This document shows, one piece after another, positions 1 through 64,000 of a stretch of 64,000 nt of DNA. A program made the position numbers and the translations under genes. The stretch lies in assembly GCF_001435845.1 (NCBI RefSeq), contig NZ_CM003596.1:2403298-2467297 (forward strand), given 5' to 3'. Numbering within the stretch: position 1 is the stretch's first letter; each line of letters begins with the position of its first letter. The notes under the pieces were generated by a model. That model was not told where the DNA came from. It worked only from the letters and a program-made list of their open reading frames with translations, and ran no database searches. The stretch comes from Psychrobacter sp. P11G3 (lineage in GTDB: Bacteria > Pseudomonadota > Gammaproteobacteria > Pseudomonadales > Moraxellaceae).

Positions 1-2816
1 AGGTTCGCTTGCTGTTGAATGTCAGCAATGTCACCAGTGTTGGTTGTGGTACGTGTGTCAAGATTGCCAAGTGCAGCGCCTACGTTAGTAAACGGCGCAG
101 CGCTAGTACCTGTGTTGGTGCCGTCATCAAGCACGTAGTTCGGTGAGGTGACTGTTCCTGTCGCAGGGTCAAAGATTGAGTCGCCGCCCAAGGTGGTTGC
201 GATAGAGTCCGCTGCGGTGTTCAACTGGCTGCCGTTAATAGCGTCGGTTGAACCGTCAGCCAGACTGCCGGCAGCAATGTTGGTAATAGTGTTGCCACCA
301 TTATCAAGGCCAGTATTGGTCAACGATACAGGACCGTTAGGGCCATTCGAGACAGTGAGACCATCGTTGTTCAAGAGGCTGTCACCAGCTGTGACGCTAT
401 CAACGGTGATGGTGTCCGCTAAATCATAGTTAATACCGTTGTCTGAGACCGTGGCAACCAAATTGGTGTCTGTGTTGGTGAAGTTAACGGTTTCACCTAA
501 CTGGACGTTGTCATCTGCACCGTTGTCCGCACCGATGTTGAAGCCTAGGTTCGCTTGCTGTTGAATGTCAGCAATGTCACCAGTGTTGGTTGTGGTACGT
601 GTGTCAAGATTGCCAAGTGCAGCGCCTACGTTAGTAAACGGCGCAGCGCTAGTACCTGTGTTGGTGCCGTCATCAAGCACGTAGTTCGGTGAGGTGACTG
701 TTCCTGTCGCAGGGTCAAAGATTGAGTCGCCGCCCAAGGTGGTTGCGATAGAGTCCGCTGCGGTGTTCAACTGGCTGCCGTTAATAGCGTCGGTTGAACC
801 GTCAGCCAGACTGCCGGCAGCAATGTTGGTAATAGTGTTGCCACCATTATCAAGGCCAGTATTGGTCAACGATACAGGACCGTTAGGGCCATTCGAGACA
901 GTGAGACCATCGTTGTTCAAGAGGCTGTCACCAGCTGTGACGCTATCAACGGTGATGGTGTCCGCTAAATCATAGTTAATACCGTTGTCTGAGACCGTGG
1001 CAACCAAATTGGTGTCTGTGTTGGTGAAGTTAACGGTTTCACCTAACTGGACGTTGTCATCTGCACCGTTGTCCGCACCGATGTTGAAGCCTAGGTTCGC
1101 TTGCTGTTGAATGTCAGCAATGTCACCAGTGTTGGTTGTGGTACGTGTGTCAAGATTGCCAAGTGCAGCGCCTACGTTAGTAAACGGCGCAGCGCTAGTA
1201 CCTGTGTTGGTGCCGTCATCAAGCACGTAGTTCGGTGAGGTGACTGTTCCTGTCGCAGGGTCAAAGATTGAGTCGCCGCCCAAGGTGGTTGCGATAGAGT
1301 CCGCTGCGGTGTTCAACTGGCTGCCGTTAATAGCGTCGGTTGAACCGTCAGCCAGACTGCCGGCAGCAATGTTGGTAATAGTGTTGCCACCATTATCAAG
1401 GCCAGTATTGGTCAACGATACAGGACCGTTAGGGCCATTCGAGACAGTGAGACCATCGTTGTTCAAGAGGCTGTCACCAGCTGTGACGCTATCAACGGTG
1501 ATGGTGTCCGCTAAATCATAGTTAATACCGTTGTCTGAGACCGTGGCAACCAAATTGGTGTCTGTGTTGGTGAAGTTAACGGTTTCACCTAACTGGACGT
1601 TGTCATCTGCACCGTTGTCCGCACCGATGTTGAAGCCTAGGTTCGCTTGCTGTTGAATGTCAGCAATGTCACCAGTGTTGGTTGTGGTACGTGTGTCAAG
1701 ATTGCCAAGTGCAGCGCCTACGTTAGTAAACGGCGCAGCGCTAGTACCTGTGTTGGTGCCGTCATCAAGCACGTAGTTCGGTGAGGTGACTGTTCCTGTC
1801 GCAGGGTCAAAGATTGAGTCGCCGCCCAAGGTGGTTGCGATAGAGTCCGCTGCGGTGTTCAACTGGCTGCCGTTAATAGCGTCGGTTGAACCGTCAGCCA
1901 GACTGCCGGCAGCAATGTTGGTAATAGTGTTGCCACCATTATCAAGGCCAGTATTGGTCAACGATACAGGACCGTTAGGGCCATTCGAGACAGTGAGACC
2001 ATCGTTGTTCAAGAGGCTGTCACCAGCTGTGACGCTATCAACGGTGATGGTGTCCGCTAAATCATAGTTAATACCGTTGTCTGAGACCGTGGCAACCAAA
2101 TTGGTGTCTGTGTTGGTGAAGTTAACGGTTTCACCTAACTGGACGTTGTCATCTGCACCGTTGTCCGCACCGATGTTGAAGCCTAGGTTCGCTTGCTGTT
2201 GAATGTCAGCAATGTCACCAGTGTTGGTTGTGGTACGTGTGTCAAGATTGCCAAGTGCAGCGCCTACGTTAGTAAACGGCGCAGCGCTAGTACCTGTGTT
2301 GGTGCCGTCATCAAGCACGTAGTTCGGTGAGGTGACTGTTCCTGTCGCAGGGTCAAAGATTGAGTCGCCGCCCAAGGTGGTTGCGATAGAGTCCGCTGCG
2401 GTGTTCAACTGGCTGCCGTTAATAGCGTCGGTTGAACCGTCAGCCAGACTGCCGGCAGCAATGTTGGTAATAGTGTTGCCACCATTATCAAGGCCAGTAT
2501 TGGTCAACGATACAGGACCGTTAGGGCCATTCGAGACAGTGAGACCATCGTTGTTCAAGAGGCTGTCACCAGCTGTGACGCTATCAACGGTGATGGTGTC
2601 CGCTAAATCATAGTTAATACCGTTGTCTGAGACCGTGGCAACCAAATTGGTGTCTGTGTTGGTGAAGTTAACGGTTTCACCTAACTGGACGTTGTCATCT
2701 GCACCGTTGTCCGCACCGATGTTGAAGCCTAGGTTCGCTTGCTGTTGAATGTTAGCAATGTCACCAGTGTTGGTTCTGGTACGTGTGTCAAGATTGCCAA
2801 GTGCAGCGCCTACGTT
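1..2816 (-). repeat. Five tandem 546-bp repeats plus a partial sixth copy inside the adhesin gene
   Basis: Units start at 1, 547, 1093, 1639 and 2185 and appear identical at the nucleotide level on reading. The sixth copy starts at 2731 and matches for about 86 bp with two substitutions (around 2753 and 2776), then diverges after about 2816. Each unit encodes 182 residues in frame with the adhesin and contains one neck motif (DAINGSQLN) and the stalk phrases LGETVNFTNTD and TNVGAALGNLDTR. The array continues off the left edge, so its copy number is unknown. Confidence 0.97.
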
Positions 2817-5447
2817 GTTGTAGCTTGTAGTACCAGCATCGTTGTTGCCATTATTTAGCGTATAAGCAGGAGCACTTACGCTGCCATCTGCTGCGTTATA
2901 AGTAGCACCACCACCTAGGTTGGTTGCGGTGTTGCTACCTAACGTGTCTACTTTGTCATCAACAGCTGTGACTTGTCCAAAGGTTGCTGCATCGCTAGCA
3001 TCTGTACCATCATCTACATTGGTAATCTTATTATTACCATTGTTAAGTCCATTTCTACTGAGAATTACCGTATCATTGGTACCACCTGTCACGGTAACCC
3101 CTGAGTTATTTACCGTCAAACCACCTGCTGTTACGCTACCAGTTGCACCTAAATCAATATCCTTAGCTAAATTATAATTAATAGTATTATCTGTATTAGT
3201 GACTACAAGGTTGTTATCGGTATTAGTAAAGTTAACGGTCTCGCCTAGTTGAACATTGTCATTTGCACCACCTGCAGCACTGATATTAAAACCTTGACCT
3301 GCTTGTACTTGAAGGTTCGTGATATCACCTGTATTGGTTGCAATATTACCAGCATTTGTCGCGACATTAGTATTGGTTGTACTCAACTGACCAAATGTGG
3401 CAGCATCGGTTGCATTGGTACCACTAGCTACATTAGTGATTTTATTGTTACCGTTGTTAAGGCCATTTCTACTTAAAAGCACCGTATCATTTGCACCACC
3501 TGTAACAGTGACACCAGCGTTATTCACTGTAATACCGCCAGCTTTCACACTACCTGCTGCGCCTAAGTCTAGATTTTTATTCAAACTATATGCGATATTG
3601 TTACCAGTTTTTACAGCTGTTAAATTGTTTTCACCTGCAGCAATACCAATGTCTACAGTATCACCTGCCTTTACAGCTGCTCCATTTGCACCATTAGTTT
3701 GCAACGTAAAACCTTGATCTAGCGCAGTAATCGCTGCTTCAACTCCTGTACGGTTAACATTATTTACACTATAAACAGGCGTACTAACTGCACCAGTAGT
3801 AGTGTCGTATGACGCCCCACCACCTAAATTAGTGGCCGTGCTAGTACCTAAAGCGTCAGTCTTAGCACCTGCGCTGGTACTAATAGACTGTAGCTGTCCC
3901 AAGTTCACAGCGTCTGAAGCAACAGTGCCATCAGCCACATTAGTAATCTTAGCATTACTTGCATCAAAACCATTGGCTTTTACTTGCCCAGTAAAAACTG
4001 GAGCATTAGCAAGTTGAATATCGACCGTATTACCAGTTACAACTGTTTTGATGTTGCTATTAGAGCCCGCACCAGCCAATCCACCAGAGATAGTGAGCGT
4101 TTCGCCCAACTTACGAGTTGAACTACCACTATTACCTGCAAAAGTAATTGGCTTTACAACTTCTGTATTTAAATTTGACAGCGCTGTACCAACATTATTA
4201 GCAACACCATAGTTTGTGCCATCTGTTTTTACAATCGTATAACTTGGCGCTGTAATACCACCATTGGTTGTGCCTGCAGCAGAATTACCGCCCAGTGCAC
4301 TGGCTGTATTGGCTGCTAGGTTGCCTATCTCTGCATTAGTTTGAAATAATTGACTACCATTGATGCCATCTGTACTAGTTGCACTCACGCGACCAGCAGC
4401 CAAGTTGGTCAAAGTACGCTCAGTACCTGATGCACCAATACTTACTGTGCTTGAAGTAGCAGGTGTGCCTGCATAGGTATAAGTCCTGCCGTTAACTGTA
4501 CCCGTTGGGGTTCGAACATACGCAGCAGTCGCTGAACCAGAACCCAATGCAACACTATTTGCACTATTTGCTGTTGCACCAGTCCCAAGAGCGAGCGTCC
4601 TAGTTTCAGTTGCCTGCGCTCCACCACCAAGCGCAATAGAGTTAGCGGCAGTAGCAGTTGTCTGTCCGTTAGTTTGATAAGCAAATTGGTTTGCAGCAGG
4701 GTCCATATCAGCAGAACCAATTGCAATAGCACGATAACCTGTAGCGGCAGCGGAATGACCAACAGCAACCGCTCCTTTCTGAGTTGCAGAAGACACATTG
4801 CCTAGTGCTTGCGCAAAATCAGCAGTAGCAGCAGACTGACGACCAATAGCCAATGATGTATTACCTGAAGCAAGCGCTGCTGCACCAATCGCCACTGCTG
4901 AGCTAGTCGTGGCTTTAGCCTGAGTACCCAAAGCTGTTGAGATTGCTCCCAATGCCTCCGCACCAGACCCTATTGCTGTAGCACCAGCCTCCTGACCCTC
5001 TGTGCTAAATGCAATATTGCTATTATCAGCAGTGGTTGAGTTACTGTTAGGATTCAGTCTATCAACGATTAGCGCATTCTGACCAGTTTTAGTATAGCAG
5101 CCAATAGCAACAGCTTCCTCACCACCATTACCTGTAGCATCTGGAGTTGTTGCTTGATTAGCGCCTATACAATTTGAAATAGCTGTACCAGAACCTGTAC
5201 CACCTAATGTTCCAGTTTCAGCCAATGCTTGTGGAGAGATGATAAATACTAGACTGCTCAGACCAGCAGTTACCATACTTGATCGTAGCGCGCTTAGAGT
5301 GAATGCTTGCGTGCCTCCTGTTGACAGAGTGCTCGCACCTGATGTCACAGCACTACTAGACGACTTGCCTCGACTCTTTGCATATTCTGCAACGGCCATA
5401 AAGCACCCTAACGATCTATTCCAAATGACTTTATAGTTACGGTTCAT
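1..5447 (-). CDS. Trimeric autotransporter adhesin (YadA/Hia type), N-terminal part, runs off left edge
   Basis: Surface adhesin secreted by the type V (Vc) pathway. Its frame is open from an ATG at 5447 to the window edge, giving 1815 codons; the C-terminal membrane anchor lies outside. Residues 1-28 (MNRNYKVIWNRSLGC..., MAVAEYAKSRGK) match the extended signal peptide region of these proteins. A hydrophobic core follows, with likely cleavage after ALA at about residue 76. Next comes a YadA-like head of AxAIG / SxALG repeats (about residues 100-330), then neck motifs (DGINGSQL, DAINGSQLN) and stalk modules (LGGG, NFTNTD, TNVGAAL). The stalk then becomes five 182-residue repeats, identical as far as compared. 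The SD AAAGGA lies 9-10 nt before the ATG. Family assignment is firm; the receptor is unknown. Confidence 0.95.
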   Translation of the reverse strand, partial: MNRNYKVIWNRSLGCFMAVAEYAKSRGKSSSSAVTSGASTLSTGGTQAFTLSALRSSMVTAGLSSLVFIISPQALAETGTLGGTGSGTAISNCIGANQATTPDATGNGGEEAVAIGCYTKTGQNALIVDRLNPNSNSTTADNSNIAFSTEGQEAGATAIGSGAEALGAISTALGTQAKATTSSAVAIGAAALASGNTSLAIGRQSAATADFAQALGNVSSATQKGAVAVGHSAAATGYRAIAIGSADMDPAANQFAYQTNGQTTATAANSIALGGGAQATETRTLALGTGATANSANSVALGSGSATAAYVRTPTGTVNGRTYTYAGTPATSSTVSIGASGTERTLTNLAAGRVSATSTDGINGSQLFQTNAEIGNLAANTASALGGNSAAGTTNGGITAPSYTIVKTDGTNYGVANNVGTALSNLNTEVVKPITFAGNSGSSTRKLGETLTISGGLAGAGSNSNIKTVVTGNTVDIQLANAPVFTGQVKANGFDASNAKITNVADGTVASDAVNLGQLQSISTSAGAKTDALGTSTATNLGGGASYDTTTGAVSTPVYSVNNVNRTGVEAAITALDQGFTLQTNGANGAAVKAGDTVDIGIAAGENNLTAVKTGNNIAYSLNKNLDLGAAGSVKAGGITVNNAGVTVTGGANDTVLLSRNGLNNGNNKITNVASGTNATDAATFGQLSTTNTNVATNAGNIATNTGDITNLQVQAGQGFNISAAGGANDNVQLGETVNFTNTDNNLVVTNTDNTINYNLAKDIDLGATGSVTAGGLTVNNSGVTVTGGTNDTVILSRNGLNNGNNKITNVDDGTDASDAATFGQVTAVDDKVDTLGSNTATNLGGGATYNAADGSVSAPAYTLNNGNNDAGTTSYNNVGAALGNLDTRTRTNTGDIANIQQQANLGFNIGADNGADDNVQLGETVNFTNTDTNLVATVSDNGINYDLADTITVDSVTAGDSLLNNDGLTVSNGPNGPVSLTNTGLDNGGNTITNIAAGSLADGSTDAINGSQLNTAADSIATTLGGDSIFDPATGTVTSPNYVLDDGTNTGTSAAPFTNVGAALGNLDTRTTTNTGDIADIQQQANLGFNIGADNGADDNVQLGETVNFTNTDTNLVATVSDNGINYDLADTITVDSVTAGDSLLNNDGLTVSNGPNGPVSLTNTGLDNGGNTITNIAAGSLADGSTDAINGSQLNTAADSIATTLGGDSIFDPATGTVTSPNYVLDDGTNTGTSAAPFTNVGAALGNLDTRTTTNTGDIADIQQQANLGFNIGADNGADDNVQLGETVNFTNTDTNLVATVSDNGINYDLADTITVDSVTAGDSLLNNDGLTVSNGPNGPVSLTNTGLDNGGNTITNIAAGSLADGSTDAINGSQLNTAADSIATTLGGDSIFDPATGTVTSPNYVLDDGTNTGTSAAPFTNVGAALGNLDTRTTTNTGDIADIQQQANLGFNIGADNGADDNVQLGETVNFTNTDTNLVATVSDNGINYDLADTITVDSVTAGDSLLNNDGLTVSNGPNGPVSLTNTGLDNGGNTITNIAAGSLADGSTDAINGSQLNTAADSIATTLGGDSIFDPATGTVTSPNYVLDDGTNTGTSAAPFTNVGAALGNLDTRTTTNTGDIADIQQQANLGFNIGADNGADDNVQLGETVNFTNTDTNLVATVSDNGINYDLADTITVDSVTAGDSLLNNDGLTVSNGPNGPVSLTNTGLDNGGNTITNIAAGSLADGSTDAINGSQLNTAADSIATTLGGDSIFDPATGTVTSPNYVLDDGTNTGTSAAPFTNVGAALGNLDTRTTTNTGDIADIQQQAN

Positions 5448-6010
5448 AATCTCTATTCCTTTATCAATTAAAGAGCTCGTACAACACGGAAGGACTTATG
5501 GTTCTCTGCTGTAAATAAGGCAACATTACTTTAGACTTAAATTTAAAACTTCTTTGTGCTAGAAATACTTTGGATATATGACTAACAATATAGATACGCT
5601 TATTTAGTATTCTAGTACAAACAATAAAATAATCAATCACAAAAACGATTATATACAGACATTGTGTAATCAATGTTAATTAAGCAGTAATAGATTTTTT
5701 AGGTGATAAGAACTACCATATTTTTATACGCATAAAAAACTTGTATACAAATGATAATATATATATATAACATACACTTACAAAATTCTCATAAATCTAA
5801 ATTTTTCAGATTTTATTTGATGGCCAATCCCTCTATTTGTAAGGCATAAACCAATGGAGAAACTGAGTTTCCGAGATACATTTTTTCTACAATTTTTATG
5901 CTTTCAATAATCATTATTAATAAAGACATATAGAACATTAATATAAAAATTATACTCAGCAATATTGCAAAAGACTAATGCCTGCTTTCTTTATATTCTT
6001 TTAAGTGAAT

Positions 6011-6163
6011 ATATTCAGCCAAACAAATATATTCAGCCAAACAAATATATTCAGCCAAACAAATATATTCAGCCAAACAAATATATTCAGCCAAACAAAT
6101 ATATTCAGCCAAACAAATATATTCAGCCAAACAAATATATTCAGCCAAACAAATATATTCAGC
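6011..6163. repeat. 18-bp tandem repeat (eight full copies plus a half) upstream of the adhesin
   Basis: The unit ATATTCAGCCAAACAAAT is repeated without visible change from 6011 to 6154, followed by a partial copy to 6163. The array begins about 560 bp upstream of the adhesin start codon. The unit is a multiple of three, so it produces low-complexity open frames that should not be taken as genes. Confidence 0.97.
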
Positions 6164-6404
6164 TATATTTTATTTTTATTAAAATAAACAGAATTAAAAA
6201 TAGAAAGTTATTGTGAATTGAATCGCATAAGTAAAAATAGCTAATATAAACGACGACATTAATAATGCAGCTTGTGACATGATAAAAGAGCAGAGTTGAG
6301 TAAGGGCACACCAGATAGGCGTAGAGCATAGACGACATATACTGACTAGCTATAGCCGTACAGATACTTACTAAGAGACAGCGATGCACTCAGTGCTCAC
6401 CATA

Positions 6405-6441
6405 TAAAAAAACGCAGAGCACCATTTGATGCCCTGCGTTT
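6405..6441 (-). terminator. Rho-independent terminator of the hydrolase/aldolase operon
   Basis: Read on the minus strand, the arms AAACGCAGGGCA and TGGTGCTCTGCGTTT can pair (with a small bulge) around a short loop and are followed by a run of seven T. It sits about 20 bp after the hydrolase stop codon. Confidence 0.85.
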
Positions 6442-6458
6442 GTTAGATTGAACTGTAT

Positions 6459-7331
6459 TTACAGAATACTGCGTCTAAATTGTAGATAGGCTGCTGTGAT
6501 CGCCGCTGAGTCTTCTATCTGCGGATAGTGACCTAGCATAGGCATATTGGTTATATCAGCATTGGGTATCAGCTGGCGATAACGATCAATCATATGCTGT
6601 CCTGAAATAGGATCTTTGGCACCTGCGATCAATTTCACCGGTACAGTACTGTCGATAATCGCACCTACCCATCGCTCGCGGTACTGCTGACGTTGGGGCA
6701 TATAGTTAATCAGCTTATGCATCACACCCAATCCATCATTGTGATTTAACAGCTGCCATAGCGTATCTATCACCTCTACTGTGGGCTGCGTGTCGGCACC
6801 AAATATCCGCTGTAGACTGCCCGCAAATTTCTGCTTATTAATCAGCTTTGATACCAGAAAACCCAATGGCGATAGCAATAGCTTCTGTACCAAGATAGGT
6901 TTGTGCGTCTCAGGAAACAGACCACCGTTTAAGAAGCATACGCTAGCGATGTGTCGCTCAGCACTCCCTTCGATTTGTCTGGCTAGCAACTCCTGAGCCA
7001 CCGTATCACCATAGTCATGCGCTAATATATGATAATCACTGACGCCCAGTTTTTGCAAAACAGCTTGATAAATATCAGCCTGCTCACTGATTAGATAGCG
7101 TGCGTTTTTGGGTTTATCTGACAACCCAAACCCCAGCATATCGAGTGTGATGACATAATAATGCTCGGTTAGTGTATCCCACATGCCCTCCCAGTCCCAG
7201 CTAGCACTAGGATAACCATGAATCAATAGCAATACAGGCGCACTTTTATCCCCTGCATACCGAGTAAAGATTTGATGCCCATGAATGGATTCATATTGCC
7301 CCTGCCGTTGCCACTCATCAAGAGTTATCAT
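6459..7331 (-). CDS. Alpha/beta hydrolase (epoxide hydrolase / haloalkane dehalogenase-like)
   Basis: A 290-residue alpha/beta-fold hydrolase. The oxyanion-hole motif HGYPSAS is near residue 38. The nucleophile elbow is AHDYG, making Asp106 the likely nucleophile as in epoxide hydrolases and dehalogenases rather than Ser. The likely catalytic His is in LGHYP near residue 268. I chose the ATG at 7331 because GAGGAG lies 10 nt upstream; the longer frame starts with TTG at 7349 and swallows that site. The SD overlaps the stop codon of the upstream aldolase-like gene, so the two are translated as one operon. The substrate cannot be told from sequence. Confidence 0.88.
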   Translation of the reverse strand: MITLDEWQRQGQYESIHGHQIFTRYAGDKSAPVLLLIHGYPSASWDWEGMWDTLTEHYYVITLDMLGFGLSDKPKNARYLISEQADIYQAVLQKLGVSDYHILAHDYGDTVAQELLARQIEGSAERHIASVCFLNGGLFPETHKPILVQKLLLSPLGFLVSKLINKQKFAGSLQRIFGADTQPTVEVIDTLWQLLNHNDGLGVMHKLINYMPQRQQYRERWVGAIIDSTVPVKLIAGAKDPISGQHMIDRYRQLIPNADITNMPMLGHYPQIEDSAAITAAYLQFRRSIL

Positions 7332-7338
7332 TAGAGAC

Positions 7339-8130
7339 TTACTCCTCAAACGATGGATCAGTGCGGCGCAATTTTCTCAACAATGCAGGCCAGGCGATAT
7401 CACCATTCGCGCCACGGGTGACTTGCTCTGATGCAGCTTGGATACCAGCCAATATTTGTGCTGGTATTGGCGTCAATGCACCGCCCCCACTCTGCGCTTT
7501 GATCTGAATCTCGCAGGCTCTTTGCATGATATACATGTATAAAAACGCATTGGCCACCGTATCGGCACAGGTGAGCAGACCATGATTACGCAAAATCATA
7601 AAGTGAGCATCGCCTAAATCAGCAACCAAACGAACCTTTTCTTCAGGGTTTAATGCGACGCCTTCATAGTCGTGGTATGCCAAGTTGGATAGCGGAAATA
7701 ATGATTGTTGCGAGATAGGCAGTAAGCCTTTTTCTTGCGCTGAGACGGCAACGCCATCATTTGTATGTAGATGGATAACGCAATGAGCATCATCACGAGC
7801 CTCGTGCACCGCACTATGAATAATAAATCCAGCTGGATTAACCTCAAACTCTGATGGCGCTACTTTCTCGCCTGCTTTATTGACCTTGACCAAACTAGAG
7901 GCGGTAATTTCTTCAAATAACATCCCGTACGGGTTGATTAAAAACTCATCCTCAGTACCCGGTACGCGTGCAGAGATATGAGTGAATACCAAATCATCCC
8001 AACCATAAGAAGCAATCATTCGATAACAGGCAGCAAGATTTACGCGCATCTGCCACTCTTGTTCGCTCATATTATGGTGTACACTCGAGGTTGAATCGGT
8101 TGATGTCGCGGTTTGCATAGTTGTTTGCAT
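7339..8130 (-). CDS. Class II aldolase/adducin domain protein
   Basis: 263 residues of the class II aldolase/adducin family, metal-dependent enzymes related to fuculose-phosphate aldolase. Visible family features are the metal-ligand region HLHTNDGVAVSAQ, the downstream NHGLLT motif, and the N-terminal phrase DDLVFTHISAR. AAGGA stands 7 nt before the ATG at 8130; an in-frame ATG four codons later (MQTATS) is possible. It is first in a two-gene operon with the alpha/beta hydrolase and is divergent from a Crp/Fnr regulator whose start is 86 bp away. The hydrolase partner suggests catabolism of a small carbonyl or ester compound; this is inference. Confidence 0.88.
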   Translation of the reverse strand: MQTTMQTATSTDSTSSVHHNMSEQEWQMRVNLAACYRMIASYGWDDLVFTHISARVPGTEDEFLINPYGMLFEEITASSLVKVNKAGEKVAPSEFEVNPAGFIIHSAVHEARDDAHCVIHLHTNDGVAVSAQEKGLLPISQQSLFPLSNLAYHDYEGVALNPEEKVRLVADLGDAHFMILRNHGLLTCADTVANAFLYMYIMQRACEIQIKAQSGGGALTPIPAQILAGIQAASEQVTRGANGDIAWPALLRKLRRTDPSFEE

Positions 8131-8215
8131 GGTGTATTCCTTTACTGTGTTAGATATCCTGAATGATTACTTTACACCATTTCATAAAACCAAATCTGTC
8201 AAAAACATTACACTT

Positions 8216-8905
8216 ATGAATATCAATCATTATTTAAATAACGACCCATGGTTTAGTCAATTGCCAGCCATTGTGCAGCCGCTACTGGCAGGCGATGCGG
8301 TGCTAAAGGTATACCCGAAAGGTCAAATGATTCATGCCATCGGTGACAACGATGATGCGGCGCTACACTTTGTCGTGTCGGGTACGATTAGAGTCTGTAA
8401 TGTAAGCGCTAGTGGACATGCCATGACACTGGCACATCTATCTAGTGGTGAGTGGTTTGGTGAGATATCTATCATAGATGACAATCCTCGCACCCATGAT
8501 GCATGGACGATTAACAAAGTAACGCTAATCTCTATCCCAAGAAATCTAGTCATTCAGACAGCGCAGTTGCATCCGATTTTATACAAGCACCTTGCGCTTA
8601 TAACCTGCGAGCGAATCCGACGAGCATTTGACTGGATTGATGATGCTACCTCACTCAATACCTCAGCGCGACTGGCTAGCATGCTGATTGGACTGATCGA
8701 CACTTATGGTAAGCAAATAGGAGACGATATCAAAATAGAGCTGCGCTTATCGCAAGAAGAGCTGGGCTTTATGCTTGGCACCACCAGACAAACCATCAAT
8801 AAAATCATTCAATCATGGCAAAAACAAGGCCTTATCGATATGCACTATGGTTTTATCACTATAAAGGACAAACCTCAGTTAATGGCAATGATGAATCCTG
8901 CCTGA
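8216..8905 (+). CDS. Crp/Fnr-family transcriptional regulator
   Basis: An N-terminal cyclic-nucleotide-binding-like beta barrel (phrases HFVVSGTIRV and GEWFGEISIIDDNPRTHDA) is followed by a dimerisation helix and a C-terminal Crp-type winged helix (LSQEELGFMLGTTRQTINK). The FNR-type N-terminal cysteine cluster is absent, so it is not a classical oxygen-sensing FNR. The open frame extends upstream to 8129, but that start would overlap the start codon of the divergent aldolase gene. The ATG at 8216 (MNINHYL) gives the usual length (229 residues). The SD is weak. Divergent placement suggests it controls the aldolase/hydrolase operon. Confidence 0.88.
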   Translation: MNINHYLNNDPWFSQLPAIVQPLLAGDAVLKVYPKGQMIHAIGDNDDAALHFVVSGTIRVCNVSASGHAMTLAHLSSGEWFGEISIIDDNPRTHDAWTINKVTLISIPRNLVIQTAQLHPILYKHLALITCERIRRAFDWIDDATSLNTSARLASMLIGLIDTYGKQIGDDIKIELRLSQEELGFMLGTTRQTINKIIQSWQKQGLIDMHYGFITIKDKPQLMAMMNPA

Positions 8906-8972
8906 CTTGAATATATAAAGCCGTCTCAACAATCCACACAATATCTAACTTATTAGAGTTAGCATCAACTGC

Positions 8973-9006
8973 CTTAACATCTTCTTAACAGACCACTTGC
9001 TATGGT
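8973..9006 (+). promoter_or_regulatory. PmrA-type box and -10 of the eptA promoter
   Basis: CTTAAC at 8973-8978 and again at 8984-8989 form a direct repeat with an 11-bp period, like the TTAA half-sites bound by PmrA/OmpR-class regulators. Eleven bases further on is TATGGT (9001-9006), a plausible -10. The same arrangement occurs before dgkA. The -10 covers the ATG at 9002, which argues against that codon as the eptA start. Confidence 0.75.
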
Positions 9007-9046
9007 AAGGAATAACGTTTCCTACCATCTGTTGAGAAGTATCTGT

Positions 9047-10753
9047 ATGTCAATATCTCAAGTCATCAAGACCAATGTGCTAAAAATCAACGCACCCAAC
9101 GCCAATACAAAGACCAGCTACCTTAGTAAGCTCTACGGTCGTGAGGTAAATCTCAGTTATCTTATTATTATCGTCGCTTTATATTTGGTGGCGACTGCCA
9201 ATATTGGCTTTTTTGAGCAGGTGTTAAATGTCTATCCATTTAGCACAAACGTCGGATTTATCCTGTCTATTACTGGTTTATTGTTTGGACTAATGTGGCT
9301 GGTATTACAGCTGCTTTGCTATCGCCCTATTGCCAAACCAGTGTTGACTGCGCTACTGATTACTGCCGCTATCTGCGGTTATTTTACCGATGCTTATGGG
9401 ACGATATTTGACACCAACATGCTGATTAACAGTCTGGAGACCGATCAAGCAGAGGCGATGGGATTATTTGCCCCCAGCATGGTCATTCGACTGCTGATAT
9501 TAGGCGTGTTGCCAGCATTTATCATTAGCAAAATTCGTCTAAAACGCTTTACTTGGCAACGCAGTATTCTACAAAAAACAGCCACGTTGATATTGTCTAT
9601 CGCACTGATCGCAGCGTGTCTTTTACCATTTGGTGACCAGTACGCCAGCTTCTTTCGTCAGCATAAACAAGTCCGTTCTTATGCTAACCCGATCACGCCT
9701 ATTTACTCTACGATCAAACTTGGCGAAAACTATGTCAATGAGCTGCGCCGTCCTGATACTTTCACATTACATGCGACAGACGCAAAACGCGTGGCACCTG
9801 CTAATAGTGTGGATGACAATGGCAAACCAAAACTAATGGTGTTTGTGGTTGGCGAAACGGCTCGCGCAGATCACTTCGGTTTGAACGGCTATACACGTAA
9901 TACCACACCGCTGCTCTCAAAGCAGTCAGACCTCTATAGTTTTCAGAATGCTGTCTCTTGTGGAACCTCTACGGCCTACTCCGTACCTTGCATGTTTAGC
10001 TATGCAAATCGAGCAGACTACGATATCGATACAGCCAAGTATAATGAAAACGTACTAGATACACTAAGCAAGCAAGGGGTCAATGTCATTTGGCGGGACA
10101 ATAACTCTAGCTCAAAAGGCGTGGCTGATCGCGTTACTTTTGAAGACTACAAAACAGCTGATACCAATCCGAACTGTGATGTCGAATGCCGAGATATCGG
10201 TATGCTTGATGGTTTTGATGAACTGGTTAAATCAGGCAGCTCACCGAAAGATACGCTTATTCTGCTGCATCAAATGGGTAATCATGGCCCCGCTTATTAC
10301 CAGCGATATCCCAAAGCATTTGAAGCGTATAACCCTGTCTGCATGACCAATGAGCTGTCTAAATGTGATGCTCAGTCTGTGATAAATGGTTATGATAATG
10401 CGATTCGTTATACCGATTACTTTTTGAGTAATGTGATTGATACGTTAAAGCCTTATGAGCAAGATTATGATGTGGTAATGGTATATATTAGTGATCATGG
10501 GGAGAGTTTGGGTGAAAATAATATCTACTTGCACGGCTTGCCCTATAAGTTCGCACCAGATACCCAAAAACACGTGCCTACGATAGTTTGGTCGCCCAAC
10601 AGCAATACTATCGATACTGAAAGTCTTTCTAGTATGGTTAATCAGCCAGTGTCGCACGATTTTATTACCCCGACATTGCTTAGCTTTTTTGGTATTACGA
10701 CCGATGAAGTCAAAGGTGCAGCAACTTTTTTTAAATTGGGTCATTCTAGTTGA
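9047..10753 (+). CDS. eptA: Lipid A phosphoethanolamine transferase (EptA/PmrC, MCR-like)
   Basis: Inner-membrane enzyme that moves phosphoethanolamine from phosphatidylethanolamine to lipid A, lowering surface charge; this is the basis of polymyxin resistance in the family. Five N-terminal hydrophobic helices (to about residue 200) precede a periplasmic sulfatase-fold domain. GETARADHFGLNGY contains the metal ligand Glu270 and the nucleophile Thr271; QMGNHGPAYYQRYP and SDHGESLGE are further metal/active-site motifs, and several cysteines fit the usual disulfides. I use the ATG at 9047 (MSISQV) because the upstream ATG at 9002 lies inside the predicted -10; this gives 568 residues and a 5' leader of about 34 nt. 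The order eptA-pmrA-pmrB matches pmrCAB of Acinetobacter. Confidence 0.95.
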   Translation: MSISQVIKTNVLKINAPNANTKTSYLSKLYGREVNLSYLIIIVALYLVATANIGFFEQVLNVYPFSTNVGFILSITGLLFGLMWLVLQLLCYRPIAKPVLTALLITAAICGYFTDAYGTIFDTNMLINSLETDQAEAMGLFAPSMVIRLLILGVLPAFIISKIRLKRFTWQRSILQKTATLILSIALIAACLLPFGDQYASFFRQHKQVRSYANPITPIYSTIKLGENYVNELRRPDTFTLHATDAKRVAPANSVDDNGKPKLMVFVVGETARADHFGLNGYTRNTTPLLSKQSDLYSFQNAVSCGTSTAYSVPCMFSYANRADYDIDTAKYNENVLDTLSKQGVNVIWRDNNSSSKGVADRVTFEDYKTADTNPNCDVECRDIGMLDGFDELVKSGSSPKDTLILLHQMGNHGPAYYQRYPKAFEAYNPVCMTNELSKCDAQSVINGYDNAIRYTDYFLSNVIDTLKPYEQDYDVVMVYISDHGESLGENNIYLHGLPYKFAPDTQKHVPTIVWSPNSNTIDTESLSSMVNQPVSHDFITPTLLSFFGITTDEVKGAATFFKLGHSS

Positions 10754-10860
10754 GTGGCTAAAAATAATTTACTTCAAATAATTTGTTAAAAGTAGCTCAC
10801 TACATTCGTTTTTATATTACTCAGTCCTTTTAGGTAACCACTATTTTTTAGGTCAGCATC

Positions 10861-11556
10861 ATGTACAAGATACTCGTTATTGAAGACAACCCCGATATCG
10901 TGGCCAATATTTATGCTTTTTTTGAGCCAAAAGGGTTTGAGTTAGACAACGCGCACAACGGCTATAGCGGGCTAACACTTGCTTCAAACAATCGTTATGA
11001 TGTGATACTACTCGATGTGATGCTACCCGGTATGGATGGCACGCAGCTGTGCAAAAAACTCAGAGAAGAGCTGCATGACAAGACGCCTGTGCTCATGCTC
11101 ACGGCTCGCGATACAATCTTAGATAAAGTCGCTGGTTTTGATAGCGGTGCTGACGATTATTTGGTCAAGCCGTTTTCGTTGGTCGAGTTGGAGTGCCGTA
11201 TCAAAGCGCTCATACGTCGCCATGAGGACGATCATTTTGCCCACAGTATTGCGGTCGGAGCGTTGTCCTTAAACAATAGTGAGCATACTATTATGCGTGA
11301 GGGACAATCACTGAAGCTTACCCCAACTGGCTTTAAAATATTGCACATCCTAATAAGTGCAGCGCCTAGAGTCGTCAGTAAAACTGAGATTGAAGAAAAG
11401 GTATGGGGTCTGGATATACCCAGCAGTGATGCGCTACGCACTCATATGCATAGCGTGCGGGCGCAGGTTGATAAGCCATTTGACACACCTATGATAGTCA
11501 CAGTACCTGGCGTGGGTTATCAAGTTGTTGACCCTAATAAATCAGCAAGCGCGTAG
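10861..11556 (+). CDS. pmrA: OmpR-family response regulator, PmrA-like
   Basis: 231 residues: a receiver domain (acidic pocket IEDN near residues 8-10, phospho-acceptor Asp52 in LLDVMLPGMDG, conserved Lys in YLVKPFS), then a winged-helix DNA-binding domain (LTPTGFKILHIL, HMHSVRAQVDKPF, VPGVGYQV). It lies 107 bp after eptA and before the sensor kinase gene. Calling it PmrA rests on the pmrC-pmrA-pmrB order and on TTAA-type boxes in front of eptA and dgkA. No strong box was seen in the eptA-pmrA gap, so it may be read from the eptA promoter. Confidence 0.85.
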   Translation: MYKILVIEDNPDIVANIYAFFEPKGFELDNAHNGYSGLTLASNNRYDVILLDVMLPGMDGTQLCKKLREELHDKTPVLMLTARDTILDKVAGFDSGADDYLVKPFSLVELECRIKALIRRHEDDHFAHSIAVGALSLNNSEHTIMREGQSLKLTPTGFKILHILISAAPRVVSKTEIEEKVWGLDIPSSDALRTHMHSVRAQVDKPFDTPMIVTVPGVGYQVVDPNKSASA

Positions 11557-11683
11557 TCATGATTGCAGTATGGATTAAATAAACCTCATGTGACTTACTA
11601 GCCGACTGACCGTATTGTATTTGTCGCTCTATTATATACAGCCATGTTATATATCGCATTCTTCTATTAAGTTGTCTTACGCC

Positions 11684-13024
11684 ATGCTCAATATAGACTC
11701 GATAGCCAATAAATTCAGACTGTCTTACTTCATATTCGCGTTATTACTGTGCGCAGCTTTTGTCAGTATTTTCTTGTACGCAGAGAGCCGAATAGAGCAA
11801 GATTTGGTCAAGGCTCGCCTATTGCAGCAGCTAGAACTCAGTCAAGAAAAATACGGTGACCAGCCTATCTATGTCGCTGACCCAGGTATCAAGATTTACC
11901 GCTATGATAAAGCACCTACTAGTTTACAAGCGATAGCCAATGACACGGTGCAAGAGACTTCTGTCACTGTTAATAAAGCCTCTGGAGCAGGTCATGCCAA
12001 CCTGCATCTTTTTGCCTATACTCAAGATGGTCAAACCTATATTTTGACTTACCTAGAAAACACCGAAATGGTGATGGGAAATTATCCAGTCTTGGCGATA
12101 TTCGAGCACCTAGAAGACATATTTGCAGATACGTTAAAAGTAGCCGTGATTCTAAGCTTACTTATCGCCGCTATTTTTTCCCAATTGTCCTCTAAACAAA
12201 TCATCAAGCCTCTATTGGATTTAAAGCGAGCCGTTGAGACCGATCATCATAACTTAAGCGATTTGACACACTTGCCATCTGAGGTCGGTGTCTTGGCAAG
12301 GGCTATCGATGAGAAAAACCACAAGTTAGAGCAGTACCTCAAGCGCGAGCAACTATTTACTGGTGATGTCAGCCACGAGCTGCGCACACCGTTGACCATT
12401 ATCATGGGGGCTTCCGAGGTATTGGCCTCGCAATTAGACGCTGACAGCCACTTAAATGAATTTACCAACCGTATCAGTACCACGGCCAAAGAAACTTCCG
12501 AGATTATAACCGCCCTGCTTCTACTATCGCGCGCGCCTGAAAAGTTAGACGCACCGCAAACCTCTATCAACAATATCGCTTTAGCAGAAATGCAGCGCCT
12601 AAAATACATACTGCGGTATAAGTCTGTCACTTGTCAGGTAATTGCTGAGCAGGAATACAGCGCTTACGTACGGCCCGAACTCCTAAAAATGGCATTGGGC
12701 AACCTCATAAAAAATGCGTTTCAATATACCGATGATGGCGAGGTAACCATTACTATTGATGACGGAAAAATTACGGTAACTGATACTGGCTTAGGTATTC
12801 CTGAGGCGATGATGCCTTTACTTTATGAACGATTTGAGCGACTAGAGTCTCAGTATAAAGACGAGCAAACAATCCTGTTGTCAGAGCATGAGACAAAACA
12901 TAAGGTTGAAGGCTCAGGTCTAGGACTCAGTATCGTCCAGCGTATCATGTCGCATATGGGCTGGCAGCTCACTCACCAAGCCAATCGCTCAGGTGGTAGC
13001 ACCTTTAGTATTTATTATAAATAA
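11684..13024 (+). CDS. pmrB: Sensor histidine kinase, PmrB-like
   Basis: 446 residues: transmembrane helix 1 (about residues 13-35), a periplasmic region, transmembrane helix 2 (about 145-165), HAMP-like linker, dimerisation domain with phospho-acceptor His231 in DVSHELRTPLT, and an HATPase_c domain with N box (NLIKNAFQYTDDG), G1 (DTGLGIP) and G2 (GSGLGLSIV). The frame extends to a TTG at 11615, but the ATG at 11684 places the first membrane helix at the usual position. It partners the response regulator just upstream. The signal (metal ions, low pH or cationic peptides in relatives) cannot be read from the sequence. Confidence 0.85.
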   Translation: MLNIDSIANKFRLSYFIFALLLCAAFVSIFLYAESRIEQDLVKARLLQQLELSQEKYGDQPIYVADPGIKIYRYDKAPTSLQAIANDTVQETSVTVNKASGAGHANLHLFAYTQDGQTYILTYLENTEMVMGNYPVLAIFEHLEDIFADTLKVAVILSLLIAAIFSQLSSKQIIKPLLDLKRAVETDHHNLSDLTHLPSEVGVLARAIDEKNHKLEQYLKREQLFTGDVSHELRTPLTIIMGASEVLASQLDADSHLNEFTNRISTTAKETSEIITALLLLSRAPEKLDAPQTSINNIALAEMQRLKYILRYKSVTCQVIAEQEYSAYVRPELLKMALGNLIKNAFQYTDDGEVTITIDDGKITVTDTGLGIPEAMMPLLYERFERLESQYKDEQTILLSEHETKHKVEGSGLGLSIVQRIMSHMGWQLTHQANRSGGSTFSIYYK

Positions 13025-13129
13025 CCTCGTGATAGTCCAAAGACATCTTCACCTCCCAATCATAATTGCTGATTGGGAAATGAAAAATTTAAACACCCAT
13101 TACGCTTTATTCTTACCTCTCTATATCCT

Positions 13130-13163
13130 CTTAACGTTTTCTTAACCTCTCCCGTCTTATACT
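13130..13163 (+). promoter_or_regulatory. PmrA-type box and -10 of the dgkA promoter
   Basis: CTTAAC at 13130-13135 and at 13141-13146 (11-bp period), followed after 11 bases by TATACT at 13158-13163. Both half-sites and both spacings equal those in front of eptA. The distance from the second half-site to the start codon is 56-57 nt in both promoters. The box covers the -35 position, as expected for an activator of the OmpR class. Confidence 0.78.
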
Positions 13164-13202
13164 CAGGCTATCTTAATTTCAATAGACCATTAAGAATGCC
13201 CT

Positions 13203-13676
13203 ATGAAGCAAATCACTCATACCAACCTTGTAGACCCATCAGCCGAGCATAGTTCTATCAATCAGACGACGCATGATAATGCACTCGCAGCTGATAGCTT
13301 TGCGAGTCATGCCAAAGGTAAAACGGGAATCCTTCGCATTATAAAAGCCACTAGTTACTCTATAGATGGCTTTAAAGCCGCATATAAATTTGAAGCGGCT
13401 TTTAGACAAGTTGTGTGGCTCAATCTTGTACTGCTAGCTGCTGTCATCGTTTTGCCTTTTGCGCTTGGTATAAAAATGATGCTGGTCGTCGCTTCTTTTT
13501 TATCTTTGATTGTTGAGCTAATCAACACAGGACTCGAAGCTTGCGTCGACCATACTTCAACCGCCAAACACCCGCTCGCAAAAATCGCAAAAGATGTCGG
13601 CTCTGCAGCACAGTTCTTAGCGTTAAGTTTGTTAATGGTTTTATGGGTAATGGCGTTGTCTGCGCTATTTTATTAA
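13203..13676 (+). CDS. dgkA: Diacylglycerol kinase
   Basis: Small integral-membrane kinase that turns diacylglycerol into phosphatidic acid. The C-terminal ~115 residues carry the family core: a phrase near GFKAAYKFEAAFRQ, three hydrophobic helices, and the signature ELINTGLEACVDHT...AKIAKDVGSAAQ, which includes the catalytic/metal Glu and Asn residues. At 157 residues it is about 35 longer than the usual 122, owing to a polar N-terminal extension of unknown role. Phosphoethanolamine transfer by EptA releases diacylglycerol, so co-regulation with eptA makes metabolic sense. dgkA also follows some mobile mcr genes, notably mcr-3. Confidence 0.92.
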   Translation: MKQITHTNLVDPSAEHSSINQTTHDNALAADSFASHAKGKTGILRIIKATSYSIDGFKAAYKFEAAFRQVVWLNLVLLAAVIVLPFALGIKMMLVVASFLSLIVELINTGLEACVDHTSTAKHPLAKIAKDVGSAAQFLALSLLMVLWVMALSALFY

Positions 13677-13814
13677 AGTCTGCTCTATTTTATTAAAGCA
13701 TGGCGAGCACTCGCCTAACAGCGAAACGCGCTGCTAGCACTATCTTAGACAAACAATAAAACGAAGGTCGTATTAAGAACTATTAACATCGCATATACGT
13801 TATTAGGTGTAGTC

Positions 13815-14639
13815 ATGACTTCAGAAAACAACGCAATGACTTGGGACTGGCTAAAACTACTGTGCGTGACCATCATGGCCACCTTAGTTTTTGAGCACAG
13901 TCAGTTAGATGTACGCATCAGTGAGATTTTTTACAATAATGGACACTGGCTACTCGAAAAAGGCGCACAGCCTTATGCATTTATCTTTTATGATTTGCCC
14001 AAAGTATTATTGATTATATTGGCTGTCTATCTCATAGCGGTTTTAATCATCAAGTATAGACAGTCAAGGCTTAATGCTACTGCACCAAACCGTAATAAGC
14101 TCAATCGCAGTAAGCTCAGTCATTATAAGCTTGATAAATCTCTGCTTCCTTTATCTATGCGCGAGATTAGCTACCTACTGATTATATTGGCGATTGTACC
14201 TGCTACTATTGCCACGCTCAAAGGCGTCACCCATGTTAGCTGCCCAAATGACTTAGCTATTTTTAATGGGGATTTACCCTACCTCAACCTTTGGCAAAAC
14301 ATCGTAGCAGCAACGCCTGCCAGATGCTTCCCAGCGGCTCACGCCAGCGCAGGGTTTTCTTTATATGGACTGGCTTTTTTACCGACATTAAGAAAATACT
14401 GCTACCAGATAGTCATATCAGTAACGGTCTTAGGCTGGACAATGGGACTGTATAAGATGCTGTTTGGCGATCACTTCTTTAGCCATACATTGGTCTCAAT
14501 GCTACTGTCATTAACCATAGCCTGTGCGCTCGCAGCCCTATTTTTCAAACAATCGATTAAGAATAAAACACACAGCACCAACGACGATAAAAGACATACT
14601 GATATTAGCTTGTCTAGCATTGAGCACTCTAATACTTAA
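13815..14639 (+). CDS. PAP2-family membrane phosphatase
   Basis: 274 residues with about five hydrophobic helices and the PAP2 phosphatase motifs in variant form: KGVTHVSCPND, the central CFPAAHAS (PxxH), and GDHFFSHTLVS with the last catalytic His. Relatives dephosphorylate lipid phosphates, undecaprenyl pyrophosphate or lipid A. Its place at the end of the eptA-pmrAB-dgkA cluster suggests lipid A or phosphatidic acid metabolism; a PAP2 gene also accompanies mcr-1. A TTAA pair with a 10-bp period occurs at 13772-13787, but it does not match the eptA/dgkA layout. A polar tail after about residue 245 is not conserved in the family. Confidence 0.85.
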   Translation: MTSENNAMTWDWLKLLCVTIMATLVFEHSQLDVRISEIFYNNGHWLLEKGAQPYAFIFYDLPKVLLIILAVYLIAVLIIKYRQSRLNATAPNRNKLNRSKLSHYKLDKSLLPLSMREISYLLIILAIVPATIATLKGVTHVSCPNDLAIFNGDLPYLNLWQNIVAATPARCFPAAHASAGFSLYGLAFLPTLRKYCYQIVISVTVLGWTMGLYKMLFGDHFFSHTLVSMLLSLTIACALAALFFKQSIKNKTHSTNDDKRHTDISLSSIEHSNT

Positions 14640-14656
14640 AGTTGGCACTTAGGTTC

Positions 14657-14690
14657 AGTACTTATGCATCAGTACTGTTGCATAAGTACT
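14657..14690. repeat. Perfect 12-bp inverted repeat after the PAP2 gene
   Basis: AGTACTTATGCA (14657-14668) and TGCATAAGTACT (14679-14690) are perfect complements around a 10-nt loop, 18 bp after the stop codon. No T-run follows, so it is either a weak or Rho-assisted terminator, an mRNA 3' stabiliser or a binding site. Confidence 0.7.
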
Positions 14691-14910
14691 CAGCTTCAAT
14701 AATTAGGTATCAGTACTTAGCATCCATACTTGGAATTGACGTTCAGACATGACAGAGTCATTCGTTAACTCTTTACTAAAATAGCACTACTAAGTATTTG
14801 AAAAACCCTGTATAAATAATAAACAATCATTGGCTTATTGTTAAGTAAACGCACGGATAGCGCTTGTGAATAAGCTCCCCTATTTCGATAGGCTGTAAAG
14901 GAATGTAGCT

Positions 14911-15525
14911 ATGCGCTTGTTGTCTATTAGGCCAAAACCATCGTATATCTATTCTTCTTTGACCATTCCATTGCTACTCGTAGGCACTGCAAATAGCAGT
15001 CAAGCTGCTAGTTACGCTATTAATCCTGCCAGCACTCATATCCGATTTGCTATCGAACGCTTTAAGAGTTCAGCCACGACTGGTGGCTTTTACAATATCG
15101 AAGGTCAATTGCAATACGATCCAAACCGAAGAACAGGCGACATTTCACTGATCATACCGATAAATTCCTTAAATACGGGCAACCCTTCTTTTAATAATAG
15201 TCTAACTGGGCCTGAATTTTTTGATATGCAGAGATTTCCTTCAGCATATTTTGAATCGACGAAATGGCATTTTAATCAAGATAAAAAAAGCCCTCAGGTC
15301 ACTCGGGTAGATGGACAACTGACTCTGCATGGTGAGACCCACCCAATTAGCCTAACCGCGACTAAGTTTGATTGTTATCTAAACACGAGCATCAGAAAAG
15401 ATGTTTGCGGTGGCGAGTTCACTGCTACGATTAATCGCACAAAATGGAATATCAATAAATTCGCTTGGTTCGGACTGACCAAAAACCTTGACTTAAGTAT
15501 CAAGGTCGAAGCCGCCAGACAGTAG
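14911..15525 (+). CDS. YceI-family periplasmic protein
   Basis: 204 residues with an N-terminal signal peptide (likely cut after SSQA near residue 33) and a YceI lipocalin-like barrel: YAINPASTHIRFAIERF at the start, then sequential beta strands including LTLHGETHPISLTATKFDC. Family members bind isoprenoid or other hydrophobic ligands, and some sit beside cytochrome genes. Here it stands 74 bp before a tri-haem cytochrome c gene on the same strand and is probably the first gene of that operon. Confidence 0.85.
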   Translation: MRLLSIRPKPSYIYSSLTIPLLLVGTANSSQAASYAINPASTHIRFAIERFKSSATTGGFYNIEGQLQYDPNRRTGDISLIIPINSLNTGNPSFNNSLTGPEFFDMQRFPSAYFESTKWHFNQDKKSPQVTRVDGQLTLHGETHPISLTATKFDCYLNTSIRKDVCGGEFTATINRTKWNINKFAWFGLTKNLDLSIKVEAARQ

Positions 15526-15598
15526 TATTTTTAATATTTCGCCATTGTCTGAATGGATACTGGTAGTGATTTGCAGGAAGCTTAAAAAGGAATTAGAC

Positions 15599-17020
15599 AT
15601 GATTCATCGGTATTATAAGGACATTGTGAAGCCACTTTCTGCCGTCGTGCCAGCATTGTCATTTTCTTCGATAATAACACTGACATTGGGATTCAGCTTA
15701 GTGTCTAACTTCGTGATGGCAGACACTGTCAGTTTGACAAGAGATACTTTACCCAGTCGAATAACCCTACCAAATGTCAGCCCTGCTAATAGTGCGCTTG
15801 CCAATCGCGGCGCTTACGTGGCGCGTACCGCTGACTGTATGGCTTGCCACCGTGATGACTATAGTGGCGGCGTACCAATTGAGACACCCATTGGCAATAT
15901 CTATTCGACCAATATCACACCATCGACGCGCTATGGCATCGGCAACTATACCGAAGCCGATTTCAAAAAGGCCTTGCAAAAAGGTCGTGCACCCAATCAT
16001 CAGCTTTATCCTGCGATGCCTTACCCGTCTTATCATGGCATGACAGATGAGGATATCAGCGCCTTGTTCGCGTACTTTCAGACCGTTCCTATCGTAGACA
16101 AACCACCTGAAAAAACCACTCATTTGCCTTTCCCGTTAAATATTCGTAGCTTAATGCTGGCATGGAATGTCATCAATGTGCCCTCTACTGAAAATCGCTC
16201 AGGGCTGACGAACACTCAGCAGCGCGGTGAATATTTGGTCAATAACTTAGAGCACTGCGGCACTTGTCATACACCGCGCAACTTAACTCAAGGCCTCGAT
16301 AAAGACCGCTATTTATCCGGCGCACCACTTGGTAAATGGTTTGCACCGAATATCACGCCTGACAACGATACGGGTATCGGCCTTTGGAGCGAAATGGATA
16401 TCGTAAATTATCTACGTACAGGCACGATTGATAAGCGCGCTTATGCGGGCGGCCCGATGGCAGAAGCCGTGGCGCATAGTACGCGTTATCTCACTGATGA
16501 AGACCTGATAGCGATGGCTGACTATTTAAAAGTCGTTCCAGCCATTAAGACCGATGATTATCTGATACCAGTCAATGTGTCTCGCCTGCCGCAGCCAGTC
16601 AGCAACTCCATTACTTATAACTTACTTGAACAAAAAGACTATCTAGCGCAGGCCAAAACGAATATTGTCATCAGTGCCAACAATAGCGGTCTGAACAGCA
16701 ACTCGCCAAAAGAGTTGTATCTGACACATTGCGCCAGCTGTCATGGCGTCGATGGTTACGCCCAGCCCGATGCGCGTTATGCATCCATCGTTGGTCTCAG
16801 TAGTATTCGCCGCGTAAAACCTGATGCACTCATTGGCGTCATTGCATTTGGGGCAAAAGGTGCATTTAACACAGCACCAAAAATGCCCGGCTTTTCAAAA
16901 GACTTAAGCCCTACACAGATTGCTGATATTACTAACTACGTACGAGTTAAATTTGGTGGTTTACCAAACAGCGATGTCAGCGCGGATGATGTGATACGCG
17001 TGATAAAAGAGAAAAGTTAG
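15599..17020 (+). CDS. Tri-haem cytochrome c (dehydrogenase electron-acceptor type)
   Basis: 473 residues with a signal peptide (cleavage near VMA at about residue 41) and three c-type haem sites: CMACH at residues 80-84, CGTCH at 220-224 and CASCH at 378-382. This layout matches the cytochrome subunits of membrane-associated alcohol, aldehyde and gluconate dehydrogenases, which carry electrons from a periplasmic dehydrogenase to the quinone pool or oxidase. The ATG at 15599 was chosen over an upstream start at 15545 because AAAAAGGA lies 7 nt before it. The next gene is a flavin amine oxidase, not a GMC or PQQ enzyme, which is unusual for this cytochrome type. Confidence 0.9.
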   Translation: MIHRYYKDIVKPLSAVVPALSFSSIITLTLGFSLVSNFVMADTVSLTRDTLPSRITLPNVSPANSALANRGAYVARTADCMACHRDDYSGGVPIETPIGNIYSTNITPSTRYGIGNYTEADFKKALQKGRAPNHQLYPAMPYPSYHGMTDEDISALFAYFQTVPIVDKPPEKTTHLPFPLNIRSLMLAWNVINVPSTENRSGLTNTQQRGEYLVNNLEHCGTCHTPRNLTQGLDKDRYLSGAPLGKWFAPNITPDNDTGIGLWSEMDIVNYLRTGTIDKRAYAGGPMAEAVAHSTRYLTDEDLIAMADYLKVVPAIKTDDYLIPVNVSRLPQPVSNSITYNLLEQKDYLAQAKTNIVISANNSGLNSNSPKELYLTHCASCHGVDGYAQPDARYASIVGLSSIRRVKPDALIGVIAFGAKGAFNTAPKMPGFSKDLSPTQIADITNYVRVKFGGLPNSDVSADDVIRVIKEKS

Positions 17021-17090
17021 CTATAAAGAATAGGCCTAAATTAGTATTTTCAATAAAAACGCAAAGACTTAGCACGATAAGGATAACCCT

Positions 17091-18692
17091 ATGAATGACC
17101 TGCTCCAATCTCCCACACGGCGGCAACTGCTCTCAATGATAGGTAAAACGGCAGGCGCGACCGCGATGTATCAAGCGATGACCACGTTGGGGTTTGCATC
17201 CGAGTCGAGCTTCAAAGAAGAGATGAATCTTAAAGGCGCACCGGCTGGCGCTAGTATCGTGGTTTTGGGTGCAGGATTGGGCGGTCTTACTGCTGCCTAT
17301 GAGCTGCGCAAAGCAGGCTACAAAGTCACTGTGCTTGAGTACCAAAATCGTGGCGGTGGACGTAGCTGGACACTCAATAGTGGTGACAAATATACTGAAC
17401 TTGGCGGTGCTGAGGTCACTTGCGACTTTAAACAAGGCAATTACTTTAATGGTGGGCCATGGCGCTTGCCCATTCATCACTACGCGGTCTTTCATTACTG
17501 CAAAAAGTTCGGCGTGGCATTGCAGCCCTTTATCCAAACCAATGATCGTGCTTATCTGCATCGTACCAATCACTTCGATGGTGCACCGCAGCGCTTGGGC
17601 GAAGTGCAAAGCGATATACGCGGTTATGTGTCAGAGTTGTTGTCCAAAGCCGTCAATAAAGGCAGCCTCGATAGTACGGTAGATAAAGAGGACAAAGAAA
17701 AATTACTCGAAGGTCTCAAGGGCTGGGGCGTGTTAGATAACAACTATCGCTATATCAAAAGTCATGAAACAGGTAAGCATCGTGGCTATAGTGTGTATCC
17801 AGGTGGTGGATTGATGCCGGATGCCAAGCCATCAACCCCCATACCAATGGATAAACTATTAGACTCAGGTATGTGGTCGGATATTTATAGCAACTATACC
17901 GTGCATGTGCATCAACCAACGATGTTTCAGCCTGTCGGCGGTATGGGGAAAATCGGTGATGCGTTCACACGTGAATGCCGCGATATGATTACGTTCAATG
18001 CCAAAGTCACTAAAATCAATCAAGACGAAACTGGGGTTACCGTTGACTATGTCGATAGCAATAGCCCTGACAGTGCAGCCAAAACCGTGCGCGCGGATTG
18101 GTGCATTTGCACTATTCCCTTATCCATATTGACGCAGATTGATATCAATGTCTCCGCGCCAATGAAACAAGCGATGGCAGCCGTTCCTTATGACAGCTCG
18201 TATAAAGTAGGTTTGGAGTTCAAACGAAGGTTTTGGGAAGAGGATGAATGGATCTATGGCGGCATCACTTATACCGATATGCCTATCTCACAAATCTCCT
18301 ACCCGTCACAAGATATGTTTAGCTCAGGATCGGGCGTGCTACTTGGCGCGTATGGATTTGGGGAAGCCTCATACAAATTTAACTCATTGACACCTAAAGA
18401 ACGTATCAATGCCGCACTCGCCTATGGCAAACAGATTCATCCGCAATATACCAAAGAGTTCCGTTCGGGCACGTCTGTCGCATGGCACCGTATCCCTTGG
18501 TCGCTTGGCTGCTACGGTATTTGGAGCGAGTCCAGCCGTGAGCAGTACTATGAGACACTCTGCGAAATGGACCATCGTATCGTACTGGCAGGTGAGCACT
18601 GTTCGCACATTCCTGCGTGGCAAGAAGGCGCGATTCTATCTGGTATGGATGCCGCCAAACGCTTGCACCAAAAGGCTAAAAAGCTTGGATAG
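17091..18692 (+). CDS. Tat-exported flavin amine oxidase / amine dehydrogenase
   Basis: 533-residue flavin-containing amine oxidase family enzyme. The N-terminus has a twin-arginine motif (SPTRRQLLS, Arg10-Arg11) followed by a weakly hydrophobic stretch, so it is probably exported folded. The FAD Rossmann motif GAGLGGLTAAYE starts at residue 60; the flavin-contact phrase GGGRSWT and a C-terminal GEHCSHIPAWQEGAILSG segment follow. The mature part begins near residue 40. Cytochrome c genes on both sides (71 and 60 bp away) suggest electrons pass to haem rather than to oxygen, as reported for nicotine oxidoreductase NicA2. The amine substrate is unknown. Confidence 0.88.
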   Translation: MNDLLQSPTRRQLLSMIGKTAGATAMYQAMTTLGFASESSFKEEMNLKGAPAGASIVVLGAGLGGLTAAYELRKAGYKVTVLEYQNRGGGRSWTLNSGDKYTELGGAEVTCDFKQGNYFNGGPWRLPIHHYAVFHYCKKFGVALQPFIQTNDRAYLHRTNHFDGAPQRLGEVQSDIRGYVSELLSKAVNKGSLDSTVDKEDKEKLLEGLKGWGVLDNNYRYIKSHETGKHRGYSVYPGGGLMPDAKPSTPIPMDKLLDSGMWSDIYSNYTVHVHQPTMFQPVGGMGKIGDAFTRECRDMITFNAKVTKINQDETGVTVDYVDSNSPDSAAKTVRADWCICTIPLSILTQIDINVSAPMKQAMAAVPYDSSYKVGLEFKRRFWEEDEWIYGGITYTDMPISQISYPSQDMFSSGSGVLLGAYGFGEASYKFNSLTPKERINAALAYGKQIHPQYTKEFRSGTSVAWHRIPWSLGCYGIWSESSREQYYETLCEMDHRIVLAGEHCSHIPAWQEGAILSGMDAAKRLHQKAKKLG

Positions 18693-18752
18693 CCAGCTTT
18701 TGAGTAATGAGCTTTGAACAACAACTCTGCCGTTCAAGCAAGGATAATAACA

Positions 18753-19469
18753 ATGAGACTAAGCACATTAGGAACAGTCATGAACATAGTGGTAGTAAAT
18801 CCAAACAAACCATCTAGCTCACTCAGATCGAGCAAGGCAATAATGATGCTCATGGTTGGTGGATCGATAGCGTTAACAACGTTGTCAGGCTGTAGTCAGT
18901 ATAAAGCAGAAAACTTAGCTACTATCGCCCACCCGCAGACAACACCAATGGTATTCGACAACAATTTTGACAATCAATCCAGTCGCAATCAAGGCGCATG
19001 GGGCGGCGTATATATGTCCAAAAACGAGTTGGCTAAGCCCACCAGCAATATTGTCGATGTGCGCTCAATACCAAAAATGAGCGATGATGCTAGCATGCAG
19101 CAGTGGCTCACTAAATTTGAAGGAAGCACACAAGGTAAAACGGGGTTTTTCACAACCAATGGTAAAAAGCTCTACGATGACTCCTGTGCAGGTTGCCATA
19201 TGCAAAAAGGTGACGGTGCGCAAGGCGCAGGCTACTATCCGCCATTAGCTGACAACAGTAAGATGCAATCCAAGTATTATATTATTAGTGTCGTTATCAA
19301 TGGTCTGCGCGGTATGCCCTCTTTTCATCGCATGATGAGTGATGAGCAAATAGCAGCTGTCACACAATATGTGCATAGCGATCTAAATAATTTCACTGAT
19401 ATAGTGAACGCTGCCAATGTCGCACAGCTACGCCATGACTTCCCACCAGGATCAGACCCTAGTGAGTAA
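18753..19469 (+). CDS. Lipoprotein mono-haem cytochrome c
   Basis: About 238 residues. A hydrophobic segment ends in a lipobox (TTLSGC), so the protein is probably a lipid-anchored periplasmic cytochrome. One haem site, CAGCH, is at residues 145-149, with a later Met (GMPSFHRM) as candidate sixth ligand. The start is uncertain: the ATG at 18753 has AAGGA 8-9 nt upstream, the ATG at 18780 has AGGA 6 nt upstream, and the longest frame starts at 18714. It follows the amine oxidase by about 60 bp and probably receives its electrons or hands them on to the tri-haem cytochrome. Confidence 0.85.
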   Translation: MRLSTLGTVMNIVVVNPNKPSSSLRSSKAIMMLMVGGSIALTTLSGCSQYKAENLATIAHPQTTPMVFDNNFDNQSSRNQGAWGGVYMSKNELAKPTSNIVDVRSIPKMSDDASMQQWLTKFEGSTQGKTGFFTTNGKKLYDDSCAGCHMQKGDGAQGAGYYPPLADNSKMQSKYYIISVVINGLRGMPSFHRMMSDEQIAAVTQYVHSDLNNFTDIVNAANVAQLRHDFPPGSDPSE

Positions 19470-19490
19470 GTAAAATACACTATAAACTAG

Positions 19491-19910
19491 CTAACCTTCA
19501 ATATGCTTAGGCGGCACCGAATACGTGCCGACCACATGAGCCACCATATCATCACACCCTTCTGAATACAGAGATACCTCACCCACTATCAACGTGCGCC
19601 CTACTTTCATCAAGGTACATTCAGCGATAATACGAGCACTTGCTGATGGCTTACGCAAGAAATTGATGGTCAAACTCGTCGTCACCGTTAATGGGACAAT
19701 ACCTATTCTTCCGAGTATCGCCACATAGATAGCGACATCAGCAACGGCCATCATGACCGGTCCCGAGACTGTGCCACCGGGACGCAGCTCGTTTATGCCA
19801 ATCTCGTGCGATAAGGTCGCGCCATTTTCATTGACCGCCTCGACGACGCATTTGGTTTGGGGAAACTCCAATGCCATAAAGGCACTGATTTCTTCTTTGG
19901 TTGCAGACAT
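19491..19910 (-). CDS. Hotdog-fold thioesterase (PaaI-like)
   Basis: 139 residues of the PaaI/hotdog acyl-CoA thioesterase family. The phrase ELRPGGTVSGPVMMAVADVAIYVAI covers the central hotdog helix, and VTTSLTINFLRKPSA is the following strand pair. The ATG at 19910 has AAGGAAG 6 nt upstream; the longer frame from 19937 has no SD. It converges on the cytochrome operon, with 21 bp between stop codons. The substrate is unknown. Confidence 0.85.
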   Translation of the reverse strand: MSATKEEISAFMALEFPQTKCVVEAVNENGATLSHEIGINELRPGGTVSGPVMMAVADVAIYVAILGRIGIVPLTVTTSLTINFLRKPSASARIIAECTLMKVGRTLIVGEVSLYSEGCDDMVAHVVGTYSVPPKHIEG

Positions 19911-20052
19911 AACTCTTCCTTGAATTGAACTGTCCATGTTGATTCGATTAATACATTTATACGCTCAATACTAGTTGGCAAAATCGAAACTATTTTCGCC
20001 TATGCCACTGCGCGCTTTTAATATTCTAAACTATGTACCGACTATACATATA

Positions 20053-20595
20053 TCAATGTATCACGGGCGTGCCTTCTGTACTAAAGGCAAATCCTTTATT
20101 ACTAAAGTTACCGATCATGACCGCTTCTATCACTGGTTTGACGGTTTCATCTACACCTTCAACTTCGATGATAAAGTTAGCACCAGAACCGCCTTTATCC
20201 TCTTCTTTTTCGACGATGTAGTTGAGCGTGGCCATCGCTGGTAGCTCGATAGGATTATCTAGATATGATTTGACCAATGCTCCATCTGTATCGTAATAAT
20301 CAATTTTATTGATATACAGTGATTTTTTGAGCGTGGTATTACGCACACTCAGCGTCGCCGATAGCAGCACTTTGCGAGCGTCTCTATCGGTATAGATATC
20401 AGAATAAATCGGCACATAAAAGGTTTGCTTGTAACCAAACTGACTGTGATCCACGTCTGAGGTAATCGCCAACTCTTTAATCGGGTCTTTTTGATGCTCA
20501 GACAAAAGAACGTTCGGGTCTTGCGCGGACTGATCACAACCTGACAGTAGTGTCATTATGGCGATCAGTAGGACAGAGATACTTCGCTTATTCAT
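20053..20595 (-). CDS. DUF3124 lipoprotein
   Basis: A 180-residue lipoprotein (lipobox LLSGC near residue 20) resembling DUF3124 proteins: TFYVPIYSDIY, LSATLSVRNT and a Gly/Ala-rich C-terminal strand (GGSGANFIIEVE). The start at 20595 is preferred because GGGA is 8 nt upstream; the ATG at 20601 is too close to it. It lies 44 bp after ktrA on the same strand and may be co-transcribed with the potassium uptake genes. Its role is unknown. Confidence 0.75.
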   Translation of the reverse strand: MNKRSISVLLIAIMTLLSGCDQSAQDPNVLLSEHQKDPIKELAITSDVDHSQFGYKQTFYVPIYSDIYTDRDARKVLLSATLSVRNTTLKKSLYINKIDYYDTDGALVKSYLDNPIELPAMATLNYIVEKEEDKGGSGANFIIEVEGVDETVKPVIEAVMIGNFSNKGFAFSTEGTPVIH

Positions 20596-20639
20596 AATCA
20601 TTTCCCTATACCTTCTGGTATTACTGCAATGGCAAGCTG

Positions 20640-21341
20640 CTATTTTATTTTCACACCCACACTACGTAAGAACTGATTGATATGTTTGTTGGCACCATAA
20701 ATCACTAGTACATCGCGCTCTTGCAGTACTTGTTCAGGCGTCGCCAAACCTTGGATACTAGGCTTGCTCTGCGTACGACCAAAGCTGTCTTCATAATACT
20801 CATAGCGCAACGTACTAAGCAATCGGATATTGAACTTTTGCTCTAACTGTAAGTCGTCGACAGTCTTACCGATCAATACATTTGGAATCTTAATCTCTAC
20901 CATGCTGAAGTTATCGCTCAATTCAAACGAATCGACAAAGTAGCGTAATGACAGACGCTTGGCCCAGCGATTGGCTGCCTCTTTTTCAGGGTGAATCAAA
21001 TCATCCACGCCGATGGCTTGTAGGACTTTTTCGTGTAGCGGATTGATACTACGGCTGATTAAACGCTTGGCTTTTAACGTCTTAAATAGCGCTGTTGCCA
21101 TAACATTGGCACCTTGATCTTCGCCAATCGCCACGATGACAATATCAGTATCAACGATTGGTAATCCGCTAACCGTATACTCGTCCGTGGCATCCATACA
21201 CAGCGTATGCGAAATCACTTCTTTGTAAGCTTCCACCCGTTGCATACTACTATCAATAGCAATTACTTCATGCCCTTGACTGGTCAATGCCGAGCCTAAT
21301 GATGCACCGAAATTTCCTAGCCCTACGATGATGTACTTCAT
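20640..21341 (-). CDS. ktrA: Potassium uptake regulatory subunit KtrA (TrkA-N/TrkA-C)
   Basis: 233-residue cytoplasmic RCK protein. The nucleotide-binding Rossmann motif GLGNFGASLGSALTSQGHEV is at residues 7-26, with Asp30 at the end of the second strand; a TrkA-C domain occupies about residues 140-230. It gates the KtrB channel in response to adenine nucleotides in relatives. The gene lies 67 bp downstream of ktrB on the same strand. Confidence 0.92.
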   Translation of the reverse strand: MKYIIVGLGNFGASLGSALTSQGHEVIAIDSSMQRVEAYKEVISHTLCMDATDEYTVSGLPIVDTDIVIVAIGEDQGANVMATALFKTLKAKRLISRSINPLHEKVLQAIGVDDLIHPEKEAANRWAKRLSLRYFVDSFELSDNFSMVEIKIPNVLIGKTVDDLQLEQKFNIRLLSTLRYEYYEDSFGRTQSKPSIQGLATPEQVLQERDVLVIYGANKHINQFLRSVGVKIK

Positions 21342-21408
21342 AACTTAACCAACCTTTTTTAATATTTTTTGCTATTTATTAAGAACAACACAGTCTGTTT
21401 GCGACGAA

Positions 21409-23169
21409 TTAGTTAATCGTAATCTCTTCCGTAGGATAGCGATAATTGCGTTGGCGCATATTTTTTAGTAGCGCGATAAATATCGTCAGCATACTGACGC
21501 GGCCAACAAACATAATGACCGAAACCACTATTTTACTAAAATCTGATAAGTCTGCTGTCAGGTTTAAACTTAGCCCCACCGTGCTATAAGCTGAGAAACA
21601 CTCAAATACTACTTTAATCAAATCAAGCTCTGGCTGATCATAACTGATGAGCGTCACGCCCGTACCGATGACCAGTAGTGACAACCACATAATAGAAAAT
21701 GCGCGGCGAACGGAAATCTCCGCAATCTCCCGTTTAAACACCTCTATCTTGGTCTGACCACGCGCCAGACTCAATGTATTTAATAGCGCAATCGCAAAGG
21801 TGCTGGTCTTGATACCCCCACCTGTCGAGTTTGGTGATGCCCCAATCCACATCAGAAATATCGTCAGCATCACCGTTGGAAAAGTCAGCTCACCCATATC
21901 AATCACATTAAAACCTGCCGTACGCGGGGTAGCCGCAGTAAAGAACCCTGTTACTAGCTTACCGAGGAAACTGGTATGGTCAGCGAGCACATTATTGTAT
22001 TCAAATATCATCACCCCAATCAGACCGACTAGCAGTAATGCGCCTGTGGTAATCAAAGTAATACGGCTATTAATATTAAGTAACCAAGGCTGATAAATAT
22101 AGCGTTGGTCATGACGATTTATCAGCCGCTGAGCACGATAACGTAAATACCTAAGCACATTGACCACGATGGTAAAACCCATACCACCGAAGATAAATGT
22201 CATTGCCAGAATCAGCTGTAGTGAATAATTAAAACGTAGCGAATCATCGTACAAGCCAGCACTAAAGGTAGAGAACCCAGCATTACAGAAAGCAGAAATC
22301 GCATGAAAGACTGAAAAGAATAGCTGCTCAGACCAATCCATATTGGGTATATCATAAATACTGATATAAATCAGCGCAGCCGCTACCGCCTCGACAGCAA
22401 ACGTGACGTATAAGATAGACTTGAGTGTCGACACCACATCACCCATACCGCGCATGTAAGACATCTCGCTGATGCTGGCTTGCGTCTCATAGCTGACACC
22501 GCCCTTAAAGAAATAACTAAAATAGGTCACAAAGGTCAAAATACCTAAGCCGCCAATTTGTATCAGACCCATAATAATAACTTGGCCAAAAGTCGTAAAA
22601 TAGGTCGCAGTATCCACGACGATAAGCCCTGTCACACAAACCGCACTGGTCGCGGTAAAAAGCGCATCCACAAAAGACAGCGGCTGCGTCGTCGCATTGG
22701 GCATCATCAATAGCAATGCACCAACCAGCACTACGACTAAAAAGCTCAGAATAAAAAACTGCGCAGGATGTAGAAAGGTACGATTGAGATTGAAATTATG
22801 ATCGGAGAGTTCGCGGACGAAGGTGACAAACACCGCTATCTTTATCGCGACAAAGCCATCAACGGCAGCAGATAGGCCCGAACGTACTAAGTCCGTAAAA
22901 TGCGCGGTCAATAAAATGATAATGGCAATGCTGGTCAGTGCGTCAAAGACGGCGACTTTATTGAAGGTTAATGGCTTTTTGGTATAGATGTAACGCCCAG
23001 CGGTCACCATAAAACTAAGAAAGATAATGACCAAATAGAAAATATGGAATACTTGCTGGAGCCATGTTGGTAGTGTAAAACCACTATCTAACAATGCAAT
23101 CGCTACCCCGATAACACTAATGAGAATCGTAAAATTGTTTAATAATCGATAACGCGTGGCTGCATTCAT
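21409..23169 (-). CDS. ktrB: Potassium transporter KtrB/TrkH-type channel subunit
   Basis: 586-residue TrkH/KtrB-family membrane protein. It has the repeated M1-P-M2 units with glycine-containing selectivity-filter regions (TSAVCVTGLIVVDTA, ISAFCNAGFSTFS, ATPRTAGFNVID, FSAYSTVGLSLNLT). About 110 extra N-terminal residues with several hydrophobic helices precede the core. The ATG at 23169 is preferred; the frame also extends to a TTG at 23190. With KtrA it forms a potassium uptake system, which ties in with osmotic adaptation and the bet genes further on. Confidence 0.92.
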   Translation of the reverse strand: MNAATRYRLLNNFTILISVIGVAIALLDSGFTLPTWLQQVFHIFYLVIIFLSFMVTAGRYIYTKKPLTFNKVAVFDALTSIAIIILLTAHFTDLVRSGLSAAVDGFVAIKIAVFVTFVRELSDHNFNLNRTFLHPAQFFILSFLVVVLVGALLLMMPNATTQPLSFVDALFTATSAVCVTGLIVVDTATYFTTFGQVIIMGLIQIGGLGILTFVTYFSYFFKGGVSYETQASISEMSYMRGMGDVVSTLKSILYVTFAVEAVAAALIYISIYDIPNMDWSEQLFFSVFHAISAFCNAGFSTFSAGLYDDSLRFNYSLQLILAMTFIFGGMGFTIVVNVLRYLRYRAQRLINRHDQRYIYQPWLLNINSRITLITTGALLLVGLIGVMIFEYNNVLADHTSFLGKLVTGFFTAATPRTAGFNVIDMGELTFPTVMLTIFLMWIGASPNSTGGGIKTSTFAIALLNTLSLARGQTKIEVFKREIAEISVRRAFSIMWLSLLVIGTGVTLISYDQPELDLIKVVFECFSAYSTVGLSLNLTADLSDFSKIVVSVIMFVGRVSMLTIFIALLKNMRQRNYRYPTEEITIN

Positions 23170-23378
23170 AGCCTGAGTCCATGACAACAATAACCACGAT
23201 ACTTATACTCCTTTTTTGTCGTATCCACAAAAAGTGATTTGAGTTAATCGTAACCAATTATTGAGTCATCGCAGCTATTGATAAGTTAGATACTGATAAT
23301 CCGAGCGAGATAAGAAGTGCCCACTAGGAAGTAACGGTTTTAATAACTCTATAGTTTAGTACTATCGCTTATACACAT

Positions 23379-24320
23379 TTATGAAACTTCTTCTTTTACT
23401 CTTGCTATTTTTACACCGCCCCATGTGACTAATACCACGCCAATCGCAATTAAAGTCGCACCTAAAAATAAACCTTCTGGTGGACTCTCCCCTTGCAAAA
23501 AAATAGCGACGGGCACGCCGACAATGGCTCCTACTGCGCCTAACAAACTTAGCAACACAGGCCCGCCTGTCTTTTGTAGTAGGAATAATAGTAAAAACTG
23601 TCCAGCGAATACGCATGCTTGTATAGCTATCATGCTTAGCGGTAGCCAACTCTCTAAAGATACAGCGATAGAAAAGTCTGACATCATACCAAACAAGCCT
23701 AGCAGCAGCGCTGCCGCAATCAACATACCTGGAGCGAGTGCGCCAGAAGACGCATTATCAGGCCAGCGTAATGTCCGATATATGTTACCAATAGCAAGTA
23801 GCACTGGCCCACAAAGCGCGATTAAAATCCAAAACACACTAGAATCTGGCGCAGAGAATTTATGTATGGCTAATGCTCCTGCCCCGATGAGTGCTGCGAT
23901 GACCCCAAGCGCACGGACAATATAAAATTGCTCTATGCGTAGTATCAGCGCACCAAGATAAGTTAGCAGTGGCGGCAATGAGAGGATTAAGGCGACGAAA
24001 CCTGCGCCCACATGAGGAATGGCAGAGAATAACAGTAAGTTGGCGGCTGCGACACTGACAAGCGCCGCGACAAAGTAATACTCTAAGCTGCGAGCATTAA
24101 GAGGAGTAAGTTCTTTTCTGATGAGCGCTATCATGAATAAAATAACAGCAGCGCCAGTAATTGACCAAAACAAAAACCCTAATGGGGTCAGACCGACATC
24201 GATAGCGTACTTTGCCACATTGGTCGAGATACCAGTGAGTGCGCCACCTGCCAGCAGACAAACGAAAGGCACCAGCCAAGTGGTCTTTTGAATACTGGTT
24301 TGTTTGAGCGAGTCATTCAT
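23379..24320 (-). CDS. EamA/DMT-family transporter
   Basis: 313 residues with about ten hydrophobic helices arranged as two EamA domains, typical of drug/metabolite exporters of the DMT superfamily. AGGA is 6 nt before the ATG at 24320. Its substrate cannot be predicted. It is followed by ktrB after 209 bp and stands 77 bp downstream of the flavin amine oxidase gene on the same strand. Confidence 0.88.
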   Translation of the reverse strand: MNDSLKQTSIQKTTWLVPFVCLLAGGALTGISTNVAKYAIDVGLTPLGFLFWSITGAAVILFMIALIRKELTPLNARSLEYYFVAALVSVAAANLLLFSAIPHVGAGFVALILSLPPLLTYLGALILRIEQFYIVRALGVIAALIGAGALAIHKFSAPDSSVFWILIALCGPVLLAIGNIYRTLRWPDNASSGALAPGMLIAAALLLGLFGMMSDFSIAVSLESWLPLSMIAIQACVFAGQFLLLFLLQKTGGPVLLSLLGAVGAIVGVPVAIFLQGESPPEGLFLGATLIAIGVVLVTWGGVKIARVKEEVS

Positions 24321-24397
24321 CGACTATCCTATTGGATGACGAACTTTCTTAATCATGTTTGATGGCTTTTGTATAGCTTACAACAGCACCTTAATAT

Positions 24398-25552
24398 CTA
24401 CTGGCGCAAAATGGTAGCAGGTAGGCTTCCTACAGCGACGGTTGCTGCATCAATTGCTCCAGCGACATAGCCAGGGAACTGCGCCGACCACTCACTACCA
24501 CAACCTGTTAGACAGTCCTGCCACACGCCTGTTTTTGGCTTGGATGGCGGAGCTACTGCATGCTGACCGTTGCCGCTAGCATCAGCGGGCGTCGCTGTTA
24601 ATGGGTCTTTTGACCAGTCTTTAAGATATTCAGCTTTTGGAGTACTTGCCTGTGTACCAAATAGTCGCACTAATTGGGCACGGCAATGTTCTTTTAGCAC
24701 TGTATCAGAGAGGCTCTGTCGTACTTGAGCAGGAACACCAAAGAAACCAAACAATGCCCTATCGCTCTCTAGCGTAGAGGCATCATGTATCTCAGTAAGC
24801 GGTCCTATCGCACTGCGCGCGGCACCCGAGAGACCAGCATCTCGCCAAAATGGTGATTCATAAACAGCGACGTATTTGGCATGGGGCGCCATCCAAGTGG
24901 CTGTCTTGCGCCACTGTTCACTTAAGTCTTGCGGTAGCGCTGGCTGAAATGCTATCCGGCCTTCTACCAATCGAGGCGGTAACGCAAGTAGCACATGCTG
25001 CGCACGGAACGTCATCACATGTCCGGTCACATGCCCAGAGCTGTCTTCGCTCTGTACTTCGATATGTTGAGGCGTTCTGTTTAATTGCCTTACGGTTTGA
25101 CTGGTCATGATACAACTAGCATCTAGGCGAGCATATAGCGCATCAGTCAAAGCGGCCATACCACCAACTAGACGCATAGAAGGTGGTGCGCTTTTGTAAC
25201 CTTGCATACGCACGGGTGGCTGATTGGCAGCCCGCTCAACCATCATATCGCCTTCTTCGAACTGCGTAAAACATGATAAATCTAACGACTCAACCAGACT
25301 ACTTAACTGCGTTTGATAATCCGGCCAAAACCATGACGGCCCTAAATCAAATGTCGCGCTTGATTCTGCTTGGTCGATATCAGTACTGTTATTAGTAGCA
25401 TGCGCATCTGGATATTTAGCAACTGCAATGCGACCACCCAAGGTATCACGCGCCTCTAGCAGTCTATACGCTATGCCCTTTTGCTCTAATAAAAAGGCTG
25501 TATATAATCCGCTCAACCCACCACCAACGATTACCACAGGTATGTCTTGCAT
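24398..25552 (-). CDS. Flavin amine oxidase-family oxidoreductase
   Basis: 384 residues. The FAD-binding motif VVGGGLSGLYTAFLLE is at the N-terminus, EARDTLGGR follows as the flavin-contact phrase, and a C-terminal GYVAGAIDAA resembles the closing FAD segment of monoamine oxidases. It has no signal peptide, unlike the exported amine oxidase at 17091-18692, and is shorter than typical monoamine oxidases (about 450). No good SD is visible, and a repeat element begins 17 bp upstream of the start codon, so that element may supply part of its promoter or leader. Confidence 0.8.
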   Translation of the reverse strand: MQDIPVVIVGGGLSGLYTAFLLEQKGIAYRLLEARDTLGGRIAVAKYPDAHATNNSTDIDQAESSATFDLGPSWFWPDYQTQLSSLVESLDLSCFTQFEEGDMMVERAANQPPVRMQGYKSAPPSMRLVGGMAALTDALYARLDASCIMTSQTVRQLNRTPQHIEVQSEDSSGHVTGHVMTFRAQHVLLALPPRLVEGRIAFQPALPQDLSEQWRKTATWMAPHAKYVAVYESPFWRDAGLSGAARSAIGPLTEIHDASTLESDRALFGFFGVPAQVRQSLSDTVLKEHCRAQLVRLFGTQASTPKAEYLKDWSKDPLTATPADASGNGQHAVAPPSKPKTGVWQDCLTGCGSEWSAQFPGYVAGAIDAATVAVGSLPATILRQ

Positions 25553-25568
25553 ATCGGATTGCTCTATT

Positions 25569-25676
25569 TATAGTCGGTTCAATATAACTTGGATACAAGG
25601 AAGCCGAGTGAAAGTACTACAAGTAGTAAGCTAGGCGAGACTGACACCGTCCCCAATTTGTAGAGGATTGACTATA
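25569..25676. mobile_element. MITE-like intergenic element, copy A
   Basis: A 108-bp sequence bounded by TATAGTC and GACTATA inverted ends. Its interior shares blocks with copy B at 26255-26361, in the same order: TTCAAT near the left end, ACAAGGAA, CCGAGTG, CGAG, and ATTT before the right end. It ends 7 bp from the stop codon of the 25684-26106 gene and begins 17 bp from the start codon of the flavin oxidase gene. Confidence 0.75.
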
Positions 25677-25683
25677 ATCAAAA

Positions 25684-26106
25684 CTACTCTGCCAATAGCT
25701 TCGTAAGCATCTCATCAATCTCAACCTTAAACTCTTTGTCTTCGATTTTATTGGCTGTAACTTTGGCGTTTTGTAGGCTTTGGATAGCAGCTTCTTTTTC
25801 ACCTGTCTCAAGCTGTAGCACCGCCATAGAAAAAGCAATCGATGACATATGGTCTTTTGAGTTAATGGCAGTAGCTTTTGCCAGTGCTTTGTCATAAATA
25901 ACCAATGCTGCGTCCAAATCTTCTGTGAAGTCAGCAAGCGTTTCCCATTGTTCTGGGTGGTCTTTGTCAGTGCCTTCATTGTCAGTACAAATGGCGTTTA
26001 GTTCAGCATATAACGAATCAAATTTTTCTTGATTGCCTCTGCGATCCGCTTCTAATAACTCTTCAGCTAAGGTGTAAATGGCTTTATATATTTTGGTATT
26101 GATCAT
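25684..26106 (-). CDS. Small helical (TPR-like) protein of unknown function
   Basis: 140 residues, acidic and helical throughout, with alternating small and large residues reminiscent of tetratricopeptide repeats (phrases such as ALVIYDKALAKATAI and SIAFSMAVLQLETGEKEAAIQ). AAGG lies upstream of the ATG at 26106. There is no signal peptide and no catalytic motif. It is flanked on both sides by copies of the same MITE-like element. It looks like a real gene from its codon pattern and SD, but I do not recognise a function. Confidence 0.7.
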   Translation of the reverse strand: MINTKIYKAIYTLAEELLEADRRGNQEKFDSLYAELNAICTDNEGTDKDHPEQWETLADFTEDLDAALVIYDKALAKATAINSKDHMSSIAFSMAVLQLETGEKEAAIQSLQNAKVTANKIEDKEFKVEIDEMLTKLLAE

Positions 26107-26254
26107 TGTTTACAACCTTTTATGGACTATATCGTGTGTGGTTAGGATTATAACGTAATTCTGGCAGCTCAGATGATTGGCTTAAAAGAAGACACGATAT
26201 TTATGTGGCTGTTATTGAGATTACTATGAACGTTGATAAGGTTACTATTCATAC

Positions 26255-26361
26255 TATAGTCAATTCAATTTAAAAGCAGCACAAGGAAACCGAGTGCAAA
26301 TTATACATTAGCATGCTTATCGAGGATGACGATGTAGCGGATTTATATAGACTTGACTATA
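26255..26361. mobile_element. MITE-like intergenic element, copy B
   Basis: A 107-bp sequence with TATAGTCAA / TTGACTATA ends, a 9-bp perfect terminal inverted repeat. It resembles copy A along its full length and lies in the same orientation. It ends 7 bp from the stop codon of the YgjP-like gene. Confidence 0.75.
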
Positions 26362-26367
26362 TTAGGG

Positions 26368-26856
26368 CTACAACTCTCGCCAGTGTAACCAAAGTCGCGT
26401 ATCCAGCTCAAATTGATGATACTCAGGCTCCATATGGCAGCATAATTGATAAAAAGCTTTGTTATGATCATGTTCTTTGAAATGGGCAAGCTCATGCACC
26501 ACTATCATGCGCAAAAACTCTGGCGGCGCATCCTTAAATAGGCTAGCTACCGTGATGCTATTGTGCGATTTGAGCTTACTGCCCTGTACGCGCGATTGCG
26601 TCGTATGGATACCCAGTGCATGTTTTAAAACCTTGAGCTTACTGCTATAGCTGACATTTGATAGCTGACCAATCTTACGCATGTATTGGGTTTTTATCTC
26701 ATTTATATATTGATAGAGCGCTTTGTCGCTTTGGATTTGATGCTGAGTCGGGTACTTTTTTTCCAGATACTCGCCCAACCTACCATCAGTTATAAGCTGA
26801 GCAGCTTGAGTTTGAATCTGCTCTGAGTAATGCGCTATGTACTTTAATTTGGTCAC
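26368..26856 (-). CDS. YgjP-like metallopeptidase-domain protein
   Basis: 162 residues of the YgjP/WLM-type metal-dependent hydrolase group. The zinc motif HELAHFKEHDH occupies residues 121-131, giving ligands His121 and His125 with Glu122 as general base and His131 as probable third ligand. The N-terminal region is helical and charged. E. coli YgjP has been described as a nucleotide pyrophosphatase-like enzyme, so the natural substrate is uncertain. The start at 26856 (MTKLKY) lacks a strong SD. Confidence 0.82.
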   Translation of the reverse strand: MTKLKYIAHYSEQIQTQAAQLITDGRLGEYLEKKYPTQHQIQSDKALYQYINEIKTQYMRKIGQLSNVSYSSKLKVLKHALGIHTTQSRVQGSKLKSHNSITVASLFKDAPPEFLRMIVVHELAHFKEHDHNKAFYQLCCHMEPEYHQFELDTRLWLHWREL

Positions 26857-27011
26857 AAATGTATCCTTTGCTAATACGTAGATGCGTATCAGTCGATCAA
26901 TTTAATCTTAGGGAATTTTACCTTATATTTGCGGTACTTGTTTTGCACTTGTTTGAGATATGCCTTCAATTCAAAAGATAGTTATTTGCAAATAGTTATC
27001 CATAAAAGAAA

Positions 27012-27039
27012 CCCCATAAGCTGCGCGCAACTTATGGGG
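27012..27039 (-). terminator. Terminator downstream of betT
   Basis: CCCCATAAG (27012-27020) pairs perfectly with CTTATGGGG (27031-27039) around a 10-nt loop. On the minus strand it is followed by TTTCTTTT. It lies 40 bp after the betT stop codon. Confidence 0.85.
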
Positions 27040-27078
27040 ACATTTTTACTGATAATGTTACTTAAAAAGTGTGCCTAA

Positions 27079-29124
27079 TTAACGCTCTAAATGCAGATAC
27101 TGCAAATGGCGCTCGTACTGATTTAAGATATCAACCAATACCTGCTCTTTTGAGTAGCCAACCAAGTCATACTCTTGCGAGCCTTCACTTAAGAATACTT
27201 CCGCACGGTAATAGTACTCTGCGTGCTTGGTAGATGTGCTCAATGTAAAGTTAGGACGATGAGCTTTAATCAGATTGACTTCATAAATAAAGTCATCTTC
27301 ATCGCCGTGACCGACACGCAGTTTTAGACCATCTACCTGACCACTGTCTTGATCCATGCCTGCATCGATACCTTCACCGATACTGGCAAGGTTTTTGGTA
27401 TCTAACGAGGTTTTGAGGCCACCTGCTTTAAACTCTTTTTCGACCTCAGACATTGCTGGCATCACAACCGTATGCAAGAATTTTTCAACCTGTGCATGTC
27501 CTGGGAAGCTCACAATACGTTGCAAGCGCGCTTTCCAGCTCTTCCCGCTGTCCAACACATTTGCTGTGCCGATTGTACTGGCTTTACGCTTGTTGCCTTC
27601 TTCTTTGAGCGACTTCCACATAGACATCATGTAAAGCACAAGAATAATAGAGAATGGCAAGCCTGCAATGACAGAGACAGATTGCAATGAGGCAAAACCA
27701 CCTGCAAATAGCAGTCCTAACGTAATAAGACCAGTGGCTGCTGCCCAAAACAGACGTAACCAAACAGGAGCATCGGTATCATTGGTCATACCTCTTGAGC
27801 TCAAGTTCGCTAATACTAACGCGCCTGAGTCAGCAGAAGTCACAAAGAAAATAAGACCAATAACCACACCAGCAAATGACAATACTTCACTGTAAGGGAA
27901 GTATTCAAACAGCGCAAACATGCCCATTGCCGCATCATTGACCGCGATTTCACCCAGCTCTGTTGCGCCATTGGCAACCAAATCTATCGCTGAATTACCA
28001 AAGATAGAGAACCATGCAAAAATAAACCCAAGCGGAATAAACATCACGCCAAATACAAACTCGCGTAACGTACGGCCACGGCTAATACGTGCAATAAATA
28101 GACCTACAAATGGTGCCCAAGCAACCCACCATGCCCAGAAAAATATCGTCCACCAAGATTTCCACTCGGCACCAGCAGCACCGTCATAAGCATAAACGTC
28201 AAAGGTTTTATAAATGATGGTTTGGAAATATTGACCGATATTTTGAGTAAAGGTATTTAATAGATACACCGTATTGCCCATCACGAGTATCGCAAGCAAC
28301 AACAGTATTGACGACAGCATGTTGAATTCAGACAGACGACGAACGCCTTTTTCGACACCTGTCATCGCAGAGACAGCCGCCGCCGCGACAACGCCTACGA
28401 TGATGAGCGCCTGAACCGTTTTGCTAGATTCGATACCGAACACATGAGTCAAGCCAGCATTTGCCTGCAATACCCCAATACCCAAACTGGTCGCAATACC
28501 CATCAACGTACAGACAACGCCGAAGGTATCAATACCATCGCCTAACCAACCCTTGATTAAACGTTCACCAAATATCGGAGTCAACGGCGAGCGTAACGCG
28601 AGTGGCATGTTTTTGCGATAAGCAAAATAAGCCAGCGCCATACCAATCAGCGCATAAATACCCCAACCATGTAGACCCCAGTGCAAGAAAGTCTGAGCAA
28701 GTGCTTCGCGCATGGCCTCAGCACTAGCAGGCTCTAGGCCTGTATGCGGGGTCAAATAATGCATTAAAGGCTCAGAGGCACCAAAGAACAACAGGTCAAT
28801 ACCGATACCCGCTGAGAACAGCATGGCCGCCCACGCTAAAAACGGGAATTGTGCTTTTTCGTGGTCTTGACCAAGCTTTATATCACCGTACTTAGAAAAA
28901 CCAACAAACAACGCAAAGATACTATAAGCGGCAACCACCAACATATAATACCAGCCAAACTTGTCTGATACCCAAGTCATGCTCGCGCTCAACAAGGCCT
29001 CACTATAATCTGGAAAAGCGATGGTCCAGATTATCAATAAAATAGAAATAATAGCTGAGCCCATAAACACGGTTTTGTTTAGGGTCAGAGGTTTCATCAC
29101 ATCTTGTGATGGCGAACTGTACAT
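27079..29124 (-). CDS. betT: High-affinity choline transporter (BCCT family)
   Basis: 681-residue betaine/choline/carnitine transporter with twelve hydrophobic helices. The aromatic signature region (WWTIFFWAWWVAWAPFVGLFIARISRGR) is intact. The long cytoplasmic C-terminal domain (about 170 residues) is the mark of the BetT branch. Glycine-rich GIGIDLLFFGASEP replaces the Na+-site segment of BetP, consistent with proton-coupled choline uptake. The ATG at 29124 is preferred because GAGG lies 6 nt upstream; the frame also runs to a TTG at 29136. It feeds the choline dehydrogenase and betaine aldehyde dehydrogenase genes just upstream, though a hairpin at 29328-29355 separates the transcripts. 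Confidence 0.9.
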   Translation of the reverse strand: MYSSPSQDVMKPLTLNKTVFMGSAIISILLIIWTIAFPDYSEALLSASMTWVSDKFGWYYMLVVAAYSIFALFVGFSKYGDIKLGQDHEKAQFPFLAWAAMLFSAGIGIDLLFFGASEPLMHYLTPHTGLEPASAEAMREALAQTFLHWGLHGWGIYALIGMALAYFAYRKNMPLALRSPLTPIFGERLIKGWLGDGIDTFGVVCTLMGIATSLGIGVLQANAGLTHVFGIESSKTVQALIIVGVVAAAAVSAMTGVEKGVRRLSEFNMLSSILLLLAILVMGNTVYLLNTFTQNIGQYFQTIIYKTFDVYAYDGAAGAEWKSWWTIFFWAWWVAWAPFVGLFIARISRGRTLREFVFGVMFIPLGFIFAWFSIFGNSAIDLVANGATELGEIAVNDAAMGMFALFEYFPYSEVLSFAGVVIGLIFFVTSADSGALVLANLSSRGMTNDTDAPVWLRLFWAAATGLITLGLLFAGGFASLQSVSVIAGLPFSIILVLYMMSMWKSLKEEGNKRKASTIGTANVLDSGKSWKARLQRIVSFPGHAQVEKFLHTVVMPAMSEVEKEFKAGGLKTSLDTKNLASIGEGIDAGMDQDSGQVDGLKLRVGHGDEDDFIYEVNLIKAHRPNFTLSTSTKHAEYYYRAEVFLSEGSQEYDLVGYSKEQVLVDILNQYERHLQYLHLER

Positions 29125-29162
29125 AAAAGACCTCAATAGGTAAATTAAATAGGGTCCGATAT

Positions 29163-29243
29163 TGCTTTGTCCGGCATCATCTAATAGTAGACTGATGATC
29201 TATAACCGTATAACGTGGAACCAACCGCATGACGGACAAAGCA
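29163..29243. promoter_or_regulatory. Nested inverted repeat upstream of betT
   Basis: The arms TTGCTTTGTCCG (from 29162) and CGGACAAAGCA (29233-29243) are complementary for 11 bp. A three-base extension follows after one mismatch. Inside lies a smaller stem (ATCATC / GATGAT on the minus strand). The outer repeat ends about 38 bp before the betT start codon, so it could be a structured leader or an operator pair. Confidence 0.6.
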
Positions 29244-29327
29244 GTACCAATAAATAAAAAGATAATAAAATTATAAACAAATTCAACCTGAACGGTATTC
29301 ATTATTCTAATACGTTAGCGCTGATAG

Positions 29328-29355
29328 AAAAGGCCTCTACTTGGAAAGGCCTTTT
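29328..29355 (-). terminator. Hairpin terminator after betA
   Basis: AAAAGGCCT (29328-29336) pairs with AGGCCTTTT (29347-29355) around a 10-nt loop; on the minus strand the hairpin ends in TTTTC. It separates betA from betT. Confidence 0.7.
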
Positions 29356-29416
29356 GGTTAAAATTTTCTCACATCGTTATTTATTCAGTATCCTGTATGC
29401 AAGCTTATATCACAAC

Positions 29417-31117
29417 CTACACCGACGAGAGATAATCGCGCATTGGCTCTGAGCGTAGCGGTGCACCATTAGCCACATAATAATCTGCCGTTGAACGTGG
29501 CAGCTGTACGCCTCTCATCTTGTCGACGATTTTTTCTGCCAACATAATAGTCGTGGCATTGAGATTACCACTAATAATGTTTGGCATGATAGACGCATCG
29601 ACGACTCGCAAGCCATCAATCCCATGTACCAGACCTTCGCCGTTTACTACCGAATTGTTATCCTCACCCATCGCACAGGTACAAGATGGATGATAAGCCG
29701 TCTCACTATGATTACGTACGTATTCATCTAGCTGGGCGTCGGTGACCAAATCATCGGTCGGTGCAATCGCGCGACCACGATAAGGATCAAGCGCTGGCTG
29801 ATGCATGATCTCACGTGTAATACGCATTGCAGCACGGAACTCTTGCCAGTCTTGATCATGCGACATATAGTTGAACAAGATACTTGGATGCGCTTTCGGG
29901 TCACGTGATTTTAGCTTGACGCGGCCACGGCTTGGTGAGCGCAGTGAGCCAACGTGTGCTTGGAAGCTATGCGATTTAACCGCACTGCGGCCATCGTAGC
30001 GTACAGCTAGTGGCAAGAAATGATACTGAATATTTGGATGGGTAAACTTCTCATCGGTACGAATGAAACCGCCACCTTCGAATTGGTTAGACGCACCAAG
30101 ACCTGTGCCATTGAATAACCATTCTGCACCAATTGCAGGCTTATTCCACCATTTGTTGGCAGGCGCGATTGACACTGGCAGTTTGCATTCATACTGCATA
30201 TACAGCTCTAGATGGTCCTGTAAATTATTACCAACACCTGGCAGATCCAATATTTCGGTCACGCCAGCGTCTTTTAACCACTGACCAGGGCCGATACCTG
30301 AACGCTGCAGTAGTTGCGGTGAGGCAATCGCACCAGATGAGACAATCACTTCACGAGCGGCATGGAAGTTTTTGGTCTGGCCTTCGTGCTCGACTTTGAC
30401 ACCGACAGCGCGCTTGCCGTCAAATAAAATTACGTCAGTCAATGCACCGGTCAAAATCGTAATATTGCTACGTGGTTTGGCACGGTCAAGATAGCCGCGA
30501 GCCGTTGATGCACGGCGACCATTAGGCGTCACGAATCGATCCATCGGACCAAAACCTTCTTGCTGATAGCCGTTTAGATCTTCGGTACGTGGATAACCCG
30601 CTTGTACGCCCGCTTCAATCATAGCTTGGAACAGTGGATTGACCCCTGGCTTTGAGGTAGTCATTTCAACAGGACCGCCCGCGCCGTGATAGTCGTTCTC
30701 GCCAGCGTCACAGTTTTCTAGCTTTTTAAAATAAGGCAGGCAATCCGAATACGTCCAGTCTGACAGGCCTTTTATTTTAGACCAATCATCAAAATCTAGC
30801 GCATTACCACGGATATAGCACATACCGTTAATCAGTGATGAGCCACCTAGCCCTTTGCCGCGGCCACAGTCCATGACACGGTTATTCATGTATGGCTCAG
30901 GATCTGTCTTATAACCCCAATTATAAGTCGTCCCTTGTAGCGGCATGGCAAGTGCAGCTGGCATTTGGGTACGGAAGTCAAAACGATAGTCTGGACGACC
31001 TGCTTCTAACAGCAGTACCTTAATACTGGCATCTTCGGTCAGACGCGTGGCCAGCACATTTCCTGCTGAGCCTGCTCCGACAATAATATAATCATACTCA
31101 GGTGTGGTTGATGTCAT
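29417..31117 (-). CDS. betA: Choline dehydrogenase (GMC oxidoreductase)
   Basis: 566-residue FAD-dependent enzyme oxidising choline to betaine aldehyde at the membrane. The N-terminal FAD motif is [19 protein letters not shown] signature 1 lies around [18 protein letters not shown]. The C-terminal active site has His in YHPSC and Asn in GNLNATT. I chose the ATG at 31117 (MTSTTPEYD) since GGAG is 6 nt upstream; an ATG at 31129 is less well placed. It lies 118 bp downstream of betB on the same strand, and the intervening region holds a 9-bp inverted repeat (31160-31168 / 31202-31210). Confidence 0.93.
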
Positions 31118-31235
31118 AACATACTCCATAATATTGAAAAAACATAAATCGTTTAGGATCAGTAAGGTGCCATAAAGAGTCTAAATTAAAGCTCATAAGC
31201 AACCTTACTGGCTTCGTTTTTCTCAATAAGATTGA

Positions 31236-32738
31236 TTAAAAGACAGATTCAAACGCACCCAACTCTACTTGGATAGATTTGGTCTGAATATAGTGTTCGA
31301 GCGCTTCGATACCGTTTTCGCGGCCGATACCAGAATGCTTGTAGCCGCCTACTGGCATTTGTGCTGCTGACTCGCCCCATGTATTCAACCAGCAGATGCC
31401 AGCTTCGATCTGAGCGATGACTCGATGCGCGCGTTTTAGATCTGTAGTCACAACCCCAGCTGCCAAGCCATAATCGGTATCATTGGCACGGCGAATGACT
31501 TCTTCTTCGGTCTCGTACGTCAATATCGACATCACTGGGCCAAAGATTTCTTCGCGTACGATAGTCATATCATCTGTGCAATCAGTGAATACTGTCGGTG
31601 CGACAAATGCGCCGTTTGCAAGCTCGTTCGTTGTAACGCGCTCGCCACCTGTTAGCAGACGTGCGCCGCCTTTTTTACCTTGTTCAATATAACCAAGCAC
31701 GCGCTCCATGTGCGGGAAGCTCACCAGTGGACCCATATTGATGTTCTCATCCATAGGGTCGCCTAGTTTAATACGCTCAACACGGGTTAGGATGGCTTGC
31801 TCAAACTTCGCTTGTAACGCTTTAGGGACGAATACGCGCGTACCATTGGTACATACCTGACCAGTACTGTAGAAGTTGGCCATCATAGCGATGTCAGCAG
31901 CGGTATCGATATCTGCATCATCAAATATGATCAATGGTGATTTGCCACCAAGCTCTAAAGTTACATCTTTTAGAGATGAGCTTGCCGCGCTCGACATGAC
32001 TTTCTTGCCAGTCGGTACGCCACCTGTGAACGATACTTTTGCGATATCTGGGTGTTCAGTTAGCGCTTGACCTACTTCATAGTTACCTTGCACCACGTTA
32101 AATACACCGTCTGGCAATCCAGCTTCTGTCAATATTTCTGCCAGTTTCAATGCCGTCAACGGTGTCACTTCTGATGGCTTAAAAATCATCGCATTACCAG
32201 CAGCCAGTGCAGGTGCTGCTTTCCACATCGCGATTTGAATCGGATAGTTCCATGCGCCAATACCTGCGACCACGCCAAGTGGCTCACGGCGAGTATAGAC
32301 AAAGCTAGTATCACGCAATGGAATCTGACGACCTTCAATCATCGGCGCCAGCCCTGCATAGTATTCAACGACGTCAGCACCAGTGACGATATCGACGTAC
32401 TTCGTCTCAGAGTAGGCTTTACCTGTGTCTTTGGTCTCTAGTAGTGCCAACACATCATTGCGATCGCGCAATATCTCAACAGCCTTTGATAAAATACGGC
32501 CACGCTCGACCGCGGTCATCGCCGCCCAAACTTTTTGACCTTTATGTGCGGCTTTCACGGCCTCATCAATCTGCTCATTGCTGGTTTGCTGAACCGTTGC
32601 CAATACTTCACCAGTGGCTGGATTAATATCTTCAAAAGTCGTCAGCGATTCATCAACCGCTAAATAGCGACCATTGATATAGGCTGTTTGTACTTGGTCT
32701 AAATCGATAATATCTGTCAAATTATTAATATCAGTCAT
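31236..32738 (-). CDS. betB: Betaine aldehyde dehydrogenase
   Basis: 500-residue NAD(P)+-dependent aldehyde dehydrogenase producing glycine betaine. Catalytic Glu is in [10 protein letters not shown] and the nucleophile Cys in [12 protein letters not shown]; the [14 protein letters not shown] segment and the C-terminal SGIGRENG phrase are typical of BetB. The ATG at 32738 is preceded by AAGGAG. It heads the betBA transcript and is separated from the TetR gene by a 149-bp promoter region rich in short direct repeats. Confidence 0.93.
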
Positions 32739-32818
32739 AAATTCTCCTTAGGACGATTGGCAAAAGTAGCTATATAAAAGTACTCAGGCCGAATAATGTC
32801 GTCGTTAGTTAAGTTTCG

Positions 32819-32897
32819 AAATTTAGTCTTTAAGAAATTTAGTCTTTAAGTAGTAAAGTAAAAATTATTTTATAAATCAGAATCGTTTTATAAATCA
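32819..32897. repeat. Short direct repeats in the betB promoter region
   Basis: AAATTTAGTCTTTAAG occurs twice head to tail (32819-32834 and 32835-32850). TTTTATAAATCA occurs at 32868-32879 and 32886-32897, the second copy covering the TetR stop codon. They lie 80-160 bp before the betB start and look like slippage duplications; a regulatory role is possible. Confidence 0.85.
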
Positions 32898-33457
32898 AAG
32901 TCTTGTTGTGTCATCTTAATTAAACGATCACGTAATGATTGTTTGTCTGCGATGTCGATACCTGAAAAGTCTGAGAGCCAAATACCATCAGCGACGAGGC
33001 GAACCATACATAATGTCTCGGTATTATCCGTTGCTGCATGTTTTTTGAGTTGCTCATTCGCCCATTTAGCCCACAATTCACGCAGCTCACTATCACCTAG
33101 CATCAGCACATATAGGGTTGCTTGATTATCGTATTCTTCCTGCCCTTGCTCGCCAAGGCTGATAGTGGCATCTATATAAGCGCGGGTAAATGAACCGTAC
33201 TTAACAGGGTCGTCAGCCATTGCTGAATTTACTTCTGCCTCAAACTTAGCCATTGCATCATTGAATACTTCTAGCACGAGTGCATTTTTGGTAGAAAAAT
33301 GATGCATCACGCCACCCTTTGTCACCCCAACTGCATCAGCGACTGCCTGAAACGTCACTTTAGATAAGCCTTGCTCCAATGTGATACGTGCTGCCTGATC
33401 CAACAACGCACGACGAATGACTTCTGGCTGTTTTTTACGCTTATAAGCATTTTCCAT
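32888..33457 (-). CDS. TetR-family transcriptional regulator
   Basis: 189 residues. An N-terminal TetR helix-turn-helix (VTFQAVADAVGVTKGGVMHHF, about residues 34-54) is followed by an all-helical ligand domain. It begins 1 bp after the stop codon of the SMR exporter gene, so the two are co-transcribed. Position before betB suggests a BetI-like role in choline-responsive control, but its N-terminus does not look like canonical BetI and it may instead sense an exporter substrate. I therefore give no symbol. Confidence 0.85.
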   Translation of the reverse strand: MENAYKRKKQPEVIRRALLDQAARITLEQGLSKVTFQAVADAVGVTKGGVMHHFSTKNALVLEVFNDAMAKFEAEVNSAMADDPVKYGSFTRAYIDATISLGEQGQEEYDNQATLYVLMLGDSELRELWAKWANEQLKKHAATDNTETLCMVRLVADGIWLSDFSGIDIADKQSLRDRLIKMTQQDFDL

Positions 33458-33458
33458 A

Positions 33459-33803
33459 TCAATGCACCACAGAATTAGACAATAAGTTCATCACAACAAC
33501 ACCGCCGACGATCATCGCGATACCGACCACTGCTGCTGTATCAAGATTTTGCTTGAATAGCACCACACCAGCGAGTGATGTCAGCACAATCCCAAGCCCG
33601 CCCCACAGTGCGTACGCAATGCCTAGCGGTATGGTCTTGAGCGTCTGAGCCAGTAGATAAAATGAAACCGCATAGAGCGCACCCATCATCAAAGTTGGCA
33701 CCAAACGGGTGAACTGTTCTGACTTTACCAAAAAAGTCGTACCCACCACTTCGCATATAATAGCAATAGTCAGATAACCGTAAGCAATCGTAGTAGGACT
33801 CAT
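33459..33803 (-). CDS. EmrE-like small multidrug resistance exporter
   Basis: 114 residues with four hydrophobic helices. The central membrane Glu is in IICEVVGTTF (near residue 18), and the EmrE-like phrases LLAQTLKTIPLGIAYALWGGLGIVL and C-terminal NLLSNS are clear. EmrE-type proteins export quaternary cations, and E. coli EmrE has been linked to export of betaine and choline. Translational coupling to the TetR gene and closeness to betT/A/B make osmolyte export a reasonable alternative to drug efflux. It is closer to EmrE than to guanidine exporters (Gdx/SugE). Confidence 0.88.
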   Translation of the reverse strand: MSPTTIAYGYLTIAIICEVVGTTFLVKSEQFTRLVPTLMMGALYAVSFYLLAQTLKTIPLGIAYALWGGLGIVLTSLAGVVLFKQNLDTAAVVGIAMIVGGVVVMNLLSNSVVH

Positions 33804-33832
33804 CTTTAGAACACCCGCTTTTGTTCAACGCA

Positions 33833-33852
33833 TGCTATGAAAAAACATAGCA
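33833..33852. promoter_or_regulatory. Inverted repeat before the SMR-TetR operon, candidate operator
   Basis: TGCTATG (33833-33839) and CATAGCA (33846-33852) are perfect complements around six A. It lies 30 bp upstream of the SMR start codon, the expected place for a TetR autoregulatory operator. The binding protein is inferred from position only. Confidence 0.5.
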
Positions 33853-34290
33853 AAGAAACCACATGGTCGGTATTTTATAGAACTCTACTACCAATGTGAA
33901 GGGCTGTCTTGCAACTTTATTGTGTCAAACGGTGTTGCACCACCTTAATATTCGAAAATATAGAGCATTAGATCCAGTTTTACTTTGCCGAATTGATGTC
34001 TGGTTCTATATTTTTATCGTTTATCCTATGTGCCATATAAAAGTTTCTGAAAATATTTTTTATTTCTGAAGCACATTTATCGTCATTTCCTACTAAGTGC
34101 TGCCTTGAAATAGCCTATCTGATAAGGGATTGGCGTTAATTTTCAATAATTGCGATAATATTTATAATTAAACGCATAATAAGGTTGACAGCCTGTAATG
34201 ACTTGGCTAAAATGTGCCCCACATAACGCAAACAAGCTAATTAACTGCTTTAATATAAAGCGTCAATAACTTGCTGTTATGACCAGCTAT
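33853..34290. other. Intergenic region before tRNA-Asn
   Basis: No gene is visible. The left part would hold the SMR-operon promoter (minus strand), the right part the tRNA-Asn promoter and leader. AT-rich, with no repeats beyond those listed. Confidence 0.6.
34185..34213 (+). promoter_or_regulatory. Sigma-70 promoter of tRNA-Asn
   Basis: TTGACA (34185-34190), a 17-bp spacer and TAAAAT (34208-34213) form a near-consensus promoter. Transcription would start near 34220, about 70 nt before the tRNA. Confidence 0.85.
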
Positions 34291-34366
34291 TCTCCAATAG
34301 CTCAGTTGGTAGAGCAACGGACTGTTAATCCGTGTGTCCCTGGTTCGAGCCCAGGTTGGAGAGCCA
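34291..34366 (+). tRNA. tRNA-Asn (anticodon GTT)
   Basis: 76-nt cloverleaf with the 3' CCA encoded. The acceptor arms TCTCCAA / TTGGAGA pair perfectly, the D-loop has AGCTCAGTTGGTAGAGC, the anticodon loop CTGTTAA gives anticodon GTT, and the T-arm is CCTGGTTCGAGCCCAGG. It is followed at once by a terminator. Confidence 0.97.
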
Positions 34367-34372
34367 TATACT

Positions 34373-34408
34373 AAAAACCTTCATCATAATTTGATGGAGG
34401 TTTTTTTA
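34373..34408 (+). terminator. Terminator after tRNA-Asn
   Basis: AAAACCTTCATCA pairs with TGATGGAGGTTTT (one mismatch) across a 5-nt loop and ends in seven T. Confidence 0.9.
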
Positions 34409-34556
34409 TTGCTGCGTCTTTTATATTTACTTCTAATAATATTAGCACGGCTGTGGTGTTCTTTTAGACATTTTTGTTGTATGGTAAGATTAGTTTTGAT
34501 TGGGTTCGTTTTTGTTTGAGTGCTTCGCTCTTACTCACTAAAAGTAATGGTTTATT

Positions 34557-34886
34557 ATGATACCTGTACGTATAAAAAATAAGTTTTCTGATCATCCGCA
34601 AAAGATCATGCGCCCGATTAGTATTCGTTTGTCTGAAGAAATGATTGGCCTATTAGAAACGACGTCATCAGACTTGGGCTTTAAGCGCATTCAAGGGCTT
34701 ATTCGTCTTTATATTCGTCAGGGCTTGGATCGTGACCATCAGGATTATACGCTTGCCCATGATGAAGTATTCATCGAAACGCTACGTAAACGCGGCGTTA
34801 GCCAGCATATTATTGATGAAGCGATTGTAGTGACGCATAATAACAACATCACTCACCCGCTATCTGAGTTACAAGACAACGATTAA
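34557..34886 (+). CDS. Small ribbon-helix-helix-like protein
   Basis: 109 residues. Residues 19-58 (PISIRLSEEMIGLLETTSSD then FKRIQGLIRLYIRQGL) have the strand-helix-helix pattern of ribbon-helix-helix DNA-binding proteins, so it may be a small regulator. The C-terminal half is acidic with no recognised domain. No antitoxin partner or toxin gene is adjacent. No good SD is seen before the ATG. A terminator follows 56 bp after the stop. Function unknown. Confidence 0.65.
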   Translation: MIPVRIKNKFSDHPQKIMRPISIRLSEEMIGLLETTSSDLGFKRIQGLIRLYIRQGLDRDHQDYTLAHDEVFIETLRKRGVSQHIIDEAIVVTHNNNITHPLSELQDND

Positions 34887-34942
34887 ACAATTAATAGTAT
34901 CGTTGCTAACTAATAGTAACGCTGCTAAATAGTATTAAAATA

Positions 34943-34981
34943 AAAAAGGCCAAGTTTGCTAACGCGAGCTTGGTCTTTTTT
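34943..34981 (+). terminator. Terminator after the ribbon-helix-helix-like gene
   Basis: AAAAAAGGCCAAG pairs with CTTGGTCTTTTTT (one G-T pair) around a 14-nt loop, ending in six T. Confidence 0.85.
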
Positions 34982-35153
34982 GTGACTGTTATAAAAGTTA
35001 AAACATTACTGATTCTTCTCTAACTCTCTTCTTGTTATGCCCTTCTTGCATCTTATTCATAGTACGTATTTTTTTAAGTACTCTGCGATATTTGCGATTT
35101 TAGTTAGCCATAACTAAACACAACAGATGTTTAAACAAGGTATATTAAGAATA

Positions 35154-35167
35154 TAGTCGCGACTATT
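35154..35167. promoter_or_regulatory. 14-bp perfect palindrome upstream of the lipoprotein gene
   Basis: ATAGTCGCGACTAT is fully self-complementary. It lies 43 bp before the ATG at 35210 within the AT-rich promoter region, where an operator would be expected. The regulator is unknown. The rest of 34982-35153 shows nothing further. Confidence 0.55.
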
Positions 35168-35209
35168 TATAGGGTTTTAACATAATAAAGATCTGCAAGG
35201 AGGGGTACG

Positions 35210-35941
35210 ATGACGGGCTTACATCAGCGTTTCAACAAAACTTTGTTTTCAACCATGACGGTAGCAATGCTAGTGATTGCGACTGGCTGCTCATCGCCGC
35301 AGACTGATCCAAGTAAAACAACCATACCGACAGATTCAGACCAATGGCAAAAAAAGCTAGGGCAAACTTTTGAGCAATTGTCTGAGGCCGATCAACAAGT
35401 ACTCAGCCGATATATGCTGCGCATGAAATTGAGCGATGCCTATGAATCAGGAGCCATGCCGCGCACCACTATCAAGCAAGCGCTAATACAACAGCGTGAA
35501 TACGAGCGTCTGCATCCAAACAACCCAACGGGCAAGAAAAGTCCTATCGTCAAAGGTCAGGCGACTAATGCTACCGCACAGATGTATCCTGTCGCCCTGC
35601 TCCCTGTGAAAACAAGTGATAGCGATAGCTTAAATCAAGTCAAAATGCAGTTTATGCTATCCAATCATGGCAAAGGCACGATAAAGAGTTTTAAAGGGAC
35701 GCTGACTATGAAGGATGCCAACCTGACAAAGGGCAAAAACTTTAATGTGCCATTGACAACGTTTGATCCACCTATCGCACCAGAACAGTCTGGCAAAATC
35801 ATTATTGAAAGCAGCATTGAGGATATCAATGTCATGCGCGCTATCAAAAATGCTAGTGGCATCACTATCGAGATTAATAAAGGTACGCTTACCTTAATAG
35901 ATGATCAGACAATCGAATTTGAAAATTCGTTAGTGAAGTAG
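35210..35941 (+). CDS. Lipoprotein of unknown function
   Basis: 243 residues. A signal peptide ends in a lipobox (IATGC, Cys at about residue 27), followed by a low-complexity linker. A helical segment (residues 45-100) comes next, then a beta-rich domain (about 125-243) with phrases MQFMLSNHGKGTIKSFKGTL and IIESSIEDINVMRAI that suggest an immunoglobulin-like fold. A strong SD (AAGGAGGGG) precedes the ATG. It is monocistronic, with a terminator 70 bp downstream. I do not recognise the family. Confidence 0.75.
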   Translation: MTGLHQRFNKTLFSTMTVAMLVIATGCSSPQTDPSKTTIPTDSDQWQKKLGQTFEQLSEADQQVLSRYMLRMKLSDAYESGAMPRTTIKQALIQQREYERLHPNNPTGKKSPIVKGQATNATAQMYPVALLPVKTSDSDSLNQVKMQFMLSNHGKGTIKSFKGTLTMKDANLTKGKNFNVPLTTFDPPIAPEQSGKIIIESSIEDINVMRAIKNASGITIEINKGTLTLIDDQTIEFENSLVK

Positions 35942-36010
35942 CTGTATAACCTACTATTGAGGATTTTATAGAAGTAGAAGGTACTAATTAATACTTTTAT
36001 CAATACCATA

Positions 36011-36046
36011 AAAAAAAGCCCTAATCATTGCTGATTGGGGCTTTTT
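36011..36046. terminator. Bidirectional terminator between the lipoprotein gene and tRNA-Ser
   Basis: AAAAAAGCCC(T)AATCA pairs with TGATT(G)GGGCTTTTT around a 4-nt loop. T-runs occur on both strands, so it can serve the plus-strand lipoprotein gene and the minus-strand tRNA-Ser. Confidence 0.9.
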
Positions 36047-36052
36047 CGAATT

Positions 36053-36143
36053 TGGCGGAGACGGAGAGATTCGAACTCTCGAAGGGCTATTAACCCTTGT
36101 CGGTTTTCAAGACCGGTGCATTCAACCGCTCTGCCACGTCTCC
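36053..36143 (-). tRNA. tRNA-Ser (anticodon TGA)
   Basis: 91-nt class II tRNA with encoded CCA. On the minus strand it begins GGAGACGTGGCAGAGCGG, has the anticodon loop CTTGAAA (anticodon TGA), a long variable arm (AGGGTTAATAGCCCT region), a GAGTTCGAATCTC T-arm, and ends in CGTCTCCGCCA. Confidence 0.97.
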
Positions 36144-36235
36144 ATTGGTGCATCATTATATAGATATCATTTTATAATGCAAGCCCCTAAACTAAAAAAA
36201 TTCAATTAATTTTCGAATACTTGTAAATTGGTGCA

Positions 36236-37396
36236 TTATCGTTTGCTTGAGGCCAGATGTAAGCACATATCGAGCAACCTATTGGCATAACCCCATTCAT
36301 TATCATACCATGCAAAAACCTTATATTGACCACCCACTTGCATAAGCTGCTGACCATCAATGATTAGCGACTCAGTCTGATGGATAAAATCACTAGATAC
36401 CAGTGGCTCATCGGTATAAGTCATGATGTCATGCAAATGCGCCTGACTGGCAGATTTAAGTACTTCTCGTACTGTCTCGACATCGACATCTGGCGTATCA
36501 AACACAAAGGTGACATCAATCGCAGCCACGTCGATAGTGGGCACTCGTATCGAATGCCCATTTATCTTGCCGACCATGGCTGGTAGCACCCGCTCTGTGG
36601 CAGCGATACTACTGGATGTCGTTGGGATAATATTATAGCCAGAAGCGCGCGCCCGTCTTGGATCTCGATGTGCTTGATCAAGCACTGTTTGATCGGCAGT
36701 GACTGCATGAATCTCTGTCATCATGGCGGACTGCACACCGAACGCCTTATCTAGCGTATCAATCAACGGTACCAATGCCTGCGTGGTACAAGAAACACTA
36801 GAAATAATCGGTAGCTCAAGCGTGAGCGCATCGGTATTCACGCCCATGACGATACAGGCATCCACATCGTCAAATGGCGCGGCACCGATGATTACTTGTT
36901 GCGCGCCAGCATCGATATGTAGCGTCGCCTGCTCATACGAGCGAAAATGCCCAGTACATTCTAGTACTACATCGACACCCAGCGCCTGCCAAGGTAAATT
37001 TTTGGGGTCAGGCTCTGATAGCATATTGATGCAATAAGTCAGATTGTTTTTGGTCAGACAGAGTTCGGTCTTGCTCCTATCACCTGATTCACTCTCTACA
37101 ATCTCGGCATTTACCCCTAATCGACTGAGGCGACCATGGGTGCTATCAAACTTGAGTAAATGCAATAAGATATCGGCTGGTGCTAAGTCATTAATTGCCA
37201 CCACATGAATCGCACGGCCTAACACTTCAAAGCGCTCTAGCAAAGCGCGAAGTACATTGCGCCCTATACGCCCAAAGCCATTGATAGCGACTCTCAGTGG
37301 CTGTGTGTGCTCACCAGTAGTACGGAACGTCGCCGCTATCGGGTCAGAGGTCAATTGATAAGTAGCGCTCGAAAAATCAGGCATAACATCGGACAT
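36236..37396 (-). CDS. GAPDH / erythrose-4-phosphate dehydrogenase-like enzyme with variant active site
   Basis: 386 residues of the GAPDH superfamily. The Rossmann motif INGFGRIGR begins near residue 38 after a ~34-residue N-terminal extension. Catalytic Cys203 and His230 (EIHAVTADQ) are present, as are the phosphate-site phrase RRARASGYNIIPTTSSS and WYDNEWGY near the C-terminus. The active-site signature is SVSCTTQALVP rather than the usual ASCTTNCLAP: the Asn after CTT is Gln206 and the following Cys is Ala. It stands alone, not next to pgk or fba, but the window also has transketolase. It could be Epd-like, GapB-like or a specialised paralogue. Confidence 0.8.
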   Translation of the reverse strand: MSDVMPDFSSATYQLTSDPIAATFRTTGEHTQPLRVAINGFGRIGRNVLRALLERFEVLGRAIHVVAINDLAPADILLHLLKFDSTHGRLSRLGVNAEIVESESGDRSKTELCLTKNNLTYCINMLSEPDPKNLPWQALGVDVVLECTGHFRSYEQATLHIDAGAQQVIIGAAPFDDVDACIVMGVNTDALTLELPIISSVSCTTQALVPLIDTLDKAFGVQSAMMTEIHAVTADQTVLDQAHRDPRRARASGYNIIPTTSSSIAATERVLPAMVGKINGHSIRVPTIDVAAIDVTFVFDTPDVDVETVREVLKSASQAHLHDIMTYTDEPLVSSDFIHQTESLIIDGQQLMQVGGQYKVFAWYDNEWGYANRLLDMCLHLASSKR

Positions 37397-37543
37397 AAAG
37401 GGTATCGCTATAAATGGGGGTAAAAACTGAGCGTTATCACGTTGAGTGCGCTAATGATTGCTAAATACTAAGAAATAGCAAAGATAAAGCCTATAAAACT
37501 AACGGTAATAAAGTTGTAGGCAATAAAATTATACGCAGCAAAA

Positions 37544-39481
37544 CTATGGGGTGATAAAAATCAATGCGAGGCGAATGGTATTGTAGTCAATGCTTTGCTT
37601 AAGATGATCATATATCGGACGCAGCTTGATGCTACCGTCATCATTGAAGTCATTTGGATTATTAGCGACTTTAATAACGACATAGGCATTGCCAACGGCT
37701 GTCATTACCTCATCATCTGGACGCAGATGATCGCAGGCAAGACTTGGATCTTGTGATTTTAGGTCAGCAATATGACGCATGATAGTCGACTGTGACAACT
37801 GACGCGCTTGTGATATCTCCGCAATGGTCAAACTCTCTTCTAACAACACTCTGGTCGCAAGTAGGGTACTGTCTGATTTATCAGAGACCTGATTGCCAAG
37901 TTTCTGTTTTTTATCGATTTTTGCTTGCTGTTGTTCGCGTCGCTTCTTTTGTAGGGTGGCGTAAGCATCGATTACCGACTTGCTCAATGTCCCACCTGAC
38001 TTCAGGACGAATTTTTCATGTGCCTGCTGCATGCTTTCTTCATCGAGCATCGCATAATTAGCATCCGCTTCTTCAGACAGTACTAGAAACCGCTTGTCTG
38101 CACCACGAGCCAATGGATCGAGTTGCAAGCTCATATCGTTCATACCTAGCAGCTGTAGGCCAGATAGCGACTTGAGGCGTGATAATGCCACATAACCTTG
38201 TCCCAACTCAAAAGTACGCGACAAATCGATTTCAGCCGCATCGAGGGTCATGCCTTGCGACTTATGAATGGTAATCGCCCATGCTAGGCAGAGCGGCACT
38301 TGTAAGTAACTTGCCAGCACGTCACCCGTTTCATCTTCGATAATCCACTCTTCAGGCTCAGCGATAACTTCTCGTCCTGAGTTAAGCCGCACGACAGGCA
38401 TTTTTTGGGTCGTTGGTTTCTTCGACTTTGGTTTTTCTTTATCTTTTTTAGCAGCAGACTTCTTACCTTTGGTCGTTTTTTCGCCAGTAGCATCCTCATC
38501 AACGTCATCGCTGCTATCGTCTTCGATTAACGCGTCATTACTGTCTTTATCCTCTATTTTGACAGCAGCAAACCCAATCAACTCGCCCATCGTCCCGTTA
38601 GAGACACCAAGCTCAGCATTGTTTTTGATAAACATTACCTTGGCGCCGACTTTAAGAATCAGTTCGTCTTGGGTACGCACGGTCTTTTTTAGCGTCTCAA
38701 CCAGCTTACTATCGCCTGTCGCCGTCGCCTCAAAACGCATCATCTCGCCATCTAAAGACGCCAGCTCTTTGTCATTGATTTTATTGACGTTGAGATTGTG
38801 GGTATACAGACGCGTACGTTTGATATCGACGCTTTGGTCATAAGTTGCTTCTAAAGCGGCAATCGCTTCAAAAGTCACTTCCTGACGACGAATTTGGTTA
38901 AGAATATCGTCTAAATCGAGACCGCCATTGGCTGCATCGCTGACTTGACGATGCTGCTCAGACAAGTAGCAAATATGAAATTTGGCATCGAGCCACGCTT
39001 CAGACATAAAGGCGAATTTTTCACGATTCGTCTCACCTTTACTGCCAATCGGCGGTAACTGAAAGAAGTCTCCTGCGACTACGACCTGAATACCACCAAA
39101 TGCTTTGTCATTTTTGCGAATATGCTTGAGCACTTGGCTGACCAAGTTAAGCTGCTTGGCATGTAGCATTGATATCTCGTCAATGACCAAGACCGCTGTA
39201 TCCTTCAACCTGTCTGCTAAGAACTGCTTGCGTGATAAGGTAGACAAATCTCGATCAGTGAGCTCATCTTTGATACCGATGCCTGACCAACTATGAATCG
39301 TCGTGCCGTTCATATGCGTGGCGGCAATACCCGTACTGGCTGTCACCGCAACAGGGACGCGGCGAGCGCGTAAATAATCGATATATTGATTGAGAGTATA
39401 AGTCTTACCTGAACCTGCTGAGCCAGTCAAAAAGACGTTTTGACCTGTTTTTAGGATATCAAGAGCAGAAGATTGACGCAT
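37544..39481 (-). CDS. PIF1-family DNA helicase with C-terminal helix-turn-helix
   Basis: 645 residues. Walker A is GSAGSGKT at residues 20-27; Walker B is VLVIDEISML; the PIF1-type signature STGIAATHMNGTTIHSWSG and a late AITIHKSQGMTLD / YVALSRLKSL block complete the superfamily 1B helicase core. Between motifs lies a strongly acidic then Lys-rich linker (about residues 320-370) that looks like an insertion. The last ~100 residues (SLTIAEISQARQLSQSTIMRHI) form an HTH domain like that at RecQ C-termini. It probably unwinds G-quadruplex, R-loop or forked DNA, as in the family. The ATG at 39481 has GGAT upstream. Confidence 0.87.
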   Translation of the reverse strand: MRQSSALDILKTGQNVFLTGSAGSGKTYTLNQYIDYLRARRVPVAVTASTGIAATHMNGTTIHSWSGIGIKDELTDRDLSTLSRKQFLADRLKDTAVLVIDEISMLHAKQLNLVSQVLKHIRKNDKAFGGIQVVVAGDFFQLPPIGSKGETNREKFAFMSEAWLDAKFHICYLSEQHRQVSDAANGGLDLDDILNQIRRQEVTFEAIAALEATYDQSVDIKRTRLYTHNLNVNKINDKELASLDGEMMRFEATATGDSKLVETLKKTVRTQDELILKVGAKVMFIKNNAELGVSNGTMGELIGFAAVKIEDKDSNDALIEDDSSDDVDEDATGEKTTKGKKSAAKKDKEKPKSKKPTTQKMPVVRLNSGREVIAEPEEWIIEDETGDVLASYLQVPLCLAWAITIHKSQGMTLDAAEIDLSRTFELGQGYVALSRLKSLSGLQLLGMNDMSLQLDPLARGADKRFLVLSEEADANYAMLDEESMQQAHEKFVLKSGGTLSKSVIDAYATLQKKRREQQQAKIDKKQKLGNQVSDKSDSTLLATRVLLEESLTIAEISQARQLSQSTIMRHIADLKSQDPSLACDHLRPDDEVMTAVGNAYVVIKVANNPNDFNDDGSIKLRPIYDHLKQSIDYNTIRLALIFITP

Positions 39482-39807
39482 AGATCCAAACCAACCAATA
39501 TTATGAAGAAGAAATAGTACAAAAAGAAAGCCACCATGATTAATTCAGTAACCATAGCAAGCCAAAGTAGATGTTCCCAATTATAACAGCTGCATACCGT
39601 TTGCGAACCATTTTAACCGACTCATATCACATAACTTAAAGTTATACGATACAAAATATATCATTATAAAAAGTCATTATCGTTCTGCTAAAAAGCTCAG
39701 TACGATAGGATGATAACTTGGTTAGGAAGACCAAGAATGTATTTTTAAATGGTCATACGTAAGTAACCATATTTTAAATAACCATAATACACAACAAGGA
39801 GTGGTTA
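39482..39807. other. Divergent promoter region between the helicase and aldehyde dehydrogenase genes
   Basis: No gene. It holds a 15-bp palindrome, ATAACTTAAAGTTAT, at 39631-39645, and an AT-rich stretch likely to contain the dehydrogenase promoter. A near copy of the palindrome (ATAATTTAAAGTTAT) occurs at 43931-43945 before the ABC importer. Confidence 0.55.
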
Positions 39808-41334
39808 ATGTTATACGCTTATCCCAATACTGAAAACAGTCCTGTCCAATTCCGCGAAAAATACGATAACTTTATTAATGGTGAGTGGACCCCTCCTGTC
39901 GATGGCGAGTACTTTGACAACCCAAGTCCTATCGATGGTAAAACCATTTGCCAAGTCGCCCGTTCAAAAGAAGCAGATATCGAAAAAGCCCTAGATGCCG
40001 CGCATGCTGCCAAAGACGCTTGGGGCAAAACCAGCGTCGCTGAACGTGCCAACTTACTATTAAAAATCGCAGATAGCATGGAAGCCAATCTAGAAGCGAT
40101 CGCTATTGCTGAATGCTACGAAAACGGCAAGCCTGTACGCGAAACCTTAATGGCAGATATTCCGCTAGCCATCGATCAATTCCGTTATTTCGCCAGTGCC
40201 ATCCGCGCCCAAGAAGGCGGTATCAGTCAAATTGATGAAGACACCGTTGCTTATCATTTCCATGAGCCGCTAGGCGTTGTCGGACAGATTATCCCATGGA
40301 ACTTCCCTATTCTAATGGCAGTATGGAAAATCGCCCCGGCTCTAGCCGCTGGTAACTGTATCGTTATGAAGCCTGCTGAGCAAACGCCTGCCTCTATACT
40401 ATACATGTTAGAAGCGATCGGTATCGCTGACATCTTACCTAAAGGCGTGTTAAACATCGTCAATGGCTTTGGTGTCGAAGCTGGTAAACCACTTGCCTCA
40501 AACCCTCGTATCAACAAAGTTGCCTTCACTGGTGAGACCACAACCGGTCGCCTCATCATGCAGTACGCCAGTGAAAACATCATTCCAGTGACGCTAGAGC
40601 TTGGCGGCAAAAGTCCAAATATCTTCTTTGCCGATGTCATGGACGAAGACGATGATTTCTTGGACAAAGCGGTTGAAGGTCTAGTCATGTTTGCCCTAAA
40701 CCAAGGTGAAGTCTGTACCTGCCCATCACGTGCGCTCGTACACGAAAGCATCTATGATGAATTTATCAAGCGCTGTATCGCTCGTGTCGAAGCCATCAAA
40801 ATGGGCAATCCATTAGACACGGATACCATGATTGGTGCGCAAGCCAGCTCAGATCAATTAGAGAAAATTCTATCTTATCTTGATATCGGTAAAAAAGAAG
40901 GCGCAAAAGTCCTAGTCGGTGGCGAGCAAGCCAAACACGATGGCGACCTAGCAGACGGCTACTACGTTAAGCCAACTATCTTTGAAGGTACCAACGATAT
41001 GCGCGTGTTCCAAGAAGAGATCTTTGGACCTGTGCTCGCGGTTACTACTTTTAAAGACGACGAAGAAGCCATGCAAATTGCCAATGACACATTATATGGT
41101 CTAGGCGCTGGCGTGTGGACACGTAGCGTACATAAGGCATATCGCTTTGGCCGCGGTATCCAAGCAGGCCGCGTATGGACCAACTGCTATCATCTATATC
41201 CATCACATGCGGCATTCGGTGGCTATAAGCAATCAGGTATCGGCCGCGAAAACCATCTGATGATGCTCGATCATTATCAGCAAACCAAAAACATGCTGGT
41301 GTCGTACAGCCCTAAAAAAATGGGTTTCTTCTAA
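39808..41334 (+). CDS. exaC: NAD+-dependent (acet)aldehyde dehydrogenase, ExaC/AldB type
   Basis: 508 residues. The N-terminus ([13 protein letters not shown]) and extended [19 protein letters not shown]-like C-terminus match the ExaC/AldB acetaldehyde dehydrogenase branch. Catalytic Glu is in LELGGKSPN and the nucleophile Cys in [11 protein letters not shown], with the second Cys two residues later that is characteristic of this branch. AAGGAG lies 7-8 nt before the ATG. The DUF779 gene that usually accompanies this enzyme follows 156 bp later, then a GMC alcohol dehydrogenase. Together they would take an alcohol through aldehyde to acid. Confidence 0.9.
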
Positions 41335-41490
41335 TCTAACCTGTGAACGCATGACAGTACTTAGAAAACAAATGCAATCTGTCGCAAGATAGGTTGCATT
41401 TTCACTTTAAGAAGTCGTAAAAAGCCATGTTTTGAATAATAGCTTTTTAGAATAGTATGTTTTTCGACACTGATAGCATAGGAGTTGATT

Positions 41491-41817
41491 ATGAAAATTG
41501 CAGCAACAGAATCTTGTAAAGCGCTCATTGAACTATTGAAATCCAAGCACGGTGAACTAATGTTTCATCAATCAGGTGGTTGCTGCGATGGTAGCTCGCC
41601 CATGTGCTATCCATTAGGAGAGTTCAAAGTAGGTGGTCAGGATGTGCTGGTTGGTGAACTTGCTGGCTGCCCATTTTATATGGGCAAGGCACAGTACAAT
41701 TTATGGCAGCATACCGATCTCACCATTGATGTCGTCAATGGGCGCGGTGCGAGCTTTTCATTAGAAATCCCTGAAGGCAAACGCTTTATCGTACGCTCAG
41801 AAATCTGTGCGATATAA
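41491..41817 (+). CDS. DUF779 protein, partner of acetaldehyde dehydrogenase
   Basis: 108 residues. The family features GGCCDGSSPMCYP near residues 29-41 and GELAGCPFYMGKAQYNLWQHT are clear. DUF779 genes are commonly found beside exaC-type aldehyde dehydrogenases; the role is not established, though the conserved cysteines suggest metal or redox function. The ATG at 41491 is chosen because AGGAG is 6-7 nt upstream; the longer frame begins with TTG at 41485. Confidence 0.88.
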   Translation: MKIAATESCKALIELLKSKHGELMFHQSGGCCDGSSPMCYPLGEFKVGGQDVLVGELAGCPFYMGKAQYNLWQHTDLTIDVVNGRGASFSLEIPEGKRFIVRSEICAI

Positions 41818-42007
41818 GGTCGTTTGGTGCAAAACTAGGTAGCATTAATTTTAAATAATGTACCGAATATAACAGCCTTAGCTTGTCCTATGATATTGGC
41901 GCAAACAGATACCGCAGAGTCATTTTTATTTTATTATTTCAGCAAAATAATAGTTACTGTAAAGCGTACCCTATTTTAATTAGCATGGATGCTATAAGGA
42001 ATATGAA

Positions 42008-43636
42008 ATGGAATTTGACACAACATTTGACTATGTCATCGTCGGTGGTGGATCAGCAGGTTGCGTGCTCGCCAGCCGTCTCACTGAAAACCCAAATATC
42101 AGTGTCTGTTTATTAGAGTACGGCGGTGATGGCAAAGATCTAGCAGTACGTGTGCCTGCCGGACTGATTCTGATGGTTCCTGGCAAACCACTTAAATTGA
42201 ATAACTGGTGCTTTCACACCACCCCGCAAGAGCACCTTAATAACCGTAAAGGTTTTCAGCCACGTGGACAATGTCTGGGCGGCTCATCAGCTATCAATGC
42301 CATGATCTATACGCGTGGTAGTAAGCTAGATTATGAGCGCTGGGTAGAGCAAGGCTGTACTGGCTGGGGATTTGACGATGTACTTCCCTACTTTATCAAA
42401 GCTGAAAACAACGTTCGTGGTAGCGATGATCTACATGGTGATAGCGGGCCGCTGCATGTTAGCGACCTACTCAGTCCACGAGACATCTCCAAAGCATTCG
42501 TAGAAGCTGCGATTGCCAATGGCCTAGATCATAACACCGACTTTAATAGCGAAAAGCAAGACGGTACAGGATTGTATCAAGTCACTCATTTCCATGGCGA
42601 AAAACAAGGCCAACGCTGCTCTGCTGCGGCCGCCTATCTACATCCCGTACAACACCGCTCCAACCTAACTGTCATCACTCATGCGCAGGCTAACCGCGTC
42701 ATTATCGAAGACAATCAAGCGACAGGCGTCGTCTACGAAAAAGACGGTGTCGAACATACTGTCACGGCGCGTCATGAAGTCCTACTATCAGGTGGCGCGT
42801 TTGGTTCACCCAAAGTTCTGATGCTCTCAGGTATCGGCCCTGCAGAGCATTTGCAGTCTCATGGTATTGATGTGGTGGTAGATGCACCTGAAGTCGGTGG
42901 TAATTTGCAGGATCATTTAGACGTCGTCTTTGATTATGAGGTCAATACTACTGACGTCATCGGTATTGGCATGGCATCGATTTCGACATTGACCAAAAGC
43001 ATTCGGCAGTGGAGAAAAGACGGTACAGGGCTGCTGTCTACCAACTATGCAGAGGCAGGTGCGTTCTTTAGCGTCGGTGACGATCCAAAAGAGTGGCCAA
43101 ATACCCAGCTGCACTTTGTCATCTCGCGCGTGATAGAGCATGGCCGTGATCTCAGACGCGGCTTCGCTGTCTCTTGTCACAGTTGCTACTTACGGCCTGA
43201 AAGTCGAGGTACTGTCAGATTAGACTCAGCCGACCCTTCTGATGCTGTCTTGATCGATCCAAACTATCTGTCGCATCCAAAAGACGTAGAGTATATGGTA
43301 GCTGGTGCCGAGCGTACTCGAGCCATCATGCAAGAGTCCGCACTCGCTAAATACATTACTGAAGACTACCCTGCCCCTTACCTCGAAAAAGACGGCATGC
43401 TCGGCTATATCCGTAATAAGTCAGATACCATCTATCACCCAGTAGGCACTTGCCGCATGGGCTCAGATGACAGTTCTGTGGTTGATTTGGAATTGAAGGT
43501 ACGAGGTGTGAGCGGACTACGAGTCATCGATGCATCAGTGATGCCAACGCTTATTAGCGCCAATACCAATGCGCCAACTATTATGATTGCCGAAAAAATA
43601 GCCGATCTCATTAAGGCAAATCATAACCCTGTTTAA
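42008..43636 (+). CDS. GMC-family alcohol dehydrogenase (AlkJ/choline dehydrogenase-like)
   Basis: 542-residue FAD enzyme. The N-terminal motif is [19 protein letters not shown] signature 1 lies around [18 protein letters not shown] and signature 2 around [17 protein letters not shown]. The catalytic His is in YHPVGTC and Asn in [13 protein letters not shown] precedes the ATG at 42008. Unlike BetA at 29417-31117 it is placed after exaC-DUF779, so an aliphatic alcohol is a better guess than choline. Such enzymes usually donate electrons to quinone. Confidence 0.88.
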
Positions 43637-44095
43637 TGCTGTATTGGGCAAACTGCTTATAGCTGATTGCTTTAAAGAGACATAACCTTATTATTTCTAA
43701 TTGTTTACAATTAGTAAAATTGTAACTGGTTAGCAATTTAAAAGTGTGTCTCTTTGCTACTTAGAGCGAATAAACATAAAGCCATAGAATTTAGTATTTA
43801 ATATCTTATTGATGCTAAATACGGCAAAACCGTGCATTTTTTATCAAAATTAGTCTATTTATAGCTTGCATTATCACAGATTAAGAGAGTATATTCGAAC
43901 GACTTATTTATATTTTTAGTTTCCATCTATATAATTTAAAGTTATAACAACCTTTAATATGTTTTATTTTGTGTATATAAAATACTGCATAGATAGATAC
44001 TTTAGAGGTCACTAAACGCTTTCTCATTGTATTCATGCTCGAGTACGAACATATGGATACATGAGTACCTACCTACCATTACATAGGATGTAATA
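43637..44095. other. AT-rich intergenic region before the ABC importer operon
   Basis: No gene. CTAATTGT (43697-43704) and ACAATTAG (43707-43714) form an 8-2-8 inverted repeat, followed by further AATTG / CAATT half-sites to about 43740, possibly a cluster of operator sites. ATAATTTAAAGTTAT at 43931-43945 resembles the palindrome before exaC. Confidence 0.55.
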
Positions 44096-45736
44096 ATGCA
44101 AAAATCACTCTTCAAACTTACAATGTTGGCGACGTTTGTCTTAGGAATCAGCGCCTGTAGTGGAGACAACAAAACTACGGATGATTCTGCTGCTAGCTCA
44201 GATGCCAAAGCCGCCAAAACATTGCTCTATTGCTCAGAAGGTAGCCCTGCTGGATTCGATCCAGCGCAATATACTTCAGGTACGGATTTTGATGCGAGTG
44301 CCTTCCCTATTTATAATGGCTTGGTAGAATTCAAAAGAGCGGAAACTGAGATTCAACCAGGACTTGCGGAGAGCTGGGATATTAGCGAAGACGGCAAGAC
44401 TTATACCTTTAATCTACGCAAAGGGGTCAAATTTGGTACAACTGACTACTTTACCCCGACTCGTGATTTCAACGCGGATGACATTGTCTTTACGCTAGAG
44501 CGTATTACCAACCCAGACTTTGAGTTTAACAAAGCTTATCCTGCTGAATTCCCATATTCGGTCGGCATGGGACTACCTGATATCATCTCTAATATCGAAA
44601 AGGTCGACGACTATACGGTAAAGATTACCCTTAGCGAAACCAATGCGCCGTTTCTACAGAACCTAGCGATGCCTTTTGCCTATATTGGTTCTGCTGAGTA
44701 CGCAGATCAATTGCTAGCCTCTGGCAATGCTGCTGATATTAATACTAAGCCCGTCGGTACTGGACCTTTCGTCTTTACTTCTTATCAAAAAGACGCGCAA
44801 ATTCGTTATACCAAAAACCCAGACTATTGGAATAAAGACGACATCTATATCGACAACCTAGTGTTTGTTATCACTAAAGACTCGGCAGTTCGTGCACAGA
44901 AAGTGCAAGCTGGCGAATGTCATGTGTCCGCTTATCCAAAACCTGCCGAAATCGAATCTGTCAAAAAGTCAGGTAAAGCCACTGTTCTCGATCAGCCTGG
45001 CTTCAACGTCGGCTATGTCGGTTATAACGTAGAAAAACCTCAACTGAGCGATCTTAAAGTGCGTCAAGCATTAGATATGGCGATCAACAAAGACGCTATT
45101 ATTAACGCGGTTTATCAGAGCGAAGGCCTCAAAGCAACCAACCCAATGCCGCCAACGCAGTGGGGCTATGATGAGTCACTTAAAGATGCGCCTTACGATG
45201 TTGAGAAAGCAAAAGCACTGATCAAAGAAGCTGGCGCAGACAACCTAGCTATCAATCTATGGTATATGCCAGTTCAGCGTCCGTACAACCCAAATGCCAA
45301 GCTAATGGCTGAAATGCTACAAGCAGATTGGGCGAAGATTGGCGTCGATACCAAGCTTGTGACTTATGAGTGGGGCGAGTACCTCAAGCGCGCTGCTAAA
45401 GGTGAACCTGATGTCATTCTAGCAGGCTGGACTGGCGACAATGGTGATCCAGACAACTGGCTTGGTTCGTTATTGTCTTGTGACGCGGTCGGTGGTAATA
45501 ACTATTCGCGCTGGTGTAATAAAGACTTCGATAATTTGGTGACCAATGCCCGTCAGATTAACAATCAAGATGAGCGTGTCAGTGAATATGAGCAAGCTCA
45601 GCAGATATTCAAAGAACAGCTTCCTTGGACGACAATGGCGCATTCGGTAGTGACCGTATTCACCGCACCAAACGTGGTCGATTATAAAATTAGCCCGCTT
45701 GGCTCAATACGCTTTGATGGTGTAAAAGTTGAATAA
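44096..45736 (+). CDS. dppA: Peptide-type ABC transporter substrate-binding lipoprotein (DppA-like)
   Basis: 546-residue family 5 solute-binding protein. A signal peptide ends with lipobox GISAC (Cys21). The SBP_bac_5 fold follows, with phrases GLAESWDISEDGKTYTF, YTVKITLSETNAPF, and near the end PDNWLGSLLSCDAVGGNNYSRW, like the substrate loops of dipeptide binding proteins. AGGA lies 8 nt before the ATG. It is the first gene of a five-gene importer set; a large hairpin follows its stop codon. Dipeptide specificity is the best guess from the family, but glutathione or haem are also carried by relatives. Confidence 0.87.
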   Translation: MQKSLFKLTMLATFVLGISACSGDNKTTDDSAASSDAKAAKTLLYCSEGSPAGFDPAQYTSGTDFDASAFPIYNGLVEFKRAETEIQPGLAESWDISEDGKTYTFNLRKGVKFGTTDYFTPTRDFNADDIVFTLERITNPDFEFNKAYPAEFPYSVGMGLPDIISNIEKVDDYTVKITLSETNAPFLQNLAMPFAYIGSAEYADQLLASGNAADINTKPVGTGPFVFTSYQKDAQIRYTKNPDYWNKDDIYIDNLVFVITKDSAVRAQKVQAGECHVSAYPKPAEIESVKKSGKATVLDQPGFNVGYVGYNVEKPQLSDLKVRQALDMAINKDAIINAVYQSEGLKATNPMPPTQWGYDESLKDAPYDVEKAKALIKEAGADNLAINLWYMPVQRPYNPNAKLMAEMLQADWAKIGVDTKLVTYEWGEYLKRAAKGEPDVILAGWTGDNGDPDNWLGSLLSCDAVGGNNYSRWCNKDFDNLVTNARQINNQDERVSEYEQAQQIFKEQLPWTTMAHSVVTVFTAPNVVDYKISPLGSIRFDGVKVE

Positions 45737-45785
45737 CCTTGACTGATTAATTCCGTTACGACGTAAGCAATTTATTCATTTTATT

Positions 45786-45842
45786 CATTCATATAAGTGC
45801 GGCTGGGTCAGATACTCTGCTCCAGCCGAATTTATATGAATG
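45786..45842 (+). promoter_or_regulatory. Large hairpin between the binding-protein and permease genes
   Basis: CATTCATATAA (45786-45796) pairs with TTATATGAATG (45832-45842). CGGCTGG (45800-45806) pairs with CCAGCCG (45822-45828). A 15-nt loop and a small internal loop complete the structure. There is no T-run. Such structures after binding-protein genes limit read-through and protect the upstream mRNA, giving excess binding protein over permease. Confidence 0.75.
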
Positions 45843-45931
45843 ATATGAACAATATGAACTAAGCGCTTTGTCACGGATCTCTTCATCATCGCTAATACTC
45901 TAATCATTGAACCACAACTATTGAGCAGCCC

Positions 45932-46948
45932 ATGCTACTTTATATTCTGCGTCGTATTGCCATTTTAATACCCGTCTATCTTGGCCTAACGCTATCGACT
46001 TTTACTCTGATTCGTCTCGTACCTGGAGATGCGGTCGAGATTATGATGGGTGAGCGTATGGTCGATCCAGAGCTACATGCTCGTGCCTTAGAAAGGCTAG
46101 GATTAGATAAACCGCTCGTTGCCCAGTATTGGGATTATTTGACTGGCATCCTAACAGGTGATTTTGGTCAGTCCTTTCGTACTCGTACGCCCGTATTACA
46201 AGACTTTTTTGCCCACTTTGTTCCTACTCTAGAATTGGCGTTATGCGCTATTGTTATCGCTAGTGTCATTGGTGTCAGCTTAGGCATCTTTGCTGCCCTG
46301 CGCCGTGGTACATGGATTGATTACACCCTAATGTCAGGCGCGTTGGCAGGTTACTCTATGCCCATCTATTTATTGGGCCCTATCCTGACTGGTATCTTCG
46401 CTCATTATTTAGGTCTCTTGCCTGTCGCTGGAGTCATATCTGTCGCACAGTTTTTAGATGTGCAGCCACTGTATGGCTCATGGTTACTTGGCTCACTAAG
46501 CTCGGGAGAGCCTGGCGCGTTTTGGAACGTGGTCAAACACTTTATCTTACCCTCTATCGCCTTATCGACTATTCCGTTAGCGATGATTGCGCGGATGACA
46601 CGCTCTGCGATGCTAGAGGTATTAGACGAGGATTACGTGCGTACAGCGCGAGCCAAAGGCTTGTCTCCACGCCGAGTGATACTAGTCCACGTAATGCGTA
46701 ACGCCTTGATTACTGTGGTTACCGTCGTTGGCCTACAGATGGCAACATTGCTCGCAGGTGCCATTATTACCGAGACTATCTTTAGTTGGCCAGGCGTTGG
46801 TAATTGGCTACTCGATGGGTTTTTCACTCGTGACTACCCTATTGTACAAAACGGTATCCTGTTGGTCGCCACCGCTCTGATTTTGGTTAGTTTATTTATT
46901 GATATTTTGTATGGTCTGATCAATCCACGTATTCGCCATACTTCTTAA
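45932..46948 (+). CDS. dppB: ABC transporter permease DppB
   Basis: 338 residues with six hydrophobic helices. The N-terminus MLLYILRRIA...VYLGLTLSTFTLIRLVPGD is typical of DppB/OppB; the ATPase-contact EAA loop is in DEDYVRTARAKGLSPRRV. It pairs with DppC as the membrane channel. It lies 195 bp after dppA, across the hairpin. Confidence 0.92.
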   Translation: MLLYILRRIAILIPVYLGLTLSTFTLIRLVPGDAVEIMMGERMVDPELHARALERLGLDKPLVAQYWDYLTGILTGDFGQSFRTRTPVLQDFFAHFVPTLELALCAIVIASVIGVSLGIFAALRRGTWIDYTLMSGALAGYSMPIYLLGPILTGIFAHYLGLLPVAGVISVAQFLDVQPLYGSWLLGSLSSGEPGAFWNVVKHFILPSIALSTIPLAMIARMTRSAMLEVLDEDYVRTARAKGLSPRRVILVHVMRNALITVVTVVGLQMATLLAGAIITETIFSWPGVGNWLLDGFFTRDYPIVQNGILLVATALILVSLFIDILYGLINPRIRHTS

Positions 46949-47081
46949 TTTAACATTGATAAATACTTACATTATAAATAGTGATGATTAGCGCTCAAGT
47001 GAAGTTTTAGCAATGCTTAGTACTTTTTTATGAATAAGATTCTAAAAAATGTCACTGCGCTAGCCACTATAGGAAATGCTC

Positions 47082-47996
47082 ATGAAGCCTTCTGTTCTCC
47101 CTTCTGATGTCAATCTGATGGCAGCCACACCGCCGTCATCTTGGCAGCTATTTTTATCGACGTTCTGCCGAAACAAAGGCGCCGTGATTGGTTTTATCGT
47201 ACTGGCACTCATGGTTCTAGTTGCCATACTCGCGCCTGCTATTGCCCCTCACGATCCTTATGAGTTGTTCACCGGTCAAGAGCAATTACCGCCTGCCTTT
47301 CTTGATGGCGGCAATGCGATGTTTTGGCTAGGCACTGATGACGCGGGCCGAGATACATTGTCTCGAGTGATGTATGGCGCGCGTTATTCATTATTTATCG
47401 GTCTAAGCGCAACGACTTTGGCGATGTTGGTTGGTATTTCTTTAGGTCTGAGTGCAGCATTTTGGCCAAAGGTCTGGGGCAAAGCGGTCATGCTGGTCAA
47501 TGATATTTTGATGTCATATCCGAGCTTGCTATTGGCTATTATTATCGCCGCTATCTTAGGGCCATCTATGACCAATACGATTATTACGATCGCACTGGTC
47601 TGTACGCCGCCTTTTATTCGGTTAACTCGTGCTACGGCGATGGTAGAGCTACAACGTGAGTATTTTATTGCCTCGCAGGTAATGGGTGCTGGCGTGCTGC
47701 GTTTATTGTTTATCACCATTTTGCCCAACTGTATGGCACCGCTTATCGTACAGGCAACGATGATTTTCTCGTCTGCTATTTTAGAAGCAGGTGCGATTGG
47801 TTTCCTAGGTTTTGGCGTACAGCCACCTGATGCCGAATGGGGTGCGATGCTAGGTACGGCGCGTCAATATATTCAAAGTAATGTTTGGCTAGCAATCTGG
47901 CCGGGTGTCGCTATTTTCTTGGCTGCATTATCGATTAACCTGACTGGTGATGGCTTACGCGATGCGCTGGATCCTAAATTAAAGCAGGTGACCTAA
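47082..47996 (+). CDS. dppC: ABC transporter permease DppC
   Basis: 304 residues with an N-terminal OppC-like region ([22 protein letters not shown]), the periplasmic segment HDPYELF...[19 protein letters not shown], and five further helices with an EAA loop ([13 protein letters not shown]). The ATG at 47082 has AGGAA at a suitable distance; the ATG at 47076 is too close to it. dppD starts 1 bp after its stop codon. Confidence 0.92.
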
Positions 47997-47997
47997 G

Positions 47998-49065
47998 ATG
48001 ACTGAACCATTAATTAATACGCCTATCACTCATACGTCTATGAATGGTGCATCAACAAAAGACTCACCGTTGCTATTAGATATCGAAAACCTGTCTGTCA
48101 CTTTTGGACAAGGGGTGCGTGCCTTTCGCGCAGTCGATGATGTATCGTTAAAGATAACCCAAGGTGAAGTCATCGCTGTCGTGGGTGAATCTGGCTCAGG
48201 TAAGTCAGTCACTATGATGGCGCTAATGGGTCTGTTGCCACCTTCCGCGACCGTACGCGCACAGCGAGTGGTCTTTGACAATAAAGACATGCTCAGTATG
48301 TCAGCCAAAGAGAGACGCGGCATCATTGGTAAAGACATCTCTATGATTTTTCAAAATGCCATGTCTTGCCTAAATCCAAGCTTTACGGTTGAGATGCAGC
48401 TAGGTGAAGTGCTACGCAAGCACCTTGGTTTACGAGGCGCAGCCGTACAAACACGCATCTTAGAGCTGCTAGAGTTGGTCGAGATGCCCGATGCCAAAAA
48501 CAGACTTAAGGTCTATCCGCATCAGCTATCAGGCGGTATGAGTCAACGGGTTATGATTGCGATGGCTATTGCTTGCGAGCCAAAACTGCTTATCGCAGAT
48601 GAACCAACCACCGCACTCGATGTCACGGTACAAGCACAGATCATGGATTTGCTGAGCAGATTACAACGCGAAAAACAAATGGCAATGGTATTAATTACCC
48701 ACGATTTGGGCCTTGTCGCGCAAAACTCGCGCGATGTCGCGGTCATGTATGCTGGACAAGTGGTTGAAACCAGTACCGTGCCAGAGATTTTTCAAAAGCC
48801 TGCACATCCTTATACTGAAGCATTGCTACAAGCCATCCCTGAATTAGCCATCGGTCAAGATAGGCTAAACAGTTTACCAGGAGTCGTGCCAAGTCAATAT
48901 GACAGGCCAGCTGGTTGCTTGCTGTCTCCCCGTTGCCCGTATAAAGAACCTGCTTGTGAAGTACCACCGCCTATTTTAGATACGCCCAATGGCAAGGTAC
49001 GTTGTATTGATTCTAATATTACTTCTCGCCCCTCTCACGCTGCTACCTTGGAGTCACAAGTATGA
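47998..49065 (+). CDS. dppD: ABC transporter ATPase DppD
   Basis: 355 residues. Walker A is GESGSGKS, the signature [12 protein letters not shown], Walker [13 protein letters not shown] and the switch His in LITHDLG. The C-terminal oligopeptide/dipeptide domain ([15 protein letters not shown]) has four cysteines that bind an iron-sulfur cluster in relatives. Its stop overlaps the dppF start (ATGA). Confidence 0.93.
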
Positions 49066-50033
49066 GTAATAAAGTGGTCCTAAAAGCAGACAATCTACAC
49101 AAACACTACCCAGTATCACAAGGTCTGGGCAAAGCAAAGGCCTACGTGAAAGCGCTCAATGGCGTCTCATTCGAGCTTGAAGCTGGCAAGACATTGGCCG
49201 TCGTTGGCGAATCAGGCTGCGGTAAATCCACGCTTGCCCGCCAGTTGACACTCATCGAATCGCCTACACATGGTGAGCTATTTATCAACGATGAAGGCAC
49301 CACTGGTTATAGCAGAAAAGCACTAAAAGAGTTGCGTACTGAAATTCAAATGGTCTTTCAAAATCCTTATGGTAGCTTGAACCCGCGTCATACCATCGGC
49401 TATCAATTGACAGAACCATTGGATATCCATACCAAACTGTCTAAAGAAGAAAAACGTGACAAAATCAACGAGATGATGAGACATGTCGGTCTACGTCCCG
49501 AACACGCTGGTCGTTATCCGCATATGTTTTCGGGTGGTCAGCGCCAACGTATTGCCCTCGCCCGCGCGATGATGCTCAACCCTAAAATCGTCGTCGCTGA
49601 TGAACCGACTTCCGCACTCGATGTATCAATCCAAGCGCAAGTCTTAAATCTATTTATGGACTTACAGGATGAGTATCGCACCGCTTACGTTTTTATCTCG
49701 CACAATCTATCGGTCGTACGCCACGTCGCTGATGATGTGATGGTCATGTATTTAGGTCAAGCTGTTGAGCACGGGCCGAAAGAAGCGATTTATAATGCGC
49801 CAAAACATCCGTATACCATCGCCCTATTGGCTGCTGCACCAACGGTAAATGGTCATAAAAACGATCTGACCCTACAAGGTGAGCTACCAAGTCCGCTCAA
49901 TCCACCAAGTGGCTGTGCACTGCATAAACGTTGTCCATATGCCAAGCAGCAATGCAGCGAAATAGAGCCGCAATTGCGAGAATGGGACGGTCGATTGGTC
50001 GCTTGTTTACGTTTAGAAGAGATATATGGTTAA
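49062..50033 (+). CDS. dppF: ABC transporter ATPase DppF
   Basis: 323 residues. Walker A is GESGCGKS, signature [14 protein letters not shown], Walker [13 protein letters not shown], switch FISHNLS. The C-terminal cysteine domain ([16 protein letters not shown]) matches the DppF/OppF type. It is translationally coupled to dppD by a 4-bp overlap. It ends 42 bp before the converging NERD gene. Confidence 0.93.
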
Positions 50034-50075
50034 GGTGACTAAAGTTAGGATGGCTAAGGTTAAAATGGCTAACGA

Positions 50076-51134
50076 CTAATCAATATTCACTACACCGCGA
50101 CACTTAGGAAATTTTCTACAACCAAAAAAGGTCTGACCTTGATTCAGGCCTTTTTTTGCTACTCTCTTAATCATCTCACCGTTACACCTTGGACAGGTTG
50201 GCGTTTGAATTAAATCAGCTGTATGGTCTATCACCTCAATTGTCGCAGAAGAACTCGCTGCTAGTTCAGGCTCCATAACTTCAAACGGCGTAAGAAAAAC
50301 CTTATCAGCAATATCGTGCGATGTAATTGTACGCGGAATGACTGCCTGCTGAGTGTCCATACTATCAATTGGTAAATCGCTAGATTCAATTTCAGTCTGA
50401 CCAGACCATCGATGCACTTCCCTACTTTTTAGAATAGCTCGTTTAGCGGTTTCTTTTATTATCGGCTCTGGTGTAGGCTTATTAGCTACTCCAGCAACAG
50501 CAACAGCAACTGGTTTATCAGTAGCGTTACCGCTAGGCTGTTTGTTTGTATTCTGGCTTGGATTGCTATGCTTGTCTTTTAGATAGGCTTTATGCTCTCT
50601 GTTAGTGCGCCAAGATTTGCTAAATCTATTGCTATTAATCTGCTCAACGATAGATGCAACCTCATCTTCAGTGAGTATCTTATCTTGCTTTTTTTTCACA
50701 TAAGATACCATACCACTCGTCAATACATGCTCGGGCAACTCATCGCGGGTTTTTAGCTCACACTCACCGATGAACGCAATCATCGAATGAAAATAGCTCA
50801 GCTCCAAGCCTAATAAATCTGCGAGCGTCTTAATGTGCAAGTAGTTCTGGCGCAATGGGTTCTGAAATTTAAACTTACTTCCATTAGGAAAGGATTGCGT
50901 CCACTGTCTTTGATTCTCTCTACCATATATCCAGCCTTTATAGTTTTTGGTTTCAATCACAAAGATGCCGTATACAGAAACGATGATATGATCTATTTGG
51001 GTACTGCCACCATTGGCTCTTGGCAAGGTAATACCGTTTAATCGGTGATAAACATCTTTTTCAAGCTTTAGCCACATGGCGACGTTGATGACGGTTTCAC
51101 CTAGGAAACCTTTAAAGCTAGATTTTAGGGACAT
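50076..51134 (-). CDS. NERD nuclease-like protein with C-terminal topoisomerase-type zinc finger
   Basis: 352 residues. The N-terminal NERD domain (about residues 8-125) carries the nuclease-like motifs: GETVINVAM, QIDHIIVSVYGIFVIETKNYKGWIYG (Asp and Glu-x-Lys of the PD-(D/E)xK-type site). A low-complexity linker follows (Ser/Asn/Pro and Ala/Val-rich, about 190-240). A C-terminal zinc ribbon has CPRC and GCRKFPKC, like bacterial topoisomerase I fingers. The ATG at 51134 (MSLKSS) is preferred over a TTG at 51182. The NERD role is unsettled; DNA processing is likely. Confidence 0.85.
   Translation of the reverse strand: MSLKSSFKGFLGETVINVAMWLKLEKDVYHRLNGITLPRANGGSTQIDHIIVSVYGIFVIETKNYKGWIYGRENQRQWTQSFPNGSKFKFQNPLRQNYLHIKTLADLLGLELSYFHSMIAFIGECELKTRDELPEHVLTSGMVSYVKKKQDKILTEDEVASIVEQINSNRFSKSWRTNREHKAYLKDKHSNPSQNTNKQPSGNATDKPVAVAVAGVANKPTPEPIIKETAKRAILKSREVHRWSGQTEIESSDLPIDSMDTQQAVIPRTITSHDIADKVFLTPFEVMEPELAASSSATIEVIDHTADLIQTPTCPRCNGEMIKRVAKKGLNQGQTFFGCRKFPKCRGVVNID
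50124..50157 (+). terminator. Terminator-like hairpin for the dpp operon inside the 3' end of the NERD gene
   Basis: AAAAAAGGTCTG (50124-50135) pairs with CAGGCCTTTTTT (50145-50156), one G-T pair, loop 9 nt, ending in seven T on the plus strand. It lies 90 bp after dppF. On the other strand the same bases encode the zinc-finger phrase KKGLNQGQTFF. Confidence 0.7.
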
Positions 51135-51194
51135 AATAGCGATCTTTAGAATGGTTATAGAATGTGCTAAGCGTAATACCAAAACTCTTTAAAT

Positions 51195-51737
51195 TTAATT
51201 AATCAGCACTCTCTTACGATGCTTTAAAGGCTTGGCATAAGCAGAAGAACATGATTTGATATGTTTATAAAAACTCTTATAAACCCGATCATATTCTTCA
51301 TCAAGCTGTTTAAGTACATCTAAAGTACTATCGCTAGGATTAACTTCATGTTCATGCTGTGCATTTATCAGGTTTCCCCCTGCATTTAAAAACAACTCAT
51401 ATTTTTTCTCAAGCTCTGGAAAATATAAAGCTATTAATATTTCTATCTTGCCACCTTCTCTGTAAAATTCATCAACATCTAAAGCTTCATCATCATTGCT
51501 TGAAAAACTTTTAGATTGTACTTCATGAATAATGGCTGCAAAATCAACTAGTCTAAAAACCACTTCCTCAAACTTTATTCTCAAAAAGGCTTCATACTCC
51601 TTTTTGCGTTCAGCTCTCTGAGTAATGAGAATACCGCACAGTCCAAATATTCCGATTATGCAGGCTGCTATCAAGCCTTCACTTAGTTCAATCTGTTTTA
51701 GCCATGTAATAGCATTTGCCAGTTCGATACTATCCAT
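51195..51737 (-). CDS. Single-pass membrane protein of unknown function
   Basis: 180 residues. One strong hydrophobic helix (GLIAACIIGIFGLCGILIT, about residues 21-39) is followed by a basic/charged cytoplasmic-type helical region with possible coiled coil. No catalytic motif. It lies 60 bp upstream of the NERD gene on the same strand and is probably co-transcribed. Its AT-rich codon use stands out from the housekeeping genes around it, which may indicate later acquisition. I do not recognise a family. Confidence 0.65.
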   Translation of the reverse strand: MDSIELANAITWLKQIELSEGLIAACIIGIFGLCGILITQRAERKKEYEAFLRIKFEEVVFRLVDFAAIIHEVQSKSFSSNDDEALDVDEFYREGGKIEILIALYFPELEKKYELFLNAGGNLINAQHEHEVNPSDSTLDVLKQLDEEYDRVYKSFYKHIKSCSSAYAKPLKHRKRVLIN

Positions 51738-51947
51738 CTAATTTTTCCAGTTCTATAGTCATATAATTTATTTTTATATGAGAGCTGCACAAGAAATAAA
51801 ACTTAACTTTGTGAGCAATCAATCTATTCTAATTTACCACTAAATCATTATATTGAGGCACAGAATTTAGTACTGATTGCAGCAGTTGTTTTACCAATAA
51901 CCATATTGATGAAAGCAGACCAAAAGAAAGGTCAAAGATTAAGCCAT

Positions 51948-51983
51948 AAAAAAAAGCCACTAGATTTCTCTAGTGACTCTTTT
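51948..51983 (-). terminator. Terminator of the transketolase gene
   Basis: On the minus strand AGTCACTAGA pairs with TCTAGTGGCT (one T-G pair) around a 4-nt loop and ends in eight T, 26 bp after the stop codon. Confidence 0.92.
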
Positions 51984-52008
51984 TTAAACGCTAACTAAGT
52001 TAGGTTAA

Positions 52009-54006
52009 TTACACCAGACTATTTACCGCTTCAACCACAGCATCAGTCGTGATACCAAACTCTTTATACAAGTCGCTAGCAGGAGCAGATTCGCCATAAG
52101 TGGTCATACCGATGACTTTACCATCTAGACCAACGAACTTATACCAGTAATCTACATGCGCCGCTTCTACTGCGACGCGAGCACGGATATTGGCAGGTAA
52201 TACAGCTTCACGATAGCTAGCATCTTGCTCAACGAAAATCTCAGCACATGGCATAGACACCACACGGACGCCAACACCATTTGCGCTCAACGCCTCATAC
52301 GCTTCCATCGCTAGGCCAACTTCTGAACCAGTGGCGATGATGATTGCTTGTAGCTCGCCTTGCTCTTTTGCCAGTACATAGCCGCCTTTGGTGATATTCG
52401 CTACTTGCTCGCTATCACGCGCTTGATGTGGCAAGCTTTGACGACTAAAGATCAATGCTGATGGGTTGTTTTCTGATTTGATTGCTTCTACCCAAGCACT
52501 CGCAGATTCAGTCGCATCACACGGACGCCATGTACGTAGGTTTGGCGTGGTACGTAGGCTAGTTAATTGCTCAACTGGCTGATGCGTTGGGCCGTCTTCA
52601 CCCAGACCGATAGAATCATGCGTATAGACATGGATGACGCGCTGCTTCATCAATGCGCCCATGCGTACCGCGTTACGTGCATATTCCATAAACATGAGGA
52701 AAGTCGCTACGTAAGGGATAAAGCCGCCATGCAATGCAATACCATTGGCAATCGCAGTCATACCAAACTCGCGTACACCGTAATAGATATAGTTGCCGTC
52801 AGCATCTTTTTCGATGCCTTTAGCACCTTTGAATAGCGTGAGGTTTGAACCAGCTAAATCTGCTGAGCCGCCCAATAATTCTGGTAATAATGGCTGCAAG
52901 CTATTGATTGCATTTTGACTGGCTTTACGACTAGCGACATCGCCGCCCGCTTCTTGCGTTTGCTGAATATAGGCTTGCGCTTGGCTAGCAAAGTCAGCAG
53001 GCAATTCACCATTTAGACGACGTGATAGTTCTGCTGCAAGCTCTGGATAGGCTTTTTTATATGCTTCAAAGTCCGCGTCCCAATTCTTTTGCTGTACATC
53101 GCCTTTGGCTTTAGCATCCCACGCTTCATAGATTTCGTCATCTAATTCAAATGGGGCATGCTTCCAAGACAGCGCATCACGAGTCAAGGCAATTTCGTCA
53201 TCACCAAGTGGTGCACCATGACTGGCGGCTAGACCTTGTTTGTTAGGGCTACCAGCACCGATCGTGGTTTTACAAATAATTAGACTTGGCTTGGTAGTCT
53301 CTGCAATCGCTTGCTCAGTCGCTTGCGTGATTGCATCAGTATCATGACCGTCAACTTTGATCACTTGCCAGCCGTATGACTCAAAGCGCGCTTCAGTATC
53401 ATCTGTGAACCAGCCTTCGACGTTACCATCGATAGAGATGCCATTGTCATCATAGAAGAATACCAGCTTGCCAAGCGCCAACGTGCCAGCGAGTGAGCAA
53501 ACTTCATGACTGATACCTTCCATCAAGCAGCCATCGCCCAAGAACGCATAGGTATGATGATCGACGATGTTATGACCGTCACGGTTGAACTGTGCGGCTA
53601 GGGTTTTTTCTGCGATTGCAAAACCAACGGCATTAGCAATACCTTGTCCTAGTGGACCAGTCGTCGTTTCTACACCAGGTGTGTAGCCAAGTTCAGGATG
53701 CCCTGGGGTTTTTGAATGCAGCTGACGGAAACCTTTAAGGTCATCAACGCTCACATCGTAACCTGATAAATGTAGCAATGAATAGATAAGCATCGAGCCA
53801 TGACCGTTTGACAGTACAAAGCGATCACGGTTGTGCCAATTAGGATCTGCTGGATTGTGCTTCAAAAATTTGCGCCACAAAACTTCGGCAATATCAGCCA
53901 TACCCATTGGCGCACCCGGATGTCCAGAGTTGGCTTTTTGAACCGCGTCAAACGACAGTACACGGATGGCATTGGCTAGTTTACGTTCGCTAATTGGAGC
54001 TGGCAT
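52009..54006 (-). CDS. tkt: Transketolase
   Basis: 665-residue thiamine-diphosphate enzyme of the pentose phosphate pathway. N-terminal substrate/TPP residues lie in [12 protein letters not shown]; the TPP-binding motif is [12 protein letters not shown]...[15 protein letters not shown] and the C-terminal pyrimidine-domain phrase [21 protein letters not shown] are intact. Length is standard. AGGA lies 6 nt before the ATG at 54006. It is monocistronic with its own terminator. Confidence 0.97.
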
Positions 54007-54301
54007 AGAGTGTCCTAATATTCGAATGAGTCGTATAAAGATAAGAGGAGAGTTTACTCAGAGGATAATCCATCAAAAACGCGACAGGCGTCCTCAATGG
54101 ATAGGCTATAAAATAAAAATGCAATATTAACATATTTGCTATAAGCCTAGCCTAAAATGCGGTAACAAGACCGTTTATATTTAGCAATGACTCACATCAG
54201 TTTTGTTAAACGATTAGCAATGACGGATTTTAATTTAAGTTATAAATAACAAGCTGCGAATGACCTAATTGACAAGCAGCTCATTACTTATAGTCCATTT
54301 A

Positions 54302-55588
54302 TTAAACTGAAATAGTCTCAGCACCGCCCATAAACGGACGCAATACTTCTGGAATCGTAATGCTGCCATCAGCGTTTTGATGATTTTCCATCACTGCTAG
54401 TAGCGTACGACCCACAGCCAAACCTGAACCATTTAAAGTATGAGCTAAGCTGGTTTGTTTGCCATCTTTGACACGAGTACCCATACGGCGCGCTTGGAAA
54501 TCACCACAGTTAGAGCAGCTAGATATTTCACGATAGGTATCTTGGCTTGGCAACCATACTTCGATGTCATAAGTCTTTTGTGCAGCAAAACCCATATCGC
54601 CAGTACATAGCTGTACCGTGCGGTATGGCAAATTCAACTGCTGCAAGATATATTCAGCCTGCCCTGTCATTGCCTCAAGCAAGTCATCAGATTGCTCAGC
54701 GGTACCGACATTGACCATTTCAACTTTTTCAAACTGATGCTGACGAATCAAGCCGCGAGTATCACGCCCGTGTGAGCCAGCTTCACTACGGAAACATGGT
54801 GTATGCGCGGTGAATTTTAGCGGTAGCTCTTTAATATCCAAACGTTCGCCGCGTACCAAGTTGGTCATTGGCACTTCAGCGGTTGGAATAAGGTAAAAAT
54901 CCATTTCATCGTTATTCGTGTGATTGCTCAGTTTAAACAAATCATCTTCAAACTTAGGCAACTGACCCGTCCCTTTTAGACTATCGCTATTGACGATATA
55001 AGGCACATAAGTCTCAAGATAGCCGTATTTCATGGTATGGGTGTTGAGCATAAATTGAATCAGTGCACGATGCAGCTGCGCCAATTGACCTTTTAGCACG
55101 TTAAAACGGCTACCAGTCAATTTGGTCGCGGCTTCAAAATCCAGCATACCAAGTGTCTCACCGATATGGGTGTGATCTTGAATTTCAAAATCAAACGTAC
55201 GCGGCGTGCCCCACTTGCGCACTTCTACGTTATCGTCTTCTGACGTACCCACTGGTACATCTGCCGCTGGAATATTTGGAATCTGCAAAGCGGCTTGAGT
55301 AATACGCTCTTGCAGAGTACGTAACTCGTCTTCTGCAGCTTTAATCTCACCGCTAACGCTTTGCATCTCAACCAATAGCTCACTGGCATCTTCGCCTGAT
55401 TTTTTTAGGGCACCTACTTGCTTAGCACCCGCGTTACGGCGCGATTGCAACTCTTCGGTTTTAACTTGCAGCGATTTACGCTCGTTTTCAATCGTCTGCC
55501 AAAACGCCATATCAAGCGTATAACCACGGGTGGCTAGCTGCTGCTGTAGGTCGCTCAAATCGCCGCGTAAGAGTTTCGGATCAATCAT
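54302..55588 (-). CDS. serS: Serine--tRNA ligase
   Basis: 428 residues. An N-terminal coiled-coil tRNA-binding arm (about residues 30-100) is followed by the class II catalytic core. Motif 2 is around [27 protein letters not shown], with [16 protein letters not shown] and motif 3 [17 protein letters not shown]. The ATG at 55588 (MIDPKLL) matches the family N-terminus; the longer frame starts at GTG 55606. Confidence 0.97.
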
Positions 55589-56055
55589 AGTAGTTGCCTG
55601 TAACACTAAAGGTGAATAAAAGGTTTATTAATATAATAGTTGCCTAACGTCTCGCTATCACTGTCTTTGTGACAACGGGCTATGGCGTTATGTCTTGTAC
55701 CAACACATCTTGTAGCCGCTATAATACCAAGACCTAGCAGATTTGACCATGTTTTGGTCACTTTTGGCGGCTGTAGGTTTGTTTTTGGGCGACCATTTCC
55801 GTTATGGTTAGCAAGTTGCATTTATCTCAGGGCCATATCCAAAGTTTTGACCAATCTCAACACCCCTCGCTCACCCCTATAAAACCATTAATATCGTCCC
55901 TATCAGCGAACAGCCTTGCTTATATGTTTCATTTAAGAGTACTTTTCGGTAAGATAAGCGCATACCTTTATTTGCCTCCAGCCAAGTGGCACATCATAGC
56001 TTGGCTTTGGCGATATAAACCCAACACTTTTAACACAAGTATCTGAGAAACCTTT
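55589..56055. other. Divergent intergenic region between serS and the YcxB-like gene
   Basis: No supported gene. It should hold the serS promoter (minus) and that of the YcxB-like gene (plus). A 7-bp inverted repeat (AGCCAAG 55980-55986 / CTTGGCT 56000-56006) is the only structure seen. Short open frames here lack ribosome-binding sites. Confidence 0.55.
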
Positions 56056-56721
56056 ATGGCCCTGTACCCTTACACGCTCCAACCTGTCGCCTTGAATCTG
56101 ACTGAGGCGGAATTTCACCAAGCACAGTATGAACTGTTTGCCAGTGCCAGTCCTTCTTTTGGTCTATCGAGCTTTAAAACCAAAGAATGGATCATTATGG
56201 CAGTGGTTGTGATACTTGCTATTGCAGGACTCATCTTTGTGACAGGCTACTCAACCATTATATTTTGGTTAATGCTCGTTGGCGTGGTGATTTATCTACT
56301 GGCTCGTACGTTGGGTTTTAAATGGTATGTAAAAAGAGAGTTTGAAAAACAAGTCGCCGATCAAGAAATGCCAGATGAGATGCGTCAGATGAAGCTGGGC
56401 GTACAAAAGCACGGTTTAGTTATGGCGATGCCAAGCAACCAACCTGATATGATGAAGAACTCACAAATGCGCGGTATGCAGATGCGTGCAGGCGCAACTC
56501 AGCAAGCCGTCATTCCTTGGACTGCGATCAAAAGCTGGGATGAGACTGACGACTATATCTTTATGATGTTTGAGTTGAAAGGCCAACAAGGCAGCCAAAT
56601 CGTACCGAAACGCTTGCAAGCGCAGAAGTTTCCTATCGACACTGTTCGTCAACATTTACAAGAAGTAGTTCCTGTCAAAGGATTGAACCCCGAAAACTTG
56701 CAAGCGCCAGCACAACTATAA
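56056..56721 (+). CDS. YcxB-like membrane protein
   Basis: 221 residues. Two adjacent hydrophobic helices (about residues 47-68 and 71-92) separate a short N-terminal strand region from a cytoplasmic C-terminal domain. That domain includes IPWTAIKSWDETDDYIFMMF, the pattern of YcxB-like C-terminal domains. A Met-rich stretch (MMKNSQMRGMQMRAG) is unusual. Function is unknown. A hairpin follows the stop codon. Confidence 0.72.
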   Translation: MALYPYTLQPVALNLTEAEFHQAQYELFASASPSFGLSSFKTKEWIIMAVVVILAIAGLIFVTGYSTIIFWLMLVGVVIYLLARTLGFKWYVKREFEKQVADQEMPDEMRQMKLGVQKHGLVMAMPSNQPDMMKNSQMRGMQMRAGATQQAVIPWTAIKSWDETDDYIFMMFELKGQQGSQIVPKRLQAQKFPIDTVRQHLQEVVPVKGLNPENLQAPAQL

Positions 56722-56727
56722 TTGGAG

Positions 56728-56757
56728 CTCTCTATTGTTTAGAAAGATAATAGAGAG
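56728..56757 (+). terminator. Hairpin after the YcxB-like gene
   Basis: CTCTCTATT (56728-56736) and AATAGAGAG (56749-56757) pair perfectly around a 12-nt loop. The following T-run is poor, so it may be a weak terminator. Confidence 0.55.
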
Positions 56758-56760
56758 ACC

Positions 56761-56837
56761 TGATTTTAGTTTTATAAAATCAATCATAAGATTGTATTTA
56801 TTAAATTTAACTTATTAATAATAGTTTGCTATTATTA
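56761..56837. promoter_or_regulatory. Two inverted repeats upstream of dps
   Basis: TGATTTTA / TAAAATCA (56761-56768 and 56775-56782) and TAATAATAG / CTATTATTA (56816-56824 and 56829-56837) are perfect. The second resembles the AT-rich dyads bound by Fur/PerR-type repressors. They are 145-220 bp before the dps start. Confidence 0.5.
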
Positions 56838-56981
56838 TAAGTATCAAAGGAAGAGATAGAATCTATATTAATAGTTACAGATGAAAACTAAAGTATTTTT
56901 CGCTGTATGTTAATTTATTAGAGCCTTTATCCTTCTTTACTTATTATCGTATAACTACACTCACACTATAAGGACAATACT

Positions 56982-57467
56982 ATGAGTAATTCTAATAATG
57001 CTACTAACCAGATCGGTCTAGAAAAAGCAGACATGAGCGAAGTTATCGCCAAATTAAACAATCTACTATCAACATATCACGTGTTTTATTTAAACGTACG
57101 TGGATATCACTGGAATGTAAAAGGTGAGCATTTCTTTACTTTGCATCCACAATTTGAAGAATTGTATACGTCACTACAGGTCCAAATCGATGAAATTGCT
57201 GAGCGTATCTTGACCTTGGGTGGTACACCACTTCACGCTTATAGCGATTTTACGCAGCATACTAGTATCAGTGAAGACAAGAATGTCAAAGATGGTACAA
57301 GCTGCGTCAAAGGCGTAGTCACTGGCTTACAAGCATTAATTGCAGAACAGCGTCAAGTATCAGCCCTAGCAGAAGAGAGCGAAGACCAAGGTTCAGCTGA
57401 CCTAGTTGATGCTTACGTACAAGAGCAAGAAAAACTGGTATGGATGTATAACGCGTTTTTGGGTTAA
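56982..57467 (+). CDS. dps: Dps-family DNA-protecting ferritin
   Basis: 161 residues. Ferroxidase ligands have canonical Dps spacing: His43, His55, Asp70 and Glu74 (H-x11-H-x14-D-x3-E), within GYHWNVKG...HPQFEELY...QIDEIAERI. The family forms dodecamers that oxidise and store iron using hydrogen peroxide; the short N-terminal tail has few Lys, so DNA binding may be weak. AAGGA lies 7 nt before the ATG. A palindromic terminator follows. Confidence 0.95.
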   Translation: MSNSNNATNQIGLEKADMSEVIAKLNNLLSTYHVFYLNVRGYHWNVKGEHFFTLHPQFEELYTSLQVQIDEIAERILTLGGTPLHAYSDFTQHTSISEDKNVKDGTSCVKGVVTGLQALIAEQRQVSALAEESEDQGSADLVDAYVQEQEKLVWMYNAFLG

Positions 57468-57530
57468 TAGTCGTTAGTTTTTATTCGGTTTGACCTTACT
57501 AACTCTAATGATTATCAGATTCTAAATAAT

Positions 57531-57558
57531 AAAAAAGCACCTAATTAGGTGCTTTTTT
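57531..57558. terminator. Bidirectional terminator between dps and the DUF2057 gene
   Basis: AAAAAAGCACCTAA then TTAGGTGCTTTTTT: a perfect 28-bp palindrome with A- and T-runs. It serves the converging genes on both strands. Confidence 0.95.
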
Positions 57559-57585
57559 ATTGTCTATCTTTTAGAAAAGACTGTT

Positions 57586-58290
57586 TTATTTTTGGATCCA
57601 TTGACGCATTTTTTCACGTTCAGCAGGCGTAGCTTGTAGCCAAACTTGCATAAACGTATCTAACGTACTAGTAGAAGTGTTTACGCTAGATGCTTGCTTA
57701 ACAGTGGTCGTGCCAGTATTGACGTTGCTAGTAGTATTTACTACTGGTTGATCTAAAGAGGCGATAGCACGTTGGTTCTGTAACTCTGCATCACCTGCAC
57801 CGCCGAACACGCCGCCTAGTGCTTTACCAATGCCTGAGAATATGCCGCCTTGGTTACCGACCATACTTTGCTGACTAGCAATGACCGTATTATTCTGTTG
57901 CACAGCGAGTGTTGGCTGCTTAGCATAGTCTTTAGCAGCTTCATATGCTTCTGGTTGATTAGGCATAGTCAAACGATATGTTTGATTGTCGGCCAATTGT
58001 GCTGTCACACTGACGTTACCTGAACGCAAATAATCATGCTCATCACGACGCAAGTTATATAGACGGTCATACTTAGCAGTAATAGCATGTTGTCCAGGCT
58101 GTAACGTAAATGTTTTTTGCAGCGGCTGAAAAGCGCTCTGCTGAATTTCCTGCCCATTAATAGCAGTTACTTTGATATGGTCATCAACCTGTAGGGTCAC
58201 TGCTGCCTGTGACAACATAGAGACCGAGGCAGCACCTACCAATAACGTACCTATCGTTAGTTTCTTTAGCAAAAAAGTATTCGATTTCAT
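57586..58290 (-). CDS. DUF2057-family periplasmic protein
   Basis: 234 residues with a signal peptide (cleavage after SQA near residue 29) and a DUF2057 (YccT-like) N-terminal beta domain: VTLQVDDHIKVTAINGQEI, then FTLQPGQHAITAKYDRLY and YRLTMPNQPEAYEAAKDYAKQP. A Gly-rich hydrophobic patch (GGIFSGIGKALGGVFGGAG) and a Thr/Ser-rich linker precede the C-terminal helix TPAEREKMRQW. Function unknown; some relatives affect biofilm or curli output. Confidence 0.8.
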   Translation of the reverse strand: MKSNTFLLKKLTIGTLLVGAASVSMLSQAAVTLQVDDHIKVTAINGQEIQQSAFQPLQKTFTLQPGQHAITAKYDRLYNLRRDEHDYLRSGNVSVTAQLADNQTYRLTMPNQPEAYEAAKDYAKQPTLAVQQNNTVIASQQSMVGNQGGIFSGIGKALGGVFGGAGDAELQNQRAIASLDQPVVNTTSNVNTGTTTVKQASSVNTSTSTLDTFMQVWLQATPAEREKMRQWIQK

Positions 58291-58392
58291 AAGTTATTCC
58301 ATTAATAGTAAAAGCGAGTTGGACAAAAGATTCGTATTCTAACGGTTGTTCATTTTTTGCTGCTAAAGGTCTTACTGCTAAGAGTTTTGCTG

Positions 58393-59196
58393 CTAAAAAT
58401 CAAGTGGCATCGTATGTTGGTCTTGATCAGGTGTGTCGTTATCCACTTGTGTCTCTTGAGCGATATCAGCAAGCTCTGCGGCAAGCGTCTGCTCATCAAT
58501 GGTACGCAAAGCATCACTTATGACTGCTTTTGAGATATTACTGCGACCAAGGTTAGAGAACATTGGTTGAATATAATTAAGTACTTCCATCATCGCACCG
58601 ATACGATGTGGTCCATCAGTTAGTAAGTGATCAATAATTCGCTCGTCAAACTGCCATCCACGCCGACGCAAAATAGACTGTAATAATGCTTGCCTGTCTG
58701 CCAAATCATGTCCAGTAGGGACTTTGAAGGTAGGTGCTTGTGCCAGACGCGTCAACAAATCCCTCAATTGAAAGGGTAAGTCGTCGGCTGGTTTATTGGC
58801 GGCAAACAATAACTGGCGTTGCCCTTCTCGGCTACGATTGATCAGGTGAAATAAAGCTTCTTGCCACTGACTGCTTTGCTCAAGCACTTCCAAATCATCA
58901 ATAGCAATCAAATCAAAGTTTTCTAACGATGATAGTACGTGGACATCTGTATGAATCAGCTCATTAAGGGACAAACAGATAGCTGATTTGTCCATCTCGA
59001 TAAATGACTCGCAAATAGCAGACAGCAAATGAGACTTACCTGTAGCAGGGCTACCAAACAGATATAGTTGACCGATCAGGCCAACATGTAACTGCCGTAC
59101 TGCATCAATAATCGACATCCAACCGGGACCGGCAAAGTCGCTGAGACTTGCATCATGCTTAATGTCCAGATTGAGACTTAGCTGTGCTTCTGCCAT
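58393..59196 (-). CDS. hda: DnaA regulatory inactivator Hda
   Basis: 267-residue AAA+ protein related to DnaA domain III. The N-terminal AQLSLNL is a sliding-clamp-binding motif as in Hda. Walker A is FGSPATGKSHLL, Walker B LIAIDDLE, and Arg-finger/sensor regions follow (LRDLLTRLAQ, DRQALLQSILRRRGW). With the clamp it stimulates DnaA-ATP hydrolysis and prevents re-initiation. A ~35-residue acidic tail extends beyond the usual ~235 length. It follows perM on the same strand, a common gammaproteobacterial neighbourhood. Confidence 0.9.
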   Translation of the reverse strand: MAEAQLSLNLDIKHDASLSDFAGPGWMSIIDAVRQLHVGLIGQLYLFGSPATGKSHLLSAICESFIEMDKSAICLSLNELIHTDVHVLSSLENFDLIAIDDLEVLEQSSQWQEALFHLINRSREGQRQLLFAANKPADDLPFQLRDLLTRLAQAPTFKVPTGHDLADRQALLQSILRRRGWQFDERIIDHLLTDGPHRIGAMMEVLNYIQPMFSNLGRSNISKAVISDALRTIDEQTLAAELADIAQETQVDNDTPDQDQHTMPLDF

Positions 59197-59524
59197 GAAT
59201 CATCAACTCGTGTTGCGTAGTGCAATGGAAAAATATAATAGAAAAGATAGGTTACTTTGAGCTGTATTCATTACTATCAATACTAGCCGCTACAACTGTA
59301 AGTAATGGCCCTATAGTATTTGCAAAAATAGGTCAGTCACTTTGTTGAAAACAAATTTAGCAAAACTGGTACCAAAACGGTTGATACTATCAACACTGCG
59401 CCTATATATAACATATTTACAAAATGACTGACAAGTCTTTTACCCATTAAGCCTTATCAATCATTGCGTTCATATCCTAATATTGCATATTGATCTTTAT
59501 CTAGTATGTTCAATAATAAGATAA
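59197..59524. other. Intergenic region between perM and hda
   Basis: 328 bp on the minus-strand path from perM to hda. It should contain the hda promoter. No gene, repeat or clear hairpin seen. Confidence 0.55.
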
Positions 59525-60631
59525 TTATCTTTTTTCAAACAATGCCAGTTGTTTACGACCTTTATAAAAGTCAGTGGTTCGATAGTAGTTGTATAAATGG
59601 CGGAACAAGACATTTAAGACAGCGGACACTGGTAAGGCAATAAGCATACCGACAAAGCCTAGTAGACTGGCACCAGCCAAGACGGCAAATATGACCCACA
59701 ATGGCGATAGACCAATCTTATCACCTAACAGCAATGGTTGTAGGATATAACCTTCTGCAGCTTGTCCAATCAAGAACGCACCTACGACCAATGACAAATA
59801 CGTCCAGTCCAATCCGAACTGAAATAGACAGGCGATAATAGCCGCGATAAAACCAATACCAAACCCTAAGTACGGCACAAAACTGGCAATGCCTGCTACC
59901 ATACCAATGATAAGCCCAAGCTCTAATCCAATAAGCTGCAACTGTACAGCATAAATAGCGCCTAGCAATACCATCACTAGCAATTGACCTTTAATAAATG
60001 CCATCAATGCAAGATCACACTCTTTAGCTATTTCAGTCACTTTTTGACAGTAAGCACCTGGTATCGCCATTTTCCAGTTATGCAAACGCTGATCCCAATT
60101 AAATAGGAAATAGAAGGTCAAAATAGGCACCAATACAATAAGGCCAGCATTATTGATGAAGTTCATACTTGAGGTCAGTATTTGGCTCATCATGGTGCTA
60201 GCATCAGCGAACTTATAGTTAGTTTGCATATAATCGACGAGAGTATCGGAAAATTCTTTCGACTCTAATTGAGGCAGTTTGATACGAGTATTACTATTGA
60301 ACCACTCTCGTACGACTTGATTGTACCAATTAAATATCTTTGGCAAATAATCCCACGCCGCTTGCAGCTGATGCCACAATGTCGGTACCAACCACCATAA
60401 TAATAACGCCATCCCTAGAGTAATCGTCGAGTAGACGATAATAATCGCGACCCAGCGCTTGATGTATTTTGATAGGCGCTTGACTAGAGGGTTAAATAGA
60501 TAAGCCAACATAAAGGCAAAAACAAAAGGTACGATGACGGGCATCATCAAATACAAGAGAAACACAGCCACCACTAACGCCACGACAATAAATAAACGCC
60601 GAAAAAAAGGATCTATTGGTTGGTTCATCAT
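59525..60631 (-). CDS. perM: AI-2E/PerM-family membrane protein
   Basis: 368 residues with about eight hydrophobic helices in the AI-2E transporter pattern. There is an N-terminal pair, a central soluble amphipathic region (WDYLPKIFNWYNQVVREW), and the conserved late block GLSPLWVIFAVLAGASLLGFVGMLIALPV. Relatives export AI-2 or act as Na+/H+ antiporters, so the substrate is open. It is divergent from purM, as in many gammaproteobacteria. Confidence 0.9.
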   Translation of the reverse strand: MMNQPIDPFFRRLFIVVALVVAVFLLYLMMPVIVPFVFAFMLAYLFNPLVKRLSKYIKRWVAIIIVYSTITLGMALLLWWLVPTLWHQLQAAWDYLPKIFNWYNQVVREWFNSNTRIKLPQLESKEFSDTLVDYMQTNYKFADASTMMSQILTSSMNFINNAGLIVLVPILTFYFLFNWDQRLHNWKMAIPGAYCQKVTEIAKECDLALMAFIKGQLLVMVLLGAIYAVQLQLIGLELGLIIGMVAGIASFVPYLGFGIGFIAAIIACLFQFGLDWTYLSLVVGAFLIGQAAEGYILQPLLLGDKIGLSPLWVIFAVLAGASLLGFVGMLIALPVSAVLNVLFRHLYNYYRTTDFYKGRKQLALFEKR

Positions 60632-61131
60632 GGCAAGTAATCCTATAGTTGGACGAGGTTAAAAAAAGTGACAGTCAGTCAGTAATAGTATTTTCTAAAA
60701 AAATAAATGCCGTCATCACGATGTGTCACTAGGCGAATTGCTTTCTTTTCTCATTAGTTTTAGCTAGCTAAACTGAGACGTATCAACGTTCCTAAAAAGT
60801 CTAATTTTTAATAAATTTATGTTTATTAGTTTTTATTCTGTCAATCACATTTGGACTTGTATTAAGGCCAATATTGACAATAAATTTAGCGTTCTATTAT
60901 CGCAGAGTACAATAAAAAATCAGTCATTTTTTGTTTCTTAACCGCTTATTTGCCACTTAATGCAAATCTTAGTCAAATATTGGCAAGTTGCTTTGCGAGT
61001 ACGGTCTGTTTTTGGGTATAATGCGCGCACTGTCTTTAAACTTTGCTTTTGAACTTTATAACGCTAATTTTTGCGTGCTCAATTACTTTACTTTTTAATC
61101 CCAATTATCTATCCCCAACTGTGAGATGACT
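60632..61131. other. Divergent promoter region between perM and purM
   Basis: 500 bp without a gene. It includes a 14-bp perfect palindrome TTTAGCTAGCTAAA at 60759-60772 and the purM promoter. No PurR-like operator of the E. coli type was recognised. Confidence 0.6.
60993..61022 (+). promoter_or_regulatory. Sigma-70 promoter of purMN
   Basis: TTGCGA (60993-60998), an 18-bp spacer and a consensus TATAAT (61017-61022). The leader to purM would be about 100 nt. Confidence 0.75.
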
Positions 61132-62193
61132 ATGAGTGACAAGCCTTCTTTAAGCTACAAAGATGCCGGTGTTGATATCGATGCAGGCGATGCTTTGGTT
61201 CAGCGAATCAAGTCCGTTGCAAAAGCCACTACTCGTCCTGAAGTCGTGGGTGGACTTGGCGGTTTTGGTGCGTTATGCCGTATCCCAACAGGTTATACCT
61301 CACCATTATTGGTTTCTGGTACTGATGGCGTCGGCACCAAACTAAAATTAGCCCTACAGCTGAACCGTCATGACACGATTGGTATTGATTTGGTGGCGAT
61401 GTGCGTCAATGATTTATTGGTTTGCGGCGCAGAGCCACTGTTCTTTTTAGACTACTATGCAACTGGTAAACTAGATGTCGATGTAGCGGCGACTGTCGTG
61501 ACTGGTATTGGTGATGGTTGTAAGTTAGCTAACTGTGCGCTTATCGGTGGTGAAACTGCTGAAATGCCAGGCATGTATCAAGACGACGATTACGATCTAG
61601 CTGGATTTTGCGTAGGCGTGGTTGAAGAAGCAGAAGTTGTCACTGGTGAAAATGTCGCAGAAGGCGATGTACTGATTGCCCTTGCCTCAAGTGGCGCGCA
61701 CTCAAACGGTTACTCATTGGTTCGTAAAGTCATCGAAGTTAGCGGTGTAGATGTTACGAGTAGCGATGAGCAACTAGACGGCCAGCCTATTCAAGACGCT
61801 CTAATGGCTCCTACCCGTATCTATGTAAAAGCCATCAAGGCATTACAAGACACGCTTGGTAGCTCAGCCTTACATGCGATGTCACACATCACAGGTGGTG
61901 GTCTAACGGACAACCTGCCACGTGTACTACCTGATACCCTAGCAGCTAGCATCGATACCAATAGCTGGCAGTTCTCAGAGCTATTCACTTGGCTCCAGAC
62001 CCAAGGTAATATCGCGCAGAGCGAGATGTACCGTACCTTTAACTGCGGCGTTGGTTTTGTCATCGTTATGCCAAAAGACAAAGCAGAAGCTGCTATCCAG
62101 ACCTTGACTGATGCGGGCGAGACAGCTTGGCAAATAGGTGAAATGATCAAACGCAGCACTGATGACCAGGCGGATGCAGTGGTGTACCGTTAA
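61132..62193 (+). CDS. purM: Phosphoribosylformylglycinamidine cyclo-ligase
   Basis: 353-residue AIR synthetase of purine synthesis. The N-terminus [14 protein letters not shown] aligns with E. coli PurM, which supports the ATG at 61132 over the one at 61126. ATP-site phrases [25 protein letters not shown] and [11 protein letters not shown] are intact, as is [16 protein letters not shown]. purN overlaps its stop codon by one base (TAATG). Confidence 0.96.
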
Positions 62194-62885
62194 TGTCAAT
62201 TGATAACGCAAGCCAGCCTATCAAACCATTGCGTATTGCTGTTCTAGTCTCAGGAAGTGGTAGCAACCTGCAAGTGTTAATCAATGCAATGCAAGCAGGT
62301 GCGCTACCGATTGAAATCGTTGGTGTCATTAGTAACCGTGAAGATGCTTATGCATTGACACGTGCTAAAGATGCCAATATTCCAGTTGCGGTATTGTCAC
62401 ACGTTGCTAGTGGTAAACGTATGGGTATCAAGACGTTTGAAACCCACGCCAACGAACAGCTAATAGCGTGGCAACCTGACTTGATCGTCTTAGCTGGGTT
62501 TATGCGCGTACTAAGTGGCTCATTTATCGATAATGTACCAGCGCCCATGATTAATCTTCACCCTTCTCTACTTCCGGTTTATAAGGGTTTAGATACTCAC
62601 AAACGAGTTATACAAGCGGGTGAACGTAGTCACGGGTGTAGTATTCATAAAGTGACAGCGGAGCTTGATGCAGGTCAGGTGTTGACTCAAGCTGTATTAG
62701 ATGTCGATATCAACGACACCGCAGAGAGCTTACAGTCACGGGTACAGAAGCTTGAGCATCAGCTATTACCTTGGACGATTTTACTACTAGCAAAAAATGT
62801 ATTGTCACTTGAAGCAAATAATACATCATCGCAAACACAAACTTATTTACCTAAGTTGCCTTTGCAATTGCTTATAGACGGATAA
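62193..62885 (+). CDS. purN: Phosphoribosylglycinamide formyltransferase
   Basis: 230-residue GAR transformylase. The N-terminal phosphate loop is VLVSGSGSNLQ; the folate/catalytic region is INLHPSLLPVYKGLDTHKRV with the active-site Asn-x-His, and the late Asp is in AELDAGQVLTQAVL. It is coupled to purM by TAATG. The C-terminal tail is about 15 residues longer than E. coli PurN. Confidence 0.95.
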   Translation: MSIDNASQPIKPLRIAVLVSGSGSNLQVLINAMQAGALPIEIVGVISNREDAYALTRAKDANIPVAVLSHVASGKRMGIKTFETHANEQLIAWQPDLIVLAGFMRVLSGSFIDNVPAPMINLHPSLLPVYKGLDTHKRVIQAGERSHGCSIHKVTAELDAGQVLTQAVLDVDINDTAESLQSRVQKLEHQLLPWTILLLAKNVLSLEANNTSSQTQTYLPKLPLQLLIDG

Positions 62886-62934
62886 GAATTCTGGCCTATC
62901 AAGCTGCTTTTAATAATGCTTTATATAGCTCAAT

Positions 62935-62974
62935 AAAAAGCCCAGCTACTCGTAATGAGTAACTGGGCTTTTTT
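62935..62974. terminator. Terminator between purN and the aldehyde dehydrogenase gene
   Basis: AAAAAGCCCAGCTACTC pairs with GAGTAACTGGGCTTTTT (one mismatch) around a 5-nt loop, with T-runs on both strands. It serves the converging genes. Confidence 0.92.
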
Positions 62975-63049
62975 ATTTGATAACTATTTACTATCATTTA
63001 AAATCGTAAATAGTTATCTATTTAGCTAATTTGTCTAATTAGTTCATTC

Positions 63050-64000
63050 TTAGAATACGTGAACCGCTTTGATGTTGACAAACTCTTTGATACCGAAGCC
63101 GCCATGCTCACGGCCATAGCCTGAGTTTTTCACGCCACCAAATGGCAGTGCAGGATTAGCTAGGCCATAACCATTGATATAGACCATACCTGTATCAAAT
63201 TGCTCACGTGCTAAACGAACGGCTTTCTCTTCATCTTTCGAGAAAATCGCGCCACCTAAACCATAACGGCTGTCGTTAGCGATGCGCATTGCGTCTTCTT
63301 CATCTTTGGCACGAATTAGTGAAGCGACAGGGCCAAATAGTTCGTCATCGTATGCAGGCTGACCTTTTTCAACGTTCTCTAAGATAGTTGCTGGATAGAA
63401 GCTACCTTTACCTTCAGGTACCTTACCGCCAACAGCAATCGTTGCACCTTTAGCCACACTTTGCTCTACTTGCTCATGTAGCTGCTCACGCAAATCTGCA
63501 CGTGCTAATGGGCCGATATCTGAGCTGTCATCCATTGGATCACCCGCTTTAGTACCTTCAAATTTCTCAACGATACGCTTACGGAACTCATCATATACGC
63601 TATCGACTACGATAAAGCGTTTGGCTGCTACACAAGTTTCACCGTTATTGATTAGACGTGCTTGAGTACAAGTTTCTACTGCTGTTTCGATGTCAGCATC
63701 TCCTAGTACGATGAACGCATCGTTTGAACCTAGCTCTAGTACAGCTTTCTTAATCGCTTTAGCTGCTTGCTGACCAACGATCACGCCTGCTTTGTCACTA
63801 CCTGTCAATGTCACGCCGCGTACTTTGTCATTGCCAATCAATGCTTCTGACTGGTCATGATCAATGATAATCGTACGGAACAAATCACTTGGTAATTCAG
63901 ACTCATGAAGAATTTTTTCAATTAGTAGACCAGAGCCTGTTACGTTAGATGCGTGTTTTAGCAGAACACTATTACCTGCCATTAAGTTTGCGATGGTATA
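63050..64000 (-). CDS. NAD(P)-dependent succinate-semialdehyde dehydrogenase-like enzyme, N-terminus off right edge
   Basis: 317 codons of an aldehyde dehydrogenase, open to the window edge (the codons beyond the ATG at 63982 continue in frame). LELGSNDAFIV contains the catalytic Glu; Cys is in NNGETCVAAKRFIV; TGSDKAGVIVG is the cofactor loop; the C-terminal GYGLANPALPFGGVKNSGYGREHG phrase is of the Sad/YneI branch. Substrate is probably succinate semialdehyde, but related semialdehydes fit equally. Only the C-terminal two-thirds is present. Confidence 0.88.
   Translation of the reverse strand, partial: YTIANLMAGNSVLLKHASNVTGSGLLIEKILHESELPSDLFRTIIIDHDQSEALIGNDKVRGVTLTGSDKAGVIVGQQAAKAIKKAVLELGSNDAFIVLGDADIETAVETCTQARLINNGETCVAAKRFIVVDSVYDEFRKRIVEKFEGTKAGDPMDDSSDIGPLARADLREQLHEQVEQSVAKGATIAVGGKVPEGKGSFYPATILENVEKGQPAYDDELFGPVASLIRAKDEEDAMRIANDSRYGLGGAIFSKDEEKAVRLAREQFDTGMVYINGYGLANPALPFGGVKNSGYGREHGGFGIKEFVNIKAVHVF

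What the first reader, a model, noticed from the sequence alone, without database searches (positions are those of the whole stretch)
8973..13163. Superimposable PmrA-type promoters in front of eptA and dgkA
Two promoters 4 kb apart share CTTAAC-N5-CTTAAC (8973-8989; 13130-13146). In both, exactly 11 bases separate the box from a -10 (TATGGT; TATACT), and 56-57 nt separate the box from the start codon. I saw no other copy of this pair in the window. The layout says one response regulator, most likely the PmrA encoded between them, activates lipid A phosphoethanolamine transfer and the kinase that recycles its diacylglycerol by-product. It also moves the eptA start to 9047.
Basis: partly seen in the sequence, partly recalled or inferred. 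Interest (0 to 1): 0.75.

Follow-up and report, generated by a model that had tools for sequence, protein, structure and literature searches.

The report
Twin PmrA-type promoters, eptA and dgkA
In this Psychrobacter genome the same two-part DNA switch sits in front of the gene that decorates the cell surface against polymyxin-like drugs and in front of a gene that recycles the waste of that reaction, and the pairing is kept widely across the genus, so one regulator very probably runs both.

Summary
The exact CTTAAC-N5-CTTAAC repeat occurs twice in the 3.28-Mb genome, both times here. Of 105 genomes of the genus, 78 carry this PmrA. In 85 pmrA loci, 84 of 84 eptA genes and 73 of 74 linked dgkA genes have a box of at least 11/12 upstream; upstream of pmrA and pmrB, used as controls, 0 of 170 do. 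A -10-like hexamer starts 12 bases after the box in all distinct promoters; the 56-57-nt gap to the start codon is not conserved at dgkA. Unlinked dgkA paralogues have no box, 0 of 15. Best reading: the OmpR-family regulator encoded between the promoters activates both, coupling phosphoethanolamine transfer to diacylglycerol recycling and to the PAP2 phosphatase behind dgkA. Binding and activation are inferred. PmrA (BasR) control of dgkA is already known in E. coli, so the logic is not new. The variant is: half-sites end in C, outside the A. baumannii consensus, and the regulator differs at residues that read bases in Klebsiella PmrA. The eptA start at 9047 is supported.

The parts
8973..8989 (+). 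direct-repeat box CTTAAC-ATCTT-CTTAAC in front of eptA
   Evidence: a box of >=11/12 in 84 of 84 eptA loci
8998..9006 (+). TGC-TATGGT: extended -10 type element; the hexamer starts after an 11-base spacer
   Evidence: TANNNT at this offset in 62 of 62 distinct promoters; the T and the G of TGN each in 60 of 62
9047..10753 (+). eptA (pmrC/mcr-like), lipid A phosphoethanolamine transferase; start at 9047 preferred over 9002
   Evidence: NF028537 743.8 bits, cut-off 500; start by frame comparison
10861..11556 (+). OmpR-family response regulator (PmrA-like), proposed activator
   Evidence: PF00072 and PF00486; NF007928 PmrA 162.5 bits, below cut-off 330
11684..13024 (+). sensor histidine kinase (PmrB-like)
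   Evidence: PF00512 and PF02518; NF008025 PmrB 94.9 bits, below cut-off 314
13046..13086 (.). 17-pair hairpin between pmrB and the dgkA promoter; may separate the two transcripts
   Evidence: listed there as terminator-like for the minus strand; no T run follows it on the plus strand
13130..13146 (+). direct-repeat box CTTAAC-GTTTT-CTTAAC in front of dgkA
   Evidence: a box of >=11/12 in 73 of 74 linked dgkA loci
13158..13163 (+). -10 TATACT after an 11-base spacer
   Evidence: TANNNT at this offset in 46 of 54 distinct promoters, CATANT in the other 8
13203..13676 (+). dgkA, diacylglycerol kinase
   Evidence: PF01219 83.5 bits, cut-off 22.3
13815..14639 (+). pap2, PAP2-family lipid A phosphatase; no box of its own here, probably read from the dgkA promoter
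   Evidence: NF028538 361.1 bits, cut-off 275; best upstream site 8/12; no terminator-like site on the plus strand between dgkA and pap2

Best explanation
The two boxes are binding sites of the OmpR-family regulator encoded at 10861-11556. When its kinase (11684-13024) phosphorylates it, a dimer binds the two 11-bp-spaced half-sites head to tail, where a -35 would lie, and recruits sigma-70 polymerase to a -10 that begins 12 bases after the box. One promoter gives eptA and probably pmrAB; the second gives dgkA and probably pap2. EptA takes phosphoethanolamine from phosphatidylethanolamine and leaves diacylglycerol; DgkA turns that into phosphatidic acid. Shown here: the boxes, their conservation, spacing and linkage. 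From established knowledge: the enzyme chemistry and how OmpR/PhoB regulators bind. Inferred: binding, activation, operon structure and the metabolic purpose.
For: Box >=11/12 upstream of eptA in 84 of 84 and of linked dgkA in 73 of 74 loci, against 0 of 85 for pmrA and 0 of 85 for pmrB. Among 62 and 54 distinct promoter sequences the -10 sits at the same offset throughout while most spacer and flank positions vary. dgkA copies outside the locus have no box: 0 of 15, best 9/12. In the 14 loci where dgkA lies more than 3 kb from the pmrA start, 13 keep a box. Exact motifs average 2.15 per genome in 78 PmrA+ genomes (168; reversed control 25) and 0.48 in 27 PmrA- genomes (13; control 3). PmrA and DgkA co-occur: 75 both, 3 PmrA only, 2 DgkA only, 25 neither. 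Ten Burkholderiales loci with the nearest regulators outside the genus (53-59% identity) have a >=11/12 box in 8, simulation mean 0.1; 61 other loci in 3. A sigma-70 scan that needs a -35 lists neither promoter, as expected of activator-dependent promoters, though that scan as a whole found no more sites than shuffles.
Against: No binding or expression data. 9 of 78 PmrA+ genomes have no boxed dgkA (my count), so the coupling is common, not obligatory. G016 has a 12/12 box at eptA but no close PmrA, best regulator 37% identical. PmrA- genomes also exceed the reversed control, 13 against 3, so that control is not a perfect background. The species are related, so the counts are not independent. 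E. coli's dgkA, known to be under BasRS, shows only a weak site, 6 of 8 core bases.
Confidence: 0.84

Rival explanations
1. The boxes are read by another OmpR-family regulator of the cell, and the neighbouring pmrA is a passenger or itself only a target.
For: G016 keeps a 12/12 box at eptA without a close PmrA; the own genome holds at least five other related regulators; motifs also exceed the reversed control in PmrA- genomes, 13 against 3.
Against: Motifs per genome fall from 2.15 to 0.48 without PmrA. At least 120 of the 168 exact motifs in PmrA+ genomes are the eptA, dgkA and pap2 boxes (79, 39 and 2; my count); the remaining 48, or 0.6 per genome, are close to the PmrA- rate. Boxes accompany the nearest regulators in another order, 8 of 10 against 3 of 61.
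Confidence: 0.11
2. The second promoter exists mainly for pap2 (lipid A or undecaprenyl phosphate metabolism); dgkA is co-transcribed and secondary.
For: Eleven loci have no linked dgkA; six of them have a pap2 match, and in five of these pap2 has its own box at 11-12/12 (L136, L142, L147, L149, L150); the sixth, L144, is a 47-residue fragment. A PAP2 gene alone accompanies mcr-1.1.
Against: In 73 of 74 loci with a linked dgkA the box sits before dgkA, and no pap2 there has one. DgkA is found in only 2 of 27 PmrA- genomes.
Confidence: 0.3
3. The shared motif is a chance or recently copied sequence without function.
For: About 0.6 exact copies are expected per genome by composition.
Against: The conservation pattern, the fixed 11-base spacer to the -10 and the control promoters in 85 loci.
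Confidence: 0.01

Closest known systems
E. coli BasRS (PmrAB) control of dgkA (Wahl et al. 2011, not read; seen through abstract and introduction passages of PMC8138132, and passages of PMC7559476)
   Same: A PmrAB-type system controls both eptA and the diacylglycerol kinase that recycles the by-product.
   Different: In E. coli K-12 dgkA lies between plsB and lexA, away from eptA (recalled), and only a weak box-like site was seen. Here both promoters flank the regulator genes, carry near-identical boxes, and pap2 follows dgkA.
Acinetobacter baumannii PmrA box at pmrC and naxD (passages of PMC10927774, and PMC12654582)
   Same: 6-bp direct repeat with 5-bp gap and TTAA core, upstream of the phosphoethanolamine transferase gene.
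   Different: HTTAAD excludes C at the sixth base; here both half-sites end in C. dgkA is not named as a target in the passages seen.
mcr-1/pap2 and mcr-3/dgkA neighbourhoods (passages of PMC7559476 and PMC10285318)
   Same: MCR-type transferase next to pap2 and/or dgkA.
   Different: Here a linked two-component system and boxes are present; the upstream regions of mcr-1.1, mcr-2.1 and mcr-2.3 in three plasmid records show no box, best 8/12.

Membership tests
PmrA response regulator (NCBIfam NF007928, equivalog) | score at or above the curated cut-off of 330 bits | tested here: not met
   162.5 bits
OmpR/PhoB-family response regulator | receiver plus C-terminal transcriptional regulatory (winged-helix) domain | tested here: met
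   PF00072 97 bits, PF00486 67 bits
PmrA box (A. baumannii HTTAAD-N5-HTTAAD) | tandem 6-mers with TTAA core and 5-bp gap | tested here: met
   sequence
PmrA box (A. baumannii HTTAAD-N5-HTTAAD) | sixth base A, G or T | tested here: not met
   C in both half-sites at both promoters; consensus from passages of PMC12654582
PmrA-regulated promoter | regulator binds and activates | not testable with these tools
   needs EMSA or footprinting and transcript mapping
Klebsiella PmrA base-reading residues Asn188 and Asn196 on the recognition helix (passages of PMC4660055) | same residues at the aligned positions | tested here: not met
   Asp and Ser in the window protein; over the 85 genus sequences Asp throughout, and Ser, Gly or Thr
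EptA/MCR phosphoethanolamine-lipid A transferase (NF028537) | score at or above 500 bits | tested here: met
   743.8 bits
named MCR-1, MCR-2, MCR-6 families | score at or above their cut-offs (1100, 1200, 1235 bits) | tested here: not met
   567.0, 577.7, 581.1 bits
Prokaryotic diacylglycerol kinase (PF01219) | score at or above 22.3 bits | tested here: met
   83.5 bits
PAP2 family lipid A phosphatase (NF028538) | score at or above 275 bits | tested here: met
   361.1 bits

The most novel reading that the evidence does not exclude
A separate dialect of the PmrA system: a regulator with changed base-reading residues reads CTTAAC-N5-CTTAAC and runs a lipid A modification regulon (eptA, dgkA, pap2, and in some species DUF347, DedA-like and cytochrome b561 genes). 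The complete unit of regulator, both boxes, transferase and recycling genes travels between Psychrobacter species as one self-regulated MCR-type cassette.
Probability: 0.5. Interest if true: 0.65.

Novelty: new variant of a known kind. Interest (0 to 1): 0.45.

Why it matters
MCR-type genes lie next to dgkA or pap2 in several lineages, and the role of these neighbours is still debated (passages of PMC7559476). A genus in which one regulator appears to tie the three together, and in which dgkA is found in only 2 of 27 genomes without the regulator, makes the idea that phosphoethanolamine transfer needs lipid recycling directly testable in environmental laboratory strains.

Tried and rejected
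Rejected: the 56-57-nt box-to-ATG distance as part of the design. At dgkA it varies from 20 to 344 nt (15 of 73 loci have 56); at eptA 57 or 58 nt is common, 51 of 84. Rejected: a separate boxed promoter for pmrA or pmrB (0 of 170 upstream regions reach 11/12); pmrAB would then depend on read-through from eptA or on another promoter. Rejected: a remnant box in front of plasmid mcr-1/mcr-2 (best 8/12 in three records). The mobile copy was not found in the plasmid collection by megablast. A DUF347 search of the own genome found nothing, but its controls did not ring either, so it shows nothing.

Literature: searches listed no title on PmrA control of dgkA in Psychrobacter; some searches listed 20 of 61, 20 of 33 and 20 of 22 papers, and most subscription papers are not held. 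No paper was read whole; for all cited papers I saw passages only.

Limits: the genomes are related and unnamed, and no count is corrected for phylogeny. Box scans covered 400 nt upstream to 60 nt downstream of an extrapolated start (450 and 30 nt). The unlinked dgkA L171 had only about 80 nt of upstream sequence, and three of the 15 unlinked copies are the G078 ones of equal score; a 46-residue dgkA fragment at G061:C2:683788 was not scanned. The best-scoring 17-mer was taken per promoter, so box columns are enriched by choice; the -10 offset and the five inner bases were not used in the choice. The group of ten Burkholderiales loci was set after I had seen their boxes; the two next loci by identity (L214, L215, 52%) have none.
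Full report
What was checked. Both repeats, both -10s and all distances in the finding are in the sequence as stated. At up to 2 mismatches the window holds one more site, with 2 mismatches. The window lies in a 3.28-Mb genome in 5 contigs, where the exact motif occurs twice, both times here; five more sites have one mismatch and none of these has TANNNT at the +11 offset. By composition alone about 0.6 exact copies are expected, and 12 Markov simulations gave 0 or 1 each. So rarity is modest evidence, and the weight has to come from comparison.

The genes. 9047-10753 is a lipid A phosphoethanolamine transferase (NF028537, 743.8 bits against cut-off 500); [quoted passage not shown] 10861-11556 is an OmpR-family regulator, 11684-13024 a histidine kinase, 13203-13676 a diacylglycerol kinase, 13815-14639 a PAP2 lipid A phosphatase (NF028538, 361.1 against 275). 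The regulator scores 162.5 bits on the PmrA model, whose cut-off is 330, so 'PmrA' is a functional label here. Loci with 98-99% identical regulators are titled Psychrobacter, from which I infer the genus.

Comparison within the genus. Of 105 genomes, 78 carry this regulator at E <= 1e-60, in 85 places. I fetched 84 of these; the window is the 85th. The best 17-mer near each homologous start reaches 11 or 12 of 12 for eptA in 84 of 84 (79 at 12), for dgkA in 73 of 74 (36 at 12), for pap2 in 5 of 79, for pmrA in 0 of 85 and for pmrB in 0 of 85. The one dgkA failure is L151 in G074 (9/12), where eptA is not linked; eptA of that genome, on another contig, has an exact motif about 100 nt upstream.

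Promoter anatomy. Among 62 distinct eptA promoters a TANNNT lies exactly 11 bases after the box in all 62; among 54 distinct dgkA promoters in 46, and the other 8 have CATANT at the same place. The five bases between half-sites are not free: mostly RTCTT at eptA and GYTTT at dgkA. eptA has T and G three and two bases before a poor -10 (each in 60 of 62), that is, an extended -10; dgkA mostly has TATACT and no TG. The distance from box to start at dgkA runs from 20 to 344 nt, so the equal 56-57 nt in this genome is a local feature. A sigma-70 scan that demands a -35 lists neither promoter, which fits a regulator standing in the -35 region, but that scan found 14 sites against 14.3 in shuffles and is weak evidence.

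Box follows locus and regulator. Fifteen dgkA copies outside the locus have at most 9/12. In 14 loci dgkA lies more than 3 kb from the pmrA start; 13 keep the box. Where dgkA is not linked, pap2 has the box itself in five loci. Exact motifs number 168 in 78 genomes with the regulator (2.15 each; reversed control 25) and 13 in 27 genomes without it (0.48 each; control 3). The second group thus also exceeds the reversed control, so the PmrA- rate is the better background; at least 120 of the 168 are eptA, dgkA and pap2 boxes (79 + 39 + 2, my count), and the other 48 come to 0.6 per genome. The regulator and DgkA co-occur in 75 genomes, with 3 and 2 exceptions and 25 lacking both (Fisher p about 1e-18, not corrected for relatedness). 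The Pfam model also finds 77 of 105 genomes with a kinase, so genomes without a hit do not merely have one that the protein query missed. EptA at E <= 1e-120 is in 80 of 105, including all 78 with the regulator.

Results against the reading. Nine of 78 genomes with the regulator have no boxed dgkA: G001, G071 and G096 have none at all, G006, G044, G067, G087 and G102 only an unlinked one without box, G074 an unboxed one (my count; the G067 locus is cut by a contig end). G016 has a perfect box at eptA but no close regulator, its best being 37% identical. E. coli dgkA, reported to be under BasRS, shows only 6 of 8 core bases at best, so a strong box is not required in that system. A linked dgkA in G051 is interrupted.

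Outside the genus. In a capped search (the best 80 of more than 594 relatives kept) the nearest regulators after Psychrobacter are in Massilia, Pseudoduganella, Telluria, Duganella and other Burkholderiales (53-59% identity), and no kept locus is titled Acinetobacter. In a sample of 199 genomes of the family the best hit outside the genus is 45%. Eight of the ten Burkholderiales loci have a >=11/12 box although their GC is 0.51-0.67, simulation mean 0.1 of 10; among the 61 other loci 3 do. At four of the eight the box lies before eptA (L206, L210, L211, L213). At those four the +11 hexamer is not -10-like, so the promoter geometry may differ there. No one has shown that these sites are bound.

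Specificity. A. baumannii PmrA reads HTTAAD-N5-HTTAAD (passages of PMC12654582), and EMSA supports TTTAAG boxes at pmrC and naxD (passages of PMC10927774). Both half-sites here end in C, outside that consensus; in about half of the distinct dgkA promoters of the genus the last base is T (25 of 54) or G (1), so that position is loose at dgkA. In the Klebsiella PmrA-DNA structure Asn188 and Asn196 read bases (passages of PMC4660055). At the aligned positions the genus has Asp, and Ser, Gly or Thr; the ten Burkholderiales sequences have Asp and Ala. A changed box and changed reading residues agree, but no contact has been shown.

Known and new. PMC8138132 (abstract and introduction passages) states that BasRS (PmrAB) controls dgkA in E. 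coli, citing Wahl et al. 2011, which I did not read. PMC7559476 (passages) explains this by recycling of the diacylglycerol that EptA makes. The logic is therefore known. I found no listed paper on it in Psychrobacter; PMC7213576 (passages) places Psychrobacter transferases near MCR-1/2. What I have not seen described is the pair of flanking promoters kept across the genus, the box variant, the tie to pap2, and the transferable unit described under noticed items.

Noticed in passing
L131:2020-7878 and matching stretches of L119, L128, L129, L130, L132, L158, L162: A copy of the unit (box, eptA, pmrA, pmrB, box, dgkA, pap2) is 99.7-99.9% identical in six species (G018, G021, G023, G036, G042, G059); about 5.8 kb is covered in L119, L131 and L132, and 4.2 kb or 1.6 kb in the contig-cut others. 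The other loci of five of these species match it at about 74-79%. Its right end, in three contexts, is the palindrome GGGTATACCC; copies of that palindrome lie beside resolvase-like genes in L119, L131 and L132 (Pfam tested for two of them). Megablast found no match in the plasmid collection. It looks like horizontal transfer.
   Followed up: partly
L121, L127, L133, L135, L139, L141, L151: In other species further genes carry a box: DUF347 membrane proteins (a divergent pair in L141), a VTT-domain (DedA-like) protein and a cytochrome b561 (Pfam run on four representatives from L121 and L127).
   Followed up: partly
L161:5266-7019: In G023 the ordinary locus is reduced to the last 58 codons of pmrB plus boxed dgkA and pap2, while its only regulator match is the transferable copy.
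   Followed up: no
L136:6180-7173: G096 has no dgkA, and a 12/12 box with TATACT now stands 254 nt before pap2, as if dgkA had been lost from between them.
   Followed up: no
L157:4061-8350: G016 keeps a perfect box at eptA without pmrAB nearby or dgkA; genes that by eye resemble the DedA-like and YceI proteins lie next to it.
   Followed up: partly
window 5965-6216: An ORF of repeated PNKYIQ units, so a tandem DNA repeat; other short tandem repeats lie left of the transferable unit in L129.
   Followed up: no
window 9047-13024 against L205-L213, L216: The regulator is 53-59% identical to the Burkholderiales proteins, but the kinase only 28-38% and the transferase 36-41%, so the parts may have different histories.
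   Followed up: no
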